From the NCBI RefSeq assembly GCF_016863295.1, contig NZ_BOOP01000044.1, positions 1-64,000 on the forward strand: DNA of 64,000 bases, in the 5' to 3' direction. The translations under genes were made by a program, and so were the position numbers. Shown one piece after another: positions 1 to 64,000 of this stretch. Under the pieces are notes generated by a model. The model ran no database searches, had not been told where the DNA came from, and saw only the letters and a program-made list of their open reading frames with translations. Position 1 is the first letter of the stretch; each line of letters starts with the position of its first letter. Origin of the DNA: Planotetraspora phitsanulokensis (lineage in GTDB: Bacteria; Actinomycetota; Actinomycetes; Streptosporangiales; Streptosporangiaceae).

Positions 1-145
1 CTGCTCCAGGGCGGACAGGCCGGGATTCGGCCGCGCACGGCCTGAGGTGTCAGGCGGTCACGCCGACCGGCCGCGGACTTCGCGCGGCCGGGTCCGCGTC
101 AGTGGGACTGCTCGACGCCGGATGTGGGCCCGGGACCGCCCCGGC

Positions 146-1144
146 TCACGTGATCCCGAACGTCACCCGGTAGTTGCAGCGGCCCTTGCACGGCATCGTG
201 GCGGAGTCGTCGAAGGCGTACGAATACGCGTACGGCGCGGCCTTCTTGAACACCTGGGTGTAGTCCGTGGGCCACTTCGAGGGGATGCAGTTCTCCCGCC
301 CGGCCCACTTGCCGCGGCAGCAGTACGTGTCGCCGCCGAAGGCCGTGCACGGGTTCTTGCAGGCCACCATCTGGCCGCCGACCTGGAGTTGCATCTTGCC
401 CGGGCAACTTACGGCCTTGGTGCAGACGCCCTTGTAACAGCCGGAGGGGCTGACCGGGTCCTTGGTGCCGCCTCCCGAGATGTTGATGTACATCGGCAGG
501 TTGTAGCCGTCGACCATGCTGACGTCGTAGAAGTCCATTCCGCCCCAGGCCGCCAGGGAGAACTCGCCGAGCGTGGTGGGGGATCCCGTGCTGCCGACGC
601 ACTGGAAGACGCCCCCGCAGTCGCCGGTCTTGCAGTGCCCCCGCCCGGACGAGTCGAAGGAGCAGCCGGTGCGGCCCCAGAAGCGTCCACCCCATTTGTT
701 CGGGACCTGTACCGAGACGGTCTGGCCCGGGCGGAGCACCCAGCCGGTCGCCGAAAGCGGGTACTCGTCGCTCTTGTTGGAGGCGAGCCAGACCGTCTGG
801 TCCAGCTTGTTGACGAACGTGAACAGGCGCTTGCCCGCCGCGGCCTTCGCGGTGGTGCCGGACGGCGGGGTCTTCTTCGCCGGGGCGGAGCGCGAGGCCG
901 ACGGCCGGGGTGAGCCGCTCGGTTTGTGGCCGGGACGGGCGGTGCGCGACGGAGAGGCCGAAGGGTTCGCGGCCCCGTCCGCCGGTGCGGACGACCGGCC
1001 GGCCGCCGAGGCGGTCGTGGCGCTCCCGCGTGGGGAGGAGGGCCAGACCAGGACCACCACCGCCGCCGCCACCACCGCCAGGACCAGGGCGTACGGCTGC
1101 CACGCCCGGCCCGGCGCCCGTCTCCTCCTCGTCGTCATGGTCAC
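146..1144 (-). CDS. Secreted or membrane-anchored thaumatin-like protein
   Basis: 332 residues. A basic N-terminus (four Arg at 6-9) precedes a hydrophobic helix at about 17-34, then a Ser/Ala/Pro-rich linker to about 104, then a thaumatin domain to the end. The family signature is plain: RFWGRTGC at 154-161 followed by C171, TGDC at 173-176 and GG. The block with GEFSL and DFYDVSMVDGYN, which lines the acidic cleft of plant thaumatin-like proteins, is also present, and the domain has about 14 cysteines. Plant members bind beta-1,3-glucan, and some are antifungal or hydrolytic. Here the domain would lie outside the cell, tethered or released. It is divergent from a sigma factor carrying a beta-1,3-glucanase-type domain, which suggests a shared role against or around fungal walls (inference). 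The start ATG follows a GAGAGAAGGG ribosome site. The fold is confident; the activity is not. Confidence 0.88.
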   Translation of the reverse strand: MTMTTRRRRAPGRAWQPYALVLAVVAAAVVVLVWPSSPRGSATTASAAGRSSAPADGAANPSASPSRTARPGHKPSGSPRPSASRSAPAKKTPPSGTTAKAAAGKRLFTFVNKLDQTVWLASNKSDEYPLSATGWVLRPGQTVSVQVPNKWGGRFWGRTGCSFDSSGRGHCKTGDCGGVFQCVGSTGSPTTLGEFSLAAWGGMDFYDVSMVDGYNLPMYINISGGGTKDPVSPSGCYKGVCTKAVSCPGKMQLQVGGQMVACKNPCTAFGGDTYCCRGKWAGRENCIPSKWPTDYTQVFKKAAPYAYSYAFDDSATMPCKGRCNYRVTFGIT

Positions 1145-1236
1145 GCGCCCTTCTCTCCATGCCCGCCGATGAGGCCGGGAGCGCCCACGCCTCTGAACAG
1201 GAGACGGGAGGCGAGGAGCCCGACAACGGAAACCGG

Positions 1237-1263
1237 CGAACGAAGGCGGCGATTTTCGTTATC
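1237..1263. promoter_or_regulatory. Palindromic ECF-type promoter candidate between thaumatin and sigma genes
   Basis: On the plus strand GAAC (ending 1241) is followed after 15 bp by CGTT (1257-1260). On the minus strand the same bases read ATAAC, 15 bp, CGTTCG. AAC and CGTT are the usual -35 and -10 cores of ECF promoters, so one element could drive both divergent genes. The spacer is one base shorter than the common 16-17. Distances to the start codons are about 110 and 95 bases. No experimental support. Confidence 0.4.
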
Positions 1264-1293
1264 CGCCGCCCGCCCGCCGGTCTCCTGTATAGA

Positions 1294-1321
1294 GACAATG
1301 TCCTGGCTGTAGTGGATTGTC
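1294..1321. promoter_or_regulatory. Inverted repeat upstream of the sigma-factor gene
   Basis: GACAAT (1294-1299) and ATTGTC (1316-1321) form 6-bp arms separated by 16 bp, about 50-80 bases before the sigma-factor start. The area is AT-richer than its surroundings (TGTATAGAGACAATG). It may be an operator or part of a promoter; no regulator is assigned. Confidence 0.25.
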
Positions 1322-1373
1322 CCGGCCCGACACCCACGGGCGGCCCGGGGACGACGACTGAGAGCGGAGTGCG

Positions 1374-3290
1374 ATGCCCGGAACCGGCAGGGGCGGACCC
1401 GACGCGGCGATGGTGGAGGCCGCGCGCGACGGAGACCAGCGGGCACTCGACGCCCTGGTCGCCGACTCCCTTCCGCTCGTCTACAACATCGTCGGCCGCG
1501 CGCTCAACGGGCACAACGACGTCGACGACGTCGTCCAGGAGACCCTGCTGCGGGTCGTCCGGGGGCTGCCCACGCTGCGTGACCCGGAGGCGTTCCGGTC
1601 ATGGCTGGTGGCCATCGCCGTACGGCAGGTGCGCGACCGCGAACAGGACCGGTCGGCCACGCAGAAGCGCCGGGCCGACCTCGACACGGCGGAGGAGATG
1701 CCGGATCCGGCCTCGGACTTCGCGGCCCTCACCATCCTCAGGCTCGGCCTCACCGACCAGCGCCGCGAGGTCGCCGAGGCGACCCGATGGCTGGACGCCG
1801 ACGACCGGGGACTGCTCGCCCTGTGGTGGCTGGAGGAGACCGGCGAACTGCGGCGCACCGACCTCGCCGGGGCCCTCGGCCTGTCCGGCCGTCACGCGGC
1901 CGTCCGCGTGCAGCGCATGAAAGAGCAGATGCAGCTCGCCCGGACCATCGTGCGGGCGCTCGGCTCCGCCGCCCGGTGCGCCGAACTGCTCTCCATGACG
2001 TGGAACTGGGACGGCAAGCCCAGCCCGCTCTGGCGCAAGCGCTTCGCCCGGCACGTGCGCGGCTGCGCCGACTGCGGGCGAAGCGGCCAGGGCATGCTGC
2101 CCATCGACCGCCTGCTCGCGGGCATTCCGCTGGTGCCGGTCCCCGCCGGCTTCGTCCTGCAGCACTTCCAGTCCATCCCCCCTGCCGCCTCCGAGGCGGC
2201 CGCGCACGCCGCTTCGCACCTTCCCCCTGGGCGGAGCGGCGTGCACCGGGCGGCCCACGCCGTCCGGGATCGGCCGCGCGGTGTCTTGTCCGTGTTGTCG
2301 CGCGGTCCCGTCGCGGGCACGGCCGCCGCCGGGGTGGCCGCGGTCGTCGTGGTGGGCGTCCTGGTGGCCGCCAACCGCCCGCCGCAGGTGCCGTCGGCCC
2401 AGGGCGTGGCGCCCCAGGCTGCCTCGACGGCGCTCCCGCCGAAGCCGTCGCCCTCGGCGTCCGTCAAGGCCTCGCGCAAGCCGTCCCCCACGCCCAGCAA
2501 GAAGGCCAAGCCCAAGGTGACCAAGCCGGCTCCGCCCCCTCCGGTCGTCGTGGCGAAGTCCGCGAAGAAGGGCGTGGGCGTGTGGGGCATGCCCGGCGTC
2601 AGCGCGTCTCTCAAGAAATCGGGCGCGAGCTGGTACTACACCTGGGCCACGACCCGCGACGGGATCACGACCCCCTCGTCGGCCGCGTTCGTGCCGATGA
2701 TCTGGGGAGCCGACAGCGTCACCAGCCAGAACCTCGCCAAGGCCAAGGCCGCCGGGCCGTACCTGCTGGGGTTCAACGAGCCCGACATGGGCGGGCAGGC
2801 GAACATGACGCCGGAGAAGGCGCTGTCGCTCTGGCCGAAGCTCATGTCGGCGGGCAAGGTGCTCGGCAGCCCCGCCGTGGCGTACGGCGGGGACCGCGCG
2901 GGCGGCTGGCTCGACAAGTTCATGTCGGGGGCGAAGGCGAAGGGTTACCGCGTCGACTTCATCACGCTGCACTGGTACGGCGGGGACTTCAACACCGCGA
3001 ACGCCACCAACCAGCTCAGGTCCTACATCCAGGCCGTGTACAAGCGCTACCACAAGCCGATCTGGCTGACCGAGTTCGCGCTCATCGACTTCTCGAACGG
3101 CACCCGCTTCCCGACGGACTCGCAGCAGGCGGCCTTCGTCACCTCGTCGACCAAGATGCTGGCCGGCCTGCCGTACGTGCAGCGCTACGCGTGGTTCGGC
3201 CTTCCGGCCGACAAGAAGCCCGGCACCGGGCTGTTCACGACCACGGGCGCGGCCACGCCGGCCGGCCGCGCGTTCCAGGCGGCCCGCTGA
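1374..3290 (+). CDS. ECF sigma factor fused to ZAS-like anti-sigma motif, membrane helix and outer GH128-like glycosidase domain
   Basis: 638 residues in four parts. Residues about 11-95 are sigma-70 region 2 (DDVVQETLLRVVRGL, FRSWLVAIAVRQVRDRE); about 120-200 is a helical region in the position of region 4. Residues 200-243 hold H227-x3-C231-x2-C234, the zinc-binding anti-sigma motif, after a conserved-looking Trp-rich stretch. A helix at about 312-333 (AAGVAAVVVVGVLVAANRP) and a Pro/Lys/Ser linker lead to a glycoside hydrolase domain (about 399-638) of the GH128/Asl1 type, with candidate catalytic glutamates E469 (GFNEPD) and E567 (WLTEF). GH128 enzymes act on beta-1,3-glucan. The topology puts the sigma part inside and the glycosidase outside. 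ECF groups with C-terminal membrane and carbohydrate-active extensions are known in actinobacteria. Release of the sigma part by proteolysis on ligand binding is inference. Confidence 0.85.
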   Translation: MPGTGRGGPDAAMVEAARDGDQRALDALVADSLPLVYNIVGRALNGHNDVDDVVQETLLRVVRGLPTLRDPEAFRSWLVAIAVRQVRDREQDRSATQKRRADLDTAEEMPDPASDFAALTILRLGLTDQRREVAEATRWLDADDRGLLALWWLEETGELRRTDLAGALGLSGRHAAVRVQRMKEQMQLARTIVRALGSAARCAELLSMTWNWDGKPSPLWRKRFARHVRGCADCGRSGQGMLPIDRLLAGIPLVPVPAGFVLQHFQSIPPAASEAAAHAASHLPPGRSGVHRAAHAVRDRPRGVLSVLSRGPVAGTAAAGVAAVVVVGVLVAANRPPQVPSAQGVAPQAASTALPPKPSPSASVKASRKPSPTPSKKAKPKVTKPAPPPPVVVAKSAKKGVGVWGMPGVSASLKKSGASWYYTWATTRDGITTPSSAAFVPMIWGADSVTSQNLAKAKAAGPYLLGFNEPDMGGQANMTPEKALSLWPKLMSAGKVLGSPAVAYGGDRAGGWLDKFMSGAKAKGYRVDFITLHWYGGDFNTANATNQLRSYIQAVYKRYHKPIWLTEFALIDFSNGTRFPTDSQQAAFVTSSTKMLAGLPYVQRYAWFGLPADKKPGTGLFTTTGAATPAGRAFQAAR

Positions 3291-3310
3291 CGTCGCCGCC
3301 CCGAGAGCAG

Positions 3311-3348
3311 GCGTGACCCGGATTCCGACCGAGGTTTCCGGGTCACGC
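3311..3348. terminator. Hairpin terminator between convergent genes
   Basis: Perfect 12-bp stem: GCGTGACCCGGA (3311-3322) pairs with TCCGGGTCACGC (3337-3348), loop 14. It lies just after the sigma-fusion stop and before the convergent VOC gene, so it probably acts in both directions. No U-tract, as is common in high-GC actinobacteria. Confidence 0.7.
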
Positions 3349-3400
3349 CGAGGGGTCCGCTCCGGCACGAAATCGTCCGGCCCGGCCCTCTCCGGTGCGG

Positions 3401-3829
3401 TCAGGCGAAGTCTTCGGGAACGAACGCCTTCGGCTCGACGAGGACCAGCCAGTTGCCCGTGTTGTCGCGCATGACGGCCTCGACGCCGTACGGCCTGTCG
3501 GACGGCTCCTGGAGGAACGTCACCCCCTTGGCGCTGAGCTCCTCGTAGGTCTTGCGGCAGTCGTCAACGGTCAGGCCGACGGCGTGCATCTGTCCCTTGC
3601 CGAGCTCTCCCCGGATGAAGTCGGCGGCCTCCGGGTCGAGGGGAGGGCCGGGGAGCATCAGCGTGACCTCGAGCTCGGGCTGGTTGGGGTGCCCGATGGT
3701 GACCCAGCGGAAGCCCTCGCCCATGGTGATGTCGGTGCGGGGCTCGAAGCCGAGGTTGTCGACATAGAAGTCGCGCGTCTCGTCCTGGTCGAGGCAGTAG
3801 ATCGTGATGAGTGAGATGTTCGTGACCAT
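3401..3829 (-). CDS. VOC-family (glyoxalase/dioxygenase-fold) protein
   Basis: 142 residues from the ATG at 3829 (MVTNISLITIYCLDQDETRD). It shows the vicinal-oxygen-chelate pattern: an N-terminal beta-alpha-beta unit with FYVDNLGFEPRTD, a central FRWVTIG strand, and a second half ending in DNTGNWLVLVEP, typical of small VOC proteins related to bleomycin-resistance and glyoxalase I folds. The substrate cannot be told. It lies 39 bp downstream of an AraC-family gene on the same strand, an arrangement often seen for VOC proteins co-transcribed with their regulator. No clear Shine-Dalgarno; an upstream in-frame start would add nine residues. Confidence 0.8.
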   Translation of the reverse strand: MVTNISLITIYCLDQDETRDFYVDNLGFEPRTDITMGEGFRWVTIGHPNQPELEVTLMLPGPPLDPEAADFIRGELGKGQMHAVGLTVDDCRKTYEELSAKGVTFLQEPSDRPYGVEAVMRDNTGNWLVLVEPKAFVPEDFA

Positions 3830-3868
3830 GTGCTCAACGTAAGGGCCGCAGGTCACCGGGGGCTTCTC

Positions 3869-4339
3869 TCAAATTGCACGATCCGGCCCGTCGTCGTGGG
3901 AGCCCGCCGTGCCGCGGAGATCCATGGGGCCGCGCATGAACAGGAAACACCCGGGGATGCGCGCCCCGCCCCTGGCCGCCCACCGGTCGCGGTACGCAGT
4001 GGGGCTCTCCCCGACGAGCAGGCTGAACCGCGAGGAGAACGAGCCGAGGCTGGCGAAACCCACCATCATGCACACCTCGGTCACCGTGAGGTTGGCCGAG
4101 CGCAGCAGGTCCTGGGCCCGCTCGATGCGGCGGCGGGTGAGATAGCGGATCGGCGTCTCGCCGTAGGCGGCCTCGAAACAGCGGACCAGATGGAACTTCG
4201 ACATCCCCGCCACCCGGGCGAGCTCGTCGAGGTCGAGGGGCGCCTGGTAGTGCCGGTCCATGTGGTCGCGCGCCCGGCGAAGGTGCGGCAGCAGGTCCGT
4301 GCCCGGTTTCCCGTTCCTGGGCCTGCTCGAGCGTGTCAC
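3869..4339 (-). CDS. AraC-family transcriptional regulator (short, DNA-binding domain only)
   Basis: About 156 residues, nearly all an AraC/XylS double helix-turn-helix: MDRHYQAPLDLDELARVAGM with FHLVRCFEAAYGETPIRYL, then RRRIERAQDLL and VCMMVGFASLGSFSSRFSLL. There is no separate N-terminal sensor domain; the C-terminal tail of about 30 residues (GCFLFMRGPMDL) is unassigned. The GTG at 4339 is chosen because a TACGCT box lies 7 nt upstream, the leaderless pattern seen at other genes here; GTG 4345 is the alternative. It precedes the VOC gene and probably controls it. The neighbouring tatA is divergent. Confidence 0.85.
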   Translation of the reverse strand: MTRSSRPRNGKPGTDLLPHLRRARDHMDRHYQAPLDLDELARVAGMSKFHLVRCFEAAYGETPIRYLTRRRIERAQDLLRSANLTVTEVCMMVGFASLGSFSSRFSLLVGESPTAYRDRWAARGGARIPGCFLFMRGPMDLRGTAGSHDDGPDRAI

Positions 4340-4346
4340 GTTCACG

Positions 4347-4352
4347 AGCGTA
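4347..4352 (-). promoter_or_regulatory. -10 box (TACGCT) for a leaderless AraC-family mRNA
   Basis: TACGCT on the minus strand, 7 nt before GTG 4339. No convincing -35. Confidence 0.35.
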
Positions 4353-4496
4353 TGCGACCCCGGCGGGGCGTCCTGCCGTCCTGAGTGCGGGGGCCCTTGT
4401 CCGTCACCCCGGTGCCACACGCGGGGCCGTCCGTCCCACCGAGGGTAACCGGTCGTATGGTTGGAGTTCCGGCTGTCTCGGGAAGGGAAAGGGGTC

Positions 4497-4868
4497 GTGG
4501 GAGAGCTCTCCGTCTGGCACTGGTTGATCGTCGCCCTCGTGTTCGTGATGTTGTTCGGCGCCAAGAGGCTCCCCGACACCGCCCGATCGCTCGGCCAGGC
4601 CCTGCGCGTGTTCAAGCAGGAGACGAGCCGGATGAGGGACGACCACGACACGGAGGACCCGGCCGAGACACGCCAGACGCCGTCCACGCCCCTGGACGCG
4701 CCGAGCCTGGACGCGCCGAGCCTGGACACGGCGAGCCCGGTCACGGCGAGCCTGGACGCGGCGGGTCCTGACGCGGCGCACCAAGATCCACGACTCGGGT
4801 ACGGCGCTTCCGATCCGTCGTCGTCCGCCGAACGGGCGACCCGGCCGCGGCCGGGAGACGCCGGCTGA
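4497..4868 (+). CDS. tatA: Orphan Sec-independent translocase subunit TatA
   Basis: 123 residues from GTG 4497, which follows a strong purine run (GGGAAGGGAAAGGGG). The N-terminus is TatA-like: MGELSVWHWLIVAL helix, the FGAKRLPD hinge, then an amphipathic helix (ARSLGQALRVFKQE). TatA forms the pore-like part of the twin-arginine pathway for folded proteins. The tail after about residue 45 is unusual, Asp/Ala/Ser/Pro-rich with imperfect repeats of LDAPS/LDTAS (DNA about 4690-4775). No tatB or tatC is nearby, so this is probably a second TatA copy. A TATGGT box about 36 nt upstream may be the promoter. Confidence 0.85.
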   Translation: MGELSVWHWLIVALVFVMLFGAKRLPDTARSLGQALRVFKQETSRMRDDHDTEDPAETRQTPSTPLDAPSLDAPSLDTASPVTASLDAAGPDAAHQDPRLGYGASDPSSSAERATRPRPGDAG

Positions 4869-5176
4869 CGACACCCCCTCGGCGTCCCTCCCGGCAGCCC
4901 TCCCGATGGCCCCTCCCTGCGGCCCGGTAACGACATCTTCACCTGCGTGTTCCCGGCCTGTGCGCAGGCCCTGATCCGCCTGCCCGGTGTCGGCGCAGGT
5001 CGGCGGTGACCACCTCCGGGTCGTCGGCGATCCCCCACGAATCGGACCCGGCGACATAAGCAAACCCTGATATTTCAGGATCTGTCAGATTTCGCGACCT
5101 TCCGTCTGTCGAGCGGCTTCGTCCGTGACCAGGAACCCCCCTCCTGGCCGGAGCCGCGGGCAGAAAGGCCAGGCTC
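4869..5176. other. Intergenic region upstream of the secreted nuclease
   Basis: 308 bases without a supported gene. The right end becomes AT-richer and holds the small palindrome CCTGA-TATT-TCAGG (5066-5079) followed by CTGTCAGAT, probably promoter or operator sequence for the nuclease. Overlapping reading frames on the minus strand look like high-GC shadows. Confidence 0.4.
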
Positions 5177-5809
5177 GTGAAACGAGTCTTCGCCGGCATC
5201 ACCGCCGTCCTGTCCCTCATCGTCCTGAGCATCACCCTCACCGCGGGGCCCGCGAGCGCCACCCCGCCCAACATCCCGTCCGCCAGTACGGCCGCCACCC
5301 GGCTGGCCACGCTCACCGTCGCCGCCGAGTCCCACCAGTCGACCTACAACCGGGACCTGTTCCCGCACTGGATCACCGTGTCCGGGGCCTGCAACACCCG
5401 CGAGCAGGTGCTCAAGCGCGACGGCACCGGTGTGGTGACCGACTCCAGCTGCGCGGCCACCTCCGGCACCTGGTACAGCCCGTACGACGGCGCCACCTGG
5501 CACGCCGCGTCAGACGTGGACATCGACCACATGGTCCCGCTGGCCGAGGCGTGGCGCTCGGGCGCCTGGGCGTGGACCACCGCGCAGCGCCAGACCTACG
5601 CCAACGACCTGGGCGGTCCCGAGCTGTGGGCCGTCACCGACAACGTCAACCAGGCGAAGGGCGACCAGGACCCCACCACGTGGAAGCCCTCGCGCACCGC
5701 GTTCTGGTGCACCTACGCGCGCGCCTGGATCCAGGTGAAGTACTTCTACCACCTGAGCGTGCAGAGCAGTGAGAAGACCGCGCTGACCACCATGCTCGGC
5801 TCCTGCTGA
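5177..5809 (+). CDS. Secreted HNH-family nuclease (DUF1524-like)
   Basis: 210 residues. A clear Sec signal peptide (MKRVFAGITAV, then a Leu/Ile/Val core) ends in GPASA at 28. The mature part has the HNH core of secreted actinobacterial nucleases: VDIDHMVPLAEAW with the general-base histidine, then LWAVTDNVNQAKGDQDPTTW supplying the Asn and later metal-site residues. Such enzymes degrade extracellular DNA or RNA. Four or more cysteines (C-terminal GSC included) suggest disulfides. GTG start with an AAAGG ribosome site 9 nt upstream. It is followed by a hairpin terminator and stands alone. Role in nutrition or competition is inference. Confidence 0.87.
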   Translation: MKRVFAGITAVLSLIVLSITLTAGPASATPPNIPSASTAATRLATLTVAAESHQSTYNRDLFPHWITVSGACNTREQVLKRDGTGVVTDSSCAATSGTWYSPYDGATWHAASDVDIDHMVPLAEAWRSGAWAWTTAQRQTYANDLGGPELWAVTDNVNQAKGDQDPTTWKPSRTAFWCTYARAWIQVKYFYHLSVQSSEKTALTTMLGSC

Positions 5810-5824
5810 TCCTCCGGCCACGGT

Positions 5825-5857
5825 TCGTACGGCTCTCGCACCACGGGGGCCGTACGA
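5825..5857 (+). terminator. Hairpin terminator after the HNH nuclease
   Basis: 9-bp perfect stem TCGTACGGC (5825-5833) / GCCGTACGA (5849-5857), loop 15, starting 15 bases after the stop codon. Confidence 0.6.
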
Positions 5858-6030
5858 GCTCCGGAAGGCCTCCGGCGGACGAGACCCGCCGTCCGGTGCC
5901 CCGAGAAATTGTGATTTATGACGTCGAAATTGCCGGTCATATCGCCGAAGAACCGGTCCGTCCATGTTTGGGCCGGTCCTTACCAACGTGCCGGTAGCGT
6001 AGCTGCTGTTGCGAGAAAGGGGGCCTCGCG

Positions 6031-6480
6031 ATGTCGGAGGCCAGTGACGTCGTTCACCGCCTGGTCGCCGCGATCAATGATCATGATCTCGACGCGGTGT
6101 TGCGCTGCTACAGCTCCACGGCCGCCGCTGTGGGGCCGCAGGGTGTGGCGGACGGCCCCGAGGAGATCGGCTTCTATCACTCGCACATCTGGGAGGGCTT
6201 TCCCGATCTCCGCCTCATCGTCTGGGAGATGGCCCAGTTCGGTGACCTGGTGATGCTCGAGGCGACGGTCACGGGAACGAACACGGGATACTTCATCCTC
6301 CCGGGAGGCGACGTGGCCGACCGGACCGGGAAGGGGATCAGCGTCCGATATTGCTGGGTCTTCACCGTCGAGGCCGCCGAGATCGTCGCGCAGCGCGTGT
6401 ATTACGACCAACTGGAGATGTACGCCCAGCTCGGCGCGCGTCTCGTTCTGGACGAACCGCCCCCGCAGGGCGCCGTGTGA
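6031..6480 (+). CDS. SnoaL-like / NTF2-fold protein
   Basis: 149 residues, all one cone-shaped alpha+beta barrel domain of the SnoaL-like polyketide cyclase/ester cyclase superfamily: VVHRLVAAINDHDLDAVLRCY at the start, GFYHSHIWEGFPDLRLIVWEM in the middle, VMLEATVTGTNTG, and a closing YYDQLEMYAQLG. Family members include hydroxy-polyketide cyclases and many uncharacterised proteins; no polyketide genes are nearby, so no reaction is assigned. A TAGCGT box (5995-6000) and an AAAGGGGG ribosome site precede the ATG. Single-gene unit. Confidence 0.75.
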   Translation: MSEASDVVHRLVAAINDHDLDAVLRCYSSTAAAVGPQGVADGPEEIGFYHSHIWEGFPDLRLIVWEMAQFGDLVMLEATVTGTNTGYFILPGGDVADRTGKGISVRYCWVFTVEAAEIVAQRVYYDQLEMYAQLGARLVLDEPPPQGAV

Positions 6481-6613
6481 CCTCCTCCACGATCCCCGAA
6501 CGACCTCCCCGTCCCCGCCGGATCCGACGACTCACACCCCATGCGCCGCGTGACGGATGCCTCCGGTGTGACATCACCGGACGAAAGTGACGATAGGGCC
6601 GGGGGGGTCGCAG

Positions 6614-6619
6614 TAGCAT
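6614..6619 (+). promoter_or_regulatory. -10 box (TAGCAT) for a leaderless mRNA
   Basis: TAGCAT ends 6 nt before the ATG at 6626, and no Shine-Dalgarno is present. Confidence 0.4.
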
Positions 6620-6625
6620 CGGCCG

Positions 6626-7822
6626 ATGCGATTAAGGCAGGGCGCCGTTCTCCTCGTCACGCTCGTCCTGGTGATCGGCGTATGGGGCTGGGTGGCGCTG
6701 AAGCCGGGCCGGTCCGAGGCGACCCAGGCGGTCGCGGCCGGAGCCTCGAGCCCGGGCGTGAGCCCGGCCCCGACCTCGAAGGCGCATCGGGATCCGCGGT
6801 CGGCTCTCACGCGGGTCAAACCCCGTCAGCCGCCGTTCAAGGCCGGGAACCCCAACGGGCGGGCCGCCGTTCCGGCGGAGGCCAGGGCGGTCGACACGTC
6901 GCATCCGACGCGGGTCGTCGGGAACGGCACGCCGGCGAGCTGCACGTCGAAGGCCGTCGTCGCGGCGGTCGCCGCGGGCGGGGTGATCACCTTCTCCTGC
7001 GGCCCCGATCCCGTGACGATCACCATGAGCGCCACCGCGAAGGTCCGTAACTCCAGCGCCCGGGTGGTCATCGACGGAGGCGGCCTGGTGACGCTCAGCG
7101 GAGGGGGCAAGAGGCGCATCCTCTACATGAACACCTGTGACAAGGCACAGCAGTGGACGACGTCGCACTGCGACGACCAGGAGCAGCCGCAGCTGACCGT
7201 GCAGAACCTGACGCTGGCCGACGGCGACGCCACGGGGCAGACCGTCGACGGGGGAGGCGGCGGCGCCATGTTCGTGCGCGGCGGCCGGGTCAAGGTGGTG
7301 AACTCTCGGTTCGTCCGCAACCGGTGTGACGCCACGGGACCCGATCTCGGCGGAGCCGCCATCCGGGTGCTGGACCAGTCGCGTGATCTGCCGGTCTACA
7401 TCGTGAGCAGCACGTTCGGCGGGGCCCCGGGCCAGGGCGGGATGTGCTCCAACGGCGGGGCGCTGAGCAGCATCGGGGTCTCGTGGGTCGTGCTGAACAG
7501 TGTCATGACCTACAACCGGGCGATCGGCAACGGCGCCAACCCCGCGCGCGGGGGGACTCCCGGCGGGGGGAGCGGCGGAGCCGTCTATACCGACGGCAAC
7601 CGCTTCACCGTGCGGATCGCGGGCTCGATCGTGACGGACAACCAGGCGAAGGAGGGCGGCGGGGCCGTGTTCTTCGTCAGCAACGACCGCACCGGCACGA
7701 TGAGCATCGAGGGCTCGACCCTGCGCCGCAATCCCAGCGCGGGGTTCGAGACCGCGGGCCTGCCCGGCATCTTCTTCCTCGGCGCCCGCAAGCCGTCCGT
7801 GTCGTCCTCCACCCTCGCATGA
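6626..7822 (+). CDS. Secreted right-handed beta-helix (pectate-lyase-like fold) protein
   Basis: 398 residues. A signal-anchor or signal peptide lies at about 7-25 (AVLLVTLVLVIGVWGWVAL), then a linker to about 100. From there the protein shows short strands with conserved turns typical of parallel beta-helices: VITFSCGPDPVTITM, VVIDGGGLVTLSGG, LTVQNLTLADGDA, GGGGAMFVRGGRVKVVNSRF, GGAVYTDGNRFTV, GGGAVFFVSND. Cysteines are few and may pair. Similar proteins are secreted by many soil actinomycetes, with polysaccharide-lyase, adhesive or unknown functions; no catalytic set is recognised. The start lacks a ribosome site but has a -10 box 6 nt away, pointing to leaderless translation. Confidence 0.75.
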   Translation: MRLRQGAVLLVTLVLVIGVWGWVALKPGRSEATQAVAAGASSPGVSPAPTSKAHRDPRSALTRVKPRQPPFKAGNPNGRAAVPAEARAVDTSHPTRVVGNGTPASCTSKAVVAAVAAGGVITFSCGPDPVTITMSATAKVRNSSARVVIDGGGLVTLSGGGKRRILYMNTCDKAQQWTTSHCDDQEQPQLTVQNLTLADGDATGQTVDGGGGGAMFVRGGRVKVVNSRFVRNRCDATGPDLGGAAIRVLDQSRDLPVYIVSSTFGGAPGQGGMCSNGGALSSIGVSWVVLNSVMTYNRAIGNGANPARGGTPGGGSGGAVYTDGNRFTVRIAGSIVTDNQAKEGGGAVFFVSNDRTGTMSIEGSTLRRNPSAGFETAGLPGIFFLGARKPSVSSSTLA

Positions 7823-7991
7823 TCATGGGGCTTTATCTATTGATGGGCTGTTTGACCGTATAGCGGGTGATTCGTCGTACTGGAGGTATCGATCCCCATG
7901 TTTGACGGGACATTGATCTCCGGAGCGCGATGACACCGAGGGGTGGCATCTAGCGTCGTCCTCGAACCGTCCATGACCTCGGGGGAGACAA

Positions 7992-9122
7992 ATGCCGATC
8001 TGTACCGCCATCCTCACCACCGCGCTCCTGGCCGGACCCGCGGCCTCGCCCGCTGACCCGGTGCCCGCGGCGCACAAGAGCCTCGCGAACAAGACCACCA
8101 AGCAGCAGACGCCCGACAAGATCGCAGACAGAGACGCGACGCGCCACGCGGTGCACAAGGCCGCGACTCCGGCGACGCGGACGGACGACGACCACCCCGT
8201 CCAGGAGTCGAGCGCCTCGTCCGACTCGGGGAGCTCGGGCTCCGGGAGCGAGAAGGCGTCCTTCCAGAAGTCGGAGTCCTGGTCCAGCGATCCCCACGCC
8301 GGAGGGGACTCGCAATTCTTGGACACCAAGAAGACCCGCAAGGCCGGTCAGGGCCACCACGGGAGGAACGGCACGAGGGCGTTGGCGCCGAGAGGCGAGG
8401 ACGTGCCGCGAGCGAAGGGCGCGGCGGACGCTCCCGCGGCGCCGGCCGCCAGGCCCGCGCACGCTCCGGTGATCGAGCCCGCCGTCGCCTCGGCCGCCAA
8501 GCCCGCGGTGGCTCCCGCCGTCAAGCACGCTCCCGGGGTGAAGAACGCTCCCACGGTCAAGCAGGCGCCCGCCGACAAGCAGGATTCTGCGGTCAAGCAG
8601 GCGCCCGCCGATAAGCAGGATTCTGCGGTCAAGCAGGCGCCCGCCGACAAGCAGGCCCCTGTGGCCAAGCAGGCTTCCGCGGTCAAGCACGCTCCCGCCG
8701 ACAAGCACGCTCCGGAGCCCAGGCCGGCGCTCGCACCGGCCGTCGAGGTGCCCAAGATCGCGGCCGAGGCGCCGCTCGTGAAGAAGAAGAAGGCCGAGCC
8801 CACGGCGGAGCCCGCGCACAAGTTCCTGGCCCCGAAGGACGTCCGGGACCTCGAGGCCGCTGAGGACTTCGACCCCACCATGGCCGACGACGAGACCGTC
8901 GAGGACGACGCCGTACCGGAGGGGGTCAGGTTCCCGGGGGCCTCGACCGGCTCCAACCCGAGGGATGTCATGATCAATCCGTCGGGGATGCCTCTGCCCA
9001 AGAACCTGTACGCCCTGCCGGCCATGCGTGGCCTGCAGCGGGCTGTCGCAAGGTCGCATGTCGACCACGGGCGTCACAGCCTGCGTCACCCGCATCATCA
9101 GCAGGGCCACGGCGAGGCGTGA
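7992..9122 (+). CDS. Secreted low-complexity Ala/Lys/Pro repeat protein, unknown function
   Basis: 376 residues. Start ATG follows GGGGGAG. The first 20 residues (PICTAILTTALLAGPAASPA) look like a signal peptide with an unusually uncharged N-region. The body is disordered: Ser/Lys/His-rich to about 130, then Ala-Pro-Lys repeats, including the 12-residue unit VKQAPADKQDSA in near-perfect tandem (residues about 189-224) with degraded copies on both sides, then an acidic segment and a less repetitive C-terminal end (GASTGSNPRDVMINPSG, LPKNLYALPAM) with a His-rich tail. I recognise no domain. A TAGCGT box about 35 nt upstream may be the promoter. It could be a wall- or matrix-associated protein (guess). 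A terminator hairpin follows directly. Confidence 0.6.
   Translation: MPICTAILTTALLAGPAASPADPVPAAHKSLANKTTKQQTPDKIADRDATRHAVHKAATPATRTDDDHPVQESSASSDSGSSGSGSEKASFQKSESWSSDPHAGGDSQFLDTKKTRKAGQGHHGRNGTRALAPRGEDVPRAKGAADAPAAPAARPAHAPVIEPAVASAAKPAVAPAVKHAPGVKNAPTVKQAPADKQDSAVKQAPADKQDSAVKQAPADKQAPVAKQASAVKHAPADKHAPEPRPALAPAVEVPKIAAEAPLVKKKKAEPTAEPAHKFLAPKDVRDLEAAEDFDPTMADDETVEDDAVPEGVRFPGASTGSNPRDVMINPSGMPLPKNLYALPAMRGLQRAVARSHVDHGRHSLRHPHHQQGHGEA
8556..8663 (+). repeat. 36-bp coding tandem repeat
   Basis: Three head-to-tail units of 36 bp (8556-8591, 8592-8627, 8628-8663). The first two differ at one base; the third diverges in its last third. A half unit and a further degraded copy follow to about 8715. 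The repeats stay in frame and encode VKQAPADKQDSA. Confidence 0.85.
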
Positions 9123-9135
9123 TCTTCGCCGTCGA

Positions 9136-9164
9136 GGGGGTGGGCCGGGTTCCGGCTCACCCCC
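9136..9164. terminator. Hairpin terminator between convergent genes
   Basis: 13-bp stem GGGGGTGGGCCGG (9136-9148) / CCGGCTCACCCCC (9152-9164) with one G-T pair and a 3-nt loop. The right arm overlaps the 3' end of the UTRA gene, so it can serve both convergent genes. Confidence 0.7.
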
Positions 9165-9765
9165 TTCGCGTGTCCGGCCAGCGGTGCAGCCGGATCGTGG
9201 AGACCACCTCGGCGCGGTCTCCGGGAAGGACGGTCTCCGCGACCTCCGCCACGCGCCCCGTGGTGTCGATGGAGGTCTTGCGGACCACCAGCAGCGCGGT
9301 TCCCGGCGTCAGATCGAACAGGGTCCTCTCCGCCCTGCTGGGCCGACGTACCGTGACCTCGTCGACGACCCGGTCGATCTCCACCCCGATCGTGGACAGC
9401 TGGTGGTGCGTGCCCCCCGGCCAGGGCTCGTTCTCCGCGGACAGCAGCGCCGGATTGGCGGCCACGAGGTCATAGGGCAGCCAGGAGCGGACCAGGCTGA
9501 GGGGCGCGGCGTCTCCCCGGCGCCATGTCCGGTAGGTCCGCCGCAGGAGCTTGGTGCCCTCCCTGACGCCGAAGCGCTTCGCCAGCCCGGCGGTCGCGCG
9601 AGTGGTGCTGAACTGGATCTGGAAGTCCAGATCTTCCCTGGTCAGGCCGGTGTCGCGTTCGGTCGCGCCGCTGCCGCGCCGCTCTTCCTCGGGCAGGAGG
9701 GCACGATCCTTCTCCCACTGGTATCGGTCCGATACCCGCCGGAGTCGCTGGCGAGATTCCCCCAT
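9157..9765 (-). CDS. UTRA-domain regulator without a GntR DNA-binding domain
   Basis: 202 residues from ATG 9765 (MGESRQRLRRVSDRYQWEKD). Nearly the whole protein is a UTRA ligand-binding domain as found at the C-terminus of GntR/HutC regulators: GTKLLRRTYRTWRRGDAAPL, SLVRSWLPYDLVAANP, a central GGTHHQLSTIGVEIDRVVDEV, and a closing TALLVVRKTSIDT. The N-terminal winged helix is missing, although RRVSDRYQWEKDRA resembles the linker region. Such UTRA-only proteins recur in Streptosporangiales and are annotated as GntR regulators. It may bind a ligand and act through a partner. The ATG at 9810 would add 15 residues without creating a helix-turn-helix. Divergent from the glycosidase gene. Confidence 0.75.
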   Translation of the reverse strand: MGESRQRLRRVSDRYQWEKDRALLPEEERRGSGATERDTGLTREDLDFQIQFSTTRATAGLAKRFGVREGTKLLRRTYRTWRRGDAAPLSLVRSWLPYDLVAANPALLSAENEPWPGGTHHQLSTIGVEIDRVVDEVTVRRPSRAERTLFDLTPGTALLVVRKTSIDTTGRVAEVAETVLPGDRAEVVSTIRLHRWPDTRRG

Positions 9766-9901
9766 AAAGCATATTTTCCCCGCATATCTCCGCACATGTA
9801 TGGCCGGCAATGCCGTACAGCCAGGCCCGGCCCACTGAACCCCAGTACCTGCGGGTAAAAGTGATAAAGAGCCCTAAATCGGCTTATCGGGGGGCGGAGT
9901 C

Positions 9902-12064
9902 ATGGATGGATGGTCGTTCCATGGGCAGCCGACGGCGATCGGCTCCGGAGACATGACGCTGGTCGCCGGCGGCTCGTTCTCGGTGTCCACGCGGAACGGC
10001 GACATCGTTCCCGGCGGGGTGCAGGGGGTCTACTACTCCGACACCCGGCTGCTGTCCCGCTGGGAGCTGCGCATCGACGACGCCCCGGTGGAGGAACTGC
10101 GGGTCCTGCCCGTCGAGCCGCACCACGCGACGTTCATCGGCCGGGCCACGCCGCGCCCCGGGCAGATGGAGAGCACCCTCCTGGTGATCAGGGACCGGTA
10201 CATCGGCGGGGGCCTGTGCGAGGACATCGTCGTGCGCAACCTGTCCGACGAGCCCGCAGGCTGCGTCGTGTCCCTCAACCTGCACTCCGACGTCTGCGAC
10301 CTGTTCGAGGTCAAGACCAACCGCGTGAGGTTCCCGGCCGACGTCGAGACGACGCTCGGGGACCGGGGCCTGCGCATCATGTCGGTCAGCAAGGGGAGGG
10401 GCGTCCGCGTGGAGGCCGGGAACGGCGACAGCGCGACGCCCGTCATCCCCGCGCCCGGAATGCTGATCTTCCGCGTCGTCGTGCCGGCCAGGGACGAGAC
10501 CCGCCTGACCGTGCAGGTGAGCCCGATCATCGACGGCGTGGAGTCGGAACCCTGGTTCTCGGCCACGTGCATGCCGGAGCAGACGGAGCAGGCCCGGCTC
10601 CTGTCGGAGTACGAGATGAACATCCCCGTCGTGCGCGCCTCCAACGCGTCCCTCGCCGACATCCTCGACCGATCGCGGACCGACCTGGGCTCACTCAGGC
10701 TGTTCGAGGTGGAACGCCCGGAGGAGCCGCCGAGCATCGCCGCGGGCGCGCCCTGGTTCATGACCCTGTTCGGGCGCGACTCGCTGCTCACGTCGTGGCT
10801 CGCCCTGCCGCTCGATCCCAATCTCGCGCTCGGCACACTGCACCGCCTGGCCAAGCTCCAGGGCGTGAAGACCGACCCGCTCACCGAGGAGGAGCCGGGG
10901 AAGATCCTGCATGAGCTGCGGTACGGCGTGCGCGGCGCGCCTTCGGAACCGGGCGCGCAGGCCTATTACGGCTCCGTCGACGCCACCCCGCTGTTCATCA
11001 TCGTGCTGGGGGAGCTGCGCCGCTGGGGCCTGCACCACGACGCCGTGGAGGCACTGCTCCCGCACGCCGACGCCGCGCTGCGCTGGATCGAGGGGTACGG
11101 CATGCGCGACGGCTTCCTGTGGTACCAGCGCAAGACCGACCAGGGTCTGGTCAACCAGGGCTGGAAGGACTCCTTCGACGGGATCAACTTCGCCGACGGG
11201 GCGTTCGCCCGCCCGCCCATCGCGCTGGCCGAGGTGCAGGGGTACGTCTACGCCGCCTACGTCGCGCGCCACCACTTCGCCAGGGAGGCCGGAGACGACG
11301 AGACCGCCGACCGGTGCATGGCCAGGGCCCTCGAGTTGCGTGAGGCGTTCAACCGGACGTTCTGGCTGGCAGACAAGGGCTACTTCGCCATCGGGCTCGA
11401 CCGCGACGGCCGGCCCATCGACGGGCTCGCCTCCAACATGGGCCACTGCCTGTGGTCCGGCATCGTCGACATGGACAAGGCCGTCTCCGTGGCCGCGCAC
11501 CTGCTGTCGGACCGGATGTTCACCGGGTTCGGCATCAGGACGCTCGCCTCCGACATGGGCGCCTACAACCCGATGAGCTACCACAACGGCTCGGTGTGGC
11601 CCCACGACAACGCCCTCATCGCGGCCGGGCTCATGCGGTACGGCTTCGTCGAGGAGGCCCAGCGGGTGGTCACCGGCATGATCCACGCGGCACGACTGTT
11701 CGACGGGCGGCTGCCGGAGCTGTTCTGCGGGTTCGACCGGGCCGAGTTCCCCGTGCCTGTGCCGTACCCGACCTCGTGCTCGCCGCAGGCGTGGGCCTCG
11801 GCCGCGCCGATCCAGCTCACGCGCACCCTGCTGCGGCTGGACCCGCGCGCCTCGCACGGCAGGCTCTGGCTCTCGCCCGTCCTGCCCGAGGGCTTCGGAT
11901 GGCTGCGGATCTCCGGCATCTGGTTCGCGGGCGGCCGGATCACCGTGGAGGCGGCGGAGGGCAACACCACGCCGATCGTGACCGGGCTGCCGGAGGGCAC
12001 GGAGCTGATCATGGGGCCTCGCCCGCCTTTCTCGGCGTTCGTCTCGCCGGCCCCCCGATACTGA
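9902..12064 (+). CDS. Glycogen-debranching-type glycosidase (amylo-alpha-1,6-glucosidase-like)
   Basis: 720 residues, cytoplasmic. The N-terminal bacterial glycogen-debranching domain covers about 1-210 (GSFSVSTRNGDIVPGGVQGV, YYSDTRLLSRWELRID, DIVVRNLSDEPAG). The C-terminal (alpha/alpha)6-barrel catalytic part follows from about 250: WFMTLFGRDSLLTSWLAL, QGWKDSFDGINFADG, MGHCLWSGI and MSYHNGSVWPHDNALIAAGL, with acidic residues (GRDS, KDS) in the positions expected for the active site. Related enzymes debranch glycogen or act on other alpha-glucosides; some actinobacterial members have unsettled substrates. Start ATG has GGGGGCGGAG upstream. The divergent UTRA gene may regulate it. Confidence 0.83.
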   Translation: MDGWSFHGQPTAIGSGDMTLVAGGSFSVSTRNGDIVPGGVQGVYYSDTRLLSRWELRIDDAPVEELRVLPVEPHHATFIGRATPRPGQMESTLLVIRDRYIGGGLCEDIVVRNLSDEPAGCVVSLNLHSDVCDLFEVKTNRVRFPADVETTLGDRGLRIMSVSKGRGVRVEAGNGDSATPVIPAPGMLIFRVVVPARDETRLTVQVSPIIDGVESEPWFSATCMPEQTEQARLLSEYEMNIPVVRASNASLADILDRSRTDLGSLRLFEVERPEEPPSIAAGAPWFMTLFGRDSLLTSWLALPLDPNLALGTLHRLAKLQGVKTDPLTEEEPGKILHELRYGVRGAPSEPGAQAYYGSVDATPLFIIVLGELRRWGLHHDAVEALLPHADAALRWIEGYGMRDGFLWYQRKTDQGLVNQGWKDSFDGINFADGAFARPPIALAEVQGYVYAAYVARHHFAREAGDDETADRCMARALELREAFNRTFWLADKGYFAIGLDRDGRPIDGLASNMGHCLWSGIVDMDKAVSVAAHLLSDRMFTGFGIRTLASDMGAYNPMSYHNGSVWPHDNALIAAGLMRYGFVEEAQRVVTGMIHAARLFDGRLPELFCGFDRAEFPVPVPYPTSCSPQAWASAAPIQLTRTLLRLDPRASHGRLWLSPVLPEGFGWLRISGIWFAGGRITVEAAEGNTTPIVTGLPEGTELIMGPRPPFSAFVSPAPRY

Positions 12065-12248
12065 CGGTCGTCGCCGCACCAACAGGGGTGGGACGGGCCG
12101 TGGATCCGCCGCAGGCCGTTCCGCGGACAAATGAGGGGGTAAGAGCTAATCGTCCTGTTTTGCGAATTTGGCGGGAAGGCGCGGCAGTGCGCCTGATCGC
12201 GGCGGCGATGCGGAGCCGTTCGGTCACCGGCTGAGACGAGGAGGGTGG

Positions 12249-12914
12249 ATGACCGACGTCGAAGTGAGCGTCACGATCCCGGCCGCGGGAGTCGTCCTGG
12301 AGGCGGATGTCGTCGTCCCCGGATCCGCTCATGCCGTGGTGCTGTTCGTCCACGGCAGCGGCAGCAGCAGACGCAGCCCGCGCAACCGCCATGTGGCGCG
12401 GGAGCTGCAACGGGCGGGACTCGCCACCGTCCTCGCCGACCTGCTCACCCCCGAGGAGGACCGCGTCGACGCCGCCACCGGCCGGATGAGGTTCGACATC
12501 GCCCTGCTGTCCGAGCGCGTGTCCGCGCTGATCGACCGGCTCCCGGCGGACGAGCTGACCCGAGGTCTCGACATCGGCCTCTTCGGGGCGAGCACCGGGG
12601 CGGCGGCGGCGCTCGTCGCGGCGGGGGCGCGCCCGGAGACCGTCAAGGCGGTCGTGTCCCGGGGCGGGCGGCCCGATCTCGCCGGTGACGCCCTGCGCCT
12701 GGTCCACCAGCCGGTCCTGCTGATCGTGGGGGAGCGGGACCCGATCGTCATCGAGCTCAACCGCGAGGCGATGGACAAGGTCGTCGGCGAGACCCGTCTG
12801 GAGATCGTCCCGGGCGCCTCCCATCTGTTCGAGGAGCCGGGAGCACTGGAGACCGTGGCCGAGATGGCCCGCGACTGGTTCCTGCGCCACCTGGCGGGCG
12901 CGCCGGCGGGCTGA
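12249..12914 (+). CDS. Alpha/beta hydrolase (dienelactone-hydrolase-like)
   Basis: 221 residues from ATG 12249, with GAGGAGGG just upstream. A beta-strand and VLFVHGSGSSRRSPRN oxyanion-hole region are followed by the nucleophile elbow GASTGAAAAL (Ser in G-A-S-T-G), an acidic residue in VGERDPIV, and the histidine in GASHLFEEPG: a full Ser-Asp-His triad. This matches the small alpha/beta hydrolases seen in actinobacteria next to phosphoribosyltransferase genes, but here the neighbour is an aldo/keto reductase. Substrate unknown. The final residues are a short Ala/Gly tail. Confidence 0.85.
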   Translation: MTDVEVSVTIPAAGVVLEADVVVPGSAHAVVLFVHGSGSSRRSPRNRHVARELQRAGLATVLADLLTPEEDRVDAATGRMRFDIALLSERVSALIDRLPADELTRGLDIGLFGASTGAAAALVAAGARPETVKAVVSRGGRPDLAGDALRLVHQPVLLIVGERDPIVIELNREAMDKVVGETRLEIVPGASHLFEEPGALETVAEMARDWFLRHLAGAPAG

Positions 12915-12955
12915 CGGCGCCGAGGGCCGCCGGTCGCGTTCCGGGCCGGGACGAC

Positions 12956-12961
12956 TACGAT
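12956..12961 (+). promoter_or_regulatory. -10 box (TACGAT) for a leaderless mRNA
   Basis: TACGAT ends 8 nt before ATG 12970; no Shine-Dalgarno is seen there. Confidence 0.4.
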
Positions 12962-12969
12962 CGGACGCC

Positions 12970-13947
12970 ATGGAACAGCGGTTAATGAGCAGGTTCGGCC
13001 GGCAGGTGGGCGTCGTCGGCTTGGGGGCGTGGCAGCTCGGAGCCGACTGGGGCGACGTCAGCGAGGCCGACGCCCTGGCGACGCTGAACGCCGCGGTCGA
13101 CGCCGGAGTGAACTTCATCGACACGGCCGACGTGTACGGCGACGGGCGCAGCGAGACCATCGTCAGCCGCCTGATCAAGGAGCGGCCCGGTCTCACCGTG
13201 GCCACGAAGATGGGCCGCCGGGTGCCCCAGACGCCCGAGGCCTACACCATGGAGAACTTCCGGGCCTGGAACGACCGTTCGCGGGCCAACCTGGGCGTGG
13301 ACCGGATCGACCTGGTCCAGCTCCACTGCCCGCCCACTCCCGTCTACTCCGACGACCGGGTCTTCGACGCGCTCGACACCCTGGTGGCGGAGGGCCGGAT
13401 CGGGGCGTACGGCGTCAGCGTCGAGACCGTCGGCGAGGCGCTCACCGCGATCGAGCGGCCCGGCGTGGCCAGCGTGCAGATCATCCTCAACGCCTTCCGG
13501 CTCAAGCCGCTCGACGAGGTCCTGCCCGCGGCCGAGAAGGCGGGCGTCGGCATCATCGCCCGCGTGCCCCTGGCCAGCGGCCTGCTGTCCGGCAAGTACG
13601 GCCCCGGCACCGTCTTCGCCGAGGACGACCACCGGAACTACAACCGGCAGGGCGAGGCCTTCGATGTCGGCGAGACCTTCTCCGGCGTCGAGTACGGCGT
13701 CGGCCTCCAGGCCGTCGAGAGGCTCAAGGAGCTGGTGCCGGACGGCGCCACCCTCGCCCAGTTCGCGCTGCGGTGGATCCTCGACCAGCCCGGTGTGAGC
13801 GTCGTGATCCCCGGCGCCCGCAACCCCGCCCAGGCCCGGGCGAACGCGGCGGCCGCGAGCCTGCCGCCCCTCTCCGCGGACGTGCACGCGGCCGTCAGGG
13901 ACGTCTACGACAGCCTGATCCGGCCCCAGGTGCACCACCGCTGGTAG
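12970..13947 (+). CDS. Aldo/keto reductase
   Basis: 325 residues, single TIM-barrel AKR domain. Catalytic residues stand in order: Asp and Tyr in FIDTADVYGDGRSE, Lys in LTVATKMGRR, His in DLVQLHCPP. The NADPH site is shown by VIPGARNPAQARANAAA near the C-terminus. It probably reduces a carbonyl substrate with NADPH; substrate unknown. Overall it resembles general-stress or YajO-type AKRs. The start appears leaderless (TACGAT 8 nt before ATG); a second ATG at codon 6 is possible. A strong hairpin follows the stop. Confidence 0.9.
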   Translation: MEQRLMSRFGRQVGVVGLGAWQLGADWGDVSEADALATLNAAVDAGVNFIDTADVYGDGRSETIVSRLIKERPGLTVATKMGRRVPQTPEAYTMENFRAWNDRSRANLGVDRIDLVQLHCPPTPVYSDDRVFDALDTLVAEGRIGAYGVSVETVGEALTAIERPGVASVQIILNAFRLKPLDEVLPAAEKAGVGIIARVPLASGLLSGKYGPGTVFAEDDHRNYNRQGEAFDVGETFSGVEYGVGLQAVERLKELVPDGATLAQFALRWILDQPGVSVVIPGARNPAQARANAAAASLPPLSADVHAAVRDVYDSLIRPQVHHRW

Positions 13948-13956
13948 GAGCCGTCT

Positions 13957-14003
13957 GACGGGCGCCGGGCCGTGCGATTCGAACGCGCGGACCGGCGCCC
14001 GTC
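13957..14003 (+). terminator. Hairpin terminator after the aldo/keto reductase
   Basis: Perfect 12-bp stem GACGGGCGCCGG (13957-13968) / CCGGCGCCCGTC (13992-14003), loop 23. Confidence 0.6.
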
Positions 14004-14187
14004 CGTGTTTCCGGGCCCGCGCACGCCGAGCCGTGCGGCCGGGGGCGGGCATCCCCCGGGGCGGAGACGGGCCACGAGGGTTGCATCCGGCAGGGACCCG
14101 AGCCGCGAAGGATCGGGGTAGAGGTCCCCGGCAGGCTGTGAGGCATGGCGGGCGCACAGCGGAGGACGGTGGGGCGAGTGCACGCCG

Positions 14188-15156
14188 ATGGGCGAGGGCG
14201 CCGCGATGGATGAGGGCACGCAGGGGGCCGGCGGGACGCCGGGCGCCGCAGACGCGCCGGGATACGGGATCGGAGCCGTGGCCCGGAGGCTGGGCGTGCC
14301 CGCGCCCACGCTCCGCACCTGGAACCTGCGGTACGGCATCGGCCCCAGCCGCAGGAGCCCCGGCGGCCACAGGCGTTACGACGCGTCGGATCTTCGGTGC
14401 CTCGAAGAGATGAACCGGCTCATCCACGCGGGTGTCGCGCCGGCGGACGCCGCGAGACAGGCGCTCAGGGTACGGCGCCCCGGCGCGCCTGTTGAGGCCG
14501 GCGGCGACGACCCGGCCGAGCCGCCGGCGCCGGCCCCGCCGGACGGGGGGATCCTCTCCCCGGCGATGCTCGCCCGCGCGGCGATCGCCCTGGACGCGAG
14601 GACGGTCGGCGACGCGGTGGAGGCGGCTCTGGACCGCCACGGCGTCGTCCAGACCTGGGAACGGCTCGTGCTGCCCACCTTCGACCTGATCACCCGGAGG
14701 CAGGAGGACACGGGCCTCGGGATCGAGGTCGAGCACCTGTTCTCCGACCGCCTGATGTGCGCGCTCAACCTGACGGCGGGGCGGCTGGCGCTTCCCGTCC
14801 ATCCCCGACTGCCGGTGCTCCTGGCCTGCGCCGAGGAGGAACAGCACAGCCTGCCGGCCTACGTCCTGGCCGCCGCGCTCGCCGAGCGCCGGGTGGAGGC
14901 GCGGGTGCTCGGAGCGCGGACGCCCTACTCCGCGCTCGCCGAGGCCATGCGCAGGCTGGGCCCGGCGGCGGTGTTCGTCTGGTCGCAGCAGGCGGAGACC
15001 GGAGATCCCGCCCCTTTGGGAAGGCTGCCGAGGCTCCGTCCCGCCAGCAGGATCCTCGTGGGCGGCCCGGGCTGGCGGGAGGGGCTCCCGCCGAAGGCGA
15101 CGCTGGTCACCTCTCTGCCCGCCGCGATTTCAGCGGTCATGTCCGCGCTCAGATGA
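14188..15156 (+). CDS. MerR-family regulator with CarH/LitR-like cobalamin-binding region
   Basis: 322 residues. MerR helix-turn-helix at about 28-95: YGIGAVARRLGVPAPTLRTW, then GHRRYDASDLRCLEEM. After an Ala/Pro linker comes a helical bundle with E182-H183 (IEVEHLFSDR), the EH pair of CarH, but Q172 replaces the tryptophan expected ten residues earlier. The Rossmann part starts with EEEQHSLPAYVL; H220 in E-x-H aligns with the B12-ligating histidine of CarH (E-x-H-x-x-G), with Pro in place of Gly. CarH/LitR proteins sense light through adenosylcobalamin and control carotenoid or photolyase genes. The loss of Trp may alter photochemistry. It is followed by an ECF sigma gene, as litR is by litS in Streptomyces. 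ATG 14206, with GAGGG upstream, is an alternative start. Confidence 0.78.
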   Translation: MGEGAAMDEGTQGAGGTPGAADAPGYGIGAVARRLGVPAPTLRTWNLRYGIGPSRRSPGGHRRYDASDLRCLEEMNRLIHAGVAPADAARQALRVRRPGAPVEAGGDDPAEPPAPAPPDGGILSPAMLARAAIALDARTVGDAVEAALDRHGVVQTWERLVLPTFDLITRRQEDTGLGIEVEHLFSDRLMCALNLTAGRLALPVHPRLPVLLACAEEEQHSLPAYVLAAALAERRVEARVLGARTPYSALAEAMRRLGPAAVFVWSQQAETGDPAPLGRLPRLRPASRILVGGPGWREGLPPKATLVTSLPAAISAVMSALR

Positions 15157-15166
15157 GCCTTTGTGA

Positions 15167-15187
15167 AACCTCGTCACTGACGAGGTT
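15167..15187. promoter_or_regulatory. Perfect inverted repeat between MerR and ECF sigma genes
   Basis: AACCTCGTC-ACT-GACGAGGTT, 9-bp arms with a 3-nt centre, 10 bases after the MerR stop and 66 before the sigma start. It could be the operator of the B12 regulator or an attenuating hairpin. No U-tract follows. Confidence 0.4.
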
Positions 15188-15252
15188 GCGTCCCTTACAC
15201 ACGAGCGGCTACGAATAGGTTTTGAAGAAGTTTCTCGGGCAAGGGACATCTC

Positions 15253-15777
15253 ATGGACGACAGGCTGGAGTTCCGCCTCGCCGCCGGAGACGCCGGGGCG
15301 GTGGGGGAGTGCTACCGCGCGCACGCTCCCGCGGTCCGCTCGTTCTTGCGGCGGATGGTCCCGCACGAGGACGTCGACGACGTGCTCCAGGTCGTGTTCA
15401 CCGAGGTGTGGCGGTCGCGGCACCGGTTCGACCCGTCCAGGAGCCTGCCCGCGTGGCTCTACGGGATTGCGCGAAAACGGGCGGTGGACCACTTGCGGGC
15501 CCGCAGGCCCCAGACGCTGCCACTCGACGCCGTGGCGGACCCGGCTGGCCCGGACGGGCGCGTGGAGGGGGAGGAACTGGCCGACCGCGACCGGATCCGC
15601 AGGGCGCTGGACGAGCTCCCGGCGGTTCAGCGCCAGGCCATCGAGCTGGCCTACTACGGCGATCTCACCCAGCGGGAGATCGCCGACCGGCTGCGGGTGC
15701 CGCTCGGCACGGTCAAGGCGCGTACGGCACGCGGGCTCCATCGGCTGGCCGCGCTGCTCCCGCGGGTGGCGGCGTGA
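15253..15777 (+). CDS. ECF-type RNA polymerase sigma factor (LitS-like position)
   Basis: 174 residues. Region 2: VGECYRAHAPAVRSFLRRMV, HEDVDDVLQVVFTEVWRS, LPAWLYGIARKRAVDHLR. Region 4: LDELPAVQRQAIELAYYG, LTQREIADRLRVPLGTVKAR with a complete helix-turn-helix. No C-terminal extension. It lies 96 bp after the CarH/LitR-like gene, the same order as litR-litS, so a light- or B12-linked regulon is a reasonable hypothesis; no carotenoid genes are in the window. No membrane anti-sigma gene adjoins it. It is probably read with the downstream YbgA-type gene, whose start is 89 bp beyond. Confidence 0.85.
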   Translation: MDDRLEFRLAAGDAGAVGECYRAHAPAVRSFLRRMVPHEDVDDVLQVVFTEVWRSRHRFDPSRSLPAWLYGIARKRAVDHLRARRPQTLPLDAVADPAGPDGRVEGEELADRDRIRRALDELPAVQRQAIELAYYGDLTQREIADRLRVPLGTVKARTARGLHRLAALLPRVAA

Positions 15778-15865
15778 GCCGTACCAGGGCTGTTTCCGGG
15801 TGCGCGCCGGCCGGCCGCCGCGACGGCCTGATCAGGAGGGTGAGGCGGAACAGGGGGGTGTGATC

Positions 15866-16846
15866 ATGGGTGACGTCAGACCGCGCGTCGCGGTCTCCAG
15901 CTGCCTGCTGGGCGAGCCGGTGCGGTTCAACGGAGGGCACAGCCGCGACCGGTTCCTCACCGGCGCGCTCTCCGAACATGTGGACTGGGTGCCGATCTGC
16001 CCGGAGATGGAGATCGGCCTCGGCACCCCGAGGGAGACGATCCGACTCGAGCGCTCGGCCGGCGGGCTACGTCTGATGACCCGCTCGTCCCGCGTCGACC
16101 TCACCGACCGCATGACGGCCCTCGCCGAATCCCGCGCGGCCGGCCTCGACGTGGACGGCTACGTCTTCAAGGCCAAGAGCCCCAGTTGCGGCCTCCACGG
16201 CATCCCGATCCACGCGGCCGGAGCCGGCACTCCGGACGCGGGGGGCGCGAGGGTGGACGCCGACCGCCGAAACCGCGGCCTGTTCGCGGGGATCGTGGTC
16301 GGCGCCCACCCGTTGCTCGCGGCCGAGGACGAGGGCCGGCTGCGTGACACGGTGCTCCGGGAGGCGTTCGTGGAGCGGATCTTCGCGGTCGCGCGGCTCC
16401 GCGAGCTGCTGTCCGGCGGCTGGCGGGCGCGCGACCTGGTGGCCTTCCACGCCGCGCACAAGATGCAGCTCCTCGCGCACGCGCCCGAGATCTACCGCGG
16501 GCTCGGCCGGCTGGTCGCGGAGGTGGGCTCGCGTCCGCGCGACGTCCTCGCCGCCGAGTACGGCCACGCGTTCCGTACGGCCTTGGCGGCCAGGGCGTCC
16601 GTCGGCCGCAACGCCAACGTCCTGGAGCACTGCCTCGGGATGGTCGGCGGCCATCTGGGGCGGATCCGCCGGGCGGACGTGCTCGAGGTGATCGGCGCCT
16701 ACCGGGCCAGGCTGGTCGCCCTGAACGTGCCCGTGACCCTGCTCCGCCACCATGCGAGGGGCGAAGGGGTCGCCTACGTGTCCGACCAGACCTATTTCCA
16801 GCCCTATCCGGATGATCTGGGGCTGCGCAACCACATCGCCGCGTGA
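15866..16846 (+). CDS. DUF523-DUF1722 (YbgA-type) protein
   Basis: 326 residues from ATG 15866, eight nt after AGGGGG. The N-terminal DUF523 half carries VAVSSCLLGEPVRFNGGHSR, a cysteine in PICPEMEIGLGTPRE and FKAKSPSCGL; these conserved cysteines suggest a metal or Fe-S site. The C-terminal DUF1722 half ends with VTLLRHHARGEGVAYVSDQTYFQPYP. Function is not established. In several bacteria this fusion sits with DNA photolyase and B12-dependent MerR regulators in light-induced gene sets; here it follows such a regulator and an ECF sigma factor, but without photolyase. This is one reason to treat 14188-16846 as a unit. Confidence 0.88.
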   Translation: MGDVRPRVAVSSCLLGEPVRFNGGHSRDRFLTGALSEHVDWVPICPEMEIGLGTPRETIRLERSAGGLRLMTRSSRVDLTDRMTALAESRAAGLDVDGYVFKAKSPSCGLHGIPIHAAGAGTPDAGGARVDADRRNRGLFAGIVVGAHPLLAAEDEGRLRDTVLREAFVERIFAVARLRELLSGGWRARDLVAFHAAHKMQLLAHAPEIYRGLGRLVAEVGSRPRDVLAAEYGHAFRTALAARASVGRNANVLEHCLGMVGGHLGRIRRADVLEVIGAYRARLVALNVPVTLLRHHARGEGVAYVSDQTYFQPYPDDLGLRNHIAA

Positions 16847-16894
16847 CGTGGGCCATCGGGGCTCAGGCGGGCATTCACGGCAGGGCGCCGGGGG

Positions 16895-17383
16895 TCAGGC
16901 CGGTCCCGCGTCTTCTTCGGATTCCTCGGCCGACTCGAGGCCGGAGAGGATCGTGGACAGGATGTCGTGGAACTGCCGTATCTGCTCGCGCGAGAGCGGG
17001 TCGAACACCCGGCGGCGCACCTCGCCGACGTGACCCGGGGCGGCACTCTCGAGTGCGGAGAAGCCCTCATCGGTCAGTTTCGCCATGGTGGTGCGCCGAT
17101 CCTCCTCATGCTTGATCCGCCGCACCCAGCCCTTCTCCTCCAGCCGTGCCATGGCGTGTGAGAGGCGGCTGGCGGAGAACTGGGTCACCGAGGCGAGCTG
17201 CGTCATGGTCATCGTGCGGTCGGGCGACTCCGACAGGCAGACCAGCATGATGTAGTACGCGTGGGGGATGCCCGAGTCCTTCTGCAGTTGCCGTTCGAGG
17301 GCCTCCCACAGCAGATGGTTGGTCCAGATGTAGGCGCGCCAGGTCCCCTGCTCCTCGTCGTCGAGCCAACGCGTCTCCGGCAT
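16895..17383 (-). CDS. MarR-family transcriptional regulator
   Basis: 162 residues. Winged helix: TMTMTQLASVTQFSASRLSHAMARLEEKGWVRR, wing HEEDRRTTMAKLTDEG, flanked by dimerisation helices (TWRAYIWTNHLLWEALERQL; FDPLSREQIRQFHDILSTIL). The acidic tail is dispensable-looking. Upstream there is a TACGCT box 7 nt from the ATG and, overlapping the -35 position, a palindrome CGGTTGA-N4-TCAACCG, so autoregulation is likely. The phosphoketolase gene is divergent from the same 169-bp gap and may be controlled too. Confidence 0.88.
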   Translation of the reverse strand: MPETRWLDDEEQGTWRAYIWTNHLLWEALERQLQKDSGIPHAYYIMLVCLSESPDRTMTMTQLASVTQFSASRLSHAMARLEEKGWVRRIKHEEDRRTTMAKLTDEGFSALESAAPGHVGEVRRRVFDPLSREQIRQFHDILSTILSGLESAEESEEDAGPA

Positions 17384-17390
17384 AGGGCCA

Positions 17391-17396
17391 AGCGTA
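17391..17396 (-). promoter_or_regulatory. -10 box (TACGCT) for leaderless marR mRNA
   Basis: Minus-strand TACGCT, 7 nt before ATG 17383; GTTGAA 16 bp further up is a possible -35 and lies inside the palindrome. Confidence 0.45.
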
Positions 17397-17402
17397 CCGA
17401 CG

Positions 17403-17420
17403 CGGTTGAGATTTCAACCG
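17403..17420. promoter_or_regulatory. Candidate MarR operator
   Basis: Perfect palindrome CGGTTGA-GATT-TCAACCG in the divergent marR/phosphoketolase gap, overlapping the inferred marR -35 region. Size and symmetry fit MarR-family operators. Confidence 0.5.
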
Positions 17421-17552
17421 ACTTCGGATGATCCGGTTCACCGCCTTTCCACCCCGCGTACAACCGCGGCGGGCACGGGCCGGGACGGGTCGCGCGCGCG
17501 GCCGGACCGGAGTCGCACGGTTTGAATCCGTCACGCGAGGAAGTTTCGAAGC

Positions 17553-19853
17553 ATGGACGCACTCGCGAACGTCGACGCCTACTGGCGGGCCGCCAACTAT
17601 CTGTCCGTGGGCCAGATCTACCTCATGGACAACCCGCTGCTCGCCGAGCCGCTCCGGCCCGAGCACGTCAAGCCCCGGCTCCTCGGCCACTGGGGGACCA
17701 CGCCGGGGCTGAACTTCTGCTTCGCGCACCTCAACCGCGTCATCCGGGAGCGGGACCAGAACATGATCTACATCTGCGGGCCGGGTCACGGCGGCCCGGC
17801 CGCGGTCGCGCACGCCTGGCTGGAGGGCTCCTACAGCGAGCGGTACCCCGACGTGTCGCGTGACGCGGAGGGCATGCGGCGGTTGTTCCGGCAGTTCTCC
17901 TTCCCCGGCGGCGTCCCCAGCCACGTGGCGCCCGAGACGCCCGGGTCGATCCACGAGGGCGGCGAGCTGGGCTACTCGCTCGCCCACGCGTACGGCGCCG
18001 CCTTCGACAACCCCGATCTCGTCGTCGCGTGCGTCATCGGCGACGGGGAGGCGGAGACCGGCCCCCTGGCCGCCAGCTGGCACTCCAACAAATTCCTCGA
18101 CCGGGAGAGGGACGGCGTCGTGCTGCCGATCCTGCACCTCAACGGATACAAGATCGCCAACCCGGCCGTTCTCGCCAGGATCCCCGAGACCGACCTGATC
18201 AAGCTCCTGGAGGGGTACGGCTACCGCCCCCATGTCGTGTCGGGGGACGATCCCGGGACCATGCACGAGGCGATGACCGAGACCATGGACGCGGTCTTCG
18301 ACCAACTGGCCGACGGCGGACGGCTGCCCATGATCGTCCTGCGTTCGCCGAAGGGCTGGACCGGGCCGCGCGAGGTCGACGGGCGGCCCGTGGAGGGCAC
18401 CTGGCGGGCCCATCAGGTGCCGCTGGAGGGGGTGCGGGAGCGGCCGGATCGGCTCGCGATGCTGGAGGAGTGGATGCGCTCCTACCGGCCGCAGGAGCTC
18501 TTCGACGCCGCCGGCGGGCCGGTCCCGGAGATCCTCGGCACGGTTCCCGAAGGCCCGCGCAGGATGAGCGCCAACCCGCACGCCAACGGGGGAGAGCTGC
18601 TGCGGCCGCTCGTGCTGCCCGACTTCCGCGACTACGAGGTCGAGGTCAAGTCGCACGCGTCCTCGCCCACCGAGCCGACCCGGGTGCTGGGCGGCTTCCT
18701 GCGCGACGTCGTCGCCGGGAACCCGTGCAACTTCCGGCTGATGGGCCCGGACGAGACGGCGTCGAACCGCCTGTCCGCGGTGTTCGAGGCCACGTCGAAG
18801 GCCTGGAGCGCCGAGATCCTCCCCACCGACGAGCACCTGGCCCCGGACGGGCGCGTGATGGAGGTCCTGAGCGAGCACCTGTGCCAGGGGTGGCTGGAGG
18901 GATACCTGCTGACCGGCCGGCACGGGTTGTTCAACTGCTACGAGGCGTTCATCCACATCGTCGACGCGATGTTCAACCAGCACGCCAAATGGCTGGAGTC
19001 GAGCCAGAAGATCGGCTGGAGGCGGCCGATCGCGTCGCTCAACTACCTGCTGTCCTCCCACGTGTGGCGGCAGGACCACAACGGCTTCAGCCACCAGGAC
19101 CCCGGGTTCCTCGACGTGGTGATGAACAAGAAGTCGTCCATCGTCCGGGTCTACCTGCCGCCGGACGCCAACACGCTGCTGTCGGTCGCGGACCACTGCC
19201 TGCGTTCGCGGGACTACGTCAACGTGGTCGTGGCCGGGAAGCACCCCGTGCTCGACCTCATGAGCATGGACGAGGCCGTCAGCCACTGCACCCGCGGCGT
19301 GGGCGTCCTCGACTGGGCCAGCAACGACGACGGGGTGGAGCCCGACGTCGTGCTGGCCTGCGCCGGCGACGTGCCGACCCTGGAGACGCTCGCGGCCGCG
19401 GCCCTGCTCCGCGCCCACCTGCCCGAGCTCAGGGTCCGGGTCGTCAACGTGGTCGACCTCATGCGCCTGCAGCCGCCGTCCGAGCATCCGCACGGGATGA
19501 GCGACGCCGAGTTCGACACGGTCTTCACCGCTGATCGGCCCGTCATCTTCAACTTCCACGGCTATCCGTGGCTGATCCACCGGCTCACGTACCGGCGCAA
19601 CGGCCACGACAACCTCCACGTCCGGGGTTACCGGGAGGAGGGCACCACCACGACGCCGTTCGACATGGCCATGATGAACGACATCGACCGCTACCACCTG
19701 GTGATGGACGTCATCGACCGGCTGCCCGGACTCGGCGGACGGCAGGCGCACCTGCGCCAGCACATGGCCGACATGCGCCTCCAGTGCAAGCTCTACACGA
19801 GGGAGCACGGAGAGGACCCCGTCGAGATCCGCGACTGGGTGTGGCCCTACTGA
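17553..19853 (+). CDS. xfp: Phosphoketolase (xylulose-5-phosphate/fructose-6-phosphate)
   Basis: 766 residues, slightly shorter than the usual near 790-800. Thiamine-diphosphate enzyme cleaving xylulose-5-P or fructose-6-P with phosphate to acetyl-phosphate plus glyceraldehyde-3-P or erythrose-4-P. Signatures: [31 protein letters not shown], the ThDP/Mg motif [22 protein letters not shown], and in the second half [31 protein letters not shown] and [10 protein letters not shown]. Cytoplasmic. No acetate kinase gene is adjacent, so the fate of acetyl-phosphate is not shown here. GAGGAAG lies about 10 nt before the ATG. Divergent from marR. Confidence 0.95.
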
Positions 19854-19943
19854 CCCGTGTTCCGTACGCCGGGAGGGAGGTGATTCCGGGAACGGGGAGG
19901 GGCGTCTTTCCGGGAAGGACTCGCGGCCCGATCATCGCGTCAT

Positions 19944-19949
19944 TAGGGT
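19944..19949 (+). promoter_or_regulatory. -10 box (TAGGGT) for a leaderless mRNA
   Basis: TAGGGT ends 6 nt before GTG 19956 (3 nt before ATG 19953), favouring the GTG as the true start. Confidence 0.45.
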
Positions 19950-19955
19950 CATATG

Positions 19956-20513
19956 GTGATCGAGGGCATCGACGTGTCCGAGTGGCGGCCGTCCGTGACG
20001 TGGGACGGCGCCCAGTTCGGCTTCGCACGGGCGACCGAGGGCGACCACGGCGTCGACACGGCCTACGCGGGCCACCGGGCGGCCATGGAAGCGGCGGGGG
20101 TGCTGGCGGGCGCCTACCACGTGGCCCGGCCACAGGGGGATCCCCTCGCCCAGGCCGCCCATTTCCTCGCCCAGGTGGACGCCGGTCCGCTCGCGGTCGA
20201 CCTGCGCGTATCCGACGGGCTCGCGCCCCCCGAGGTGGCCGTCTTCGCCCGGCGACTGTGCGACGAGGTGCGCCGCCTGGCGGGCGTCCGGCCGATCATC
20301 CGCACGCTGCGTCACTTCGCCGCCGAGGGTAACTGCGAGGGCCTGGGGGAGTGGCCGTTGTGGATCGTCGCCCCGGACCGGCCGATGGGGCGGCCCGCGG
20401 TCCCGCGGCCGTGGACGTCGTGGACCCTGCACCAGTTCGCCAACAGCCCGGTCAACCGCGACGCCTTCGCCGGGTCACTCGAGGAACTCGCGACCCTCGC
20501 CACGCGGGAGTAA
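19956..20513 (+). CDS. GH25 lysozyme-fold protein, probably catalytically degenerate
   Basis: 185 residues with no signal peptide. GH25 (N,O-diacetylmuramidase) landmarks are present: IEGIDVSEWRPSV at the N-terminus with the first catalytic Asp, FGFARATEG, AGAYHVARP, and a C-terminal HQFANSPVNRDAFAGS in place of the usual WQYSS-VDLNxF. However, the central D-x-E pair that carries the acid catalyst in GH25 enzymes reads VDLRVSDG, with Asp kept and Glu replaced by Arg. The protein is therefore probably not a normal lysozyme; it may bind glycan or have another role, perhaps inside the cell. The start is taken at GTG 19956 from the leaderless promoter geometry. Confidence 0.7.
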   Translation: MIEGIDVSEWRPSVTWDGAQFGFARATEGDHGVDTAYAGHRAAMEAAGVLAGAYHVARPQGDPLAQAAHFLAQVDAGPLAVDLRVSDGLAPPEVAVFARRLCDEVRRLAGVRPIIRTLRHFAAEGNCEGLGEWPLWIVAPDRPMGRPAVPRPWTSWTLHQFANSPVNRDAFAGSLEELATLATRE

Positions 20514-20645
20514 CCAAGCGAAATCGGGGTGGGGGCACCGGTAGCATCGGATGCGGGAGGCAACCGCCCGGGCCGTCGAGGCACGACCGGTCCCGCGGGG
20601 CCTCCGTCCCGTCAGTTCCGCAGCATCCGTACGCAAGGAGCCACC

Positions 20646-22622
20646 GTGTCTGCCGTCCTCGAAATACGCATCACCCTCGCCGGAACCGAGCGTGTGGTGG
20701 CGGCGGGGACGACGACGGGCGAGGCCCTGGGCGCCGACGGCAGAACCGTCATCGCCGCGAGGGTCAACGGCGACCTGCGCGACCTGGCCGCCGAGGTGTC
20801 CGAAGGCGACGTCGTGGAGCCGGTCGCGATCGACAGCGCCGACGGCCGCGCGATCCTGCGCCACTCCACCGCCCACGTGATGGCCCAGGCCGTACAGGAG
20901 ATCTTCCCGGAGGCCCGGCTCGGCATCGGCCCGCCCGTGGAGAACGGCTTCTATTACGACTTCGACGTCAAGGACCCGTTCACCCCCGACGACCTCAAGC
21001 GCATCGAGAAGCGCATGCGCGAGATCGTCAAGCAGGGGCAGACCTTCAGCAGGAGGCCGGTCTCCGACGAAGACGCCCGCGAGGAGCTGGCGGCCGAGCC
21101 GTACAAGCTGGAGCTCATCGGGCTCAAGGGCGGAGCGGCCGGCTCCGACGACGGCGCCGACGTCGAGGTGGGCGGCGGCCAGCTGACCATCTACGACAAC
21201 CTCGACCCCAAGTCGGGCGAGTTGTGCTGGAAGGACCTGTGCCGGGGGCCGCACCTGCCCACCACCCGGGTCATCCCGGCGTTCAAGCTCATGCGGTCGG
21301 GCGGCGCCTACTGGCGGGGCAGCGAGAAGAACCCGCAGCTCCAGCGCATCTACGGCACCGCGTGGGAGTCCCGCGAGAAGCAGGACGAGTACCTCCGCCT
21401 GCTGGAGGAGGCCGAGAAGCGCGACCACCGGAAGCTGGGCGCCGAGCTCGACCTGTTCTCCTTCCCGGACGAGCTGGGCTCCGGCCTGCCGGTCTTCCAC
21501 CCCAAGGGCGGCGTGATCCGCCGGATCATGGAGGACTACTCGCGTCGCAGGCACGAGGAGTCCGGCTACTCCTTCGTGAACACGCCGCACATCACCAAGG
21601 AGCACCTCTACAAGGTCTCCGGCCACCTGGACTGGTACGCCGACGGCATGTTCCCGCCCATGGAGCTCGAGGGCGCGCGGTACTACCTGAAGCCGATGAA
21701 CTGCCCGATGCACAACCTGATCTACCGTGCACGGGGGCGGTCCTACCGGGAGCTGCCCCTGCGGCTGTTCGAGTTCGGCACCGTATACCGCTACGAGAAG
21801 TCCGGCGTGATCCACGGGCTCACCCGGGTGCGCGGCCTCACCCAGGACGACGCGCACATCTACTGCACCCGCGACCAGATGCGCGACGAGCTGAAGTCGC
21901 TGCTGCGCTTCGTGCTCGACCTGCTCCGCGACTACGGGCTCGAGGAGTTCTATCTCGAGCTGTCCACCAAGGACCCGGAGAAGTTCGTCGGCTCCGACGA
22001 GGCGTGGGAGGAGGCCACCGAGACCCTGCGCGAGGTGGCCGAGTCGGAGAACCTCGAGCTCGTGCTCGACCCGGGCGGCGCCGCCTTCTACGGGCCCAAG
22101 ATCTCGGTTCAGGTGCGCGACGCCCTCGGCCGCACTTGGCAGATGTCGACCATCCAGCTCGACTTCAACCTGCCGGAACTCTTCGAGCTCGAGTACCAGG
22201 CGCCGGACGGTTCACGCCAGCAGCCGGTGATGATCCACCGGGCGCTGTTCGGATCGGTCGAGCGGTTCTTCGGCGTCCTGGTGGAGCACTACGCGGGCGC
22301 CTTCCCTCCCTGGCTCGCCCCGGTGCAGGTCGTCGGCATCCCGATCGCCGACGCGCACGCGCCGTACCTGCAGGACGTGGCCAAGCGGCTGCGGGAGCGG
22401 GGGATCCGGGTGGAGGTCGACGTGGCCGACGACCGGATGCAGAAGAAGATCCGCAACGCGCAGAAGGCCAAGGTGCCGTTCATGCTGCTCGCCGGTGACG
22501 ATGACGTCGCCGCGGGCGCGGTGTCCTTCCGCTACCGCAACGGCGAGCAGAAGAACGGGGTGCCGATCGAGGAGGCCATCGACGAGATCGTCGACGCCGT
22601 CGAGCGGCGCGTGCAGGTCTGA
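20646..22622 (+). CDS. thrS: Threonine--tRNA ligase
   Basis: 658 residues from GTG 20646, with AAGGAG 6 nt upstream. Charges tRNA-Thr. Domains: N-terminal TGS (residues about 1-60), editing domain with [10 protein letters not shown] and the [11 protein letters not shown] metal motif, class II catalytic core with [11 protein letters not shown] (motif 2 region) and [14 protein letters not shown], motif 3 [20 protein letters not shown], and the anticodon-binding domain ([15 protein letters not shown]). Full length for a bacterial ThrRS. No T-box-like leader was recognised in the 130-bp upstream gap. First gene of the conserved thrS-HIT-pgsA-pimA neighbourhood of actinobacteria. Confidence 0.97.
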
Positions 22623-22631
22623 TCCAAACTG

Positions 22632-22671
22632 CTACGGCCTGCGCCCCCACCAGCGGGGGCGCAGGCCGTAG
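22632..22671. terminator. Strong hairpin terminator between thrS and the convergent Asp23 gene
   Basis: Perfect 17-bp stem from CTACGGCCTGCGCCCCC (22632-22648) to its complement at 22655-22671, loop ACCAGC. It is symmetrical and lies between convergent genes, so probably bidirectional. Confidence 0.85.
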
Positions 22672-22700
22672 TCGTTTCAGAAGACCCCCGGCGGGTCCTC

Positions 22701-23267
22701 CTAGAAGCTTGCGTCCTCGGGCTCGGCGGGCTTCTCGCTGCCCTCGCCGGGCAGGCGCACGTCGTCCACGGTCACGTTGACCTCGGTGACCCGCATGCCG
22801 AGCATGTGGCTGACCGACCGGGCCACGTTGGCCCGCACGTCGGTGGCCACCTCCATCACGATGTAGCCGTACTCGATCACGATGGTGATGTCGACCATCA
22901 CCTGCTGGTTGATGATCTGGGCCCGGACGCCCTGGTTGGCGCGCTTGTTGCCCAGTCCGATGCGGTCACGGACGCTCTCGAACGCGCGCTCGAGGTCGCC
23001 GCCGAGGTCGGCCACACCGGCGATCTCCAAAGCGGCCAGCGCCGCGACCTTCTCGACGACCTCGTCCGCCACCTTGATCCTGCCCTGGACGGCCACGGAG
23101 AAGCCGTCGGAGATCCCGGAGACGGTCCCCGGCTCCGGCAGGGTGAAACCACCCTGGCTGGGGGCCTCGGCGGGCGTGGCCTCCGCCGCCTCCTCGCCCT
23201 CGTGGTCGAACTCCTCATGCTGATCGTCGGCGTGGTCCTGGCCCTGCTCGACTGCGACGTCGGTCAT
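22701..23267 (-). CDS. Asp23/Gls24-family envelope stress response protein
   Basis: 188 residues. An acidic, His-rich N-terminal arm of about 45 residues (EQGQDHADDQHEEFDHEGEE) precedes the Asp23 domain: GRIKVADEVVEKVAALAALE, IAGVADLGG, VMVDITIVIEYGYIVMEVAT, VRANVARSVSHMLGMRVTEVNVTVDDV. No membrane helix. Asp23 proteins in Gram-positive bacteria localise beneath the membrane and relate to envelope stress. ATG start with GAGGAG upstream. It lies on the minus strand between thrS and the HIT gene, an insertion relative to the usual plus-strand order. Confidence 0.9.
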   Translation of the reverse strand: MTDVAVEQGQDHADDQHEEFDHEGEEAAEATPAEAPSQGGFTLPEPGTVSGISDGFSVAVQGRIKVADEVVEKVAALAALEIAGVADLGGDLERAFESVRDRIGLGNKRANQGVRAQIINQQVMVDITIVIEYGYIVMEVATDVRANVARSVSHMLGMRVTEVNVTVDDVRLPGEGSEKPAEPEDASF

Positions 23268-23434
23268 TGTCCAACTCCTCGATTACGGCCTCGCGTGCTC
23301 CGCGTAGCAGGTGAATTCTGCCCGAAGATCGATTGGTTTGTCCCGAACAATGCCCAGCCCGCGTAGGAGAGATCCGCGAGTCATATGCTGCTTCACATGC
23401 GGCAGGCACGGAGGAACGAGGGGAGAGGGCGGCT

Positions 23435-23983
23435 GTGAGTTCAGAGCCCATCGAGCAGGCCGGCGCAGGGGCGCCGGACAACTTCCAGCGCCTCTGGACC
23501 CCGCATCGCATGGCGTACATCAAGGGCGAGAACAAGCCGAGCGGGACGGGGGAGGACGACGGGTGCCCGTTCTGCGAGATCCCCAAGCTGCCTGACGAGG
23601 ACGGCCTGATCGTCGCGCGTGGTTCCGCCGTCTACGCCGTGCTCAACCTGTACCCGTACAACTCCGGCCACCTGATGGTCGTGCCGTACCGCCACGTGGC
23701 CGACTACGCCGACCTGGACGAGCCGGAGACCGCCGAGCTGGCCGAGTTCACCAAGCGCTCGACGCTCGCCCTCAGGAAGGCCAGCGGAGCCCAGGGCTTC
23801 AACATCGGCATCAACCTCGGCGGGGTCGCGGGCGCGGGCATCGCCGCCCACCTCCACCAGCACGTGGTGCCCCGGTGGGGCGGCGACACCAACTTCATGC
23901 CCGTGGTCGGGCACACCAAGGTGTTGCCGCAGCTCCTGAGGGACACCCGCGCGCTGCTCGCGGACGCCTGGCCCGTCTCCTAG
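23435..23983 (+). CDS. HIT-domain protein (AP4A-phosphorylase/hydrolase-like)
   Basis: 182 residues from GTG 23435 (GGGGAGAGGG 5-15 nt upstream). Histidine-triad family: GCPFCEIPKLPDEDGLIVAR, a zinc-like cysteine pair, LYPYNSGHLMVVPYRHVADY, and the triad AAHLHQHVVPRWGGDTNFMP. It matches the HIT protein found next to thrS and pgsA in Mycobacterium (Rv2613c type), an Ap4A phosphorylase in that genus; the same activity here is inferred. The last four bases (CTAG, 23980-23983) are shared with the stop codon of the convergent membrane-protein gene. Confidence 0.92.
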   Translation: MSSEPIEQAGAGAPDNFQRLWTPHRMAYIKGENKPSGTGEDDGCPFCEIPKLPDEDGLIVARGSAVYAVLNLYPYNSGHLMVVPYRHVADYADLDEPETAELAEFTKRSTLALRKASGAQGFNIGINLGGVAGAGIAAHLHQHVVPRWGGDTNFMPVVGHTKVLPQLLRDTRALLADAWPVS

Positions 23984-26112
23984 GCGGGCTGCTCCGCAGG
24001 ACTCGGCTCGGCCAGCGGGGCGGGCACCGATTCCCGGTCGCCGCCCGGTTCCAGCGCGCGGATGCCCGCGCTGAGGACGAGCGGGACGGCCAGAGCGAGG
24101 GCCATCGACAGGACGGCGGCGCCCGAGTCGTTGACCAGCATGCCCACCACGCCGCTGACGAGGGCGCCGAGCAGGCCGGCCTTGAGCGTGGGCGCCCGCT
24201 CGAACGCCAGCGGCAGCACGCCCGCGCTCGCCTTGCCCGGGCGCAGCAGCGCGAAGACGAGGAACGCGAACGCGGCGATCACCACGGGCATCAGGTTCGG
24301 GTTGATCAGCGTGTGCAACATCGCACCGAGCTTGCGTGAGATCACGGGAAGGAAGGTGCCGTCGAAGACCTGCCCGACGAACCGCCCGAGGTGGGTCTGG
24401 TCGGCGGCGGGGCGGAGGTAGTCGAGGTAGGCGATGCCCATGACGAGCACACCGCCCGCCACGCAGAAGGCCCCGAGCTTGATGATCGACACGCGCTTGC
24501 CCGCCACGATCAGCGCCGCAACGGCGATGCCCGGCACGAACGCGATGACGCCGCCGAAGTCGCTGCCGACGCCCGGCCAGCCGTCCAGCAACATCGCGAA
24601 GCCGCCCAGACCGGCCACCAGGCCGACGGCGAGCGTCTTGCGGCCCGAGCGGACCAGCCTGTCGGCGACCGCCGTCGTGACGAGCAGGACGGCCGTCGCG
24701 AGCAGGGCGAACGGGATGTTGCCGAGGCCGTAGTAGCGGGCGCCGACCACTCCGGTGTAGCCCATCATGCCGTTGAGCTGGAGGGACGTCCCGGTCAGCA
24801 GGTCGGCGAGCAGCACGGCCGCCGTCACCCCCGCGACCACGGTCGGCGGTCCGAGCAGGGTACGGCGCCACGGTCCCAGGAGGGCGACCGCGCTCAGGAC
24901 GATCGCGCCCACCACGATCGCGCTGAACAGCGTGAGCGTCGGCTGCGGGGCACGGGCCCAGGGGAGGAGGTTGACCAGGTAGGTCGAGACGGGGATCGAG
25001 GCGAGCGTGATGGCCGCGATCCGCACGCCGCGCAGGCCGTCGCGGCGGCGCATCAGCAGGAACGCCGTGATGTAGAAGACCACCTGCAGCACGGCCAGGG
25101 CGGTGAAGAACACGCCCGTGTTGTTCCTGATCGTCTGCCCGGCCACGTCGGCCACCTTCAGGGCGTCGGCCTGCTCGCCGACGGAGCCCGCCCCGGACGC
25201 GTGAGCCTCCATCGCCGTACCGACGACGGTGGCCGGAGGCACATCGACGACGTGGGCGAGGATCGTGGAGGTGAAGTCCGGAAGGATCACCATGTCGTCC
25301 CGGTGGGTCGACCGGCTGCCGAGATCGAAGGAGCCCCCCGGGCCCTTGGGGCCGGGCGTGAACATCATGGCCGCCCGCAGGTGCGGGACCGACCCGTGAT
25401 CGGCGAGCCCGGCGACGAGGACGGTGCTGGTCGCGAGGTGGAGGAGAGCGGGTGCCAGCTTCGCGTCCGCCGCCCTGACCGCCGCGCGGCGGGCCTCGGG
25501 GGTCAGCTTCTCGACGGCCGAGGTGACCTTGTCGTCCTCGATGTACGGCGTGATCAGATCGCCGGCGTCGATCGCGATGACCTTGCAACGGGTCCAGTCG
25601 GTCACCTGCGCCGGGGTGTCGGCGTACACGTCGACCTTGCCCTGCCTGTCGGCCAGGGCGAGCGCGGCCCCGGGGCCGACCGCCATCGTGCACTGCCGCG
25701 CGTCGTGGACGGCCTGGCCGAGAGTGCCCGCGTTCTGCTGGTCGCGGACCTCCCACAGCCAGTTGAACTCCGGCACGACCGCGCCCTCGCCCTGCCGCTC
25801 CGGGGTGGGCGGCATGCCGCACCTGGCCCCCACGGCCGACCGGACACCGGCCGAGACCGTGAGCCAGCCGTCATAGGGGCAGGTGATGTTGCCGACGGTC
25901 CGTACGGAAAGGGAGCCGACGGCGCTCGAGCCGGCCAGCTTCCAGAGGTTCGGGGTGTCGGCCGGGTTGACGTCGCTCCACATCAGACCGGGCACTCCGA
26001 TGAGGACCACCTGCCCGTCCGGTGGGGCCTGGACTTGGGCCATGGCCGCACCTGTGGGAGCGAAGACGCAGAACAGCGCCCCCACAACTATCGCGATCAG
26101 CCGACGCCTCAT
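23980..26112 (-). CDS. Multi-spanning membrane protein with exported N-terminal phosphatase-superfamily-like domain
   Basis: 710 residues. Signal peptide 1-25 (LIAIVVGALFCVFAPTGAAMA). Residues about 26-330 form an exported domain starting VVLIGVPGLMWSDVNPADTPNLW and holding a WLTVSAGVRS segment, reminiscent of alkaline-phosphatase/sulfatase-superfamily folds, in which a metal-binding Asp sits after an initial strand and a Ser or Thr follows. Several later metal ligands are not obvious. About ten membrane helices follow from residue 340, with loops GYTGVVGARYYGLGNIPFAL and GVGSDFGGVIAFVPG. The architecture is common and uncharacterised in actinobacteria; an envelope role is likely. Start ATG has GAGGAGGGG. 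Its upstream gap carries three GATCATG repeats. Confidence 0.75.
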   Translation of the reverse strand: MRRRLIAIVVGALFCVFAPTGAAMAQVQAPPDGQVVLIGVPGLMWSDVNPADTPNLWKLAGSSAVGSLSVRTVGNITCPYDGWLTVSAGVRSAVGARCGMPPTPERQGEGAVVPEFNWLWEVRDQQNAGTLGQAVHDARQCTMAVGPGAALALADRQGKVDVYADTPAQVTDWTRCKVIAIDAGDLITPYIEDDKVTSAVEKLTPEARRAAVRAADAKLAPALLHLATSTVLVAGLADHGSVPHLRAAMMFTPGPKGPGGSFDLGSRSTHRDDMVILPDFTSTILAHVVDVPPATVVGTAMEAHASGAGSVGEQADALKVADVAGQTIRNNTGVFFTALAVLQVVFYITAFLLMRRRDGLRGVRIAAITLASIPVSTYLVNLLPWARAPQPTLTLFSAIVVGAIVLSAVALLGPWRRTLLGPPTVVAGVTAAVLLADLLTGTSLQLNGMMGYTGVVGARYYGLGNIPFALLATAVLLVTTAVADRLVRSGRKTLAVGLVAGLGGFAMLLDGWPGVGSDFGGVIAFVPGIAVAALIVAGKRVSIIKLGAFCVAGGVLVMGIAYLDYLRPAADQTHLGRFVGQVFDGTFLPVISRKLGAMLHTLINPNLMPVVIAAFAFLVFALLRPGKASAGVLPLAFERAPTLKAGLLGALVSGVVGMLVNDSGAAVLSMALALAVPLVLSAGIRALEPGGDRESVPAPLAEPSPAEQPA

Positions 26113-26132
26113 CGGTCGACCCCTCCTCGGGC

Positions 26133-26297
26133 GTGATCATGCACACATTCGCGCTTACGCTATCGGACCAGCCCATCCCCTTGGGCGTGATCATGCTCAA
26201 GTTCACATGAACGCCATCTGGCCTGCCCCACCCGTGTTGTCGATCAACAAAGGCGGGGCAGGTCGGAGGGGCATGCCGCGAACCTGTGCATGATCAC
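26133..26297. repeat. GATCATG repeat cluster 1 (three units)
   Basis: Units have a GTGATCATGC head, a 20-22 bp spacer and a tail near CTGACCTGC. Unit 1: head 26133-26142, tail 26164-26172 (plus). Unit 2: head 26187-26196, tail 26218-26226 (plus). Unit 3: tail 26258-26266, head 26288-26297 (minus). Units 2 and 3 face tail to tail, and their CCTGCCCC / GGGGCAGG arms (26222-26229, 26255-26262) can pair. The cluster lies between the GHL10 gene 3' end and the membrane-protein start. Confidence 0.8.
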
Positions 26298-26318
26298 GGC
26301 CAAGAAAACGGGGGGCGG

Positions 26319-27971
26319 TCAGCGGACGGTGAGGCGGGTGGGGAGGCTTTCGTTGCCGAGGCGGTCGAGGGCGGTCACGTAGTACGTGCCGGCGACCTTG
26401 CCCGCGTATCTGGGCGCGGACGTGGCCGGGACGACGGCCACGAGATTGCGGCCGTCCGCCGTGGCGCAGGTACCGGCGGCGGTGGCTCGGTACACGCCAT
26501 AGGCGCGGGCGCCGGACTGGGCGGCCCACATGAGCGTCCCGCCGCCGTACTTCAACCCGCTCGGAGCGGCGGGGGCCTTGGCGGGCATCCCCTTGATCAG
26601 CGGAATGAGCGCCGGCCTCGTGTAGTACTGCTTCGCGATGCGGTCCATGACCGAGAGCGGGTTCGCGCGGAGCTGCGCGGCGTTGAAGAACACGTCACCC
26701 TTGACCTCGGGGTACTTCTGGTTGACGGCCAGGTGCGAGGGCAGCTCGTCGGGCTTGGACCAGGCCGGGATCGTCTTGCTGCCCACCTGGTAGAGCGCCT
26801 GGCCGATGTAGAGGTCGACGCCGGTGCCCTTCACCGCGTTCGCCCACCAGGGGACCAGGACGTTGTAGTCGGCGATCGCGTATCCCCGCGGCCAGTAGAT
26901 CTGAGGGATCAGGTAGTCCACGGAGCGCGCCTTGATCCACGCCTTAGCATCCGCATAAATCTGGCTATATGCGGACATGCCCTTTGTGTTTGAGCCGGAC
27001 GCGACTTCGGACTTGTTCCGCCAGATGCCGAATGGGCTGACGCCGAATTTCACGTACGGCTTCTCCGTGTGAACGGCCTTCGACACCTGGGCGATCAGCT
27101 TGTTCACGTTGTCCCGCCGCCAGTCGGCGAGCTTCATGCCCTTGCCGTACTTCTTGAAGGCGGCGGAGTCGGCGAACGGCGTCCCCTGGCCGGGATAGGG
27201 ATAGAAATAGTCGTCGAAGTGGATGCCGTCCACGTCGTAACGCCTGGTCACGTCCTTCACGACCTTGGTGACCCAGTCGCGGACCTCGGGCAGACCCGGG
27301 TTGTAGTACAGCTTGCCCTCGTGCTTGACGACCCAGCTCGGGTGAAGGCGGGCGGGGTGGTTGGCCGGAAGTTTCGACAGGTCCGTGGTGTCGCCCGCGC
27401 GGTACGGGTTGAACCACGCGTGGAACTCCATCCCGCGCTTGTGCGCCTCTTGGACGAGGAAGGGCAGCGGATCCCAGCCGGGGTTCTTGCCCGCCGTGCC
27501 GGTGAGGTACTGCGACCACGGCTCGAACGGGGAGCTGTACAGGGCGTCCGAGGCCGGCCGTACCTGAAGGAAGACGGCGTTGAATCGGCGCTTGGCCGCG
27601 AGGTCGAGGAGCTTGACGTACTCGGCCCGCTGCTGGGCGGGGGTCAGGCCGGTGCGCGAGGGCCAGTCGAGATTGTGCACCGAGGCGATCCAGATGCCGC
27701 GAAGCTGCCGTTTCGCGTAGCGGGCGCTGGTCGTGCACGAGGCGGTCTTCGCCTGCTCGGCCATCGTCTCTCCGGATCCCGCCGCGGCGGAACGAGGAGT
27801 CGCGGGGCGCGCGGCATCCGTGCGCGCCGTCAGCTGCGTCCGCATGGCAGCCGCCTGTTCGACCCGCTCGGCCCGGGCACCCGGTCCGAAGGCGTACGCG
27901 ACTCCCATGGCGGCGGCCGCGGCCAGCACGCCGGCGATCAACGGCCGGCTCACCCGTCTCCGCTCAGTCAC
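26319..27971 (-). CDS. Secreted glycosyl-hydrolase-like (GHL10, DUF187) protein
   Basis: 550 residues. N-terminal signal region (RRVSRPLIAGVLAAAAAMGVAYA) and a linker to about 80. GHL10 TIM barrel from about 88: QLRGIWIASVHNLDWPSR, FNAVFLQVRPASDALY, GMEFHAWFNPYRAG, VRDWVTKVVKDVTRRYDVDGIHFDDYFYPYP with the acidic DGIHFDDY motif, VKFGVSPFGIWRN, and DYLIPQIYWPRGY. The last 90 residues look like a fibronectin-III-like domain (LMWAAQSGARAYGVYR ... YYVTALDRLGNES). Family members act on or near peptidoglycan or other glycans; activity is not settled. GTG start follows GGGGAGG. Minus strand, upstream of the membrane-protein gene. Confidence 0.88.
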   Translation of the reverse strand: MTERRRVSRPLIAGVLAAAAAMGVAYAFGPGARAERVEQAAAMRTQLTARTDAARPATPRSAAAGSGETMAEQAKTASCTTSARYAKRQLRGIWIASVHNLDWPSRTGLTPAQQRAEYVKLLDLAAKRRFNAVFLQVRPASDALYSSPFEPWSQYLTGTAGKNPGWDPLPFLVQEAHKRGMEFHAWFNPYRAGDTTDLSKLPANHPARLHPSWVVKHEGKLYYNPGLPEVRDWVTKVVKDVTRRYDVDGIHFDDYFYPYPGQGTPFADSAAFKKYGKGMKLADWRRDNVNKLIAQVSKAVHTEKPYVKFGVSPFGIWRNKSEVASGSNTKGMSAYSQIYADAKAWIKARSVDYLIPQIYWPRGYAIADYNVLVPWWANAVKGTGVDLYIGQALYQVGSKTIPAWSKPDELPSHLAVNQKYPEVKGDVFFNAAQLRANPLSVMDRIAKQYYTRPALIPLIKGMPAKAPAAPSGLKYGGGTLMWAAQSGARAYGVYRATAAGTCATADGRNLVAVVPATSAPRYAGKVAGTYYVTALDRLGNESLPTRLTVR

Positions 27972-28098
27972 GAGAGGACCTCCCCGATTCCCGATGCATA
28001 CCGCCTTCAGTCTGGCATCGGCAAATCGATGGTTTCTCCGAAGAAAAGAAAGTCATCTCATGATGCTGATGTGATAAAGCCAGGCGCACGTCAGGGAG

Positions 28099-28140
28099 TT
28101 CCCCGGGTGCCGGCCGCGCGAAACTCCGGCTCCCGGGGAA
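28099..28140 (-). terminator. Hairpin terminator after the EF-G-like gene
   Basis: TTCCCCGGG-T-GCCGG (28099-28113) pairs with CCGGC-T-CCCGGGGAA (28126-28140) with one T-T mismatch; loop 12. It lies 16 bases beyond the stop of the minus-strand EF-G-like gene. Confidence 0.7.
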
Positions 28141-28155
28141 ACACCCCGGCGATCG

Positions 28156-30285
28156 TCAGGCGGAGTCCGCCGTGACCTTCCCCGCGAGATGCGACGGGAG
28201 CGGCTCGTACCGCAGGAAGGAACGGTGGAACGTCCCCGTGCCGTGCGACATGGACCGCAGGTCGATGGCGTACCGGGTGATCTCCAGTTCCGGCACCTCC
28301 GCCTTGACCAGAGTCCGCCCGGTGCCCACGGGTTCGGTGCCGAGCACCCTGCCGCGCCGCGAGGACAGATCCGACATGACGGCCCCGACGAACTCGTCCG
28401 ACACCAGGATGGACACCTGGTCGACCGGCTCGAGCAGCAGCGTCGGCACCTTCGCCGCGGCCTCCTTCAGGGCCAGCTGCCCTGCGATCTGGAAGGCCAT
28501 GTCGGAGGAGTCGACCGAGTGCGCCTTGCCGTCGTAGAGGGTGACGCGGATGTCGACCACCGGATACCCGGCGACGACCCCGCGCTCCATCTGGGCCCGC
28601 ACGCCCTTCTCCACCGACGGGATGAACTGGCGCGGCACCACGCCGCCGACGATCTTGTCGACGAACTCCAGCCCGCCGCCCGACGGCAACGGCTCGATCT
28701 CGAGGTGGCAGACGGCGTACTGCCCGTGGCCGCCGGTCTGCTTGACGTTGCGCCCGGTCCCCTGGACCTTCCCGCCGAACGTCTCCCGCAGCGGCACCCG
28801 CAGGTCGACCTTCTCCACCTCCACGCCGTGCCGCTTGGACAGCCGGTCGAGCAGGACGTCGGCGTGGGCCTCGCCCATGCACCAGAGCACGAGCTGACGG
28901 GTCTCGGCGTTGTTCTCCAGCCGCAACGTCGGGTCTTCGGCCACGAGGCGGCTGAGTGCCTGACTCAGCTTGTCCTCGTCCGCCTTCGACTTGGCCTGGA
29001 TCGCGACAGGCAGGAGCGGGTCGGGCATCTCCCACGCCGTCATGAGCAGCGGGTCCTCCTTGTCCGACAGAGTGTCGCCGGTCTCCGCGCGCGTCAGCTT
29101 CGCGATCGCGCAGATGTCGCCGGCCACGCACTTGCCGAGCGGGCGCTGGGCCTTGCCCAGAGGCGAGGACAGGCTGCCGACGCGCTCGTCCACGTCATGA
29201 TCCTCGTGCCCCCGGTCGGCCATTCCGTGCCCGGACACGTGGACGACCATGTCGGGGCGGAGTGTCCCGGAGAAGACCCGGACCAGGCTGATCCGCCCGA
29301 CGTAGGGGTCGCTCATCGTCTTGACGACCTCGGCCACCAGGGGCCCGGCGGGATCGGCCGTGACGTGCGTCACCGGTTTCCCGTCGGTCGTCGTGACCTC
29401 GGGAAGCGGGTGCTCGAGCGGCGACGGGAACCCCTGGGTGACGATCTCCAGGATCTCCTGCATGCCGACGCCCGGCGCCGCGGCCAGCACCGGGTGGAAG
29501 CTCGCCCGCGCGACGGCCTTCTCCAGGTCGTCGATGAGGACCTTGGTGTCGATCTCCTCACCGGAGAGATAACGGTCCATGAGGGACTCGTCCTCGCTCT
29601 CCTGGATGATCCCCTCGATGAGGTCCCCCCGGTACTGCTCGATCAACTCGAGCTGACCGGCGTCCGGTTCCCGTTCCGTACGGCCGCCGGCCCCGTATTC
29701 GTAGAACCTCTGGGACAGCAGCCCGAGCAGGCCGACGCCGTCCACGGGAAGATAGAGGGGGGCGACACCGTCGCCGAAGGCCTCCTGGCAGCTGGCGAGG
29801 ACCTCGTCGAAGCCGGCGCGCGGGTGGTCGATCTTCGTGATGACCACGGCGCGGGGCATGCCGACCAGCCCGCACTCCTCCCAGAGCATGCGGGTCAGGC
29901 CGTCGACGCCCTCGGCGGCGGAGACGACGAAGAGCGCCGCGTCGGCCGCACGCAATCCCGCGCGCAGGTCGCCGACGAAGTCCGCGTAACCGGGGGTGTC
30001 GAGAAAATTGATCTTGATTCCGTTGTGCACGACGGGAGCGACGCACAGGTTGACGGAGCGCTGCTGGCGCACCTCCACCTCGTCGAAGTCGCAGACCGTG
30101 GTGCCGTCCTCGACCCTGCCGGTGCGCGGGACCGTGCCCGTCGCCGTCAGCAGCGCCTCGATCAGGGTGGTCTTGCCGGCTCCAGAATGGCCGACCAACA
30201 CGACATTGCGCACCATGTCCGGCCGATCGGCCGCGGGTGCTCTGCCCGCGGCTCCTGTTGTAGCGCCGGTAGATCTTTCGGCCAC
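28156..30285 (-). CDS. Elongation factor G-like protein (EF-G2)
   Basis: 709 residues. Translational GTPase with G1 GHSGAGKTTLIEALL, switch I region VCDFDEVEVRQQRSVNL, G3 NFLDTPGYADFVGDL, and G4 TKID (NKxD in canonical EF-G). Domain II (GPLVAEVVKTMSDPYVGRISLVR), domain III, domain IV (GKVQGTGRNVKQTGGHGQYA) and domain V (EPVDQVSILVSDEFVGAVMSDL) follow in EF-G order. It belongs to the second, EF-G2-like group widespread in actinobacteria, distinct from the rpsL-rpsG-fusA-tuf EF-G; its role in translation is not well defined. GTG start with GGGAGG 5 nt upstream. In Streptomyces a similar gene sits beside pgsA, as here. Confidence 0.9.
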   Translation of the reverse strand: MAERSTGATTGAAGRAPAADRPDMVRNVVLVGHSGAGKTTLIEALLTATGTVPRTGRVEDGTTVCDFDEVEVRQQRSVNLCVAPVVHNGIKINFLDTPGYADFVGDLRAGLRAADAALFVVSAAEGVDGLTRMLWEECGLVGMPRAVVITKIDHPRAGFDEVLASCQEAFGDGVAPLYLPVDGVGLLGLLSQRFYEYGAGGRTEREPDAGQLELIEQYRGDLIEGIIQESEDESLMDRYLSGEEIDTKVLIDDLEKAVARASFHPVLAAAPGVGMQEILEIVTQGFPSPLEHPLPEVTTTDGKPVTHVTADPAGPLVAEVVKTMSDPYVGRISLVRVFSGTLRPDMVVHVSGHGMADRGHEDHDVDERVGSLSSPLGKAQRPLGKCVAGDICAIAKLTRAETGDTLSDKEDPLLMTAWEMPDPLLPVAIQAKSKADEDKLSQALSRLVAEDPTLRLENNAETRQLVLWCMGEAHADVLLDRLSKRHGVEVEKVDLRVPLRETFGGKVQGTGRNVKQTGGHGQYAVCHLEIEPLPSGGGLEFVDKIVGGVVPRQFIPSVEKGVRAQMERGVVAGYPVVDIRVTLYDGKAHSVDSSDMAFQIAGQLALKEAAAKVPTLLLEPVDQVSILVSDEFVGAVMSDLSSRRGRVLGTEPVGTGRTLVKAEVPELEITRYAIDLRSMSHGTGTFHRSFLRYEPLPSHLAGKVTADSA

Positions 30286-30537
30286 ATCGCCTCCCGCGTC
30301 TCAGAGCGGTCGGGATGGGCACGTCGCGCGCTCCCCGCGCCGGCCGCTCGTGCCGTCGCTGTCCGCGCCGATGGCCCCGCCCTCGCGGGGCGCGCGGGGG
30401 AGTCGACGTGATGTTTCACTGCACGTCATCTCCCCGCGGCCTGTCAGGCGCGTGTTCTTCACCCTTTACCCATGTGGGGAGGATCACAAGACTTTTCGGC
30501 GGAATGTCCTCGCGAGCTCGCCGAGGTGTTCATGGCC

Positions 30538-30543
30538 TACGAT
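30538..30543 (+). promoter_or_regulatory. -10 box (TACGAT) for leaderless pgsA mRNA
   Basis: TACGAT ends 9 nt before ATG 30553. This supports the downstream ATG over the one at 30532, which has a GAGG ribosome site. Confidence 0.35.
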
Positions 30544-30552
30544 CGGACGGCC

Positions 30553-31158
30553 ATGTTGAGCATCCTGCGCCCCGCCGTCACCCGCGTCATGACCCCGCTG
30601 GGCAGAACCCTCGCCCGGGTGGGCATCTCGCCCGACACCATCACTCTGGTCGGAACCTTCGGCGTGGTGGCCTCGGCGCTGTTCTTCTTCCCCCGGGGGC
30701 AGCTGTTCCTGGGGACCGTCGTGATCACCGTCTTCGTGTTCGCGGACGCGCTGGACGGCGTGCTCGCCAGGATGACGGGCAAGGGCAGCGTGTGGGGCGC
30801 CTTCCTGGACTCCACGCTCGACCGTCTCGCTGACGCCTCCGTCTTCTCCGGTCTCATCCTCTACTTCGTCCTCAAGGACGACCCGGAGATCGTCCTCGCG
30901 GGTGTCGCGCTCTTCTGCCTCGTCGCGGGAGCATTGGTGTCCTACGCCAAGGCGAGGGCAGAGGGCCTGGGGATGACCGCGAACGTGGGCATCGCCGAGC
31001 GGACGGAGCGACTGGTGGTCGCGCTGGTCGGAGCCGGACTGTCCGGGCTTGGCGTGCCGTACGTCCTGGCGATCGGGCTCTGGCTGCTCGCGGCGGCGAG
31101 CGCCTTCACGGTCGTCCAGCGCATGGTCCACGTGTACCGACAGGCGGTGGTCAGATGA
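30553..31158 (+). CDS. pgsA: CDP-alcohol phosphatidyltransferase (phosphatidylinositol-phosphate synthase)
   Basis: 201 residues, six predicted membrane helices. CDP-alcohol phosphotransferase motif D-x2-D-G-x2-A-R-x8-G-x3-D-x3-D is complete: DALDGVLARMTGKGSVWGAF then LDSTLDR. In actinobacteria this member joins CDP-diacylglycerol with inositol-1-phosphate to start phosphatidylinositol and PIM synthesis; placement before the acyltransferase and pimA supports that over phosphatidylglycerol-phosphate synthesis. The start is ATG 30553 (MLSILRPAVTR), as in homologues; ATG 30532 would add seven residues. It overlaps the next gene by ATGA. First gene of a four-gene operon. Confidence 0.9.
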   Translation: MLSILRPAVTRVMTPLGRTLARVGISPDTITLVGTFGVVASALFFFPRGQLFLGTVVITVFVFADALDGVLARMTGKGSVWGAFLDSTLDRLADASVFSGLILYFVLKDDPEIVLAGVALFCLVAGALVSYAKARAEGLGMTANVGIAERTERLVVALVGAGLSGLGVPYVLAIGLWLLAAASAFTVVQRMVHVYRQAVVR

Positions 31159-32111
31159 AGGACGCGGCCCGCACCCCACCCGATCGGGTGCCGCTGGGGG
31201 ACCGTCTCGTGGCGGCGGCCTACTCGGTGGGCTGGGTCGTCGTCCGCCGGGTGCCCGAGAGGGTCGCCGCGTGGTTCTTCCGCGTGCTGGCCGACCACCT
31301 GTGGCGCAGGCAGGGCACGTCGGTACGCCGCCTGGAGTCCAACCTGGCCCGGGTCGTGGGCGGCGCCGCCTCCGATCCGGCAGTCCGCGAGCTGAGCCGC
31401 GCCGGGATGCGGTCCTATTTCCGTTACTGGATGGAGGCGTTCCGCCTTCCCTCGATGGACCGGGACCGGATCCTCTCCGAGACGCGGGACGTCGACGGGC
31501 ATTTCATCTTCGACAACGTCGACAAGGGCCGCGGGGCGGTGATCGCCCTGCCCCACATGGGGAACTGGGATCTCGCCGGCGCGTGGCTGGCGCACAAGGG
31601 ATATCCCTTCACCACCGTCATGGAGCGACTGCGGCCCGAGTCGCTCTACGAACGGTTCTTCGCCTACCGGGAGAGCCTCGGCATGGAGGTCCTGCCCCTC
31701 ACGAGCAAGGGCGGCGGCAGCGCGATGGCCTTCGGGACGCTGGCCAAGCGACTGCGCGAAGGCCGCGCCGTGTGCCTGCCCGCCGAGCGGGACCTGACCG
31801 CCTCAGGGGTGGAGGTCGACTTCTTCGGCGCCAGGACCCGCATGGTCGCCGGGCCGGCGCTCCTCGCGATCCAGACGGGGGCCGCGTTGCTGCCCGCCGT
31901 TCTGTGGTTCGAGGGCAAGGGCTGGGGCATCCGCATATATGAGGAGATCCCGGTGCCGGTTGAGGGGAGCAGGCAGGAGAAGGTCATCGCGATGACGCAG
32001 AGCCTCGCGTCGGTCTTCGAGAAGGGCATCGCCGAGCACCCCGAGGACTGGCACATGCTCCAGCGTCTCTGGCTCGACGACCTGGAGCCCCGGCCTGTGG
32101 GAGCGCCGTGA
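31155..32111 (+). CDS. Phosphatidylinositol mannoside acyltransferase (LpxL/HtrB-like)
   Basis: 318 residues, membrane-associated. LPLAT family: LRAGM-type segment SRAGMRSYFRYWMEAFRLPS, catalytic histidine in VIALPHMGNWDLAGAWLA (HxxxxD variant H-M-G-N-W-D), then the TVMERLRPESLYERFF and LPAERDLTASGVEVDFFG blocks. In mycobacteria the gene at this position (PatA) acylates the mannose of PIM1/PIM2 at the cytoplasmic membrane face; the same role is inferred. Starts inside the pgsA stop (ATGA) and ends in GTGA with pimA, so translation is coupled. Confidence 0.9.
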   Translation: MKDAARTPPDRVPLGDRLVAAAYSVGWVVVRRVPERVAAWFFRVLADHLWRRQGTSVRRLESNLARVVGGAASDPAVRELSRAGMRSYFRYWMEAFRLPSMDRDRILSETRDVDGHFIFDNVDKGRGAVIALPHMGNWDLAGAWLAHKGYPFTTVMERLRPESLYERFFAYRESLGMEVLPLTSKGGGSAMAFGTLAKRLREGRAVCLPAERDLTASGVEVDFFGARTRMVAGPALLAIQTGAALLPAVLWFEGKGWGIRIYEEIPVPVEGSRQEKVIAMTQSLASVFEKGIAEHPEDWHMLQRLWLDDLEPRPVGAP

Positions 32112-33235
32112 AGATCGGCATCGTCTGTCCGTACACCTGGGACGTCCCGGGAGGCGTCCAGGCGCACATCCGCGATCTCGCCGAGGCGCTCATCGCCGAC
32201 GGTCACGACGTGTCCGTGATCACTCCTGCGGCCGACGACGCCCCGCTGCCGTCGTACGTCACCTCCGCCGGCCGCGCCGTGCCCGTGCCGTACAACGGGT
32301 CGGTGGCCCGGCTGGCCTTCGGCTTCCTGTCGGCCAACCGGGTGCGCAAGTGGATCAGAGAGGGCGGGTTCGACGTGCTGCACGTGCACGAGCCCGCCGT
32401 GCCGTCCCTCGGGGTGCTGGCCTGCTGGGTGGCCCGCGGGCCGATGGTGGCCACGTTCCACGCGTCGTACGAACGCTCGCGGGCCATGTCGGTGGCCGCG
32501 CCGATGTTGCAGAGTGCCCTGGAGAAGATCAACGCCAGGATCGCCGTCTCCGACGCGGCCCGCAGGACCCTCGTGGAGCACCTCGGCGGCGACGCCGTGC
32601 TGATCCCCAACGGGGTCACCGTGAGCAGGTACGCCGAGGCGACCCCGCTTCCCGGCTGGGGGCCCGACGGCCAGGTGATCGGATTCCTCGGCCGGATGGA
32701 CGAGCCGCGCAAGGGCCTGCCGGTGCTGCTGGAGGCGTTCTCGCTGCTCGCCCCGGAACGGCCGGGGCTGCGGCTGCTGATCGCCGGACCAGGTGATCAC
32801 GACGACGTGCTCGACCGGGTGCCCAGGCAGTACCGGGACCGCGTCGGGCTGCTCGGCATGGTGAGCGAGGCGGACAAGGTCCGCGCCTACCACTCGGTCG
32901 ACATCTTCTGCGCTCCCAACCTGGGCGGGGAGAGCTTCGGCATCGTCCTGACGGAGGCCATGTCCGCCGGGGCGCCGATCCTGGCCAGCGACATCCCCGC
33001 GTTCCGCCGGGTGCTCGGCGGCGGGCAGGCCGGGGCGCTGTTCACCACGGGCGACGCCTCGGCGCTCGCCGAGGAGGCCGCGCGTCTCCTCGACGACCCC
33101 GGCCGCCGGGCCAAACTCTCCGACGAGGCCCGCCACGCCGTGCGCAAGTACGACTGGTCCACCGTCGCCCGTGACGTCCTGCGCGTCTACGAGACCGTCG
33201 CGGCCGACGCGGGCGTCGTGGAGGACGTGGCGTGA
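32108..33235 (+). CDS. pimA: Phosphatidyl-myo-inositol alpha-mannosyltransferase
   Basis: 375 residues, GT4 family, GT-B fold, peripheral membrane. Transfers mannose from GDP-mannose to the inositol of phosphatidylinositol, the first PIM step. N-terminal YTWDVPGGVQAHIRDLAEAL carries the glycine loop; FDVLHVHEPAVPSLGVL and ATFHASYERSR follow; IGFLGRMDEPRKGLPVLLEA marks the start of the second Rossmann domain; PNLGGESFGIVLTEAMSAGA holds the E-x7-E donor-binding motif. GTG start overlaps the acyltransferase stop; the next gene overlaps its own stop by GTGA. Confidence 0.93.
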   Translation: MKIGIVCPYTWDVPGGVQAHIRDLAEALIADGHDVSVITPAADDAPLPSYVTSAGRAVPVPYNGSVARLAFGFLSANRVRKWIREGGFDVLHVHEPAVPSLGVLACWVARGPMVATFHASYERSRAMSVAAPMLQSALEKINARIAVSDAARRTLVEHLGGDAVLIPNGVTVSRYAEATPLPGWGPDGQVIGFLGRMDEPRKGLPVLLEAFSLLAPERPGLRLLIAGPGDHDDVLDRVPRQYRDRVGLLGMVSEADKVRAYHSVDIFCAPNLGGESFGIVLTEAMSAGAPILASDIPAFRRVLGGGQAGALFTTGDASALAEEAARLLDDPGRRAKLSDEARHAVRKYDWSTVARDVLRVYETVAADAGVVEDVA

Positions 33236-33771
33236 CGACCACCCTGATCCTCGTCATCGGCGTGCTCGTGGTGCTCGCCAGCGTGTACATCTCGTGGCGG
33301 GCAGGCCGGCTCGACCGCCTGCACATCAGGCTGGAGGCGGCGCAGGCCGCGCTCGACGCCGCGCTGCTGCGCCGCGCAGCCGTCAGCCTCGAGCTCGCGG
33401 GGTCGCGGATTCTCGACCCCGCGACCTCGCTCGTGCTCGCCGCGGCCGCCCACGAGGCCCGTACGTCGGGACCCGACGAGCGCGAACACGCCGAGAGCGA
33501 CCTGTCCAGGACTCTCAGGGCGGTCGTCGACCAGGACCGGTTCGGCGAGAAGCTCGGCGAGCACCTTGAGGGCCCCGCGCTGATGAAGGAGCTCGACACG
33601 GCGGTGGCGAAGGTCGTCTACTCCCGCCGCTTCTTCAACAACGCCGTGGCGGTCACCCGTACGGCACAGCGTCGCTGGCTGGCGCGGACACTCAGGCTCG
33701 CGGGGCACACGGACTACCCGCAGTTCTTCGAGATCGACGATGCTCCGCCGGAGTCATTGGCCGCGGAGTAG
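33232..33771 (+). CDS. LemA-like membrane-anchored protein, fourth gene of the PIM operon
   Basis: 179 residues. One N-terminal helix (TLILVIGVLVVLASVYISW), then an alpha-helical soluble region: RLHIRLEAAQAALDAALLRRAA, and near the end VYSRRFFNNAVAVTRTAQRRW, which resembles the end of LemA-family coiled domains. No enzyme motif. Coupled to pimA by GTGA, so the product should act with the membrane lipid enzymes or share their expression. In mycobacteria a Nudix gene takes this position instead. Function unknown. Confidence 0.72.
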   Translation: MTTTLILVIGVLVVLASVYISWRAGRLDRLHIRLEAAQAALDAALLRRAAVSLELAGSRILDPATSLVLAAAAHEARTSGPDEREHAESDLSRTLRAVVDQDRFGEKLGEHLEGPALMKELDTAVAKVVYSRRFFNNAVAVTRTAQRRWLARTLRLAGHTDYPQFFEIDDAPPESLAAE

Positions 33772-33818
33772 TCCGTTTTGACCAGATGTATAGGGACATT
33801 AGGCCGCCCGCCGGTAAG

Positions 33819-33841
33819 CTCATGCCGTTTCATGGCATGAG
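33819..33841 (+). terminator. Inverted repeat after the PIM operon
   Basis: CTCATGCC (33819-33826) / GGCATGAG (33834-33841), 8-bp perfect stem, loop 7, 48 bases after the last PIM-operon stop and 60 before the next start. Terminator or 5' regulatory hairpin of the DUF3048 gene; unclear which. Confidence 0.4.
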
Positions 33842-33901
33842 GGCTGCGTGTGATGGGCATGTTCTGCCTGCTCACGGGGTCCCCACGGGAGGTGCTGAAC
33901 A

Positions 33902-34912
33902 ATGCGGGCAGTGACGGGCTTCACCCTTGTCTTGGGGGTCGTACTGGCGGGAGCGGGGTGTTCGTCGGACGAGCCCGCCAAACAGCCACTGGCCGCCACG
34001 GCCTCGGCCTCGCCTCCGGCGTCCCCTTCTCCGACCGCGCCGCCCGAGCATCCCTTCACCGGGCGGGAGGGCTCCGCGCTGAAGCCCGTGCTCGCGGTGA
34101 AGATCGAGAACACGCCTGCGGGGAAGCCGCAGATGGGCCTGCGCAGCGCCGACATCGTCTACGTCGAGCAGGTGGAGGGCGGCCTGACCCGGCTGATGGC
34201 GATCTTCTCGTCGAAGCTGCCCGCGCAGGTGGGCCCGGTCCGCAGCGCACGCATCTCCGACCTGCACATCCTGCCGATGTTCGGCAAGCCGGCGCTCGGC
34301 TACTCCGGTGTGCAGACCAGGATGATCCCCTTCGTCCAGCAGGCGTCGCTCTACGACGTCTCCGACAGCGCCGTGCCCTCGGCGTACTCGCGCGTGTCCG
34401 GCCGGGTCGCGCCGTACAACCTCTTCGCGAGCCCGAAGAAGCTGCTGGCCAAGGCGTCGAAGGCGAGCAACGCGCAGGACGTCGGCTTCACGTTCTCCGA
34501 CGAGGCGCCCGACGGGGGCACCGCCAAGAAGTCCTTCAGCGTGAAGTATCCGGCGGCCCGGTTCACGTTCACCTGGTCGGCCTCGCAGAAGCGGTGGCTC
34601 ATCACGCAGGACGGCCGCAAGGACATGGCGGCGGAGGGCGGCCAGCAGGGCGCGCCCACGATCGTGGTCCAGTGGGTCAAGACCGACCGCTCGCAGTTCC
34701 ACGACTTCCACGGCAGCTACACGCCCCTCGTCCACTCGGTGGGCAAGGGCAAGGGCGTCGTGTTGCGGGACGGCAAGGCGTACGACGTGTCGTGGTCGCG
34801 CCCCTCGGAGGAGGAGGGCACCACCTACACGACGGCCGACGGGGAGCCGATGCCGTTCTCGCGCGGGCAGGTGTGGGTCGTGCTGGCGTCGAAGAAGCCG
34901 GTCTCTCCGTGA
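33902..34912 (+). CDS. DUF3048 (YerB-like) lipoprotein
   Basis: 336 residues. Lipoprotein signal with lipobox LAGAGC (Cys at 20), then a Ser/Ala/Pro linker to about 55. The DUF3048 domain follows: LAVKIENTPAGKPQMGLRSA, DIVYVEQVEGGLTRLMAIF, VGPVRSARISDLHILPMFG, with the C-terminal subdomain VVQWVKTDRSQFHDF and FSRGQVWVVLASKK. YerB-type proteins are exported and widespread in Gram-positive bacteria, with no firm activity. GGGAGGT ribosome site 7-8 nt before ATG. Single-gene unit between the PIM operon and pdxS. Confidence 0.88.
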   Translation: MRAVTGFTLVLGVVLAGAGCSSDEPAKQPLAATASASPPASPSPTAPPEHPFTGREGSALKPVLAVKIENTPAGKPQMGLRSADIVYVEQVEGGLTRLMAIFSSKLPAQVGPVRSARISDLHILPMFGKPALGYSGVQTRMIPFVQQASLYDVSDSAVPSAYSRVSGRVAPYNLFASPKKLLAKASKASNAQDVGFTFSDEAPDGGTAKKSFSVKYPAARFTFTWSASQKRWLITQDGRKDMAAEGGQQGAPTIVVQWVKTDRSQFHDFHGSYTPLVHSVGKGKGVVLRDGKAYDVSWSRPSEEEGTTYTTADGEPMPFSRGQVWVVLASKKPVSP

Positions 34913-34982
34913 TCGTGCAAATGGTACAAAGCTCGTGATCAATCCTGACAGAGTGGAACGTAAGGGGATGGACCGACCAGGA

Positions 34983-35008
34983 CCTACGATGGAGATGACA
35001 ATCGTAGG
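34983..35008 (+). promoter_or_regulatory. Inverted repeat upstream of pdxS
   Basis: CCTACGAT (34983-34990) and ATCGTAGG (35001-35008), 8-bp arms, 10-nt centre, ending 22 bases before the pdxS GTG. The left arm contains TACGAT, a possible -10, so the palindrome may be an operator over the promoter or a 5'-leader hairpin. Confidence 0.4.
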
Positions 35009-35030
35009 CCCGCCGACGTGAGGTAGCACC

Positions 35031-35942
35031 GTGTCCAGCAGCACCCCCGAAGTCAACGAGTCCGCCGTCGGTACCGCCCGCGTGAAGCGCGGAATGGCGG
35101 AGATGCTCAAGGGCGGGGTCATCATGGATGTCGTCACCCCCGAGCAGGCCAAGATCGCCGAGGATGCCGGAGCGGTGGCGGTCATGGCGCTCGAGCGCGT
35201 GCCCGCCGACATTCGCGCCCAGGGCGGAGTGTCGCGGATGAGCGACCCCGACATGATCGAGGGCATCATCGGCGCGGTGTCGATCCCGGTGATGGCCAAG
35301 GCGAGGATCGGCCACTTCGTCGAGGCCCAGGTGCTTCAGGCGCTCGGGGTCGACTACGTCGACGAGTCCGAGGTCCTGACGCCCGCCGACTTCGCCAACC
35401 ACATCGACAAGTGGCAGTTCACCGTGCCCTTCGTGTGCGGCGCCACGAACCTCGGGGAGGCGCTGCGCCGCATCACCGAGGGTGCCGCGATGATCCGGTC
35501 GAAGGGCGAGGCGGGCACCGGCGACGTCTCCAACGCGACCACCCACATGCGGCAGATCCGCGCCGAGCTCAAGCGGCTGACCTCCCTGCCCGAGGACGAG
35601 CTCTACGTCGCGGCCAAGGAACTGCAGGCGCCGTACGAGCTGGTCGCCGAGGTGGCCAAGGCGGGCAAGCTGCCGGTCGTGCTGTTCACGGCCGGCGGGA
35701 TCGCGACGCCGGCGGACGCCGCGATGATGATGCAGCTCGGGGCGGAGGGCGTCTTCGTCGGCTCCGGCATCTTCAAGTCGGGCGACCCGGCCAAGCGGGC
35801 GGCGGCGATCGTGAAGGCCACCACGTTCTACGACGACCCCGATGTCATCGCCAAGGTCTCGCGCGGCCTGGGTGAGGCCATGGTCGGCATCAACGTGGAC
35901 GACGTCCCCGTCTCCCACCGCCTCGCGGAACGCGGCTGGTAA
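35031..35942 (+). CDS. pdxS: Pyridoxal 5'-phosphate synthase subunit PdxS
   Basis: 303 residues, full length. With PdxT it makes PLP from ribose-5-phosphate, glyceraldehyde-3-phosphate and ammonia. TIM barrel landmarks: [60 protein letters not shown] (active-site lysine), [55 protein letters not shown] start with GAGGT upstream. pdxT is not next: a MarR gene and a repeat cluster intervene. Confidence 0.97.
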
Positions 35943-35951
35943 CGCCTAGGT

Positions 35952-36034
35952 GTGATCATGCACATATTCGCGAGAGGCGCGCTGACCTGCGCCTCCCTCG
36001 TGCGTGATCACCCCTATCAGATGTGTGATCACCG
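35952..36034. repeat. GATCATG repeat cluster 2
   Basis: One full plus unit: head 35952-35961, tail CTGACCTGC 35982-35990, 20-bp spacer. Two further GTGATCAC heads without clear tails start at about 36004 and 36025. It fills the gap between pdxS and the marR gene. Confidence 0.75.
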
Positions 36035-36053
36035 TCGATGGGGCGGGCTGGGT

Positions 36054-36059
36054 TAGGGT
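36054..36059 (+). promoter_or_regulatory. -10 box (TAGGGT) for leaderless marR mRNA
   Basis: TAGGGT ends 7 nt before GTG 36067; no Shine-Dalgarno. Confidence 0.45.
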
Positions 36060-36066
36060 CTGGGGT

Positions 36067-36492
36067 GTGACGACGGACGACACGGGGCAGCTGGCGGGGA
36101 GCCTGTCGCGGGAGCTGCGTCACCTCGTCATGTTGCTCCGCCGTACGACGGCGGGACAGCCGGTGACCGCCCAGCAGTACTCCGTCCTCGGTTCGCTCGA
36201 AGGCGCCCCCCGGCGCATGTCCGAGCTGGCCGAGGAGCACGGCGTTCAGCTGCCCACCATGACGGTCCAGATCAACCGGCTCGAGGATGCGGGCCTGGTC
36301 GCCCGGGGCACCGACGCGTCCGACGCCCGTGTCCGCACGGTCGAGCTGACCAGCGAGGGCCGGTCCCGTCTGCATGCCGTACGGCACGCGAGGATCGCCT
36401 ACCTGACTCGGCAGCTGGACCGGCTCACGGTGGACGAGCGGCGTGCCATCACCGCGGCCCTGCCCGCGCTGGCCAAGCTCGGCCGCGGCTGA
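36067..36492 (+). CDS. MarR-family transcriptional regulator between pdxS and pdxT
   Basis: 141 residues. Winged helix: AQQYSVLGSLEGAPRRMSEL, EEHGVQLPTMTVQINRLEDA with GLVARGTDASDARVRTVELT as the wing; N- and C-terminal helices form the dimer interface. GTG 36067 is chosen because a TAGGGT box is 7 nt away. It separates pdxS from pdxT, which are usually adjacent. Ligand and targets unknown; control of pdxT is possible but pdxT also has its own 78-bp leader. Confidence 0.87.
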   Translation: MTTDDTGQLAGSLSRELRHLVMLLRRTTAGQPVTAQQYSVLGSLEGAPRRMSELAEEHGVQLPTMTVQINRLEDAGLVARGTDASDARVRTVELTSEGRSRLHAVRHARIAYLTRQLDRLTVDERRAITAALPALAKLGRG

Positions 36493-36570
36493 CCACCCGC
36501 GGTCGTCGCCGGTTTGGGACGCGACCCCGCGTGGTCATACGCTGAATCGGCACCAGAGGAAGGGACTGCT

Positions 36571-37182
36571 GTGACCGCTGCGCCGAAGATCGGTGTGCTC
36601 GCCCTCCAGGGTGACGTGCGCGAGCACGTCCGCGCCTTGGAGGCGTCGGGTGCCGGCGCGATGCCCGTCCGCCGCCAGGAAGAGCTGGACGCGGTGGACG
36701 CGCTGGTCATCCCGGGTGGGGAGTCCACCACGATGTGGAAGCTCGCGACCGCGTTCGAGCTCCTCGAGCCCCTCCGGCTGCGGATCAAGGAGGGCATGCC
36801 CGCCTACGGCTCCTGCGCCGGCATGATCATGCTGGCCGACCGCATCGAGGGCGGGATCGAGGGGCAGGAGACTCTGGGCGGCATCGACATGGTCGTCCGG
36901 CGCAACGCGTTCGGCCGTCAGGTCGACTCCTTCGAGGCCGATCTCGACTTCGCCTCGCGGGGTTTGATGAGGGCCGTTTTCATCCGCGCGCCCTGGGTCG
37001 AGTCCGTCGGTCCAAAGGTCGACGTGCTGGGCCGCGCGCGACCAGGGGATGCGGTGAGCGAAGCTGGGGATAGGATCGTCGCGGTCCGACAGGGACCTCT
37101 GCTCGCGACATCCTTCCACCCGGAGCTAACCGGAGATGCGCGGGTTCATTCGTATTTTGTCGAAATGGTGAGGGAGTTCTAG
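36571..37182 (+). CDS. pdxT: Pyridoxal 5'-phosphate synthase glutaminase subunit PdxT
   Basis: 203 residues from GTG 36571 (GAGGAAGGGA upstream). Class I glutamine amidotransferase feeding ammonia to Pdx[19 protein letters not shown] at the start, [14 protein letters not shown], the nucleophile in [14 protein letters not shown], and the His-Glu pair in [17 protein letters not shown] complete the triad. A TCATACGCT stretch about 40 nt upstream may be the promoter. Only 3 bases separate its stop from yebC, so the two are co-transcribed. Confidence 0.96.
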
Positions 37183-37185
37183 GCG

Positions 37186-37941
37186 ATGTCCGGCCACTCC
37201 AAATGGGCGACGACGAAGCACAAGAAGGCGGCGCTGGACTCCAAGCGCGGCAAGCTCTTCGCCAAGCTCATCAAGAACATCGAGGTCGCGGCCAGGACCG
37301 GCGGTCCCGATCCGGACGGCAACCCGACCCTGTACGACGCGATCACCAAGGCGCGGAAGAACTCCGTCCCCATCGACAACATCGAGCGCGCGCGTAAGCG
37401 CGGCGGCGGTCTCGAGGCGGGCGGCGCCGACTGGCAGACCATCATGTACGAGGGCTACGCCCCCGGCGGGGTCGCCATCCTGATCGAGTGCCTGACCGAC
37501 AACCGCAACCGCGCGGCGTCGGAGGTCCGGGTCGCTCTCACCCGTAACGGCGGCTCCCTCGCGGACCCCGGCTCGGTCTCGTACATGTTCAACCGCAAGG
37601 GCGTCGTGATCGTCCCGCGGGCCTCGCTGACCGAGGACGACGTGCTCATGGCCGTCCTGGACGCGGGGGCCGAGGAGGTCAACGACCTCGGCGACAACTT
37701 CGAGGTCGTCTCCGAGGCGACCGACCTCATCCCGGTCCGCAAGGCCCTGCAGGACGCCGGGATCGACTACGAGTCGGCCGAGGCGAGCTTCGTGCCCACG
37801 ATGAACGTCCCGCTCGACGAGGAGGGCGCCCGCAAGGTCTTCCGCCTCATCGACGCGCTCGAGGACAGCGACGACGTCCAGAACGTCTGGGGCAACTTCG
37901 ACGTCAGCGACGAGATCATGGAGAAGCTCGAGGAGGACTAG
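37186..37941 (+). CDS. yebC: YebC/PmpR-family protein
   Basis: 251 residues. Opens with the family signature [39 protein letters not shown], then [31 protein letters not shown], and [20 protein letters not shown] in domain III. Members were described as DNA-binding regulators (PmpR) and more recently linked to relief of ribosome stalling. Its place just before ruvCAB is conserved in many bacteria. Directly follows pdxT. Confidence 0.95.
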
Positions 37942-37983
37942 CGCCGGGCGGAAAACGGGTCGCGTGTGCGGCCGCGGGCAGCC

Positions 37984-37989
37984 TAGTTT
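37984..37989 (+). promoter_or_regulatory. -10 box (TAGTTT) for a leaderless mRNA
   Basis: TAGTTT ends 8 nt before GTG 37998. Confidence 0.35.
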
Positions 37990-37997
37990 GGTCGTTC

Positions 37998-39164
37998 GTG
38001 GACATTCGCGACCTGACGGCCGATGATCTCGACGCCGTGCTCGACAACCGCAAGCGCGCCTTCGGCCCGCTCTCCCCGGGAGACGTGGAGACGTGGCGCA
38101 AACGCTTCGAGATCCTGCCAGAAGGGTCCTACCTGGGCTCCTTCGAAGGCTCCCGGCTGACCGGCACGGCACGGATCAACCGTTTCACCCAGTGGTGGCA
38201 CGGGCGGGCGCTGTCCATGGGGGGCATCGCCGGCGTGACCGTCGCGCCGGAGGACCGCGGACGCGGCGTGGGCCGCACGCTCATGTCGGCCGTGATCGAC
38301 CGGTGCGGCGAACTCGGGCACGTCACGTCCGCGCTCTATCCGGCCACCACGCCGATCTACCGGAGCCTGGGCTGGGAGCATGCGGGGGCGCTGTTCACGG
38401 CCGTCCTGCCCACTGAGGCGCTGCGCGGCCTCGGGGACGACGCCTCGAAGGCCGTGAAGCTGCGCCGCATGGGCGCGGCCGACGCGCCGGAGCTCATGGC
38501 GGTGCTGGAGCGCGTCTACGCCTCCACCCGCGCCAGCGGCCCGCTCGGCTGGGACGAGCCCACGTGGCGCCTGTGGCTCGACGACGATGACGACTTCTGC
38601 TACCTGGCCGACGACGGGTACGTGATCTACCGCTGGGACTCCGGGGACATCGAGGTCGACAACCTCGTCGCCGGCTCCGAGGCCACGGCGCGCGCCCTGT
38701 GGTCGCTCGTCGGCACCGCCTCGTCCATCGCCACGTCGGTCAGGGCCCCTGTGGCGCCCCACGACCCGGTTCTGTGGATGCTCCGTGAGCGGCAGTCCGA
38801 CGAGGTCAGGCAGACGCGCTGGATGTTCCGCCTGATCGACCTGCCCGCCGCCGTCGGACGGCGCGGCTTCCCCGCCGGGGTCGCCCTCGACACGACGATC
38901 GAGGTCGACGACCCGCAGCGGCCCGCCAACTCGGGCACCTGGCGCCTGGAGGTCGCCGCCGGGTCCGGTACGGCTTCCTCCGGGTCCGCCGCCGGCTCGG
39001 GTGCGGCGCCCCGATTCACGATCGGCGGCCTGTCGGCCCTGTTCGCCGGCGTCCCCACGGCCACCCTCCGGCGTACGGGACGGCTCTCCGGGGGATCTCC
39101 CGAGGTCGACGACGCCCTGGACGCCGCCTTCAACTGCGCCGCGTACATGATCGATTACTTCTGA
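37998..39164 (+). CDS. Eis-like GNAT N-acetyltransferase
   Basis: 388 residues, three parts as in mycobacterial Eis: an N-terminal GNAT domain with the acetyl-CoA loop [20 protein letters not shown] and [13 protein letters not shown] (candidate acid Tyr), a second GNAT-like domain ([38 protein letters not shown]), and a C-terminal sterol-carrier-like domain ([20 protein letters not shown]). It ends in IDYF: a C-terminal Phe, as in Eis, where the terminal carboxylate serves catalysis. Eis acetylates aminoglycosides and protein lysines; the native substrate here is unknown. A Gly/Ser/Ala-rich loop at about 318-336 is unusual. Apparently leaderless GTG start. Confidence 0.87.
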
Positions 39165-39264
39165 CGCGAGCGAAGACGAGCCGATCACGGTAGAGTTCGG
39201 TGCCGAACAGATGTTCGGCGGTTCCCAGGACGCCGCTGGGCGAGCGGACCAGGGAGGCCTGCCG

Positions 39265-39867
39265 GTGCGGATGCCAGAGCTGCGCGTGCTGGGGGTCGAC
39301 CCCGGGCTGACGCGATGCGGCGTCGGCGCGGTGCGGGGCCGTCCCGGCGCGCCACTCGATCTCATCGGGGTCGGGGTGGTGCGCACTCCGGCCGAGGACG
39401 ACATCGGCGCCCGCCTGGTGGTGATCGAGGCCGAGCTCGAGCGGTGGCTCGACGAGGTCAAGCCCGACGCGGTGGCGGTCGAGAGGGTGTTCGCCCAGCA
39501 CAACGTCCGCACCGTCATGGGCACCGCCCAGGCCTCCGCCGTCGCGATCGTGTGCGCCGCCCGCAGGGGCCTGCCGGTCGCCCTGCACACCCCCAGTGAG
39601 GTCAAGGCCTCCATCACGGGGAACGGCAACGCCGACAAGAAGCAGGTGGGCACGATGGTCACCCGGCTCCTGCGGCTCGACGCGATGCCCAAGCCCGCCG
39701 ATGCCGCCGACGCCCTCGCGCTGGCCATCTGCCACGTGTGGCGAGGAGGCGTACAGAACCGGCTGGCCGATGCTCTCGCCCGGTCTCGCGGCGCCGCCTC
39801 GGTCGCGATGGCCGCGGGCTACCGGCATTCGCCCCCCGGCCGTACCGGCGATCGGACCAGACCATGA
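39265..39867 (+). CDS. ruvC: Crossover junction endodeoxyribonuclease RuvC
   Basis: 200 residues from GTG 39265, 7 nt after AGGGAGG. Resolves Holliday junctions with RuvAB. Four acidic catalytic residues are visible: Asp in [18 protein letters not shown], Glu in [16 protein letters not shown], and the Asp pair in [16 protein letters not shown]. The C-terminal 30 residues are a basic Arg/Gly tail longer than in E. coli. Its TGA overlaps the ATG of a 67-codon ORF. A TAGAGT box about 75 nt upstream may be the promoter of the ruv operon. Confidence 0.95.
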
Positions 39868-40067
39868 CCGTCCGATCCGCGGTGGGGGCGGCGCTCTGTC
39901 TGCGGGCTCTGGTAGGACTGGGGGCGGCTCGCGGGCGTGGCCTGCCGGAGGTCCCGCGGTGGATGTCGCGGTTCAGGCGGGCGACAGGCGTTGACGCTCA
40001 CGACGGCGGGCCGGTGGGACGGCGTCGTGACCGTTCCGCCCGGAGCGGGGAGGGGACGGGCGAATGA
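39864..40067 (+). CDS. Small 67-residue ORF bridging ruvC and ruvA
   Basis: ATG 39864 overlaps the ruvC stop (ATGA), and its own TGA overlaps the ruvA ATG 40064 in the same way. Thus the whole 196-bp ruvC-ruvA gap is an open frame coupled at both ends. The product begins [20 protein letters not shown], a short hydrophobic stretch, and ends very basic and Gly/Arg-rich ([14 protein letters not shown]). No known family. It may be a real small protein, or only a translated spacer that keeps ribosomes running into ruvA. The GC-rich context could keep frames open by chance, but the exact double overlap is striking. Confidence 0.5.
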
Positions 40068-40684
40068 TCGCATCCGTGGCGGGGGAGGTGACCGCCGTCG
40101 CGCCGGACGCCGCCGTCATCGAGGTCGGCGGGGTGGGCGTCCTGGTGCACTGCACGCCCGGCACGCTCGCCACTTTGCGCGTGGGCGAGCCCGCCCGGCT
40201 CGCGACCGCTCTCGTCGTGCGGGAGGAGTCGCTCACGCTGTACGGCTTCGCCACCGATGACGAACGGGTCGTGTTCGAACTGCTGCAGACGGCCAGCGGT
40301 GTGGGACCGCGCATCGCCCTCGCGATGCTGGCGGTGCACACGCCGAACGCGCTGCGGGTCGCCGTGGCCGGCGCCGATCTCAAGGCACTGACGATGGTCC
40401 CCGGCATCGGGCAGAAGGGCGCCCAGCGCATCGTGCTCGAACTGAAGGACAAGCTCGGCACCCCCGACGAGACGGTCGCCGCCGCGTTGAACGGCAAGGC
40501 GAAGCCTCCGGCCTGGCGCGAGCAGGTCCACTCCGGCCTGGTCGGGCTCGGCTACTCCGCCAAGGACGCGGACGAGGCCGTCGCCGTCGTCGGCGCCGAG
40601 GCGGACGCGGAGGTCGCGGCGGGCCGTACGCCCCAGGTCGCGGTGCTGCTCAAGGCGGCGCTGCGCGCGCTGAGCGTCCGATGA
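40064..40684 (+). CDS. ruvA: Holliday junction branch migration subunit RuvA
   Basis: 206 residues. Tetrameric junction-binding partner of RuvB. OB fold at 1-64 ([40 protein letters not shown]), the helix-hairpin-helix domain (LLQTASGVGPRIALAMLAVH; MVPGIGQKGAQRIVLELKDK), a linker, and the C-terminal RuvB-binding domain (HSGLVGLGYSAKDADEAVAVV). GCGGGGAGGGG ribosome site. Followed after 34 bp by ruvB. Confidence 0.95.
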   Translation: MIASVAGEVTAVAPDAAVIEVGGVGVLVHCTPGTLATLRVGEPARLATALVVREESLTLYGFATDDERVVFELLQTASGVGPRIALAMLAVHTPNALRVAVAGADLKALTMVPGIGQKGAQRIVLELKDKLGTPDETVAAALNGKAKPPAWREQVHSGLVGLGYSAKDADEAVAVVGAEADAEVAAGRTPQVAVLLKAALRALSVR

Positions 40685-40718
40685 GGCAGGGCATTAGACC
40701 GGCGACCCGGGGGCGCGC

Positions 40719-41768
40719 ATGAGCTTCGAACGTGATCTCGTGTCGCCCGAGCCGGACAACGACGAGCACACGCTGGAGGCCGCGCTGCGGCCCAAGCGTC
40801 TCGACGAGTTCATCGGCCAGGCGCGGGTCCGCGAGCAGTTGTCGCTCGTGCTGGAGAGCGCCCTTCGCCGCAACCGCCCGCCTGACCACGTGCTGATGAG
40901 CGGAGGGCCCGGCCTCGGGAAGACCACGCTCGCGATGATCATCGCAGCGGAGCTGGGTGCGCCGCTCCGGGTGACCTCCGGTCCCGCGCTCGAGCGCGCG
41001 GGCGACCTCGCCGCGATCCTGTCGACCCTGTCCGAGGGCGAGGTGCTGTTCATCGACGAGATCCACCGGATGGCCCGGCCCGCGGAGGAGATGCTCTACC
41101 TCGCGATGGAGGACTTCCGGGTCGACATCGTGGTCGGCAAGGGGCCGGGGGCGACCTCGATCCCCCTGGACATCGCGCCGTTCACCCTCGTGGGGGCGAC
41201 GACCCGCGCGGGCCTGCTGCCGGCCCCGCTGCGCGACCGGTTCGGGTTCACCGCGCACATGGACTTCTACGACGCGAGCGAGCTGGAGCAGGTCCTGCAC
41301 CGTTCGGCGCGCCTGCTGGCGGTGGGCCTGCCCGAGGAGGGCGCCCATGAGATCGCCCGGCGGTCTCGTGGCACGCCTCGAATCGCGAACCGGCTGCTCA
41401 GAAGGGTCAGAGACTTCTCGGAGGTCCGCGCCGAGGGGGTCATCACCCAGGAGATAGCCTCAGCCGCACTGAATCTTTACGAGGTCGACGCGGAAGGGCT
41501 GGACCGGCTCGACCGGGCGGTTCTCGGCGTGCTGCTCCGCAAGTTCGGCGGTGGTCCCGTGGGCCTGTCGACTCTCGCCGTGGCCGTAGGGGAGGAGCCC
41601 GAGACCGTCGAGGTCGTGGCCGAGCCGTTCCTCGTACGGCAGGGCCTGATCGCCCGCACCCCGCGAGGCAGGGTCGCGACGGCGTCGGCCTGGGCTCATC
41701 TCGGTCTGACTCCTCCTCCTGACGCGTTCGGCGCATCCGTCCTCCCCGGGCTGTTCGACGAGGCGTAG
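40719..41768 (+). CDS. ruvB: Holliday junction DNA helicase RuvB
   Basis: 349 residues, full length. AAA+ motor driving branch migration. [20 protein letters not shown], Walker [20 protein letters not shown], Walker [11 protein letters not shown], sensor 1 [20 protein letters not shown], arginine finger region, sensor 2 [17 protein letters not shown], and a C-terminal winged helix ending with [20 protein letters not shown]. The ribosome site is weak. Last gene of the ruv operon. Confidence 0.97.
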
Positions 41769-41809
41769 ACACTCGGGGGCGTGGTGGCGTGAGCCGTACA
41801 AGGAGGAAA

Positions 41810-41893
41810 ATGAAAGGAAAAAGTTCCGGGAAAAGTCGCACACCTGTGATGTACGGGGCGAGTGCGATTACAAATCGGTTTCGAAGGCTATGA
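41810..41893 (+). CDS. Possible 27-residue basic leader peptide before yajC-secDF
   Basis: An ATG at 41810 follows a very good Shine-Dalgarno, AAGGAGGAAA, and opens a 27-codon frame (MKGKSSGKSRT, VMYGASAITNRFRRL) ending at TGA 41893. The product is strongly basic and has no known relative. The local DNA is clearly AT-richer than the neighbours. It lies before the promoter region of yajC-secD-secF; it could be a small protein, a regulatory leader, or part of an RNA element. Supported only by ribosome site and open frame. Confidence 0.4.
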   Translation: MKGKSSGKSRTPVMYGASAITNRFRRL

Positions 41894-41929
41894 AACAGGA
41901 ACTTTCCCGCGAGCCGGAACGTGTGCTCG

Positions 41930-41959
41930 TTGCCGGGTCAAGAACGGCTCGCATACACT
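41930..41959 (+). promoter_or_regulatory. Candidate promoter for yajC-secD-secF
   Basis: TTGCCG (41930-41935), 18-bp spacer, TACACT (41954-41959), about 115 bases before yajC. It fits the housekeeping-sigma consensus. The surrounding 41769-42073 gap otherwise holds only the 27-codon ORF. Confidence 0.45.
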
Positions 41960-42073
41960 GCGTGGCTTGACTGGCCGCTTACGCCGACCCGTGTAGCGTC
42001 GCGGCGGCCACGTGGCAATGCGCATCAAACCTCCGGCGTCAGGCCGGTTAATCACGTAAGGAAGGGTGGCCCC

Positions 42074-42430
42074 GTGGGTAGCAACCCGCTTGGGACGTTC
42101 CTGCCGCTGATCTTGCTGGTAGTGGTCTTCTACTTCCTCTTGATCCGTCCGCAGCGAAAGCGGCAGCAGGAGCAGGTACAGATGCAGAACACTCTGGCTC
42201 CCGGCGCCCGCGTCATGACGACGACCGGGCTGTTCGGCACCGTGTCGGCGATTGAGGACGACGACGTCATCCTGGAGGTCGCGCCGGGTGTCGAGACCCG
42301 GTGGGTCAAGGCGGCGATCGGCCGTGTGATCCCGCCCGCGGAGGGAACCTCTGAGGAAGAGACCAGCTCGGTCGCCGACACCCCCGACACGACGCCGGGC
42401 GACGATGATTCGAGTAGCAAGCAGTCCTGA
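42074..42430 (+). CDS. yajC: Preprotein translocase accessory subunit YajC
   Basis: 118 residues from GTG 42074 (GGAAGGG upstream). One N-terminal helix (LGTFLPLILLVVVFYFLLIR), then PQRKRQQEQVQMQNTL, GARVMTTTGLFGTVSAIEDD and ILEVAPGVETRWVKAAIGRV, the YajC core; an acidic Ser/Thr tail follows. Part of the SecDF-YajC complex aiding Sec export. secD starts 42 bp downstream. Confidence 0.95.
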   Translation: MGSNPLGTFLPLILLVVVFYFLLIRPQRKRQQEQVQMQNTLAPGARVMTTTGLFGTVSAIEDDDVILEVAPGVETRWVKAAIGRVIPPAEGTSEEETSSVADTPDTTPGDDDSSSKQS

Positions 42431-42472
42431 GTAGGCTGATCGCACACCCTTTGACGAAAGAACTGACCACCA

Positions 42473-44245
42473 GTGGCCCCACCGACCAGTAGCCAGATCA
42501 AGCCGGGACGCACGCTCCTGGTACTTCTGGCGATCATTCTTGCCATGGGCGCGACGATCGCCCTGCAGAAGGCGTTCGTCCCGAAATTCGGCCTCGACCT
42601 GGCCGGCGGGACCACGGTGACGTTGTCGCCGGTCACACTCGACAACAAGCCACCGTCGGCCGAGAGCCTGGACCGCGCCGTCAGCATCATCCGGGCGCGC
42701 GTCAACGGCGGCGGCATCACGGACGCCGAAGTCGCCAAGGCGAACGGCAACATCGTGATCTCGCTGCCCGGCGTCGGACAGCGCGAGGCGGTGGCGCGTG
42801 TCGCGACCACCGCTGAGCTGCGGATGCGCCAGGTGCTCGCGGTTGCCTCGGCGACGAACCAGCCGGTCCAGATGCCGACGACGGCTCCCACGCCCAGCGG
42901 CTCGGGCGCTCCGAGCGCCACGCCCAGCGGGGGGGCTACGTCGACTCCCAGCGCGAGCGCGACTCCCGCGGGCAGGGCGCTGTCCTCGGCGCTCGCCGCT
43001 CCGTCGCCGTCCGCCCCCGCGGATCCCAAGGGCGGGGCGAAGGGCGACGACAAGGCCAAGGGCGACGACAAGGCCAAGAGCGACGCGGCGAAGGCCGAAT
43101 CCACCCCGACCCCGCCGCCGCCGGGTCCAGGCGACACAGCGGACCCGCTGGCCGGCCAGGACACCACCGGCATCGACCCGGCTCTGCTGACGCAGTTCCG
43201 CGACATCGACTGCACCGCCAAGAACCGCGGCCAGGGCGTCGCCGACGATCCGAACAAGCAGATCGTGGCGTGCAGCGACGACGGGACGGCGCGCTACATC
43301 CTCGACAAGGCGGCCGTGCAGGGCACCGAGATCAGCGGGGCCTCGGCGGGCACCGACTCGACGACGGGTGAATGGATCGTCCAGGTCAACTTCAAGTCCA
43401 AGGGCGCCACGGAGTTCGCGGACATCACCCGGCGGATCACCACGCTGCCGGCGCCGCGCAACCAGCTGGCGAACGTGCTCGACGGCGTCGTCATCGTGGC
43501 TCCCACGATCGAGGAGGCCATCCCGGGAGGAAGCGCCCGGATCTCCGGCAACTTCACCCAGTTGACCGCCAACGACCTCGCCGACCAGCTCAAGTACGGC
43601 GCGCTGCCGCTGAAGTTCAAGCAGAGCGAGGTCGTGTCCGTCTCCTCGACGCTGGGCCAGGACCAGCTCAGGGGTGGTCTGATCTCGGGCGCGATCGGCC
43701 TTCTGGTGGTCGTGCTCTACCTGCTGCTCTACTACCGCGGCCTCGGCCTGATCGGTGTGGCCAGCCTCGGGGTGGCCACGGTGATCACCTACTCGACGGT
43801 GGTGCTGCTGAGCCACAACGCCGGTTTCCGGCTCTCGCTGCCGCACATCATCGGCCTCGTGGTCTCGATCGGCATCACGGCGGACTCGTTCATCGTCTAC
43901 TTCGAACGCATCCGTGACGAGATCAAGGAAGGCCACCGCACGTTGCGATCGGCCGTCGAGGTCGCCTGGCGGCGCGCGAGACGGACGATCCTCGTGGCGG
44001 ACGCGGTCATGTTCATCGCGGCGATCGTTCTGTACTTCCTCGCGGTCGGCGGCGTGGCGGGCTTCGCGTTCGCGATGGGCCTGACCACACTGATCGACAT
44101 CGTGGTCGTCTTCCTCTTCACCAAGCCGCTGATGTCGCTGGTGGCGAGGTTGAGGTTCTTCGCGAAGGGCCACAAGCTGTCCGGACTCGACGCGGAGCGC
44201 ATGGGCCGTACGAGCCCCGCCGAGCAGACCCTGCAGGAGGCGTGA
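42473..44245 (+). CDS. secD: Protein translocase subunit SecD
   Basis: 590 residues, RND-type, six membrane helices. N-terminal helix LLVLLAIILAMGATIAL, then KFGLDLAGGTTVTLSPV (D1 motif), P1 head domain, C-terminal helices with RGGLISGAIGLLVVVLYLLL, SLPHIIGLVVSIGITADSFI and FERIRDEIKEGHRTLRSAVE. With SecF it uses proton motive force to pull substrates outside the membrane. Unusual is a low-complexity insert at about 135-222 (Ala/Ser/Thr/Pro, then GDDKAKGDDKAKSD, then PTPPPPGPGD) inside the outer P1 region. GTG start; stop overlaps secF. Confidence 0.96.
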   Translation: MAPPTSSQIKPGRTLLVLLAIILAMGATIALQKAFVPKFGLDLAGGTTVTLSPVTLDNKPPSAESLDRAVSIIRARVNGGGITDAEVAKANGNIVISLPGVGQREAVARVATTAELRMRQVLAVASATNQPVQMPTTAPTPSGSGAPSATPSGGATSTPSASATPAGRALSSALAAPSPSAPADPKGGAKGDDKAKGDDKAKSDAAKAESTPTPPPPGPGDTADPLAGQDTTGIDPALLTQFRDIDCTAKNRGQGVADDPNKQIVACSDDGTARYILDKAAVQGTEISGASAGTDSTTGEWIVQVNFKSKGATEFADITRRITTLPAPRNQLANVLDGVVIVAPTIEEAIPGGSARISGNFTQLTANDLADQLKYGALPLKFKQSEVVSVSSTLGQDQLRGGLISGAIGLLVVVLYLLLYYRGLGLIGVASLGVATVITYSTVVLLSHNAGFRLSLPHIIGLVVSIGITADSFIVYFERIRDEIKEGHRTLRSAVEVAWRRARRTILVADAVMFIAAIVLYFLAVGGVAGFAFAMGLTTLIDIVVVFLFTKPLMSLVARLRFFAKGHKLSGLDAERMGRTSPAEQTLQEA

Positions 44246-45348
44246 TGCCGGGTGTTATCAGCCGCCTCTACCGCGGCGACATCAACATCGACTTCGTCGG
44301 CAAGCGCAAGACCTGGTACGGCCTGTCGGCCTTCCTGCTGGCCGTGTCGATCCTCGGGCTCGTCCTCCACGGACTGAACCTCGGTGTCGAGTTCAGGGGC
44401 GGATCGGTCTTCGACTTCGCCCGTACGCCCGGGTCGACCGTGGAACAGGTCCGGTCGGCCGTCTCGGACGCCGGCCCGCACCAGGTGATCGTCCAGCAGG
44501 CCGGCCAGAAGAACTGGCGGGTCACGACGGAGAGCCTGGACGTCGCAGAGGTGTCCACGGTTCAGAAGGCGGTCGCGGCGGAGTTCAAGATCCCTGAGGC
44601 GCAGGTCAGCTCTCAGGTGATCGGCGCCACGTGGGGCGGTGAGGTCTCGCAGAAGGCATGGCTGGGCCTCGCGGTCTTCATGATCGCGATCCTGCTGTAC
44701 CTCTCCGTGGCCTTCGAGTGGCGGATGGCGCTCGCGGCCGTCGTGGCCCTCGTGCACGACCTCGTGATCACGGCGGGCATCTACGCCTGGTCGGGCTTCG
44801 AGGTCACCCCGGCGACGATGCTGGGCTTCCTGACGATCCTCGGTTATTCGCTGTACGACGCGGTCGTGGTCTTCGACATGATCAAGGAGGTGACGGGCAA
44901 GCTCGGGACGTCGGCCAAGATGACCTACACCCAGGCAGCGAACAACGCCCTCAGTCACACCCTGATCCGGTCGCTGAACACCTCGCTCGTCGCGATCCTG
45001 CCCGTGGCCGCGATCCTGTTCATCGGGACCACGCTGCTCGGCGCGGGCACGCTGAAGGACCTGTCGCTTGCCCTGTTCGTCGGAATGATCGTCGGCACCT
45101 ACTCCTCGCTGTGCGTCGCCACACCGATCCTGGTGACGTTGAAGGAGCGGGAACCGCAGTGGCAGGCGCTCGCCAGGCGCGTCGCGGCCCGGCAGGTCTC
45201 CGCCGCCAAGGCGGCTGCGGCGGCCGCGGGCGGGAGCCGTACGGGCAAGGAGCCCGTCGTGGCGGGATCCCAGAACGGTACGGGCACTCAGACCGGGCAG
45301 GGCACTCAGAACGGCGCCGTGTCCGGCAAGCAGCGCAAGAAGCGCTAG
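44245..45348 (+). CDS. secF: Protein translocase subunit SecF
   Basis: 367 residues from ATG 44245, which overlaps the secD TGA (TGATG); AGGAGG lies 4 nt upstream, and GTG 44242 is too close to it. Six helices: FVGKRKTWYGLSAFLLAVSI, LGVEFRGGSVFDF (family motif), then the membrane block with VTPATMLGFLTILGYSLYDA, VVVFDMIKE and NTSLVAILPVAAILFIGTTL. The last 65 residues form a cytoplasmic Ala/Gly/Thr/Gln-rich tail ending in basic residues (KQRKKR). A terminator hairpin follows. Confidence 0.96.
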   Translation: MPGVISRLYRGDINIDFVGKRKTWYGLSAFLLAVSILGLVLHGLNLGVEFRGGSVFDFARTPGSTVEQVRSAVSDAGPHQVIVQQAGQKNWRVTTESLDVAEVSTVQKAVAAEFKIPEAQVSSQVIGATWGGEVSQKAWLGLAVFMIAILLYLSVAFEWRMALAAVVALVHDLVITAGIYAWSGFEVTPATMLGFLTILGYSLYDAVVVFDMIKEVTGKLGTSAKMTYTQAANNALSHTLIRSLNTSLVAILPVAAILFIGTTLLGAGTLKDLSLALFVGMIVGTYSSLCVATPILVTLKEREPQWQALARRVAARQVSAAKAAAAAAGGSRTGKEPVVAGSQNGTGTQTGQGTQNGAVSGKQRKKR

Positions 45349-45364
45349 TCGTCCGGACGCTGAA

Positions 45365-45400
45365 AGCGCCCCCGCCGCCCGCACGGGCAGCGGGGGCGCT
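45365..45400 (+). terminator. Hairpin terminator after secF
   Basis: AGCGCCCCCGC (45365-45375) / GCGGGGGCGCT (45390-45400), perfect 11-bp stem, with an inner GCCCG/CGGGC pairing. Followed by GCTGTTT. Confidence 0.8.
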
Positions 45401-45509
45401 GCTGTTTCCGGGGGTCACGGCGGGTGTTGCCGGTCGCGCAGCCGGCGCGGCCGGCTTCCGTCGGTGCACAGCCGGCTCGGCGGACGCGGATCGTTCGCCC
45501 GATGTGCTC

Positions 45510-45515
45510 TAGGGT
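45510..45515 (+). promoter_or_regulatory. -10 box (TAGGGT) for leaderless apt mRNA
   Basis: TAGGGT ends 7 nt before GTG 45523; no Shine-Dalgarno there. Confidence 0.45.
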
Positions 45516-45522
45516 GGGCGTC

Positions 45523-46029
45523 GTGACTGACTGGAGCGCCCTGATCAGGGACATTCCTGACTACCCGAAGCCGGGGGTCGTGTTCAAGGACATCACCCCG
45601 CTCCTGGCCGACCACACGGCGTTCACGCAGGTCGTGGATGATCTGGCGGACGGCCTGGCCTTCGACAAGGTGGTCGGCATCGAGGCGCGGGGGTTCATCC
45701 TCGCCGCGCCGGTCGCCTACCGGAGCGGCGCCGGGTTCGTCCCTGTGCGGAAGAAGGGCAAGCTGCCGGCCGCGACTCTCGAGGCCTCCTACGATCTCGA
45801 GTACGGCTCGGCGGTCATCGAGGTGCACGCGGACGCCTTCGCACCCGGCGAGCGGGTTCTGATCGTCGACGACGTGCTGGCCACGGGAGGAACCGCCGAG
45901 GCGACCGTGGAACTGGTCAGGCGGGCGGGCGCGGAAGTGGCCGCGCTGTCGTTCCTGATGGAGCTGTCGTTCCTGTCCGGACGGGACCGGCTGCCCGGCC
46001 TCGAGGTCCGTACGCTGCTGAGCGTGTGA
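45523..46029 (+). CDS. apt: Adenine phosphoribosyltransferase
   Basis: 168 residues from GTG 45523. Salvages adenine with PRPP to AMP. IRDIPDYPKPGVVFKDITPL at the N-terminus, VVGIEARGFILAAPVAYRSG, the hood region FVPVRKKGKLPA, and the PRPP loop VLIVDDVLATGGTAEATVEL. Standard bacterial length. It sits between secF and rel as in other actinobacteria but seems to have its own leaderless promoter, with the secF terminator upstream. Confidence 0.95.
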   Translation: MTDWSALIRDIPDYPKPGVVFKDITPLLADHTAFTQVVDDLADGLAFDKVVGIEARGFILAAPVAYRSGAGFVPVRKKGKLPAATLEASYDLEYGSAVIEVHADAFAPGERVLIVDDVLATGGTAEATVELVRRAGAEVAALSFLMELSFLSGRDRLPGLEVRTLLSV

Positions 46030-46134
46030 GCACGGTGCGGAGCCGCCGTGGGGCAGGCCGGTAAGCAGGCGGATCAGGGGCACCGGCATCCGCCGTGCGG
46101 CGGGCCTGGCGGCCGGCGAAGCGCGGCCGGGAGC

Positions 46135-46215
46135 GGGCGGCGGATCACGGCCGGAAATGGACGGCGGGTCACGGCCGGGAAAGGGCTGCGGATCACGGCC
46201 GTGAACAGGCGGCGG
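46135..46215 (+). repeat. 24-bp tandem repeat upstream of rel
   Basis: Three units (46135-46158, 46159-46182, 46183-46206) and a 9-bp fourth start, period 24, core GGATCACGGCCGG-AAA with a few substitutions each. It is in the 244-bp apt-rel gap, which holds no supported gene; an ORF across it merely encodes repeated GRRITAG. A small hairpin GTGCTG-TGG-CAGCAC (46219-46233) follows. Confidence 0.75.
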
Positions 46216-46236
46216 AGAGTGCTGTGGCAGCACGGA

Positions 46237-46242
46237 TACACT
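46237..46242 (+). promoter_or_regulatory. Possible -10 (TACACT) for rel
   Basis: TACACT, 31 bases before the rel GTG; no clear -35. The 24-bp repeats end about 22 bases upstream. Confidence 0.3.
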
Positions 46243-46273
46243 GAGGAATCTGGACTCGACGTGAGGAGTCTGT

Positions 46274-48637
46274 GTGCCCCGTGATGTGGTCGTGCCTGAC
46301 AGCGCGCGGGCTGGACGCGGGACCGACCCGCGCGACGCCCCCGAGCCGGCCGATGTGCCCGCTGACGCGGTGCCCGACGCATCGGGGGGCGCGGAAGAGA
46401 GACCGGCGCCGGCCGTACGACGGCGGCTGACCCGGTTCGGGGGGCAATGGGGTGCTATGAATCCGGTGCTGGAGCCGCTGTTCAAGACGGTCCGGGCGAC
46501 CCATCCCAAGTCCGACCTGCGCCTGATCGAGCGCGCCTACGACATGGCCGCCTACCACCACCGCGACCAGAAGCGGAAGAGCGGCGACCCGTACATCACC
46601 CACCCGCTGGCCGTGGCGAGCATCCTGGGCGAGCTGGGGACCGACGACGAGACCCTGTGCGCCGCCCTGCTGCACGACACCGTCGAGGACACCGCCTACA
46701 GCCTCGACGAATTACGAGCCGATTTCGGCGACAACATCGCGCTGCTCGTCGATGGTGTGACCAAGCTGGACAAGGTCAAGTTCGGTGACGCCGCGCAGGC
46801 CGAGACCGTCAGGAAGATGGTCGTCGCGATGTCCCGCGACATCCGGGTCCTGGTCATCAAGCTCGCCGACCGGCTGCACAACATGCGCACCATGCGGTAC
46901 ATGCCGGAGCACAAGCGGCAGCAGAAGTCCCGGGAGACGCTCGAGATCTTCGCGCCTCTGGCTCACCGACTTGGCATGAACACCATCAAGTGGGAGCTGG
47001 AGGACCTCGCGTTCGCCATGCTCTATCCGAAGCGGTACGACGAGATCGCCCGGATGGTGTCGGAACGGGCGCCCAGGCGTGACCTGTTCCTGCAGGAGGT
47101 CATCGAGAAGGTCTCCGCGGAGCTGCGCGAGGCCAAGATCAAGGCGACCGTGCGCGGGCGGCCGAAGCACTACTACTCGATCTACCAGAAGATGATCGCC
47201 AAGGACGTGGCGTTCGACGACATCTACGACCTGGTCGGCATCAGGGTGCTCGTCGACACGGTCCGCGACTGTTACGCGGCACTCGGCACGATCCACGCGC
47301 AGTGGCGGCCCGTGCCCGGGCGGTTCAAGGACTACATCGCCATGCCCAAGTTCAACATGTACCAGTCGTTGCACACGACGGTCATGGGGCCCGAGGGCAA
47401 GACGATCGAGCTGCAGATCCGTACGAGGGCGATGCACAACCGCGCCGAGTACGGCGTGGCCGCCCACTGGAAGTACAAGGAGGAGACGAACGGCTCCGGG
47501 CCCGCCAAGGCCAAGCAGGTCAACGACATGGCCTGGTTGCGGCAGCTGCTCGACTGGCAGAAGGAGACCTCCGACCCGGGTGAGTTCCTGGAGTCGCTGC
47601 GCTTCGACCTGTCGGTGTCCGAGGTGTTCGTCTTCACGCCGCGGGGGCAGGTGATCGCCCTTCCCGAGGGCGCCACGCCCGTGGACTTCGCGTACGCCGT
47701 GCACACGGAGGTGGGCCACCGCTGCATCGGCGCCCGTGTGAACGGGCGGCTGGTGCCGCTGGAGTCCCGGCTCGGCAACGGGGACACGGTCGAGATCTTC
47801 ACCTCGAAGTCGCCGGACGCGGGGCCGTCCCGTGACTGGCTGAAGTTCGTCAAGAGCGGCCGAGCCCGGAACAAGATCCGTCAGTGGTTCTCCAAGGAGC
47901 GCAGGGAGACCGCGATCGAGGCCGGCAAGGAGGCCATCGGGCGGGCGATGCGCAAGCAGGGCCTGCCGCTCCAGCGCCTTATGTCCGGCGAGGCGCTTCT
48001 CGCCCTCGCCCGCGATCTGCGTTACCCCGACGTGTCGGCGCTGTACGCGGCCGTGGGGGAGGGCCACGTCGCGGCCCAGTCCGTCGTTCAGAAGCTCGTA
48101 CAGGCGCTGGGAGGCGTCGAGGGGGCTGAGGAGGACCTGGCGGAGGCCGCGGTCCCCACGAGGCTCAAGGGCCGTCCCAGGGGCAACTCGAACGCCGGCG
48201 TCATGGTGGCGGGCGACCCGGACGTCTGGGTGCGGCTGTCTCGATGTTGCATGCCGGTACCCGGCGACGACATCGTCGGATTTGTCACCCGAGGGCATGG
48301 AGTTTCCGTACATCGGACGAACTGTCCGAACGTGGACCAGTTGAGTGCCCAGGCGGATCGTCTGGTGCAGGTGTCATGGTCGCCGCAGGACGATTCGCTG
48401 TTCCTGGTCGCGATCCAGGTGGAGGCGCTGGACAGGCCTCGCCTGCTGTCCGACGTCACCCGGACGTTGTCGGACCACCACGTGAACATCCTGTCGGCGT
48501 CGGTGGCGACCTCCCGGGACCGGGTGGCCGTCAGCAAGTTCACCTTCGAGATGGGCGACCCCAAGCACCTCGGACACGTCCTCAAGGCCGTCCGGACCAT
48601 CCAAGGCGTCTACGACGTCTACCGCGTCACCAACTGA
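46274..48637 (+). CDS. rel: Bifunctional (p)ppGpp synthetase/hydrolase Rel
   Basis: 787 residues, as in other actinobacterial Rel proteins, with a 50-residue Ala/Asp/Pro N-terminal extension. HD hydrolase domain: [20 protein letters not shown] and LLHDTVEDT. Synthetase domain: [77 protein letters not shown]. Zinc-finger/helical region with [19 protein letters not shown], and C-terminal ACT ([20 protein letters not shown]). Both catalytic sites look intact. GTG start after GAGGAG. The downstream convergent gap holds GATCATG repeats. Confidence 0.97.
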
Positions 48638-48659
48638 CCCCCTCGGCTTGTGCTTGTAG

Positions 48660-49080
48660 GTGATCATGCACTGCGGACGTACGCAGGTCGTTGAGGTGAT
48701 GCTCAGTCCGTACGTGGGGTCGTTGCGCGAGCCTGGTCGGCGTGGTGCCGCCGCGACATCAGGGCAGGCGACCGATGGCGGCACTCGGGCTGTGAGGTCT
48801 ATGGCCACAGTGGCGACGATCCGTGGCAAGCCGTCTTGGGTGGCCGAGTCCTGATGCAGGACTGGCGATCTCGCTTGAGCGCTCCCATGCACGTTGCGGC
48901 CGTCCCCCCGTGCATGATCACGAAAGACGTAACCGCAGGTCAACGGTGGTTACGTCGAAAGTGTTCATGATCACAAACCGGGGGAGGCCGGCTCGTGACA
49001 CCTTTACACGAACCCGGGCATGATCACACCCAAGGTCGGAGCAGGTCAGCGGCACCTTCTCCGAACTTGGGTGTGATCAC
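48660..49080. repeat. GATCATG repeat cluster 3 in the rel-DUF349 gap
   Basis: The 463-bp convergent gap holds no supported gene. Full minus units: tail GCAGGTCAA 48935-48943 with head 48965-48974; tail GCAGGTCAG 49041-49049 with head 49071-49080, both with 21-bp spacers. Heads without a good tail: 48660-48669 (plus), 48912-48921 and 49018-49027 (minus). The stretch 48690-48900 shows nothing recognisable. Confidence 0.75.
49021..49079. terminator. Large hairpin made of opposed repeat heads between rel and the DUF349 gene
   Basis: Left arm 49021-49041 (starts TGATCACACCCAAGG) pairs with right arm 49059-49079 (ends CTTGGGTGTGATCA): 21 bp with one mismatch, loop 17. It ends 22 bases from the DUF349 stop and is symmetrical, so it can end transcription of both convergent genes. 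Confidence 0.7.
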
Positions 49081-49100
49081 GCACAAACGGGGCGTCGTCG

Positions 49101-50330
49101 TCAGGAGAACTCGGCCAGGGTGCGCTCGGCTTCCTCGAGCCAGGAACGCCGGGCGGCCAGAGCTTCCTCGGCCTCCTTGACGTCCTTGTCCCTGCCGCCG
49201 GCCCGGGCCTTGGACAGGCGCGTCTCGAGCTGCTCGATCGAGCGGCGGAGCTGGTTGACCGTGTCCTGGGCGCGAGCGCGGGCTTCGGGGTTCGAGCGCT
49301 TCCACTCGTTCTCCTCGGCCTTGCGGACGGCGTCCTCGACGCGGCGCAGGCCGCCCTCGAGCTTGTCCCGCATCTCTCGCGGCACAGGTCCGGCGGCTTC
49401 CCAGCGCTCCAGGAGGTTCCGGAACGCGCTGCGGGCCGTACGGGCGTCGGTGACGGGCAGGAGCCGCTCGGCCTCGACCAGCAGGGCCTCCTTGACCTCC
49501 GCGTTGGCCGCGAACGACGCGTCGCGCTCGGCGAAGACCGCCGACCTCGCGTGGAAGAACTGGTCCTGGGCGGCCTTGAACCGGCCCCAGAGCTCGTCCT
49601 CGGCCTCGCGGGAGGCGCGCCCGGCGGCCTTCCACTGCCGCATCAGCTCGCGGTAGGCCGCTGCCGTCGCGTTCCAGTCGGTCGAGGACGCCAGCGTCTC
49701 GGCCTCCGTGACGATCCGCTCCTTGGAGCTGCGGATGGCGTCGCGCTGCTCGTCGAGGGACGAGAAGTAGGCCTTGCGCCGCTTCGCGAAAGCCGTACGG
49801 GCGGCGGACAGGCGCTTCCACAGGGTGGCCTCGGTCGCCCGGTCGATGCGCTCGGCGGCCTTCCACTCGTCGATGAGCTGCCGTAGGCGCTCGCCGCCGG
49901 ACTTCCAGTGCGTGGCGTCCTCGGCGATGCGCTCGGCCTCGGCGACGATCCGCTCCTTGGTCTCCCGGGCCTGGACGCGAGCCTGGTCGCGGGCGGCCCT
50001 GACCTCCTCCCGGCGCTTGCCGACGATCTCGGTCAGCGCCGCGAGGCGGTCCTGGAGGGACGCGAGGTCGCCGATGGCGTGCGCCTCCGCGACCGCCTCC
50101 CGCAGCTTCGCGATGTTCGACTCGGCCTGAGCGGGCGCCAGGTCGGTGCCCTTCACCCGCTGCTCCAGAAGCTGGACCTGCCCGGCTAGCTCGTCGAACT
50201 TCCGGCGGTAGTAGGCCAGAGCCTCTTCAGGCTCGCCGGCCTGCCAGGACCCGACGGCCCGTTCTCCCTCAGCCGTACGCACGTAGACGGTGCCGTCAGC
50301 GTCTACCCGGCCCCACGGGTCGGTGGTCAC
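49101..50330 (-). CDS. DUF349-domain protein
   Basis: 409 residues from GTG 50330 (GGGAGGA, 4 nt upstream). N-terminal TDPWGRVDADGTVYVRTAEG block, then long charged coiled helices built of about four DUF349 repeats, each with a W at the core: EDATHWKSGGERLRQLIDEW, LASSTDWNATAAAYRELMRQ, TDARTARSAFRNLLERWEAA and the last helical part VNQLRRSIEQLETRLSKA. No enzyme motif, cytoplasmic. Proteins of this type are conserved in actinobacteria next to rel and the cyclophilin gene; function unknown. Confidence 0.9.
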   Translation of the reverse strand: MTTDPWGRVDADGTVYVRTAEGERAVGSWQAGEPEEALAYYRRKFDELAGQVQLLEQRVKGTDLAPAQAESNIAKLREAVAEAHAIGDLASLQDRLAALTEIVGKRREEVRAARDQARVQARETKERIVAEAERIAEDATHWKSGGERLRQLIDEWKAAERIDRATEATLWKRLSAARTAFAKRRKAYFSSLDEQRDAIRSSKERIVTEAETLASSTDWNATAAAYRELMRQWKAAGRASREAEDELWGRFKAAQDQFFHARSAVFAERDASFAANAEVKEALLVEAERLLPVTDARTARSAFRNLLERWEAAGPVPREMRDKLEGGLRRVEDAVRKAEENEWKRSNPEARARAQDTVNQLRRSIEQLETRLSKARAGGRDKDVKEAEEALAARRSWLEEAERTLAEFS

Positions 50331-50390
50331 CGCGTCCTCCCGCACTTGAATCAGCCCTCCAGGGCCCGAAATGCCCTTGGTTGTATTACG

Positions 50391-51254
50391 TCAGCTCTTG
50401 CCCGTGATTGTCACGTCTTTGATTTCCACGGGCTGCTTGGGAGCGCCCGTGCCGTCACCCGTACCGCCGGGAAGTATGCCCTGCTTGGCGACCTTATCGA
50501 GGATTTCTAGTCCTTTTGTTACGGTACCGAAGGGTGTGTAGGCGGCGTTCAGCCCCGTGTCGCCGAACACGATGAAGAACTGGCTCCCGTTGGTGTTGGG
50601 GCCGCTGTTGGCCATGGCCAGCACGCCACGCGAGTACTTGGCGCCCTCGAGGTTCTCGTCGACGAACCGGTAGCCGGGGCCGCCCTGGCCATCCGTCGGG
50701 TTCTTGCCGTCGGCCTTGGCGAGCGGGTCGCCGCACTGCAGGATCGGGAAGTCCGTCCCCAGCCGGTGGCACTTGCTGTCCTTGAAGTAGTTCTTGGAGG
50801 CCAGGTACCGGAACGAGCCCACCGTGCACGGCGCCTTGGCCGCGTCCAGCTTCGCGACGATGTCGCCGAGGTTGGTCTTGATGGTCATCGTGGCCGCGGC
50901 GGTGCTGACCTTGGCGGGCGGCAGGCCGACGTCCTTGACCTGACCGCTGCCGGGGTCGGCGACGTAGCCGCAGGTTCCGGTCGCCGGGTCGTACGCCTTG
51001 GGCTCGGCGGCGGCTGCGGCGTCCGTGGCGGGAGCGCTCGCGGACGGCGCCGCGGACGCGGTCGCGACATCACCGTCGGTTCCGCCTAGGAGCGCGATCG
51101 CGGCCACGATGCCGCCGATCACGACCACGACGGCCGTGCTGGTCCCCAAGATCGCGACACGACGCGCCCGTTGCTGGCGCTCCGCCCGCGACTGCATCTG
51201 CCGCTGGTGGTGCTCGCGGGCCAGCTGCCTCTGACGGTCCTTGCCGGTGACCAC
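50391..51254 (-). CDS. ppiB: Membrane-anchored cyclophilin-type peptidyl-prolyl isomerase
   Basis: 287 residues. A cytoplasmic basic N-terminus (QRQLAREHHQRQMQSRAERQ), one helix at about 33-56 (AILGTSTAVVVVIGGIVAAI), an Ala-rich linker, then an exported cyclophilin domain from about 120: TMTIKTNLGDIVAKLDAAKA, CHRLGTDFPILQCGDP (with the conserved Arg), RGVLAMANSGPNTNGSQFFI, YTPFGTVTKGLEILDKVAKQ. The cysteine-containing substitutions match the Rv2582-type actinobacterial cyclophilins. Likely assists folding of exported proteins. Ribosome site GGGAGGA, same as the DUF349 gene downstream on the same strand. Confidence 0.93.
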   Translation of the reverse strand: MVTGKDRQRQLAREHHQRQMQSRAERQQRARRVAILGTSTAVVVVIGGIVAAIALLGGTDGDVATASAAPSASAPATDAAAAAEPKAYDPATGTCGYVADPGSGQVKDVGLPPAKVSTAAATMTIKTNLGDIVAKLDAAKAPCTVGSFRYLASKNYFKDSKCHRLGTDFPILQCGDPLAKADGKNPTDGQGGPGYRFVDENLEGAKYSRGVLAMANSGPNTNGSQFFIVFGDTGLNAAYTPFGTVTKGLEILDKVAKQGILPGGTGDGTGAPKQPVEIKDVTITGKS

Positions 51255-51525
51255 TGCGTCCTCCCGAACTGCCTGGTTCCGTTGGTCGCCTCGTCGGATG
51301 CCGGTCCGCCCCGAGCGCCGCCGTACGTGGTGACGGAAGATCTCCGCGAACGGCGCGTCGCTCTATGGCATCCGGCTCGACTGCTCCAAGAATGACTATT
51401 GAGGTGGGCGAATCGTATCGGCACACGGGTATTGGTTCGCAGCCCGCCGACCCGCACCGGTACCCTTCGGTTACATTCGCTCGCGTAATCCTTGATACAT
51501 CGTCACGAGACGTAGAGGCGCTTCC

Positions 51526-52227
51526 GTGCTCGTCGCCGGGTTTCCCGCAGGGTCCTTCCAGACCAACTGCTATGTCGTCGCTCCCGCCCCAGGCGAGGAG
51601 TGCGTCGTCGTCGACCCTGGTCAGGACGCGGTGGACGGCCTCGACGAACTGCTCCGGGAGCACCGGCTGAAGCCCGTGGCCGTGTTGCTGACCCACGGGC
51701 ATCTCGACCACGTCTGGTCGGTGGCCCCGGTCTGCGGCGCGCATGACATCCCCGCGTGGATCCACCCGGAGGACCGCGAGCTGTTGTCGGACCCCGGCAA
51801 GGGATTGTCGGCTCAGGCGAGTCAGGTGTTCGGCGGGCTGCGGTTCAGCGAGCCCGACGAGGTCAGGGAGCTGTCCGACGGGGCCACCCTGCGGCTCGCC
51901 GGTCTGGACATCACGGTCGACCACGCCCCCGGGCATACCAGGGGGTCGGTGACGTTCAGGACGCCCCTGAAGGGTACGGATCCCGCGGAGGACGCGGAGG
52001 TCCTGTTCTCGGGAGACCTGCTGTTCGCCGGCTCCATCGGCCGCACCGATCTCCCGGGCGGCGACTATGCGACGATCCTCGGCAGCCTCGCCAAAACGCT
52101 GACGCTGCCGGACGAGACGCTGGTCCTGCCCGGTCACGGACCACAGACGACGATCGGCCGCGAGAGGGCCACCAACCCCTTTCTCAGGGAAGTGGTGCCG
52201 CCCAGCGGCCCTAGCAGGGGACTGTAA
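51526..52227 (+). CDS. MBL-fold metallohydrolase (glyoxalase II-like)
   Basis: 233 residues from GTG 51526. Metallo-beta-lactamase fold: [20 protein letters not shown] carries H-x-H-x-D-H; further ligands in [33 protein letters not shown] and [20 protein letters not shown]. Two metal ions expected. Close relatives are annotated as hydroxyacylglutathione hydrolase-like, but actinobacteria lack glutathione, so the substrate is probably another thioester. Divergent from the cyclophilin gene; overlaps hisS by one base (TAATG), so the two are coupled. Confidence 0.92.
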
Positions 52228-53483
52228 TGAGTTTTCAGGCGCCCAAGGGCACCTTCGACTGGATGCCGCCGCGCTCGGAGTGGGCGCTCATCGTGCGCGA
52301 CGCACTCAGCGCGCCCGCCCGCCGCGCGGGCTACGGGTACATCGAGACGCCGGCCTTCGAGGACACCGGTCTGTTCTCGCGGGGAGTCGGCGAGTCGACC
52401 GACATCGTGACCAAGGAGATGTACACCTTCCAGAGCAAGGGCGGGCAGTCCCTGACGCTGCGCCCCGAGGGCACGGCCAGCGTCATGCGCGCCGTCCTCG
52501 AGCACGGCCTGTACGGCGGAGCCCTTCCGATCAAGCTCTGGTACTCCGGCAGCTACTTCCGCTACGAGAAGGCGCAGGCCGGCCGTTACCGGCACTTCTC
52601 GCAGGTGGGCGCGGAGGCGCTCGGCGCGGAGGACCCGGCGCTCGACGCGGAGCTGATCGTGCTGGCCTGCGACGGGTACGCCTCTCTCGGCCTCAAGAAC
52701 GTGCGGCTGCTGATCAACTCGCTCGGCTGCAAGGAGTGCCGTCCCGCCTACCGGGCCGCGCTGCAGGACTTCCTGCGCGGGCTCGACCTCGACGAGGCCA
52801 CCCGGCAGCGCATCGAGATCAACCCGTTGCGGGTCCTCGACGACAAGCGCCCGGAGGTCCAGGCGCAGCTGGTGAACGCGCCCCTCGTGACCGACCACCT
52901 GTGCGGGGCCTGCAAGGCCTACCACGAGGAGGTCCGCACCCTGCTCACCGGCGCCGGACTCACCTACACCGACGATCCGCGGCTGGTCCGAGGGCTCGAC
53001 TACTACACGCGGACGACCTTCGAGTTCGTGCACGACGGGCTCGGCGCGCAGTCCGCGGTCGGCGGCGGCGGGCGTTACGACGGCCTGAGCGAGATGATCG
53101 GCGGCCCCACGCTGCCCGGCGTCGGCTGGGCGCTCGGCGTCGACCGCACGGTCCTCGCGATGGAGGCGGAAGGGCTGCTCACCGAGCGTCCGGGGCACGT
53201 CGAGGTCTTCGCCGTCCCCCTGGGCGAGGAGGCCAGGCGCCGGATCTTCTCGCTGGTCGCGCAGTTGCGCAGAGACGGCGTGGCGGTCGACATGTCCTTC
53301 GGCGGCCGGGGCGTCAAGGGCGCCATGAAGGCCGCCGACCGCAGTGGTGCCCGTTTCGCCCTGATCCTGGGTGAGCGGGACATCGAGGCGGAAGCCGTAC
53401 AACTGAAAGACCTGACAACAGGTGAGCAGACCGCGGTGCCGTTGGCCGAGGTCGTCGACGTTTTGAAGGGGAAACTCTCGTGA
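52227..53483 (+). CDS. hisS: Histidine--tRNA ligase
   Basis: 418 residues. Class II synthetase: [20 protein letters not shown], motif 1 region, [20 protein letters not shown], motif 2 [60 protein letters not shown], motif 3 [14 protein letters not shown], then the anticodon-binding domain [20 protein letters not shown]. Full length. Translationally coupled to the MBL gene before it and to aspS after it (GTGA). Confidence 0.97.
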
Positions 53484-55237
53484 TCCGCACTCACGAAGCA
53501 GGGACGCTTCGTAAGGAGCAGGCAGGCCAGCAGGTGACGCTGGCGGGGTGGGTGGCGCGCCGGCGCGACCACGGCGGGGTGGTGTTCATCGACGTGCGTG
53601 ACGCGTCGGGCTCCGCCCAGGTGGTCTTCCGCGAGGAGGATCACGCCCACGACCTGCGCTCGGAGTACTGCGTCAAGGTCACGGGCGAGGTCCGCGTGCG
53701 GCCGGAGGGCAATGAGAACCCCGACCTGCCGACAGGTGAGATCGAGGTCGTCGCCTCCGAGGTCGAGGTGCTCAGCGAGGCGGCGCCCCTGCCGTTCCCC
53801 ATCGAGGGAGGCACGGAGGTGTCGGAGGAGGCGCGGCTGAAGTACCGCTACCTCGACATCAGGCGCCAGCAGATCGCCCAGTCGCTGCGGATCCGGTCTC
53901 AGGCCACCTACCTGGCCAACGAGGTCATGCGCGACCGCGGCTTCGTGTACGTCGAGACGCCGAACCTCACGCGCTCCACGCCCGAAGGCGCCCGCGACTT
54001 CCTCGTGCCCGTACGGCTCCAGCCGGGCAACTGGTACGCCCTGCCCCAGTCGCCCCAGCTGTTCAAGCAGCTCCTGATGGTGTCCGGCCTGGAGCGGTAC
54101 TACCAGCTCGCCCGGTGTTTCCGCGACGAGGACCTGCGTGCCGACCGGCAGCCCGAGTTCACCCAGATCGACATCGAGATGTCGTTCGTCGACCAGGACG
54201 ACGTGATCGAGCTCGGCGAGGCGCTGATCGGGCGCATCTGGAAGGAGACCGTCGGCTACGACCTGCCGTCCCCGCTGCCGCGGATGACGTACGCCGACGC
54301 CATGGCCAGGTACGGCTCGGACAAGCCGGACCTCCGCTTCGGTGTCGAGCTCGTCGACCTGACCGAGTACTTCTCGGACACCACATTCCGTGTCTTCCAG
54401 GCGCCGTACGTCGGTGCGGTCGTCATGCCGGGCGGCGCGTCGCAGACCCGCAAGGAGCTGGACGGCTGGCAGGACTGGGCCAAGGCGCGCGGCGCCCGCG
54501 GCCTGGCCTACGTCCTGGTCCAGGAGGACGGTCTGGGCGGACCCGTCGCCAAGAACCTGTCGGAGAAGGAGCTCGCAGGCCTGGCGGAGGCGACCGGGGC
54601 CAAGCCCGGCGACGCGATCTTCTTCGCCGCCGGTGCGCGTGGTCCCTCGCGTGAGCTGCTCGGCGCGGCCCGGCTGGAGATCGGCCGCCGCTGTGACCTG
54701 ATCGACAACTCCCAGTGGTCCTTCCTCTGGGTCGTCGACGCCCCGATGTTCGAGCCCGTCGTCGACGAGGTCGGCCGCGAGACCGGCTGGACCGCCGTCC
54801 ACCACCCCTTCACCGGGCCGAAGCCCGAGTGGGCGGACAACTTCCAGGACCACCCGGGCGAGGCGCTCGCCTACGCGTACGACATGGTCTGCAACGGCAT
54901 GGAGATCGGCGGCGGCTCGATCCGTATCCACCGGGCCGAGATGCAGCAGCGGGTCTTCGACGTGCTGGGCATCTCCAAAGAAGAGGCCGAGAGCAAGTTC
55001 GGCTTCCTGCTGGAGGCGTTCAAGTACGGCCCGCCGCCGCACGGAGGCATCGCCTACGGCTGGGACCGGATCTGCATGCTGCTCGCGGGCGGCGAGTCGA
55101 TCCGGGACGTCATCGCCTTCCCGAAGACCGCGTCGGGCTTCGACCCGCTGACCAGCGCTCCGACGCCCATCACGGGCGCGCAGCGCAAGGAGGCGGGCGT
55201 GGACGCCAAGCAGAAGGAAGCCAAGCCGGCCACGTGA
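53480..55237 (+). CDS. aspS: Aspartate--tRNA(Asp/Asn) ligase
   Basis: 585 residues, bacterial type. N-terminal OB-fold anticodon domain ([20 protein letters not shown]), class II core with [78 protein letters not shown], the GAD insertion domain (about 280-420), and motif 3 [17 protein letters not shown]. Whether it is discriminating cannot be told from sequence alone; many actinobacterial AspRS are non-discriminating and act with GatCAB. A short Lys-rich tail ends the protein. GTG start inside the hisS stop. Confidence 0.97.
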
Positions 55238-55250
55238 CCCCTGCCTGCGC

Positions 55251-55546
55251 GTGATCATGCACAGGCTCGTGGACGTGTGCGCTGACGTGTGCCAACGCGC
55301 GGCGTGATCATGCGTAGGTTCGCGGATCTCCTCCCTGACCTGCGGCGATGCCGTACGTGATCATGCGCGGATTCGGAAGTAGGCAGGTCTGCCTTGGGCG
55401 ACGCCGTACGTGATCTGGCAATTCTGATTGCCGGATCACGTACGGCGAAGACGCATGTGGGAGGCCTTTCCGCCGAACCCGCGCATGATCACGATCCGGG
55501 GTGGGGCAGGTCAGGGCCCGCATTTCCCGAGGGTGTGCATGATCAC
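55251..55546. repeat. GATCATG repeat cluster 4 in the aspS-DUF2231 gap
   Basis: Largest cluster. Plus units: head 55251-55260 with tail 55282-55290; head 55304-55313 with tail CTGACCTGC 55335-55343; head 55357-55366 with poor tail. Minus units: head 55483-55492 with poor tail; tail GCAGGTCAG 55506-55514 with head 55537-55546. Between the plus and minus groups lies a 46-bp hairpin. The rest of the 55238-55681 gap shows no gene. Confidence 0.8.
55402..55447. terminator. 46-bp hairpin at the centre of repeat cluster 4
   Basis: Left arm 55402-55422 (starts CGCCGTACGTGATC) and right arm 55427-55447 (ends GATCACGTACGGCG): 21 bp with one mismatch, loop TCTG. The arms contain the repeat head GTGATC. 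It may end hisS-aspS transcription. Confidence 0.65.
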
Positions 55547-55681
55547 GCGGGGTGGGGGAGTGGGGGAATCTGAGAAATTCGGGATGACTTGGGGTCTTGG
55601 GAGAACCTCTTGGCGCTGGAATCCGTATGAGAGTGCAGCGAGAGTGAAGTCACGCTTGGATCCAGTTCAGGAGCGATGCAC

Positions 55682-56158
55682 ATGTTCGACGAGATACTCG
55701 GTCTCCCCGCCCACCCTCTGATCATCCACGCGGCGGTGGTCTTCACCCCACTGCTCGTGCTGCTGGGTATCGCTTACGTCGTTCTCCCGGCCTTCCGAGG
55801 GAAGCTCGACTGGGCCCTCGTCGTGAGCGCCGTCGCCGCCCCGCTGGCCGTGTTCTCCGCCAGGGAGAGCGGGGAGGCCCTCGAGGCGCGCCTGTTCAAG
55901 GGCCAGATCCCGCAGCCCGTTCTGGACCACTCGAGCTTCGCCAGCCCCCTGCTGTACTCCACGATCGGGCTCGGCGTCGTGGCGCTGGTGCTCGTCTACC
56001 TGACGCGTCCCCACCGCGAGCCGGGGACGGCGCCCGCCGGCTCGGCCAGGGTCGTCAGCCTCGTCCTGTCCGTCGCGACGGTCGTGCTGGCGCTCGTCGT
56101 CGCCTACTACGTGTTCCGGGCCGGCGACAGCGGCGCGAGGGCGGTCTGGGCGTACTGA
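55682..56158 (+). CDS. DUF2231 membrane protein
   Basis: 158 residues from ATG 55682, 9 nt after AGGAG; ATG 55676 is in frame but too close to the ribosome site. Four membrane helices: AHPLIIHAAVVFTPLLVLLG (with the His-rich HPLIIH start typical of DUF2231), WALVVSAVAAPLAVF, STIGLGVVALVLVYL and VVSLVLSVATVVLALVVAYY. Histidines near the membrane suggest a possible redox or metal role, but function is unknown. AT-richer sequence upstream (55560-55660) probably holds its promoter. Confidence 0.85.
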   Translation: MFDEILGLPAHPLIIHAAVVFTPLLVLLGIAYVVLPAFRGKLDWALVVSAVAAPLAVFSARESGEALEARLFKGQIPQPVLDHSSFASPLLYSTIGLGVVALVLVYLTRPHREPGTAPAGSARVVSLVLSVATVVLALVVAYYVFRAGDSGARAVWAY

Positions 56159-56161
56159 CGG

Positions 56162-56167
56162 TAGTCT
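56162..56167 (+). promoter_or_regulatory. -10 box (TAGTCT) for leaderless rarA mRNA
   Basis: TAGTCT ends 7 nt before GTG 56175 and only a few bases after the previous stop codon. Confidence 0.4.
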
Positions 56168-56174
56168 CGGCGTT

Positions 56175-57500
56175 GTGGATAGCCTGTTCGATTCGGCGGC
56201 CGAAGAGGCCCACAAGAGCCACGAGCCGCTGGCCGTGCGCATGCGGCCGCGAGGCCTCGACGAGGTGATCGGCCAGCGGCATCTCCTCGGCTCGGGCACG
56301 CCCCTGAGGCGGCTGGTCGAGAGCGAGGCCCCGATGTCGCTGTTCCTGTGGGGGCCCCCGGGGACGGGCAAGACCACACTCGCCTACGTCGTCTCCAACG
56401 CCACCAAGCGGCGGTTCGTCGAGGTGTCCGCGGTCTCGGCGGGCGTCAAGGACGTCCGCGCCGCCATCGACCAGGCCCGTCGCGAGCTGGGCATGACCGG
56501 GCGGCAGACCGTTCTGTTCGTCGACGAGGTGCACCGGTTCAACAAGGCGCAGCAGGACGCGCTGCTGCCCGCCGTGGAGAACCGCTGGGTCACGTTCATC
56601 GGGGCGACGACGGAGAACCCCTTCTTCTCGGTGATCTCCCCGCTGCTGTCCCGGTCGCTGCTGCTGACCCTCGAGCCGCTGTCGGAAGACGACATCCGGT
56701 CCGTTCTGGAGCGCGCCGTCGCCGACCCGCGCGGCCTCGACGGCCGCGCCACCCTGCGGGCCGACGCCCTCGACCAGCTCGTACGGCTGGCAGGGGGCGA
56801 CGCCCGCCGGTCGCTGACGTACCTGGAGGCCGCCGCCCTGCTCGCGGACGACGTCACCGTCGAGGTGGTGGAGAAGGCTGCCGACAAGGCGGCCGTACGC
56901 TACGACCGTCAGGGCGACCAGCACTACGACGTGATCAGTGCCTTCATCAAGAGCATGCGCGGCTCGGACGCCGACGCGGCCGTGCACTACCTGGCACGGA
57001 TGGTCGAGGCGGGGGAGGACCCCCGTTTCATCGCCCGCCGCATCGTGATCTTCGCGTCCGAGGACGTGGGCATGGCCGACCCCACCTGCCTCCAGGTCGC
57101 GGTGGCCGCCGCCCAGGCCGTCGAGTTCATCGGCCTTCCCGAGGGCCGCATCAACCTGACCCAGGCGGTGATCCACTGCGCTCTGGCGCCCAAGTCCAAC
57201 GCCGTCGTCAAGGCCATCGGCACCGCCTCGGACGACGTACGGCGTGGCCTGATCGGGCACGTGCCCGGCCACCTGCGCGACGCCCACTATCCGGGGGCGG
57301 CGAAGCTCGGCCACGGCAAGGGCTACAAGTATCCGCACGACTTCGAGCACGGCCTGGTCAGGCAGGAGTACGCGCCGGAGGAGCTGAGGGACCGCCGCTA
57401 CTACGAGCCGACGAGCCACGGGGCCGAGGCCCGTTTCGGCGAGAGATGGACGAAGATCCGCGGTTTCCTCCGGGGCGAGAGCGACCCGACGGGCACGTGA
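56175..57500 (+). CDS. rarA: Replication-associated recombination protein A (RarA/MgsA)
   Basis: 441 residues. AAA+ ATPase of the clamp-loader type: LAVRMRPRGLDEVIGQRHLL, Walker A WGPPGTGKTTLAYVVSNATK, Walker B VLFVDEVHRFNKAQQDALLP, sensor 1 FIGATTENPFFSVISPLLSR, sensor 2 GGDARRSLTYLEAAALLADD, then the C-terminal oligomerisation region GSDADAAVHYLARMVEAGED and YPHDFEHGLVRQEYAPEEL. Acts at stalled forks. GTG start appears leaderless. Confidence 0.95.
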   Translation: MDSLFDSAAEEAHKSHEPLAVRMRPRGLDEVIGQRHLLGSGTPLRRLVESEAPMSLFLWGPPGTGKTTLAYVVSNATKRRFVEVSAVSAGVKDVRAAIDQARRELGMTGRQTVLFVDEVHRFNKAQQDALLPAVENRWVTFIGATTENPFFSVISPLLSRSLLLTLEPLSEDDIRSVLERAVADPRGLDGRATLRADALDQLVRLAGGDARRSLTYLEAAALLADDVTVEVVEKAADKAAVRYDRQGDQHYDVISAFIKSMRGSDADAAVHYLARMVEAGEDPRFIARRIVIFASEDVGMADPTCLQVAVAAAQAVEFIGLPEGRINLTQAVIHCALAPKSNAVVKAIGTASDDVRRGLIGHVPGHLRDAHYPGAAKLGHGKGYKYPHDFEHGLVRQEYAPEELRDRRYYEPTSHGAEARFGERWTKIRGFLRGESDPTGT

Positions 57501-57594
57501 GCATCGCCGGGCAGGCGTGTAGTGCGCGTCGGCGCGCAGGGCGTTCGCGATAGGGTCTTGCCATTCCAGCTCCGGTGATCTAGGGAGATCGGCA

Positions 57595-58050
57595 ATGCTT
57601 ACCGCGGGAGAGCTCGCGGGCCTTATCGTCGCCACCTTCTGGGCGATTCTGGTCTGCTTCATGGCCGTCGTGCTGGTCAAGCTGGCCAGACTGCTGGTCG
57701 AGACGACCAAGATGGTGTCGGAGCTGAGCGATCGTGTGGTGCCGCTCCTGGAGGACGTGAGCCGTACGGTCGCCGAGACCAACCGCCAGCTCATCGCCGT
57801 CGAGGCCATCACCGACAACGTCAAGGACGTCAGCGGCAACATGGTGAAGATCACCGGGGTCGCGTCCACGCTGTTCGCCGGGCCTGTGATCAAGATCTCC
57901 GCCCTGAGCCACGGCGTCCGCGCCGCGCTGGCCAGACGCGGCGGCCGGGTGACCGGCGAGCGCGTTCCGAGCCCGCGCCCGGCCCTCGACGCCCAGGCGT
58001 CGCGGGGTGAGCCCGGGTCGCGCGGCCTGTCCGGGAGGCGGGGCGGATGA
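57595..58050 (+). CDS. DUF948-domain membrane protein
   Basis: 151 residues. One N-terminal helix (LAGLIVATFWAILVCFMAVV) and a coiled region (LVETTKMVSELSDRVVPLLE, VSRTVAETNRQLIAVEAITD) typical of DUF948, then a short conserved SALSHGVRAAL segment and a disordered basic tail. AGGGAG precedes the ATG; TAGGGT at 57553-57558 may be the promoter. In actinobacteria this gene precedes alaS with a DUF6167 gene between, as here. Function unknown. Confidence 0.88.
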   Translation: MLTAGELAGLIVATFWAILVCFMAVVLVKLARLLVETTKMVSELSDRVVPLLEDVSRTVAETNRQLIAVEAITDNVKDVSGNMVKITGVASTLFAGPVIKISALSHGVRAALARRGGRVTGERVPSPRPALDAQASRGEPGSRGLSGRRGG

Positions 58051-58307
58051 TCCGGAGGCTCTTCTACATGGCCCTGGGCGCGTATCTCGCGGTCTGGACT
58101 ATGCGTAAGCTTCAGGCATTGCGGCCCGACCATGTGGCCAGGCGTACGGCCGGCCGGTTGGCGGGCTACGCCGGGCAGGGCGGCGAGTTCGCCGGCGACG
58201 TATTCCGCCTGGCGGCGAGCAGGGAAACCGAGTTGCGGGCCGCATTCGGGCTCGACACTGTTGAGACAAGACCCACCAGATACGACGACGTAAAGGATGG
58301 CCGCTGA
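58047..58307 (+). CDS. DUF6167-family small membrane protein
   Basis: 86 residues. N-terminal helix [19 protein letters not shown] with a conserved LGAYLAV stretch, then [20 protein letters not shown] and a soluble tail. It overlaps the DUF948 gene by ATGA and ends 2 bases before the alaS start, so all three are co-transcribed. No function known. Confidence 0.85.
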
Positions 58308-58308
58308 A

Positions 58309-60981
58309 ATGGAGTCGGCAGAGATCGTACGCCGCTTCCTGCGCTTCTTCGAGGAGCGCGGACACACCGTCGTTCCCTCGGCCAGCCTGGTCGCCGAAGA
58401 TCCGACGCTGCTTCTCGTCAACGCGGGCATGGTCCCGTTCAAGCCCTACTTCCTCGGGCAGCGCAAGCCGCCGTACCCGCGGGCGACGAGCGCGCAGAAG
58501 GTCATCCGGACGAACGACATCGACGAGGTCGGCAAGACGACCCGGCACGCGAGCTTCTTCCAGATGCTGGGCAACTTCTCGTTCGGCGACTACTTCAAGG
58601 AAGACGCGATCCCGTTCGCGTGGGAGCTGCTGACCAAGCCCCAGTCCGAGGGCGGCTTCGGCTTCGCGGAAGACCGGCTGTGGGCGACCGTCTACCTCGA
58701 CGACGACGAGGCGCTGGACATCTGGCACAAGAAGGCCGGCGTCCCGCTCGAGCGCATCCAGCGGCGCGGCCTCGCGGACAACTACTGGCACATGGGCGTG
58801 CCCGGCCCCGGCGGCCCGTGCACCGAGATCTACTACGACCGCGGCCCCGACTACGGCAAGGAAGGCGGCCCGGTCGCCGACGAGACCCGTTATCTCGAGG
58901 TCTGGAACAACGTCTTCATGCAGTTCCAGCTCGGCGCGGTCCGCAGCAAGGAAGACTTCGACATCATCGGCGAGCTGCCCGCCAAGAGCGTCGACACCGG
59001 CATGGGCCTGGAGCGCATGGCGGCGATCCTGCAGGGCGTCGACAACATCTACGAGATCGACACCACCTACAAGATCCTCAGCAGGGCGGCCGACCTCACT
59101 CGCACGCGGTACGGCCGCAACCACCGCTCCGACGTCTCGCTCCGCGTCATCGCGGACCACATGCGCGCCGGCGTGATGCTGGTCGGCGACGGCGTGCTGC
59201 CGTCCAACGAGGGCCGCGGCTATGTGCTGCGCCGCATGCTCCGCCGGGCGATCCGCAACCTCCGCCTGCTCGGCGCGGGCGAGGAGCGGTACATGCACGA
59301 ACTGACCGACGTGACCATCGACGTGATGGGCAAGCAGTACCCGGACCTGAAGGCGGACGCGCCCAACATCCACACGGTCATCGACGCCGAGGAGGCGTCG
59401 TTCCTCGGCACGCTCCGCACCGGTACGGCGATCTTCGACGTCGCGGTCGAGGAGAGCAAGCGCAAGGGGTCGACCACGCTCAGCGGGGCGCAGGCGTTCC
59501 AGCTGCACGACACCTTCGGCTTCCCCATCGACCTCACGTTGGAGATGGCGTCCGAGCAGGGTCTCCAGGTCGACGAGGGCGGCTTCCGGCGCCTCATGGC
59601 GGAGCAGCGGGCCATGGCCAAGGCGGACGCGGCGGCGAAGAAGACCGGCAACGCCGACATCTCGGTGTTCGGCGACATCCTGGAGAAGTCCGGCAAGGTC
59701 GACTTCCTGGCGTACGACCACACGACGGCCGAGGCGACCGTCGTCGGTCTCCTCCTTGACGGCGCCAACGTGCCCGCGGTCGGCGCGGGATCCACGGTGG
59801 AGGTCGTGCTCGACCGCACGCCGTTCTACGCCGAGGGCGGCGGTCAGCTCTCCGACCAGGGCGTGATCCGCACCGATGGCGCGGAGGTCGAGATCATCGA
59901 CGTCCAGACGCCGCTCGCCGGGCTCATCATCCACCGCGGGAAGGTCAGGCACGGCGAGATCCGCGTGGGAGACCACGCGCACGCGGAGATCGACATCGAG
60001 CGCCGCCGGGCGATCTCCCGCAGCCACACCGCGACGCACCTGGTCCACCGGGGCTTCCGCAACGCGCTCGGCGAGTCCGCGGCGCAGGCGGGCTCGGAGA
60101 ACTCGCCCGGGCGTTTCCGCTTCGACTTCACCGCGGCGGGCGCGGTCTCGCCGACGGTGCTGCGCGACGTGGAGGACGAAGTCAACGCGGTCCTGATCAA
60201 CGACCTCAGGGTCAACGCGTTCTACACCTCGCAGGAGGAGGCGCGTGCCATGGGCGCGCTCGCGCTCTTCGGCGAGAAGTACGGCAACGAGGTCCGTGTC
60301 GTCGAGGTCGGCGACTACTCGCGCGAGCTGTGCGGCGGCACCCACGTCGCGAGCTCGGGTCAGCTCGGCCTCGTCAAGGTGCTGGGCGAGGGCTCGATCG
60401 GCGCGGGTGTGCGCCGCGTCGAGGCGCTCGTCGGCATCGACGCCTTCCGCTTCCTGGCCAGGGAGAGCGTGCTGGTCAACCAGCTGAGCGAGCAGCTCAA
60501 GGCGCCGAAGGAGGAGCTGCCCGAGCGGATCGACGGCATCGTCTCGCGCTTGCGCACCGCGGAGAAGGAGCTGGAGCGGCTCAAGTCGGCCCAGGTCCTC
60601 GCCGTCGCCGGCGACCTGGTCGCGCAGGCCCGCGACCTCGGCGGAGTGTCCGTGGTGACCCACCGCGCGCCTGATGGCACCTCTGCCGATGATCTGCGTA
60701 AGCTCGCCCTTGATGTGCGCGGCCGGTTCCCGAGCGACCGCGCTGCGGTCGTCGTCGTTGCCGGGGTGCCCTCAGACCGCCCGGTCGTCGTCGCCGTGGT
60801 GAACGAGGCGGGACGTGAGCGCGGTCTGAAGGCCGGTCGGCTCGTCGGCGTCGCCGCCAAGACGCTTGGGGGTGGCGGTGGCGGCAAGGACGATGTGGCG
60901 CAGGGCGGAGGATCGCGTCCTGAGGCGATCGGCGACGCGTTGCGCGCGGTCGAGGAGACGATCTCCTCTTCTCTCGCCTGA
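58309..60981 (+). CDS. alaS: Alanine--tRNA ligase
   Basis: 890 residues from ATG 58309 (AAAGGA 11 nt upstream); ATG 58297 lies on the ribosome site. Catalytic domain: [80 protein letters not shown]. Editing domain zinc ligands: [11 protein letters not shown] (HxxxH) and [13 protein letters not shown]-Ala domain: [11 protein letters not shown]-type segment [20 protein letters not shown] and [20 protein letters not shown]. Complete. Charges tRNA-Ala and clears Ser/Gly misacylation. Confidence 0.97.
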
Positions 60982-61009
60982 CGGGTCCCGCGCGCGTGGA
61001 GATCTGGTC

Positions 61010-61507
61010 ATGAGACGCGGCGTCAGGCTCGGCATCGACGTCGGCTCGGTCAGGATCGGCGTGGCCCGCAGCGACCCTTCCGGGCTGCTGGCCACGCCCG
61101 TCGAGACCGTACGGCGAGGCCGCGGCGATCTCGCCAGGATCGCCGAGATCGCCGCCGAACACGAGGTGATCGAGGTCGTCGTCGGGCTGCCGACGTCGTT
61201 GTCGGGGCGAGAGAGCCATGCCGCCTCGGCGGCGCGGGCCTTCGCGACCGAACTCGCTGTGAGGCTGGCGCCCACGCCGATCCGGCTGTACGACGAACGC
61301 CTGACCACCGTGACGGCGCAGCAGGGGCTGCGGTCGAGCGGCGTGAAGGCGAAGAACCAGCGTGACGTCATCGACCAGGCGGCGGCCGTCGTGCTCCTCC
61401 AGGCCGCGCTCGACTTCGAAAGCACGACCGGCAGACCGCCGGGCCGGCCCCTCGAGCCGCCAGGCGGGCAGCCTGGCGAGGAAGCGAGTGGCGGGACCGC
61501 CAGGTGA
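61010..61507 (+). CDS. ruvX: RuvX/YqgF RNase H-like nuclease
   Basis: 165 residues from ATG 61010 (GGAG 8 nt upstream). RNase H-fold: [20 protein letters not shown] with the first acidic residue, [37 protein letters not shown] and [14 protein letters not shown] with a later acidic one. Homologues process the 5' end of pre-16S rRNA or resolve Holliday junctions. The 20-residue tail is Gly/Pro-rich. Lies between alaS and mltG as usual; stop overlaps the first mltG start. Confidence 0.93.
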
Positions 61508-62538
61508 GGCGGGCGACGGGCGTCGTCATCGGTGGCGCCGCCCTGGTCGCGGCCGCCATCGCGTTCGGGGTCAGCTCCATCGTGCGGACGGCGCCCGGCT
61601 CCGAGGACTTCGAGGGCGCCGGGGCCGGGTCGGTCACCGTGGAGATCACCCCCGGGGCGAGTGCGGGCGAGATCGCCGAGACGCTCAAGCACGCGGGGGT
61701 GGTCGCCAGCGCCCAGTCGTTCGTCGACGAGGTGGTGCGGCGCTCGAAGGAGTCGAGCCTCCACCCCGGCCAGTACCGGCTGAAGCGGCGCATGGCGGCC
61801 TCCGCGGCCCTCGATCTGCTGCTCACGCCCGCGTCCCGGGTGATCCGGAAGGTCACCGTGCCGGAGGGCATGCGTCTGGCCGACGTGCTCGCCACGCTCG
61901 CGAAGGGGTCCGGGCTCCCGCTGGCGGACTTCACCAAGGCGGTCGCGGAACCCGGCAAGCTGGGTCTTCCGGCGTACGCCAAGGGGCAGGTCGAGGGGTT
62001 CCTGTTCCCGGCCACCTACGAGGTCGAGCCGACGGCCACGGCGGGAGACCTGCTGCGCGACATGATCGAGCGATTCCGCGCGGCTTCGCGGCACGTCGAC
62101 CTCGAACGGCTCGCGGCCGAGCGGAAGCTGACCCCGCTGGAGGCCGTCACGATGGCGAGCATCGTCCAGGCCGAGGGCGGCCAGGACGCGGACTATCCGA
62201 AGATCGCTAGGGTGATGTTCAACCGGCTCGTCCGCGGTGGCAAGCTCGAGATGGACAGCACGGTCAACTACGCCCTGCGCAGGCACACGCTCAAGGTGTC
62301 GGAGCAGGACACCAAGATCGCCTCGCCGTACAACACGTACGCGCACGAGGGCCTGCCGCCGGGGCCGATCGGCAACCCGGGGGAGAAGGCCCTGCGGGCG
62401 GTGCTTCATCCCGCTTCGGGCGATTGGTACTGGTTTGTGACCACCGATCCAGGCCGTAGAATCACCAAATTCACTGACAAAGAGGCGGAGTTCCTGAAAT
62501 ATCGGGAGGAGCTGAACAAGAACCTGGGGACGAACTAG
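61504..62538 (+). CDS. mltG: Endolytic transglycosylase MltG, first copy
   Basis: 344 residues. N-terminal signal-anchor ([20 protein letters not shown]), a LysM-like subdomain ([20 protein letters not shown]), then the YceG/MltG domain: [40 protein letters not shown] with the catalytic Glu at 224, [52 protein letters not shown]. Cleaves nascent glycan strands at the membrane outer face. GTG start overlaps the ruvX stop. A second copy follows 175 bp on. Confidence 0.92.
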
Positions 62539-62713
62539 CCGTTGAGGTCGGTCGTCCTGCTGAGGTTTCACATATCGGGTGTCCCCACCCCGTGTAACGT
62601 CGGTGAGGACACGGGACGAGCGACCACCCACCCCCACCTGCCGGAACCCCCCTCGGTTTGGCACACTCGCTTGACGCGGAGCCGGTCGTACCGAGAGATT
62701 GGCCAGCGCAACT

Positions 62714-63865
62714 ATGAACGATCTGGGCATGGACTTCCTGCTAGGCGACGAGGACGAGGAGCGTCCTGGACGTCGGCCTCGAGGCAGCCGCAGCCAGCAG
62801 CGCCGCAGTCGCAAGCGGAGGAAGCGGCAGCGCCGCAAGGGCGCCGCCGCCAGTGTGTTCGCCGTCCTGGTGATCCTCCTGATCCTCGCCGGAGTGGGGT
62901 ATTTCGGGTACACCTGGGTCCGCGACGTGGTCACGGTGAAGGATTTCTCCGGCCCCGGCACGGGGGAGGTCGTCGTTCAGATCGAGGAGGGGGCCACCGC
63001 CTCCGACGTGGCCGTCGACCTGGAGAAGCAGGGTGTCGTGGCCAGCGCCCGGGCGTTCGTCAACGCGATCGGAGAGGCCGGCAAGGGCGCGTCGCTGCAG
63101 CCCGGCCAGTACAAGCTGCGCAAGGGCATGTCCGCGGCCGCCGCCGTAGAACTGCTCGATCCGAAGAACCGCATCCGCGACGACCTGACCTTCCAGGAGG
63201 GGCTGCGGCTCAGCAAGATCTACGAGCAGCTCGCCAAGGCGACGGGTAAGTCCGTCAACGAGTTCAAGAAGGCGGCCAAGGGCGACATCGGCCTGCCCAA
63301 GTACGCCAACAAGCAGCTCGAGGGCTTCGCGTTCCCGGCCACCTACGAGATCAACGACAAGATGAGCGCGTCGGAGATCCTCACCGCGATGGTCGACAGG
63401 TTCACCCAGACCGCCAACAAGGTCGACCTCGAGAAGCAGGCCGAGGCGATCGGTTACAGCCCCCGCGACGTCATGATCGTCGCGAGCATCGTGCAGGCCG
63501 AGTCGGGCAGCCAGGACGACATGCCGAAGGTGGCCCGGGTCATCTACAACCGGCTCCAGCGCAACCCGCCGATGTTGCTCCAGATGGACAGCACCACCAT
63601 GTACGGCCTGAACAAGTACGACATCGCCGCGACGGAGGCCGAAACCAAGAGCACGTCCCGGTACAACACCTACCAGCACCAGGGACTGCCGCCCGGTCCG
63701 ATCTCCAACCCCGGTGACCACGCGATCGAGGCCGCACTGCACCCGGCCGACGGCGACTGGTTGTGGTTCGTGACCACCGACCCGAAGAAGGGCATCACCA
63801 AGTTCACGGACAAGGAGTCGGAGTTCTGGCAGCTCCGCGACGAGTTCAACAGGAACTACGGATGA
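62714..63865 (+). CDS. mltG: Endolytic transglycosylase MltG, second copy
   Basis: 383 residues from ATG 62714. It differs from the first copy by a 50-residue cytoplasmic N-terminus with a very basic run (RRSRKRRKRQRRKG), as in other actinobacterial MltG proteins. Then the helix (SVFAVLVILLILAGVGYFGY), VVVQIEEGATASDVAVDLEK, LEGFAFPATYEINDKMSASE, VASIVQAESGSQDDMPKVAR with catalytic Glu at 263, MDSTTMYGLNKYD, YNTYQHQGLPPGPISNPGD and [20 protein letters not shown]. Both copies keep the key motifs. The upstream 175-bp gap has a TTGACG motif but no clear -10. Stop overlaps aroE. Confidence 0.94.
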   Translation: MNDLGMDFLLGDEDEERPGRRPRGSRSQQRRSRKRRKRQRRKGAAASVFAVLVILLILAGVGYFGYTWVRDVVTVKDFSGPGTGEVVVQIEEGATASDVAVDLEKQGVVASARAFVNAIGEAGKGASLQPGQYKLRKGMSAAAAVELLDPKNRIRDDLTFQEGLRLSKIYEQLAKATGKSVNEFKKAAKGDIGLPKYANKQLEGFAFPATYEINDKMSASEILTAMVDRFTQTANKVDLEKQAEAIGYSPRDVMIVASIVQAESGSQDDMPKVARVIYNRLQRNPPMLLQMDSTTMYGLNKYDIAATEAETKSTSRYNTYQHQGLPPGPISNPGDHAIEAALHPADGDWLWFVTTDPKKGITKFTDKESEFWQLRDEFNRNYG

Positions 63866-64000
63866 CGACGGGGCACCGGGCCGCGGTCCTCGGCTCTCCG
63901 ATCGGGCACTCGTTGTCCCCGATCCTGCACCGGACGGCGTACGCCGCGATGGGGCTGCGGGACTGGAGATACGACGCGTTCGAGTGCACCGAGGACGGGC
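63862..64000 (+). CDS. aroE: Shikimate dehydrogenase, 5' part only
   Basis: The first 46 codons are inside the window. HRAAVLGSPIGHSLSPILHR with TAYAAMGLRDWRYDAFEC is the substrate-binding start of AroE (S-x-S motif in SHSLSP-type GHSLSP). Reduces 3-dehydroshikimate with NADPH. ATG overlaps the second mltG stop (ATGA). mltG-aroE order is conserved in actinobacteria. Confidence 0.93.
   Translation, partial: MTTGHRAAVLGSPIGHSLSPILHRTAYAAMGLRDWRYDAFECTEDG

What the first reader, a model, noticed from the sequence alone, without database searches (positions are those of the whole stretch)
1374..3290. One-protein sigma/anti-sigma/glucan-sensor switch facing a thaumatin gene
The ORF joins an ECF sigma domain, a ZAS-type H227-x3-C231-x2-C234 motif, one membrane helix and an outer GH128-like domain with both candidate glutamates (E469, E567). 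GH128 acts on beta-1,3-glucan, and thaumatin-like proteins bind beta-1,3-glucan; the divergent neighbour is a thaumatin-like protein with the acidic-cleft residues. Together this looks like a fungal-wall sensing and response module: the glycosidase domain senses or trims glucan, the sigma part is freed, and the secreted thaumatin protein is induced. Sigma-carbohydrate fusions are known as a class; the pairing with thaumatin appears worth describing.
Basis: partly seen in the sequence, partly recalled or inferred. Interest (0 to 1): 0.88.

Follow-up and report, generated by a model that had tools for sequence, protein, structure and literature searches.

The report
Glucan-sensing sigma switch with thaumatin gene
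A soil actinomycete carries a single membrane-spanning protein that looks like a gene switch on the inside and an enzyme for a fungal-wall sugar (beta-1,3-glucan) on the outside, and a shared promoter signature suggests that it turns on itself and a neighbouring thaumatin-like (plant antifungal type) protein; this is a prediction that can be tested directly, not yet an experiment.

Summary
The 638-aa ORF joins ECF sigma region 2, a zinc anti-sigma-like segment (C202, H227, C231, C234), one membrane helix and a GH128 subgroup I glucanase-type domain with both catalytic glutamates. The divergent neighbour is a thaumatin-like protein (TLP).

In this genome that pattern occurs exactly twice, at those two places. 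A matrix trained on sigma upstream sites finds the element before TLP, CBM32-type and GH128 genes in relatives; 3 of 88 sites fall elsewhere. TLP was found in 8 of 120 sampled family genomes, and all 8 carry the fused sigma. Another genus has TLP-GH128 fusion proteins, though without the element.

Best reading: a one-protein beta-1,3-glucan switch that autoregulates and induces exported glucan-acting proteins. TLP is a common partner, not the only one. Glucan sensing, release of sigma and a fungal purpose are inferred. Sigma fusions of this kind (ECF52/53) are already described; the TLP link, element and regulon did not appear in the papers I could search. Verdict: new variant of a known kind.

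The parts
1374..3290 (+). fused ECF sigma - ZAS-like - TM - GH128 protein, 638 aa
1455..1643 (+). sigma-70 region 2 (residues 28-90)
   Evidence: PF04542 E 2.1e-12
1758..1964 (+). presumed sigma region 4 (helices about 129-197); Pfam Sigma70_r4 not matched, only weak HTH models
1977..2075 (+). ZAS-like anti-sigma core, C202-x24-H227-x3-C231-x2-C234
   Evidence: conserved in homologues; zf-HC2 in 3 of 30 members
2310..2366 (+). single membrane segment (residues 313-331)
   Evidence: KD 2.44; 53 of 54 homologues >=1.6; no confident helix in the AlphaFold model
2376..2558 (+). Pro/Ser/Lys-rich linker (residues 335-395)
   Evidence: sequence; low pLDDT
2559..3287 (+). outer GH128 subgroup I domain (396-638), with E469 (2778-2780) and E567 (3072-3074)
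146..1144 (-). thaumatin-like protein: N-terminal export/anchor helix, low-complexity linker, TLP domain (158-811)
   Evidence: PF00314 E 2.4e-61; the only PF00314 match in this genome
1253..1285 (+). putative promoter of the sigma gene: TTT-N2-GTTATC (1258-1263), N16, GTCTCC (1280-1285); 88 nt to ATG
1200..1232 (-). putative promoter of the TLP gene: TTT-N2-GTTGTC (1227-1222), N16, GTCTCC (1205-1200); 55 nt to GTG

Best explanation
A one-protein transmembrane switch. The outer GH128 domain binds (and probably cuts) beta-1,3-glucan. This changes the state of the single-pass protein, most likely through regulated proteolysis near the membrane. The cytoplasmic ZAS-like segment then stops holding the ECF sigma, and the sigma binds RNA polymerase. 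It recognises TTT-N2-GTTRTC-N16-18-GTCTCC, which in this genome lies in front of the sigma's own gene and the divergent thaumatin-like gene. The output is more sensor plus an exported TLP expected to bind or attack the same glucan. Shown by computation: domains, conserved catalytic and zinc-type residues, membrane segment, shared promoter-like element and its near-exclusive placement. Inferred: that this sigma reads that element, the ligand, the release step and the fungal purpose.
For: Domains and catalytic/Zn residues. Strict pattern GTTRTC-N16-18-GTCHCC: 66 hits in 1.05 Mb of loci (size) against 0-5 for each of 11 other 3-nt spacer windows; 61 of 66 within 300 nt of a sigma/GH128, TLP or CBM32-cluster gene. 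PWM trained on 37 sigma sites: 85 of 88 sites scoring >=20 lie within 400 nt of such genes, 27 of them TLP; three block shuffles give 3 in total. Held-out 27 loci: 24 hits, all by my reading of coordinates in front of GH128, sigma or TLP genes. Genome-wide: 21 sites in 12 of 61 family genomes, reversed control 0, exactly 2 in this genome; 18 of 21 front module genes, 2 run to contig ends, 1 unrelated. All 8 TLP genomes of 120 carry the fused sigma. TLP-positive genomes have the pattern in 5 of 5, TLP-negative in 7 of 56 (Fisher p 1.3e-4; not corrected for kinship). TLP-GH128 fusion proteins. N-terminal model matches anti-sigma-bound CnrH and SigW best.
Against: No expression, binding or cleavage data. 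18 of 54 centres have no TLP, CBM32-cluster or extra GH128 gene near. The TLP-GH128 fusion genes show no such element within the roughly 1.5 kb flanks read. The fused sigma's base rate in the family is unknown because the search failed. One strong site (L141, PWM 29.4) has no module gene. Three of 21 divergent TLP genes lack a strong site where expected (L048 14.8, L069 none, L067 only at 514 nt). Micromonospora GH128 genes carry the element with no sigma in the same gene. Weaker variants of the element were not searched genome-wide. The -35-like half is unusual for ECF promoters (my knowledge). In one search two other anti-sigma-bound sigmas (AlgU-MucA, SigE-RseA) fit poorly, so the model does not separate bound from free states cleanly.
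Confidence: 0.66

Rival explanations
1. The element is an operator or promoter read by another regulator; the fused sigma only shares that regulon, including its own gene.
For: Micromonospora GH128 genes carry the element with no sigma domain in the same gene. No binding data.
Against: The element is asymmetric, with fixed 16-18 spacing, and the sites counted face the gene on its own strand, as promoters do. It sits before most fused sigma genes, as expected for autoregulation. Sigma-ZAS relatives with other outer domains also carry the core pattern (2 of 5 checked). This genome has no close paralogue of the sigma: the next match is E 1.4e-7.
Confidence: 0.2
2. The outer domain senses something else (own wall stress, plant callose, a bacterial glucan), and the TLP is a binding protein for that ligand rather than an antifungal agent.
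For: Relatives carry CAP or AbfB outer domains, so ligands vary in the group; the biological source of glucan cannot be read from sequence.
Against: The outer domain is a GH128 subgroup I type with both glutamates kept in 54 of 54; partners (TLP, GH128) point to the same polymer.
Confidence: 0.25
3. The pairing is an accident of shared ancestry: TLP and sigma stay neighbours in a few lineages with no regulatory link.
For: TLP-linked centres are mostly Streptomyces (14 of 24) and Planotetraspora (5 of 24); TLP-GH128 fusion genes lack the element.
Against: The same element precedes different partners in other lineages and genes away from the sigma; TLP position varies (divergent, convergent, downstream) yet linkage persists.
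Confidence: 0.06
4. The protein is not released; a membrane-tethered sigma binds polymerase at the membrane after a glucan-driven conformational change.
For: The ZAS segment lies between sigma and TM, so cutting at the membrane alone would leave it attached (sequence).
Against: A review expects ECF48/52/53-type fusions to be activated by proteolysis, with IutY as the characterised case (passages of PMC8999054).
Confidence: 0.25

Closest known systems
ECF52/ECF53 (and ECF48) sigma factors with fused ZAS, TM and outer extension (SCO4117; ECF53 example WP_030276194.1)
   Same: Single protein: ECF sigma, ZAS-type zinc finger, one to two TM helices; some with predicted glycosyl hydrolase or carbohydrate-binding outer domains (passages of PMC8999054 and PMC10766802).
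   Different: I could not compare with the group's reference sequences. The TLP partner, the promoter element and the beta-glucan regulon are not in those passages. SCO4117 ends in a carbohydrate-binding domain, not GH128.
IutY (ECF243), proteolytically activated sigma/anti-sigma fusion
   Same: Sigma fused C-terminally to a membrane anti-sigma (passage).
   Different: Siderophore signalling; no sugar enzyme.
AmGH128_I, endo-beta-1,3-glucanase of Amycolatopsis mediterranei (6UAQ)
   Same: Outer domain: E 6.2e-89, TM-score 0.96-0.97 by target length, both catalytic glutamates.
   Different: A free enzyme; here it is the outer end of a sigma factor.
Plant PR-5 thaumatin-like proteins (e.g. 3ZS3, zeamatin)
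   Same: TLP domain E 6.6e-47 to 3ZS3 with cleft-type acidic residues.
   Different: 14 cysteines instead of 16, bacterial, long linker with an export or anchor helix; activity untested.
TLPs fused to glycosyl hydrolase domains
   Same: A review states that TLPs of the rust Puccinia graminis frequently contain glycosyl hydrolase domains (passage of PMC13148976); five unnamed actinomycete genomes here have TLP-GH128 in one chain.
   Different: In the window TLP and GH128 are on separate proteins, with GH128 part of a sigma factor.
SigW-RsiW and CnrH-CnrY complexes
   Same: The N-terminal 260-residue model fits the bound sigmas best (TM-score 0.76-0.78 by target length).
   Different: Two separate proteins there; one chain here.

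Membership tests
ECF sigma factor | sigma-70 region 2 | tested here: met
   PF04542 E 2.1e-12; NCBIfam sigma70-ECF 51.7 bits against 42.9; 30 of 30 members
ECF sigma factor | region 4 DNA-binding domain | tested here: inconclusive
   No Sigma70_r4 hit; weak HTH models only; profile of 30 spans CnrH 7-181; fold aligns over 192 columns with CnrH
ZAS anti-sigma domain | H-x3-C-x2-C with an upstream fourth Zn ligand | tested here: met
   C202-x24-H-x3-C-x2-C; the fourth-ligand pattern is recalled
ZAS anti-sigma domain | profile match zf-HC2 | tested here: inconclusive
   3 of 30 members, best E 3.5e-4; not the window protein
ECF53 group | fused ZAS, TM and outer carbohydrate-active domain | tested here: met
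   description from passages
ECF53 group | match to the group's reference profile | not testable with these tools
   the two classification papers tried are not held
GH128 subgroup I | closest family and fold; two catalytic Glu | tested here: met
[quoted passage not shown]
   needs assay
Thaumatin family | PF00314 domain | tested here: met
   E 2.4e-61, 207.5 bits against cut-off 27.4
Thaumatin family | REDDD cleft residues | tested here: met
   R158, E194, D207, D212, D312/D313 align with 3ZS3; motif from passages, its mapping to these residues is recalled
Thaumatin family | 16 conserved cysteines (eukaryote TLPs, passage) | tested here: not met
   14 Cys in the window protein; some eukaryotic members also depart from 16

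The most novel reading that the evidence does not exclude
A catalytically active endo-beta-1,3-glucanase is itself the receptor of a transmembrane sigma factor, so that cutting or gripping fungal glucan at the cell surface is converted within one polypeptide into transcription of a dedicated glucan-targeting arsenal (TLP, CBM32-DUF1996, GH128). That would be a bacterial counterpart of the plant PR-5/glucanase response with a promoter code of its own, and one of a set of interchangeable outer domains (GH128, CAP, AbfB, others) on one sigma-ZAS chassis.
Probability: 0.33. Interest if true: 0.82.

Novelty: new variant of a known kind. Interest (0 to 1): 0.63.

Why it matters
Fused ECF sigma factors with sugar-active outer domains have been predicted but, per a passage of PMC10766802, not experimentally validated. 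This locus supplies a predicted ligand class, two facing promoter-like sites in one region of about 230 bp, and an element specific enough to list targets genome-wide. It makes a single-gene reporter test of one-protein signalling feasible. It also gives a function-level lead for bacterial thaumatin-like proteins and for DUF1996, and a possible ready-made glucan or fungus biosensor.

Tried and rejected
Rejected: chance juxtaposition of TLP and sigma. Rejected: TLP as universal partner (21 of 54 divergent, 24 of 54 within six genes). Rejected: the 5 further strict-pattern hits in this genome as targets (2 hits for the reversed control); they lack the TTT context and their loci of about 3 kb score at most 11.3. 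Rejected as a target: site L141; it lies inside a reverse-strand ORF with an HTH-like start. Not obtained: fused-sigma frequency in the family (no answer). Literature: searches. No listing showed a bacterial TLP-sigma link; the one paper and the five were seen as listings only. Two classification papers and the GH128 structure paper are not held, so absence in print is not established.

Sample limits: one search kept the best 80 of 105 relatives (79 loci), so the set leans to close relatives. L002 and L010-L013 duplicate the window or named species and were left out of neighbour counts. L060, L061 and L076 (sigma and GH128 in different frames) were left out of the 54. Gene calls in scripts come from my own codon-bias caller, so starts can be off. 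CBM32 is my name for the F5/8 type C domain; of that neighbour cluster one member was Pfam-scanned. CBM32-cluster genes were counted within two genes, TLP and GH128 within six. The 37 PWM training sites are among the 88 sites; the TLP, CBM32-cluster and sites are independent of training. In one search, five loci with the GH128 gene cut at the contig start gave no hit. 'None' counts include L034 and L037, whose upstream gene is cut by the contig end. The Frankia-like genome G368 has a contig of the same length as that of L032 and is probably the same record. For the 5 of 5 against 7 of 56 test, genomes G005-G063 are taken as TLP-negative unless one search listed them, since those handles were first given in that draw.

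Full report
What is there. The window starts at the first base of contig C44 of a genome whose nearest named relatives are Planotetraspora species. ORF 1374-3290 encodes 638 aa with sigma-70 region 2, a helical region-4 stretch that Pfam does not recognise, a C-x24-H-x3-C-x2-C segment, one hydrophobic segment, a Pro/Ser/Lys linker and a GH128 domain. The outer domain matches AmGH128_I (E 6.2e-89), and in the model it fits that enzyme with TM-score 0.96-0.97 by target length. E567 aligns with the residue replaced in the E199Q and E199A entries. In 54 fused relatives the three ZAS residues and both glutamates never vary. The membrane segment scores at least 1.6 in 53 of 54, with more Arg/Lys on its N-terminal side in 44 of 54, so the GH128 domain should be outside.

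The N-terminal 260 residues modelled with pTM 0.72. The best solved matches are ECF sigmas bound by anti-sigmas: CnrH-CnrY and SigW-RsiW, TM-score 0.76-0.78 by target length; RpoE-NepR gives 0.74. Sigmas in initiation complexes give 0.29-0.40 (5zx2, 9m9e, 6jbq), but two other anti-sigma-bound sigmas, AlgU-MucA and SigE-RseA, give only 0.42-0.46. The picture fits a ZAS part holding sigma in an off state without proving it. zf-HC2 itself is found in only 3 of 30 members.

The neighbour. ORF 146-1144 (-) is a thaumatin-like protein (PF00314, 207.5 bits), nearest to plant TLPs among solved structures, with 14 cysteines and the acidic-cleft positions by alignment (mapping recalled). Its N-terminal helix could be a signal peptide or an anchor. 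It is the only PF00314 match in this genome. [quoted passage not shown]

Linkage. Of 54 centres (53 fused genes in named loci plus the window), TLP lies next door and divergent in 21, and within six genes in 24. CBM32-cluster genes are within two genes in 10, another GH128 within six in 6, and none of these in 18. TLP-linked centres are Planotetraspora, Streptomyces, Streptacidiphilus, Hamadaea, Actinospica and one Frankia MAG locus that counts twice. In the bacterial family, 8 of 120 sampled genomes have a TLP and all 8 have the fused sigma. In one of them TLP is convergent with it, and both genes have the element. In three draft genomes both genes sit at contig ends; two pairs of ends share 22 and 44 identical bases, consistent with adjacency, and one pair does not. 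Across 393 class genomes 9 have a TLP. All 8 other than the window's match part of the query. One, probably the Frankia MAG again, has sigma and TLP adjacent. Seven, from one unnamed genus, have a more distant TLP tied to GH128: one polypeptide in five, adjacent genes in one, both parts at contig ends in one. I take that genus for Streptomyces; no call names it. Those fusions suggest that TLP and GH128 act on the same substrate, but their genes show no promoter element in the flanks read. TLP-glycosyl hydrolase fusions are also in print for a rust fungus (passage of PMC13148976).

The promoter element. Aligning the divergent region shows TTT-N2-GTTRTC-N16-GTCTCC facing each gene: sigma 1253-1285 (+), TLP 1200-1232 (-). 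In 1.05 Mb of loci the pattern GTTRTC-N-GTCHCC occurs 66 times with a 16-18 spacer and 0-5 times in each of 11 other three-base spacer windows; 61 of 66 are within 300 nt of a sigma/GH128, TLP or CBM32-cluster gene. Of the other five, three precede the same kinds of gene at 311-354 nt, and two face a contig end. A matrix built from 37 sigma sites gives 88 sites at score 20 or more: 51 sigma/GH128, 27 TLP, 7 CBM32-cluster, 3 elsewhere (two facing contig ends, one a TLP at 514 nt); three block-shuffled copies give 3 in all. Of the 21 divergent TLP genes, 18 have a site scoring at least 20 within the region tested; L067 has one at 514 nt, L048 scores 14.8, L069 has none. In 27 loci not used for training there are 24 sites, all in front of GH128, sigma or TLP genes by my reading of coordinates; five loci whose GH128 gene is cut at the contig start gave none.

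Genome-wide. The pattern with TTT gives 21 sites in 12 of 61 family genomes and none with the reversed control; this genome has exactly the two divergent sites. Without TTT this genome has 7 matches against 2 for the control. Eighteen of the 21 front module genes, including CBM32-type and CBM32-GH128 genes on other contigs than the sigma. One of these (L157) fronts a short frame that matches only 53 residues of the CBM32-DUF1996 protein. Two sites run to contig ends (one of these ends shares 22 bases with a TLP contig), and one (L141) is unrelated. TLP-positive genomes carry the pattern in 5 of 5 and TLP-negative in 7 of 56 (kinship not corrected). Weaker variants, such as the GTCACC form before Streptomyces TLP genes, were not searched genome-wide.

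Mechanism. Most likely: glucan engages the outer GH128 domain; the single-pass protein is processed or rearranged; sigma escapes the ZAS part and transcribes its own gene and the TLP gene. Positive autoregulation would sharpen the switch. Because the ZAS part lies between sigma and membrane, cleavage at the membrane would have to be followed by loss or opening of the ZAS part. Fused ECF48/52/53 groups are expected to act by proteolysis, with IutY the characterised case (passages of PMC8999054). Whether catalysis matters is open, but the invariant glutamates argue for an active enzyme.

Compared with the known. ECF52/53 fusions with ZAS, TM and carbohydrate-active outer parts are described, and PMC10766802 states that validation is lacking (passages). 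The class is therefore not new. New here, as far as my searches go, are the TLP partnership, the promoter element and the compact beta-glucan regulon. The same chassis carries CAP (three proteins), AbfB (one) or an unassigned (one) outer domain in four of the seven genomes of the other genus.

Noticed in passing
L070, L074, L075, L077, L078, L080, L082-L084, L086, L089, L090 (Micromonospora): GH128 with an N-terminal membrane anchor but no sigma domain, still preceded by the promoter element; the sigma that would read it was not looked for.
   Followed up: partly
L134, L135, L136, L137, L138: Sigma-ZAS-TM proteins with CAP, AbfB or unassigned outer domains; two of the five loci (L136, L138) keep the core promoter pattern.
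   Followed up: partly
L118, L120, L121, L122, L123: Single-chain TLP-GH128 proteins in five genomes of one unnamed genus, without the promoter element in the flanks read; one was Pfam-scanned.
   Followed up: partly
L139 5585-7612 and L032 12117-14129 (probably the same gene): Tandem second sigma-GH128 copy in a Frankia MAG, with an altered region 2 and no strong promoter element.
   Followed up: no
L020 7965-9464 (-) and its neighbour cluster: F5/8 type C (CBM32-type) plus DUF1996 proteins are recurrent divergent partners and predicted regulon members, a lead on DUF1996 function.
   Followed up: partly
window 6626-7822: Protein of 398 aa with an N-terminal hydrophobic stretch and no Pfam hit, conserved downstream in Planotetraspora.
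   Followed up: no
L036, L038-L042 (Actinoplanes group): Fused sigma gene next to an ATPase of RsbW-like appearance (family name recalled, not searched) and no glucan partner near; the sigma's own element is kept in 5 of 6.
   Followed up: no
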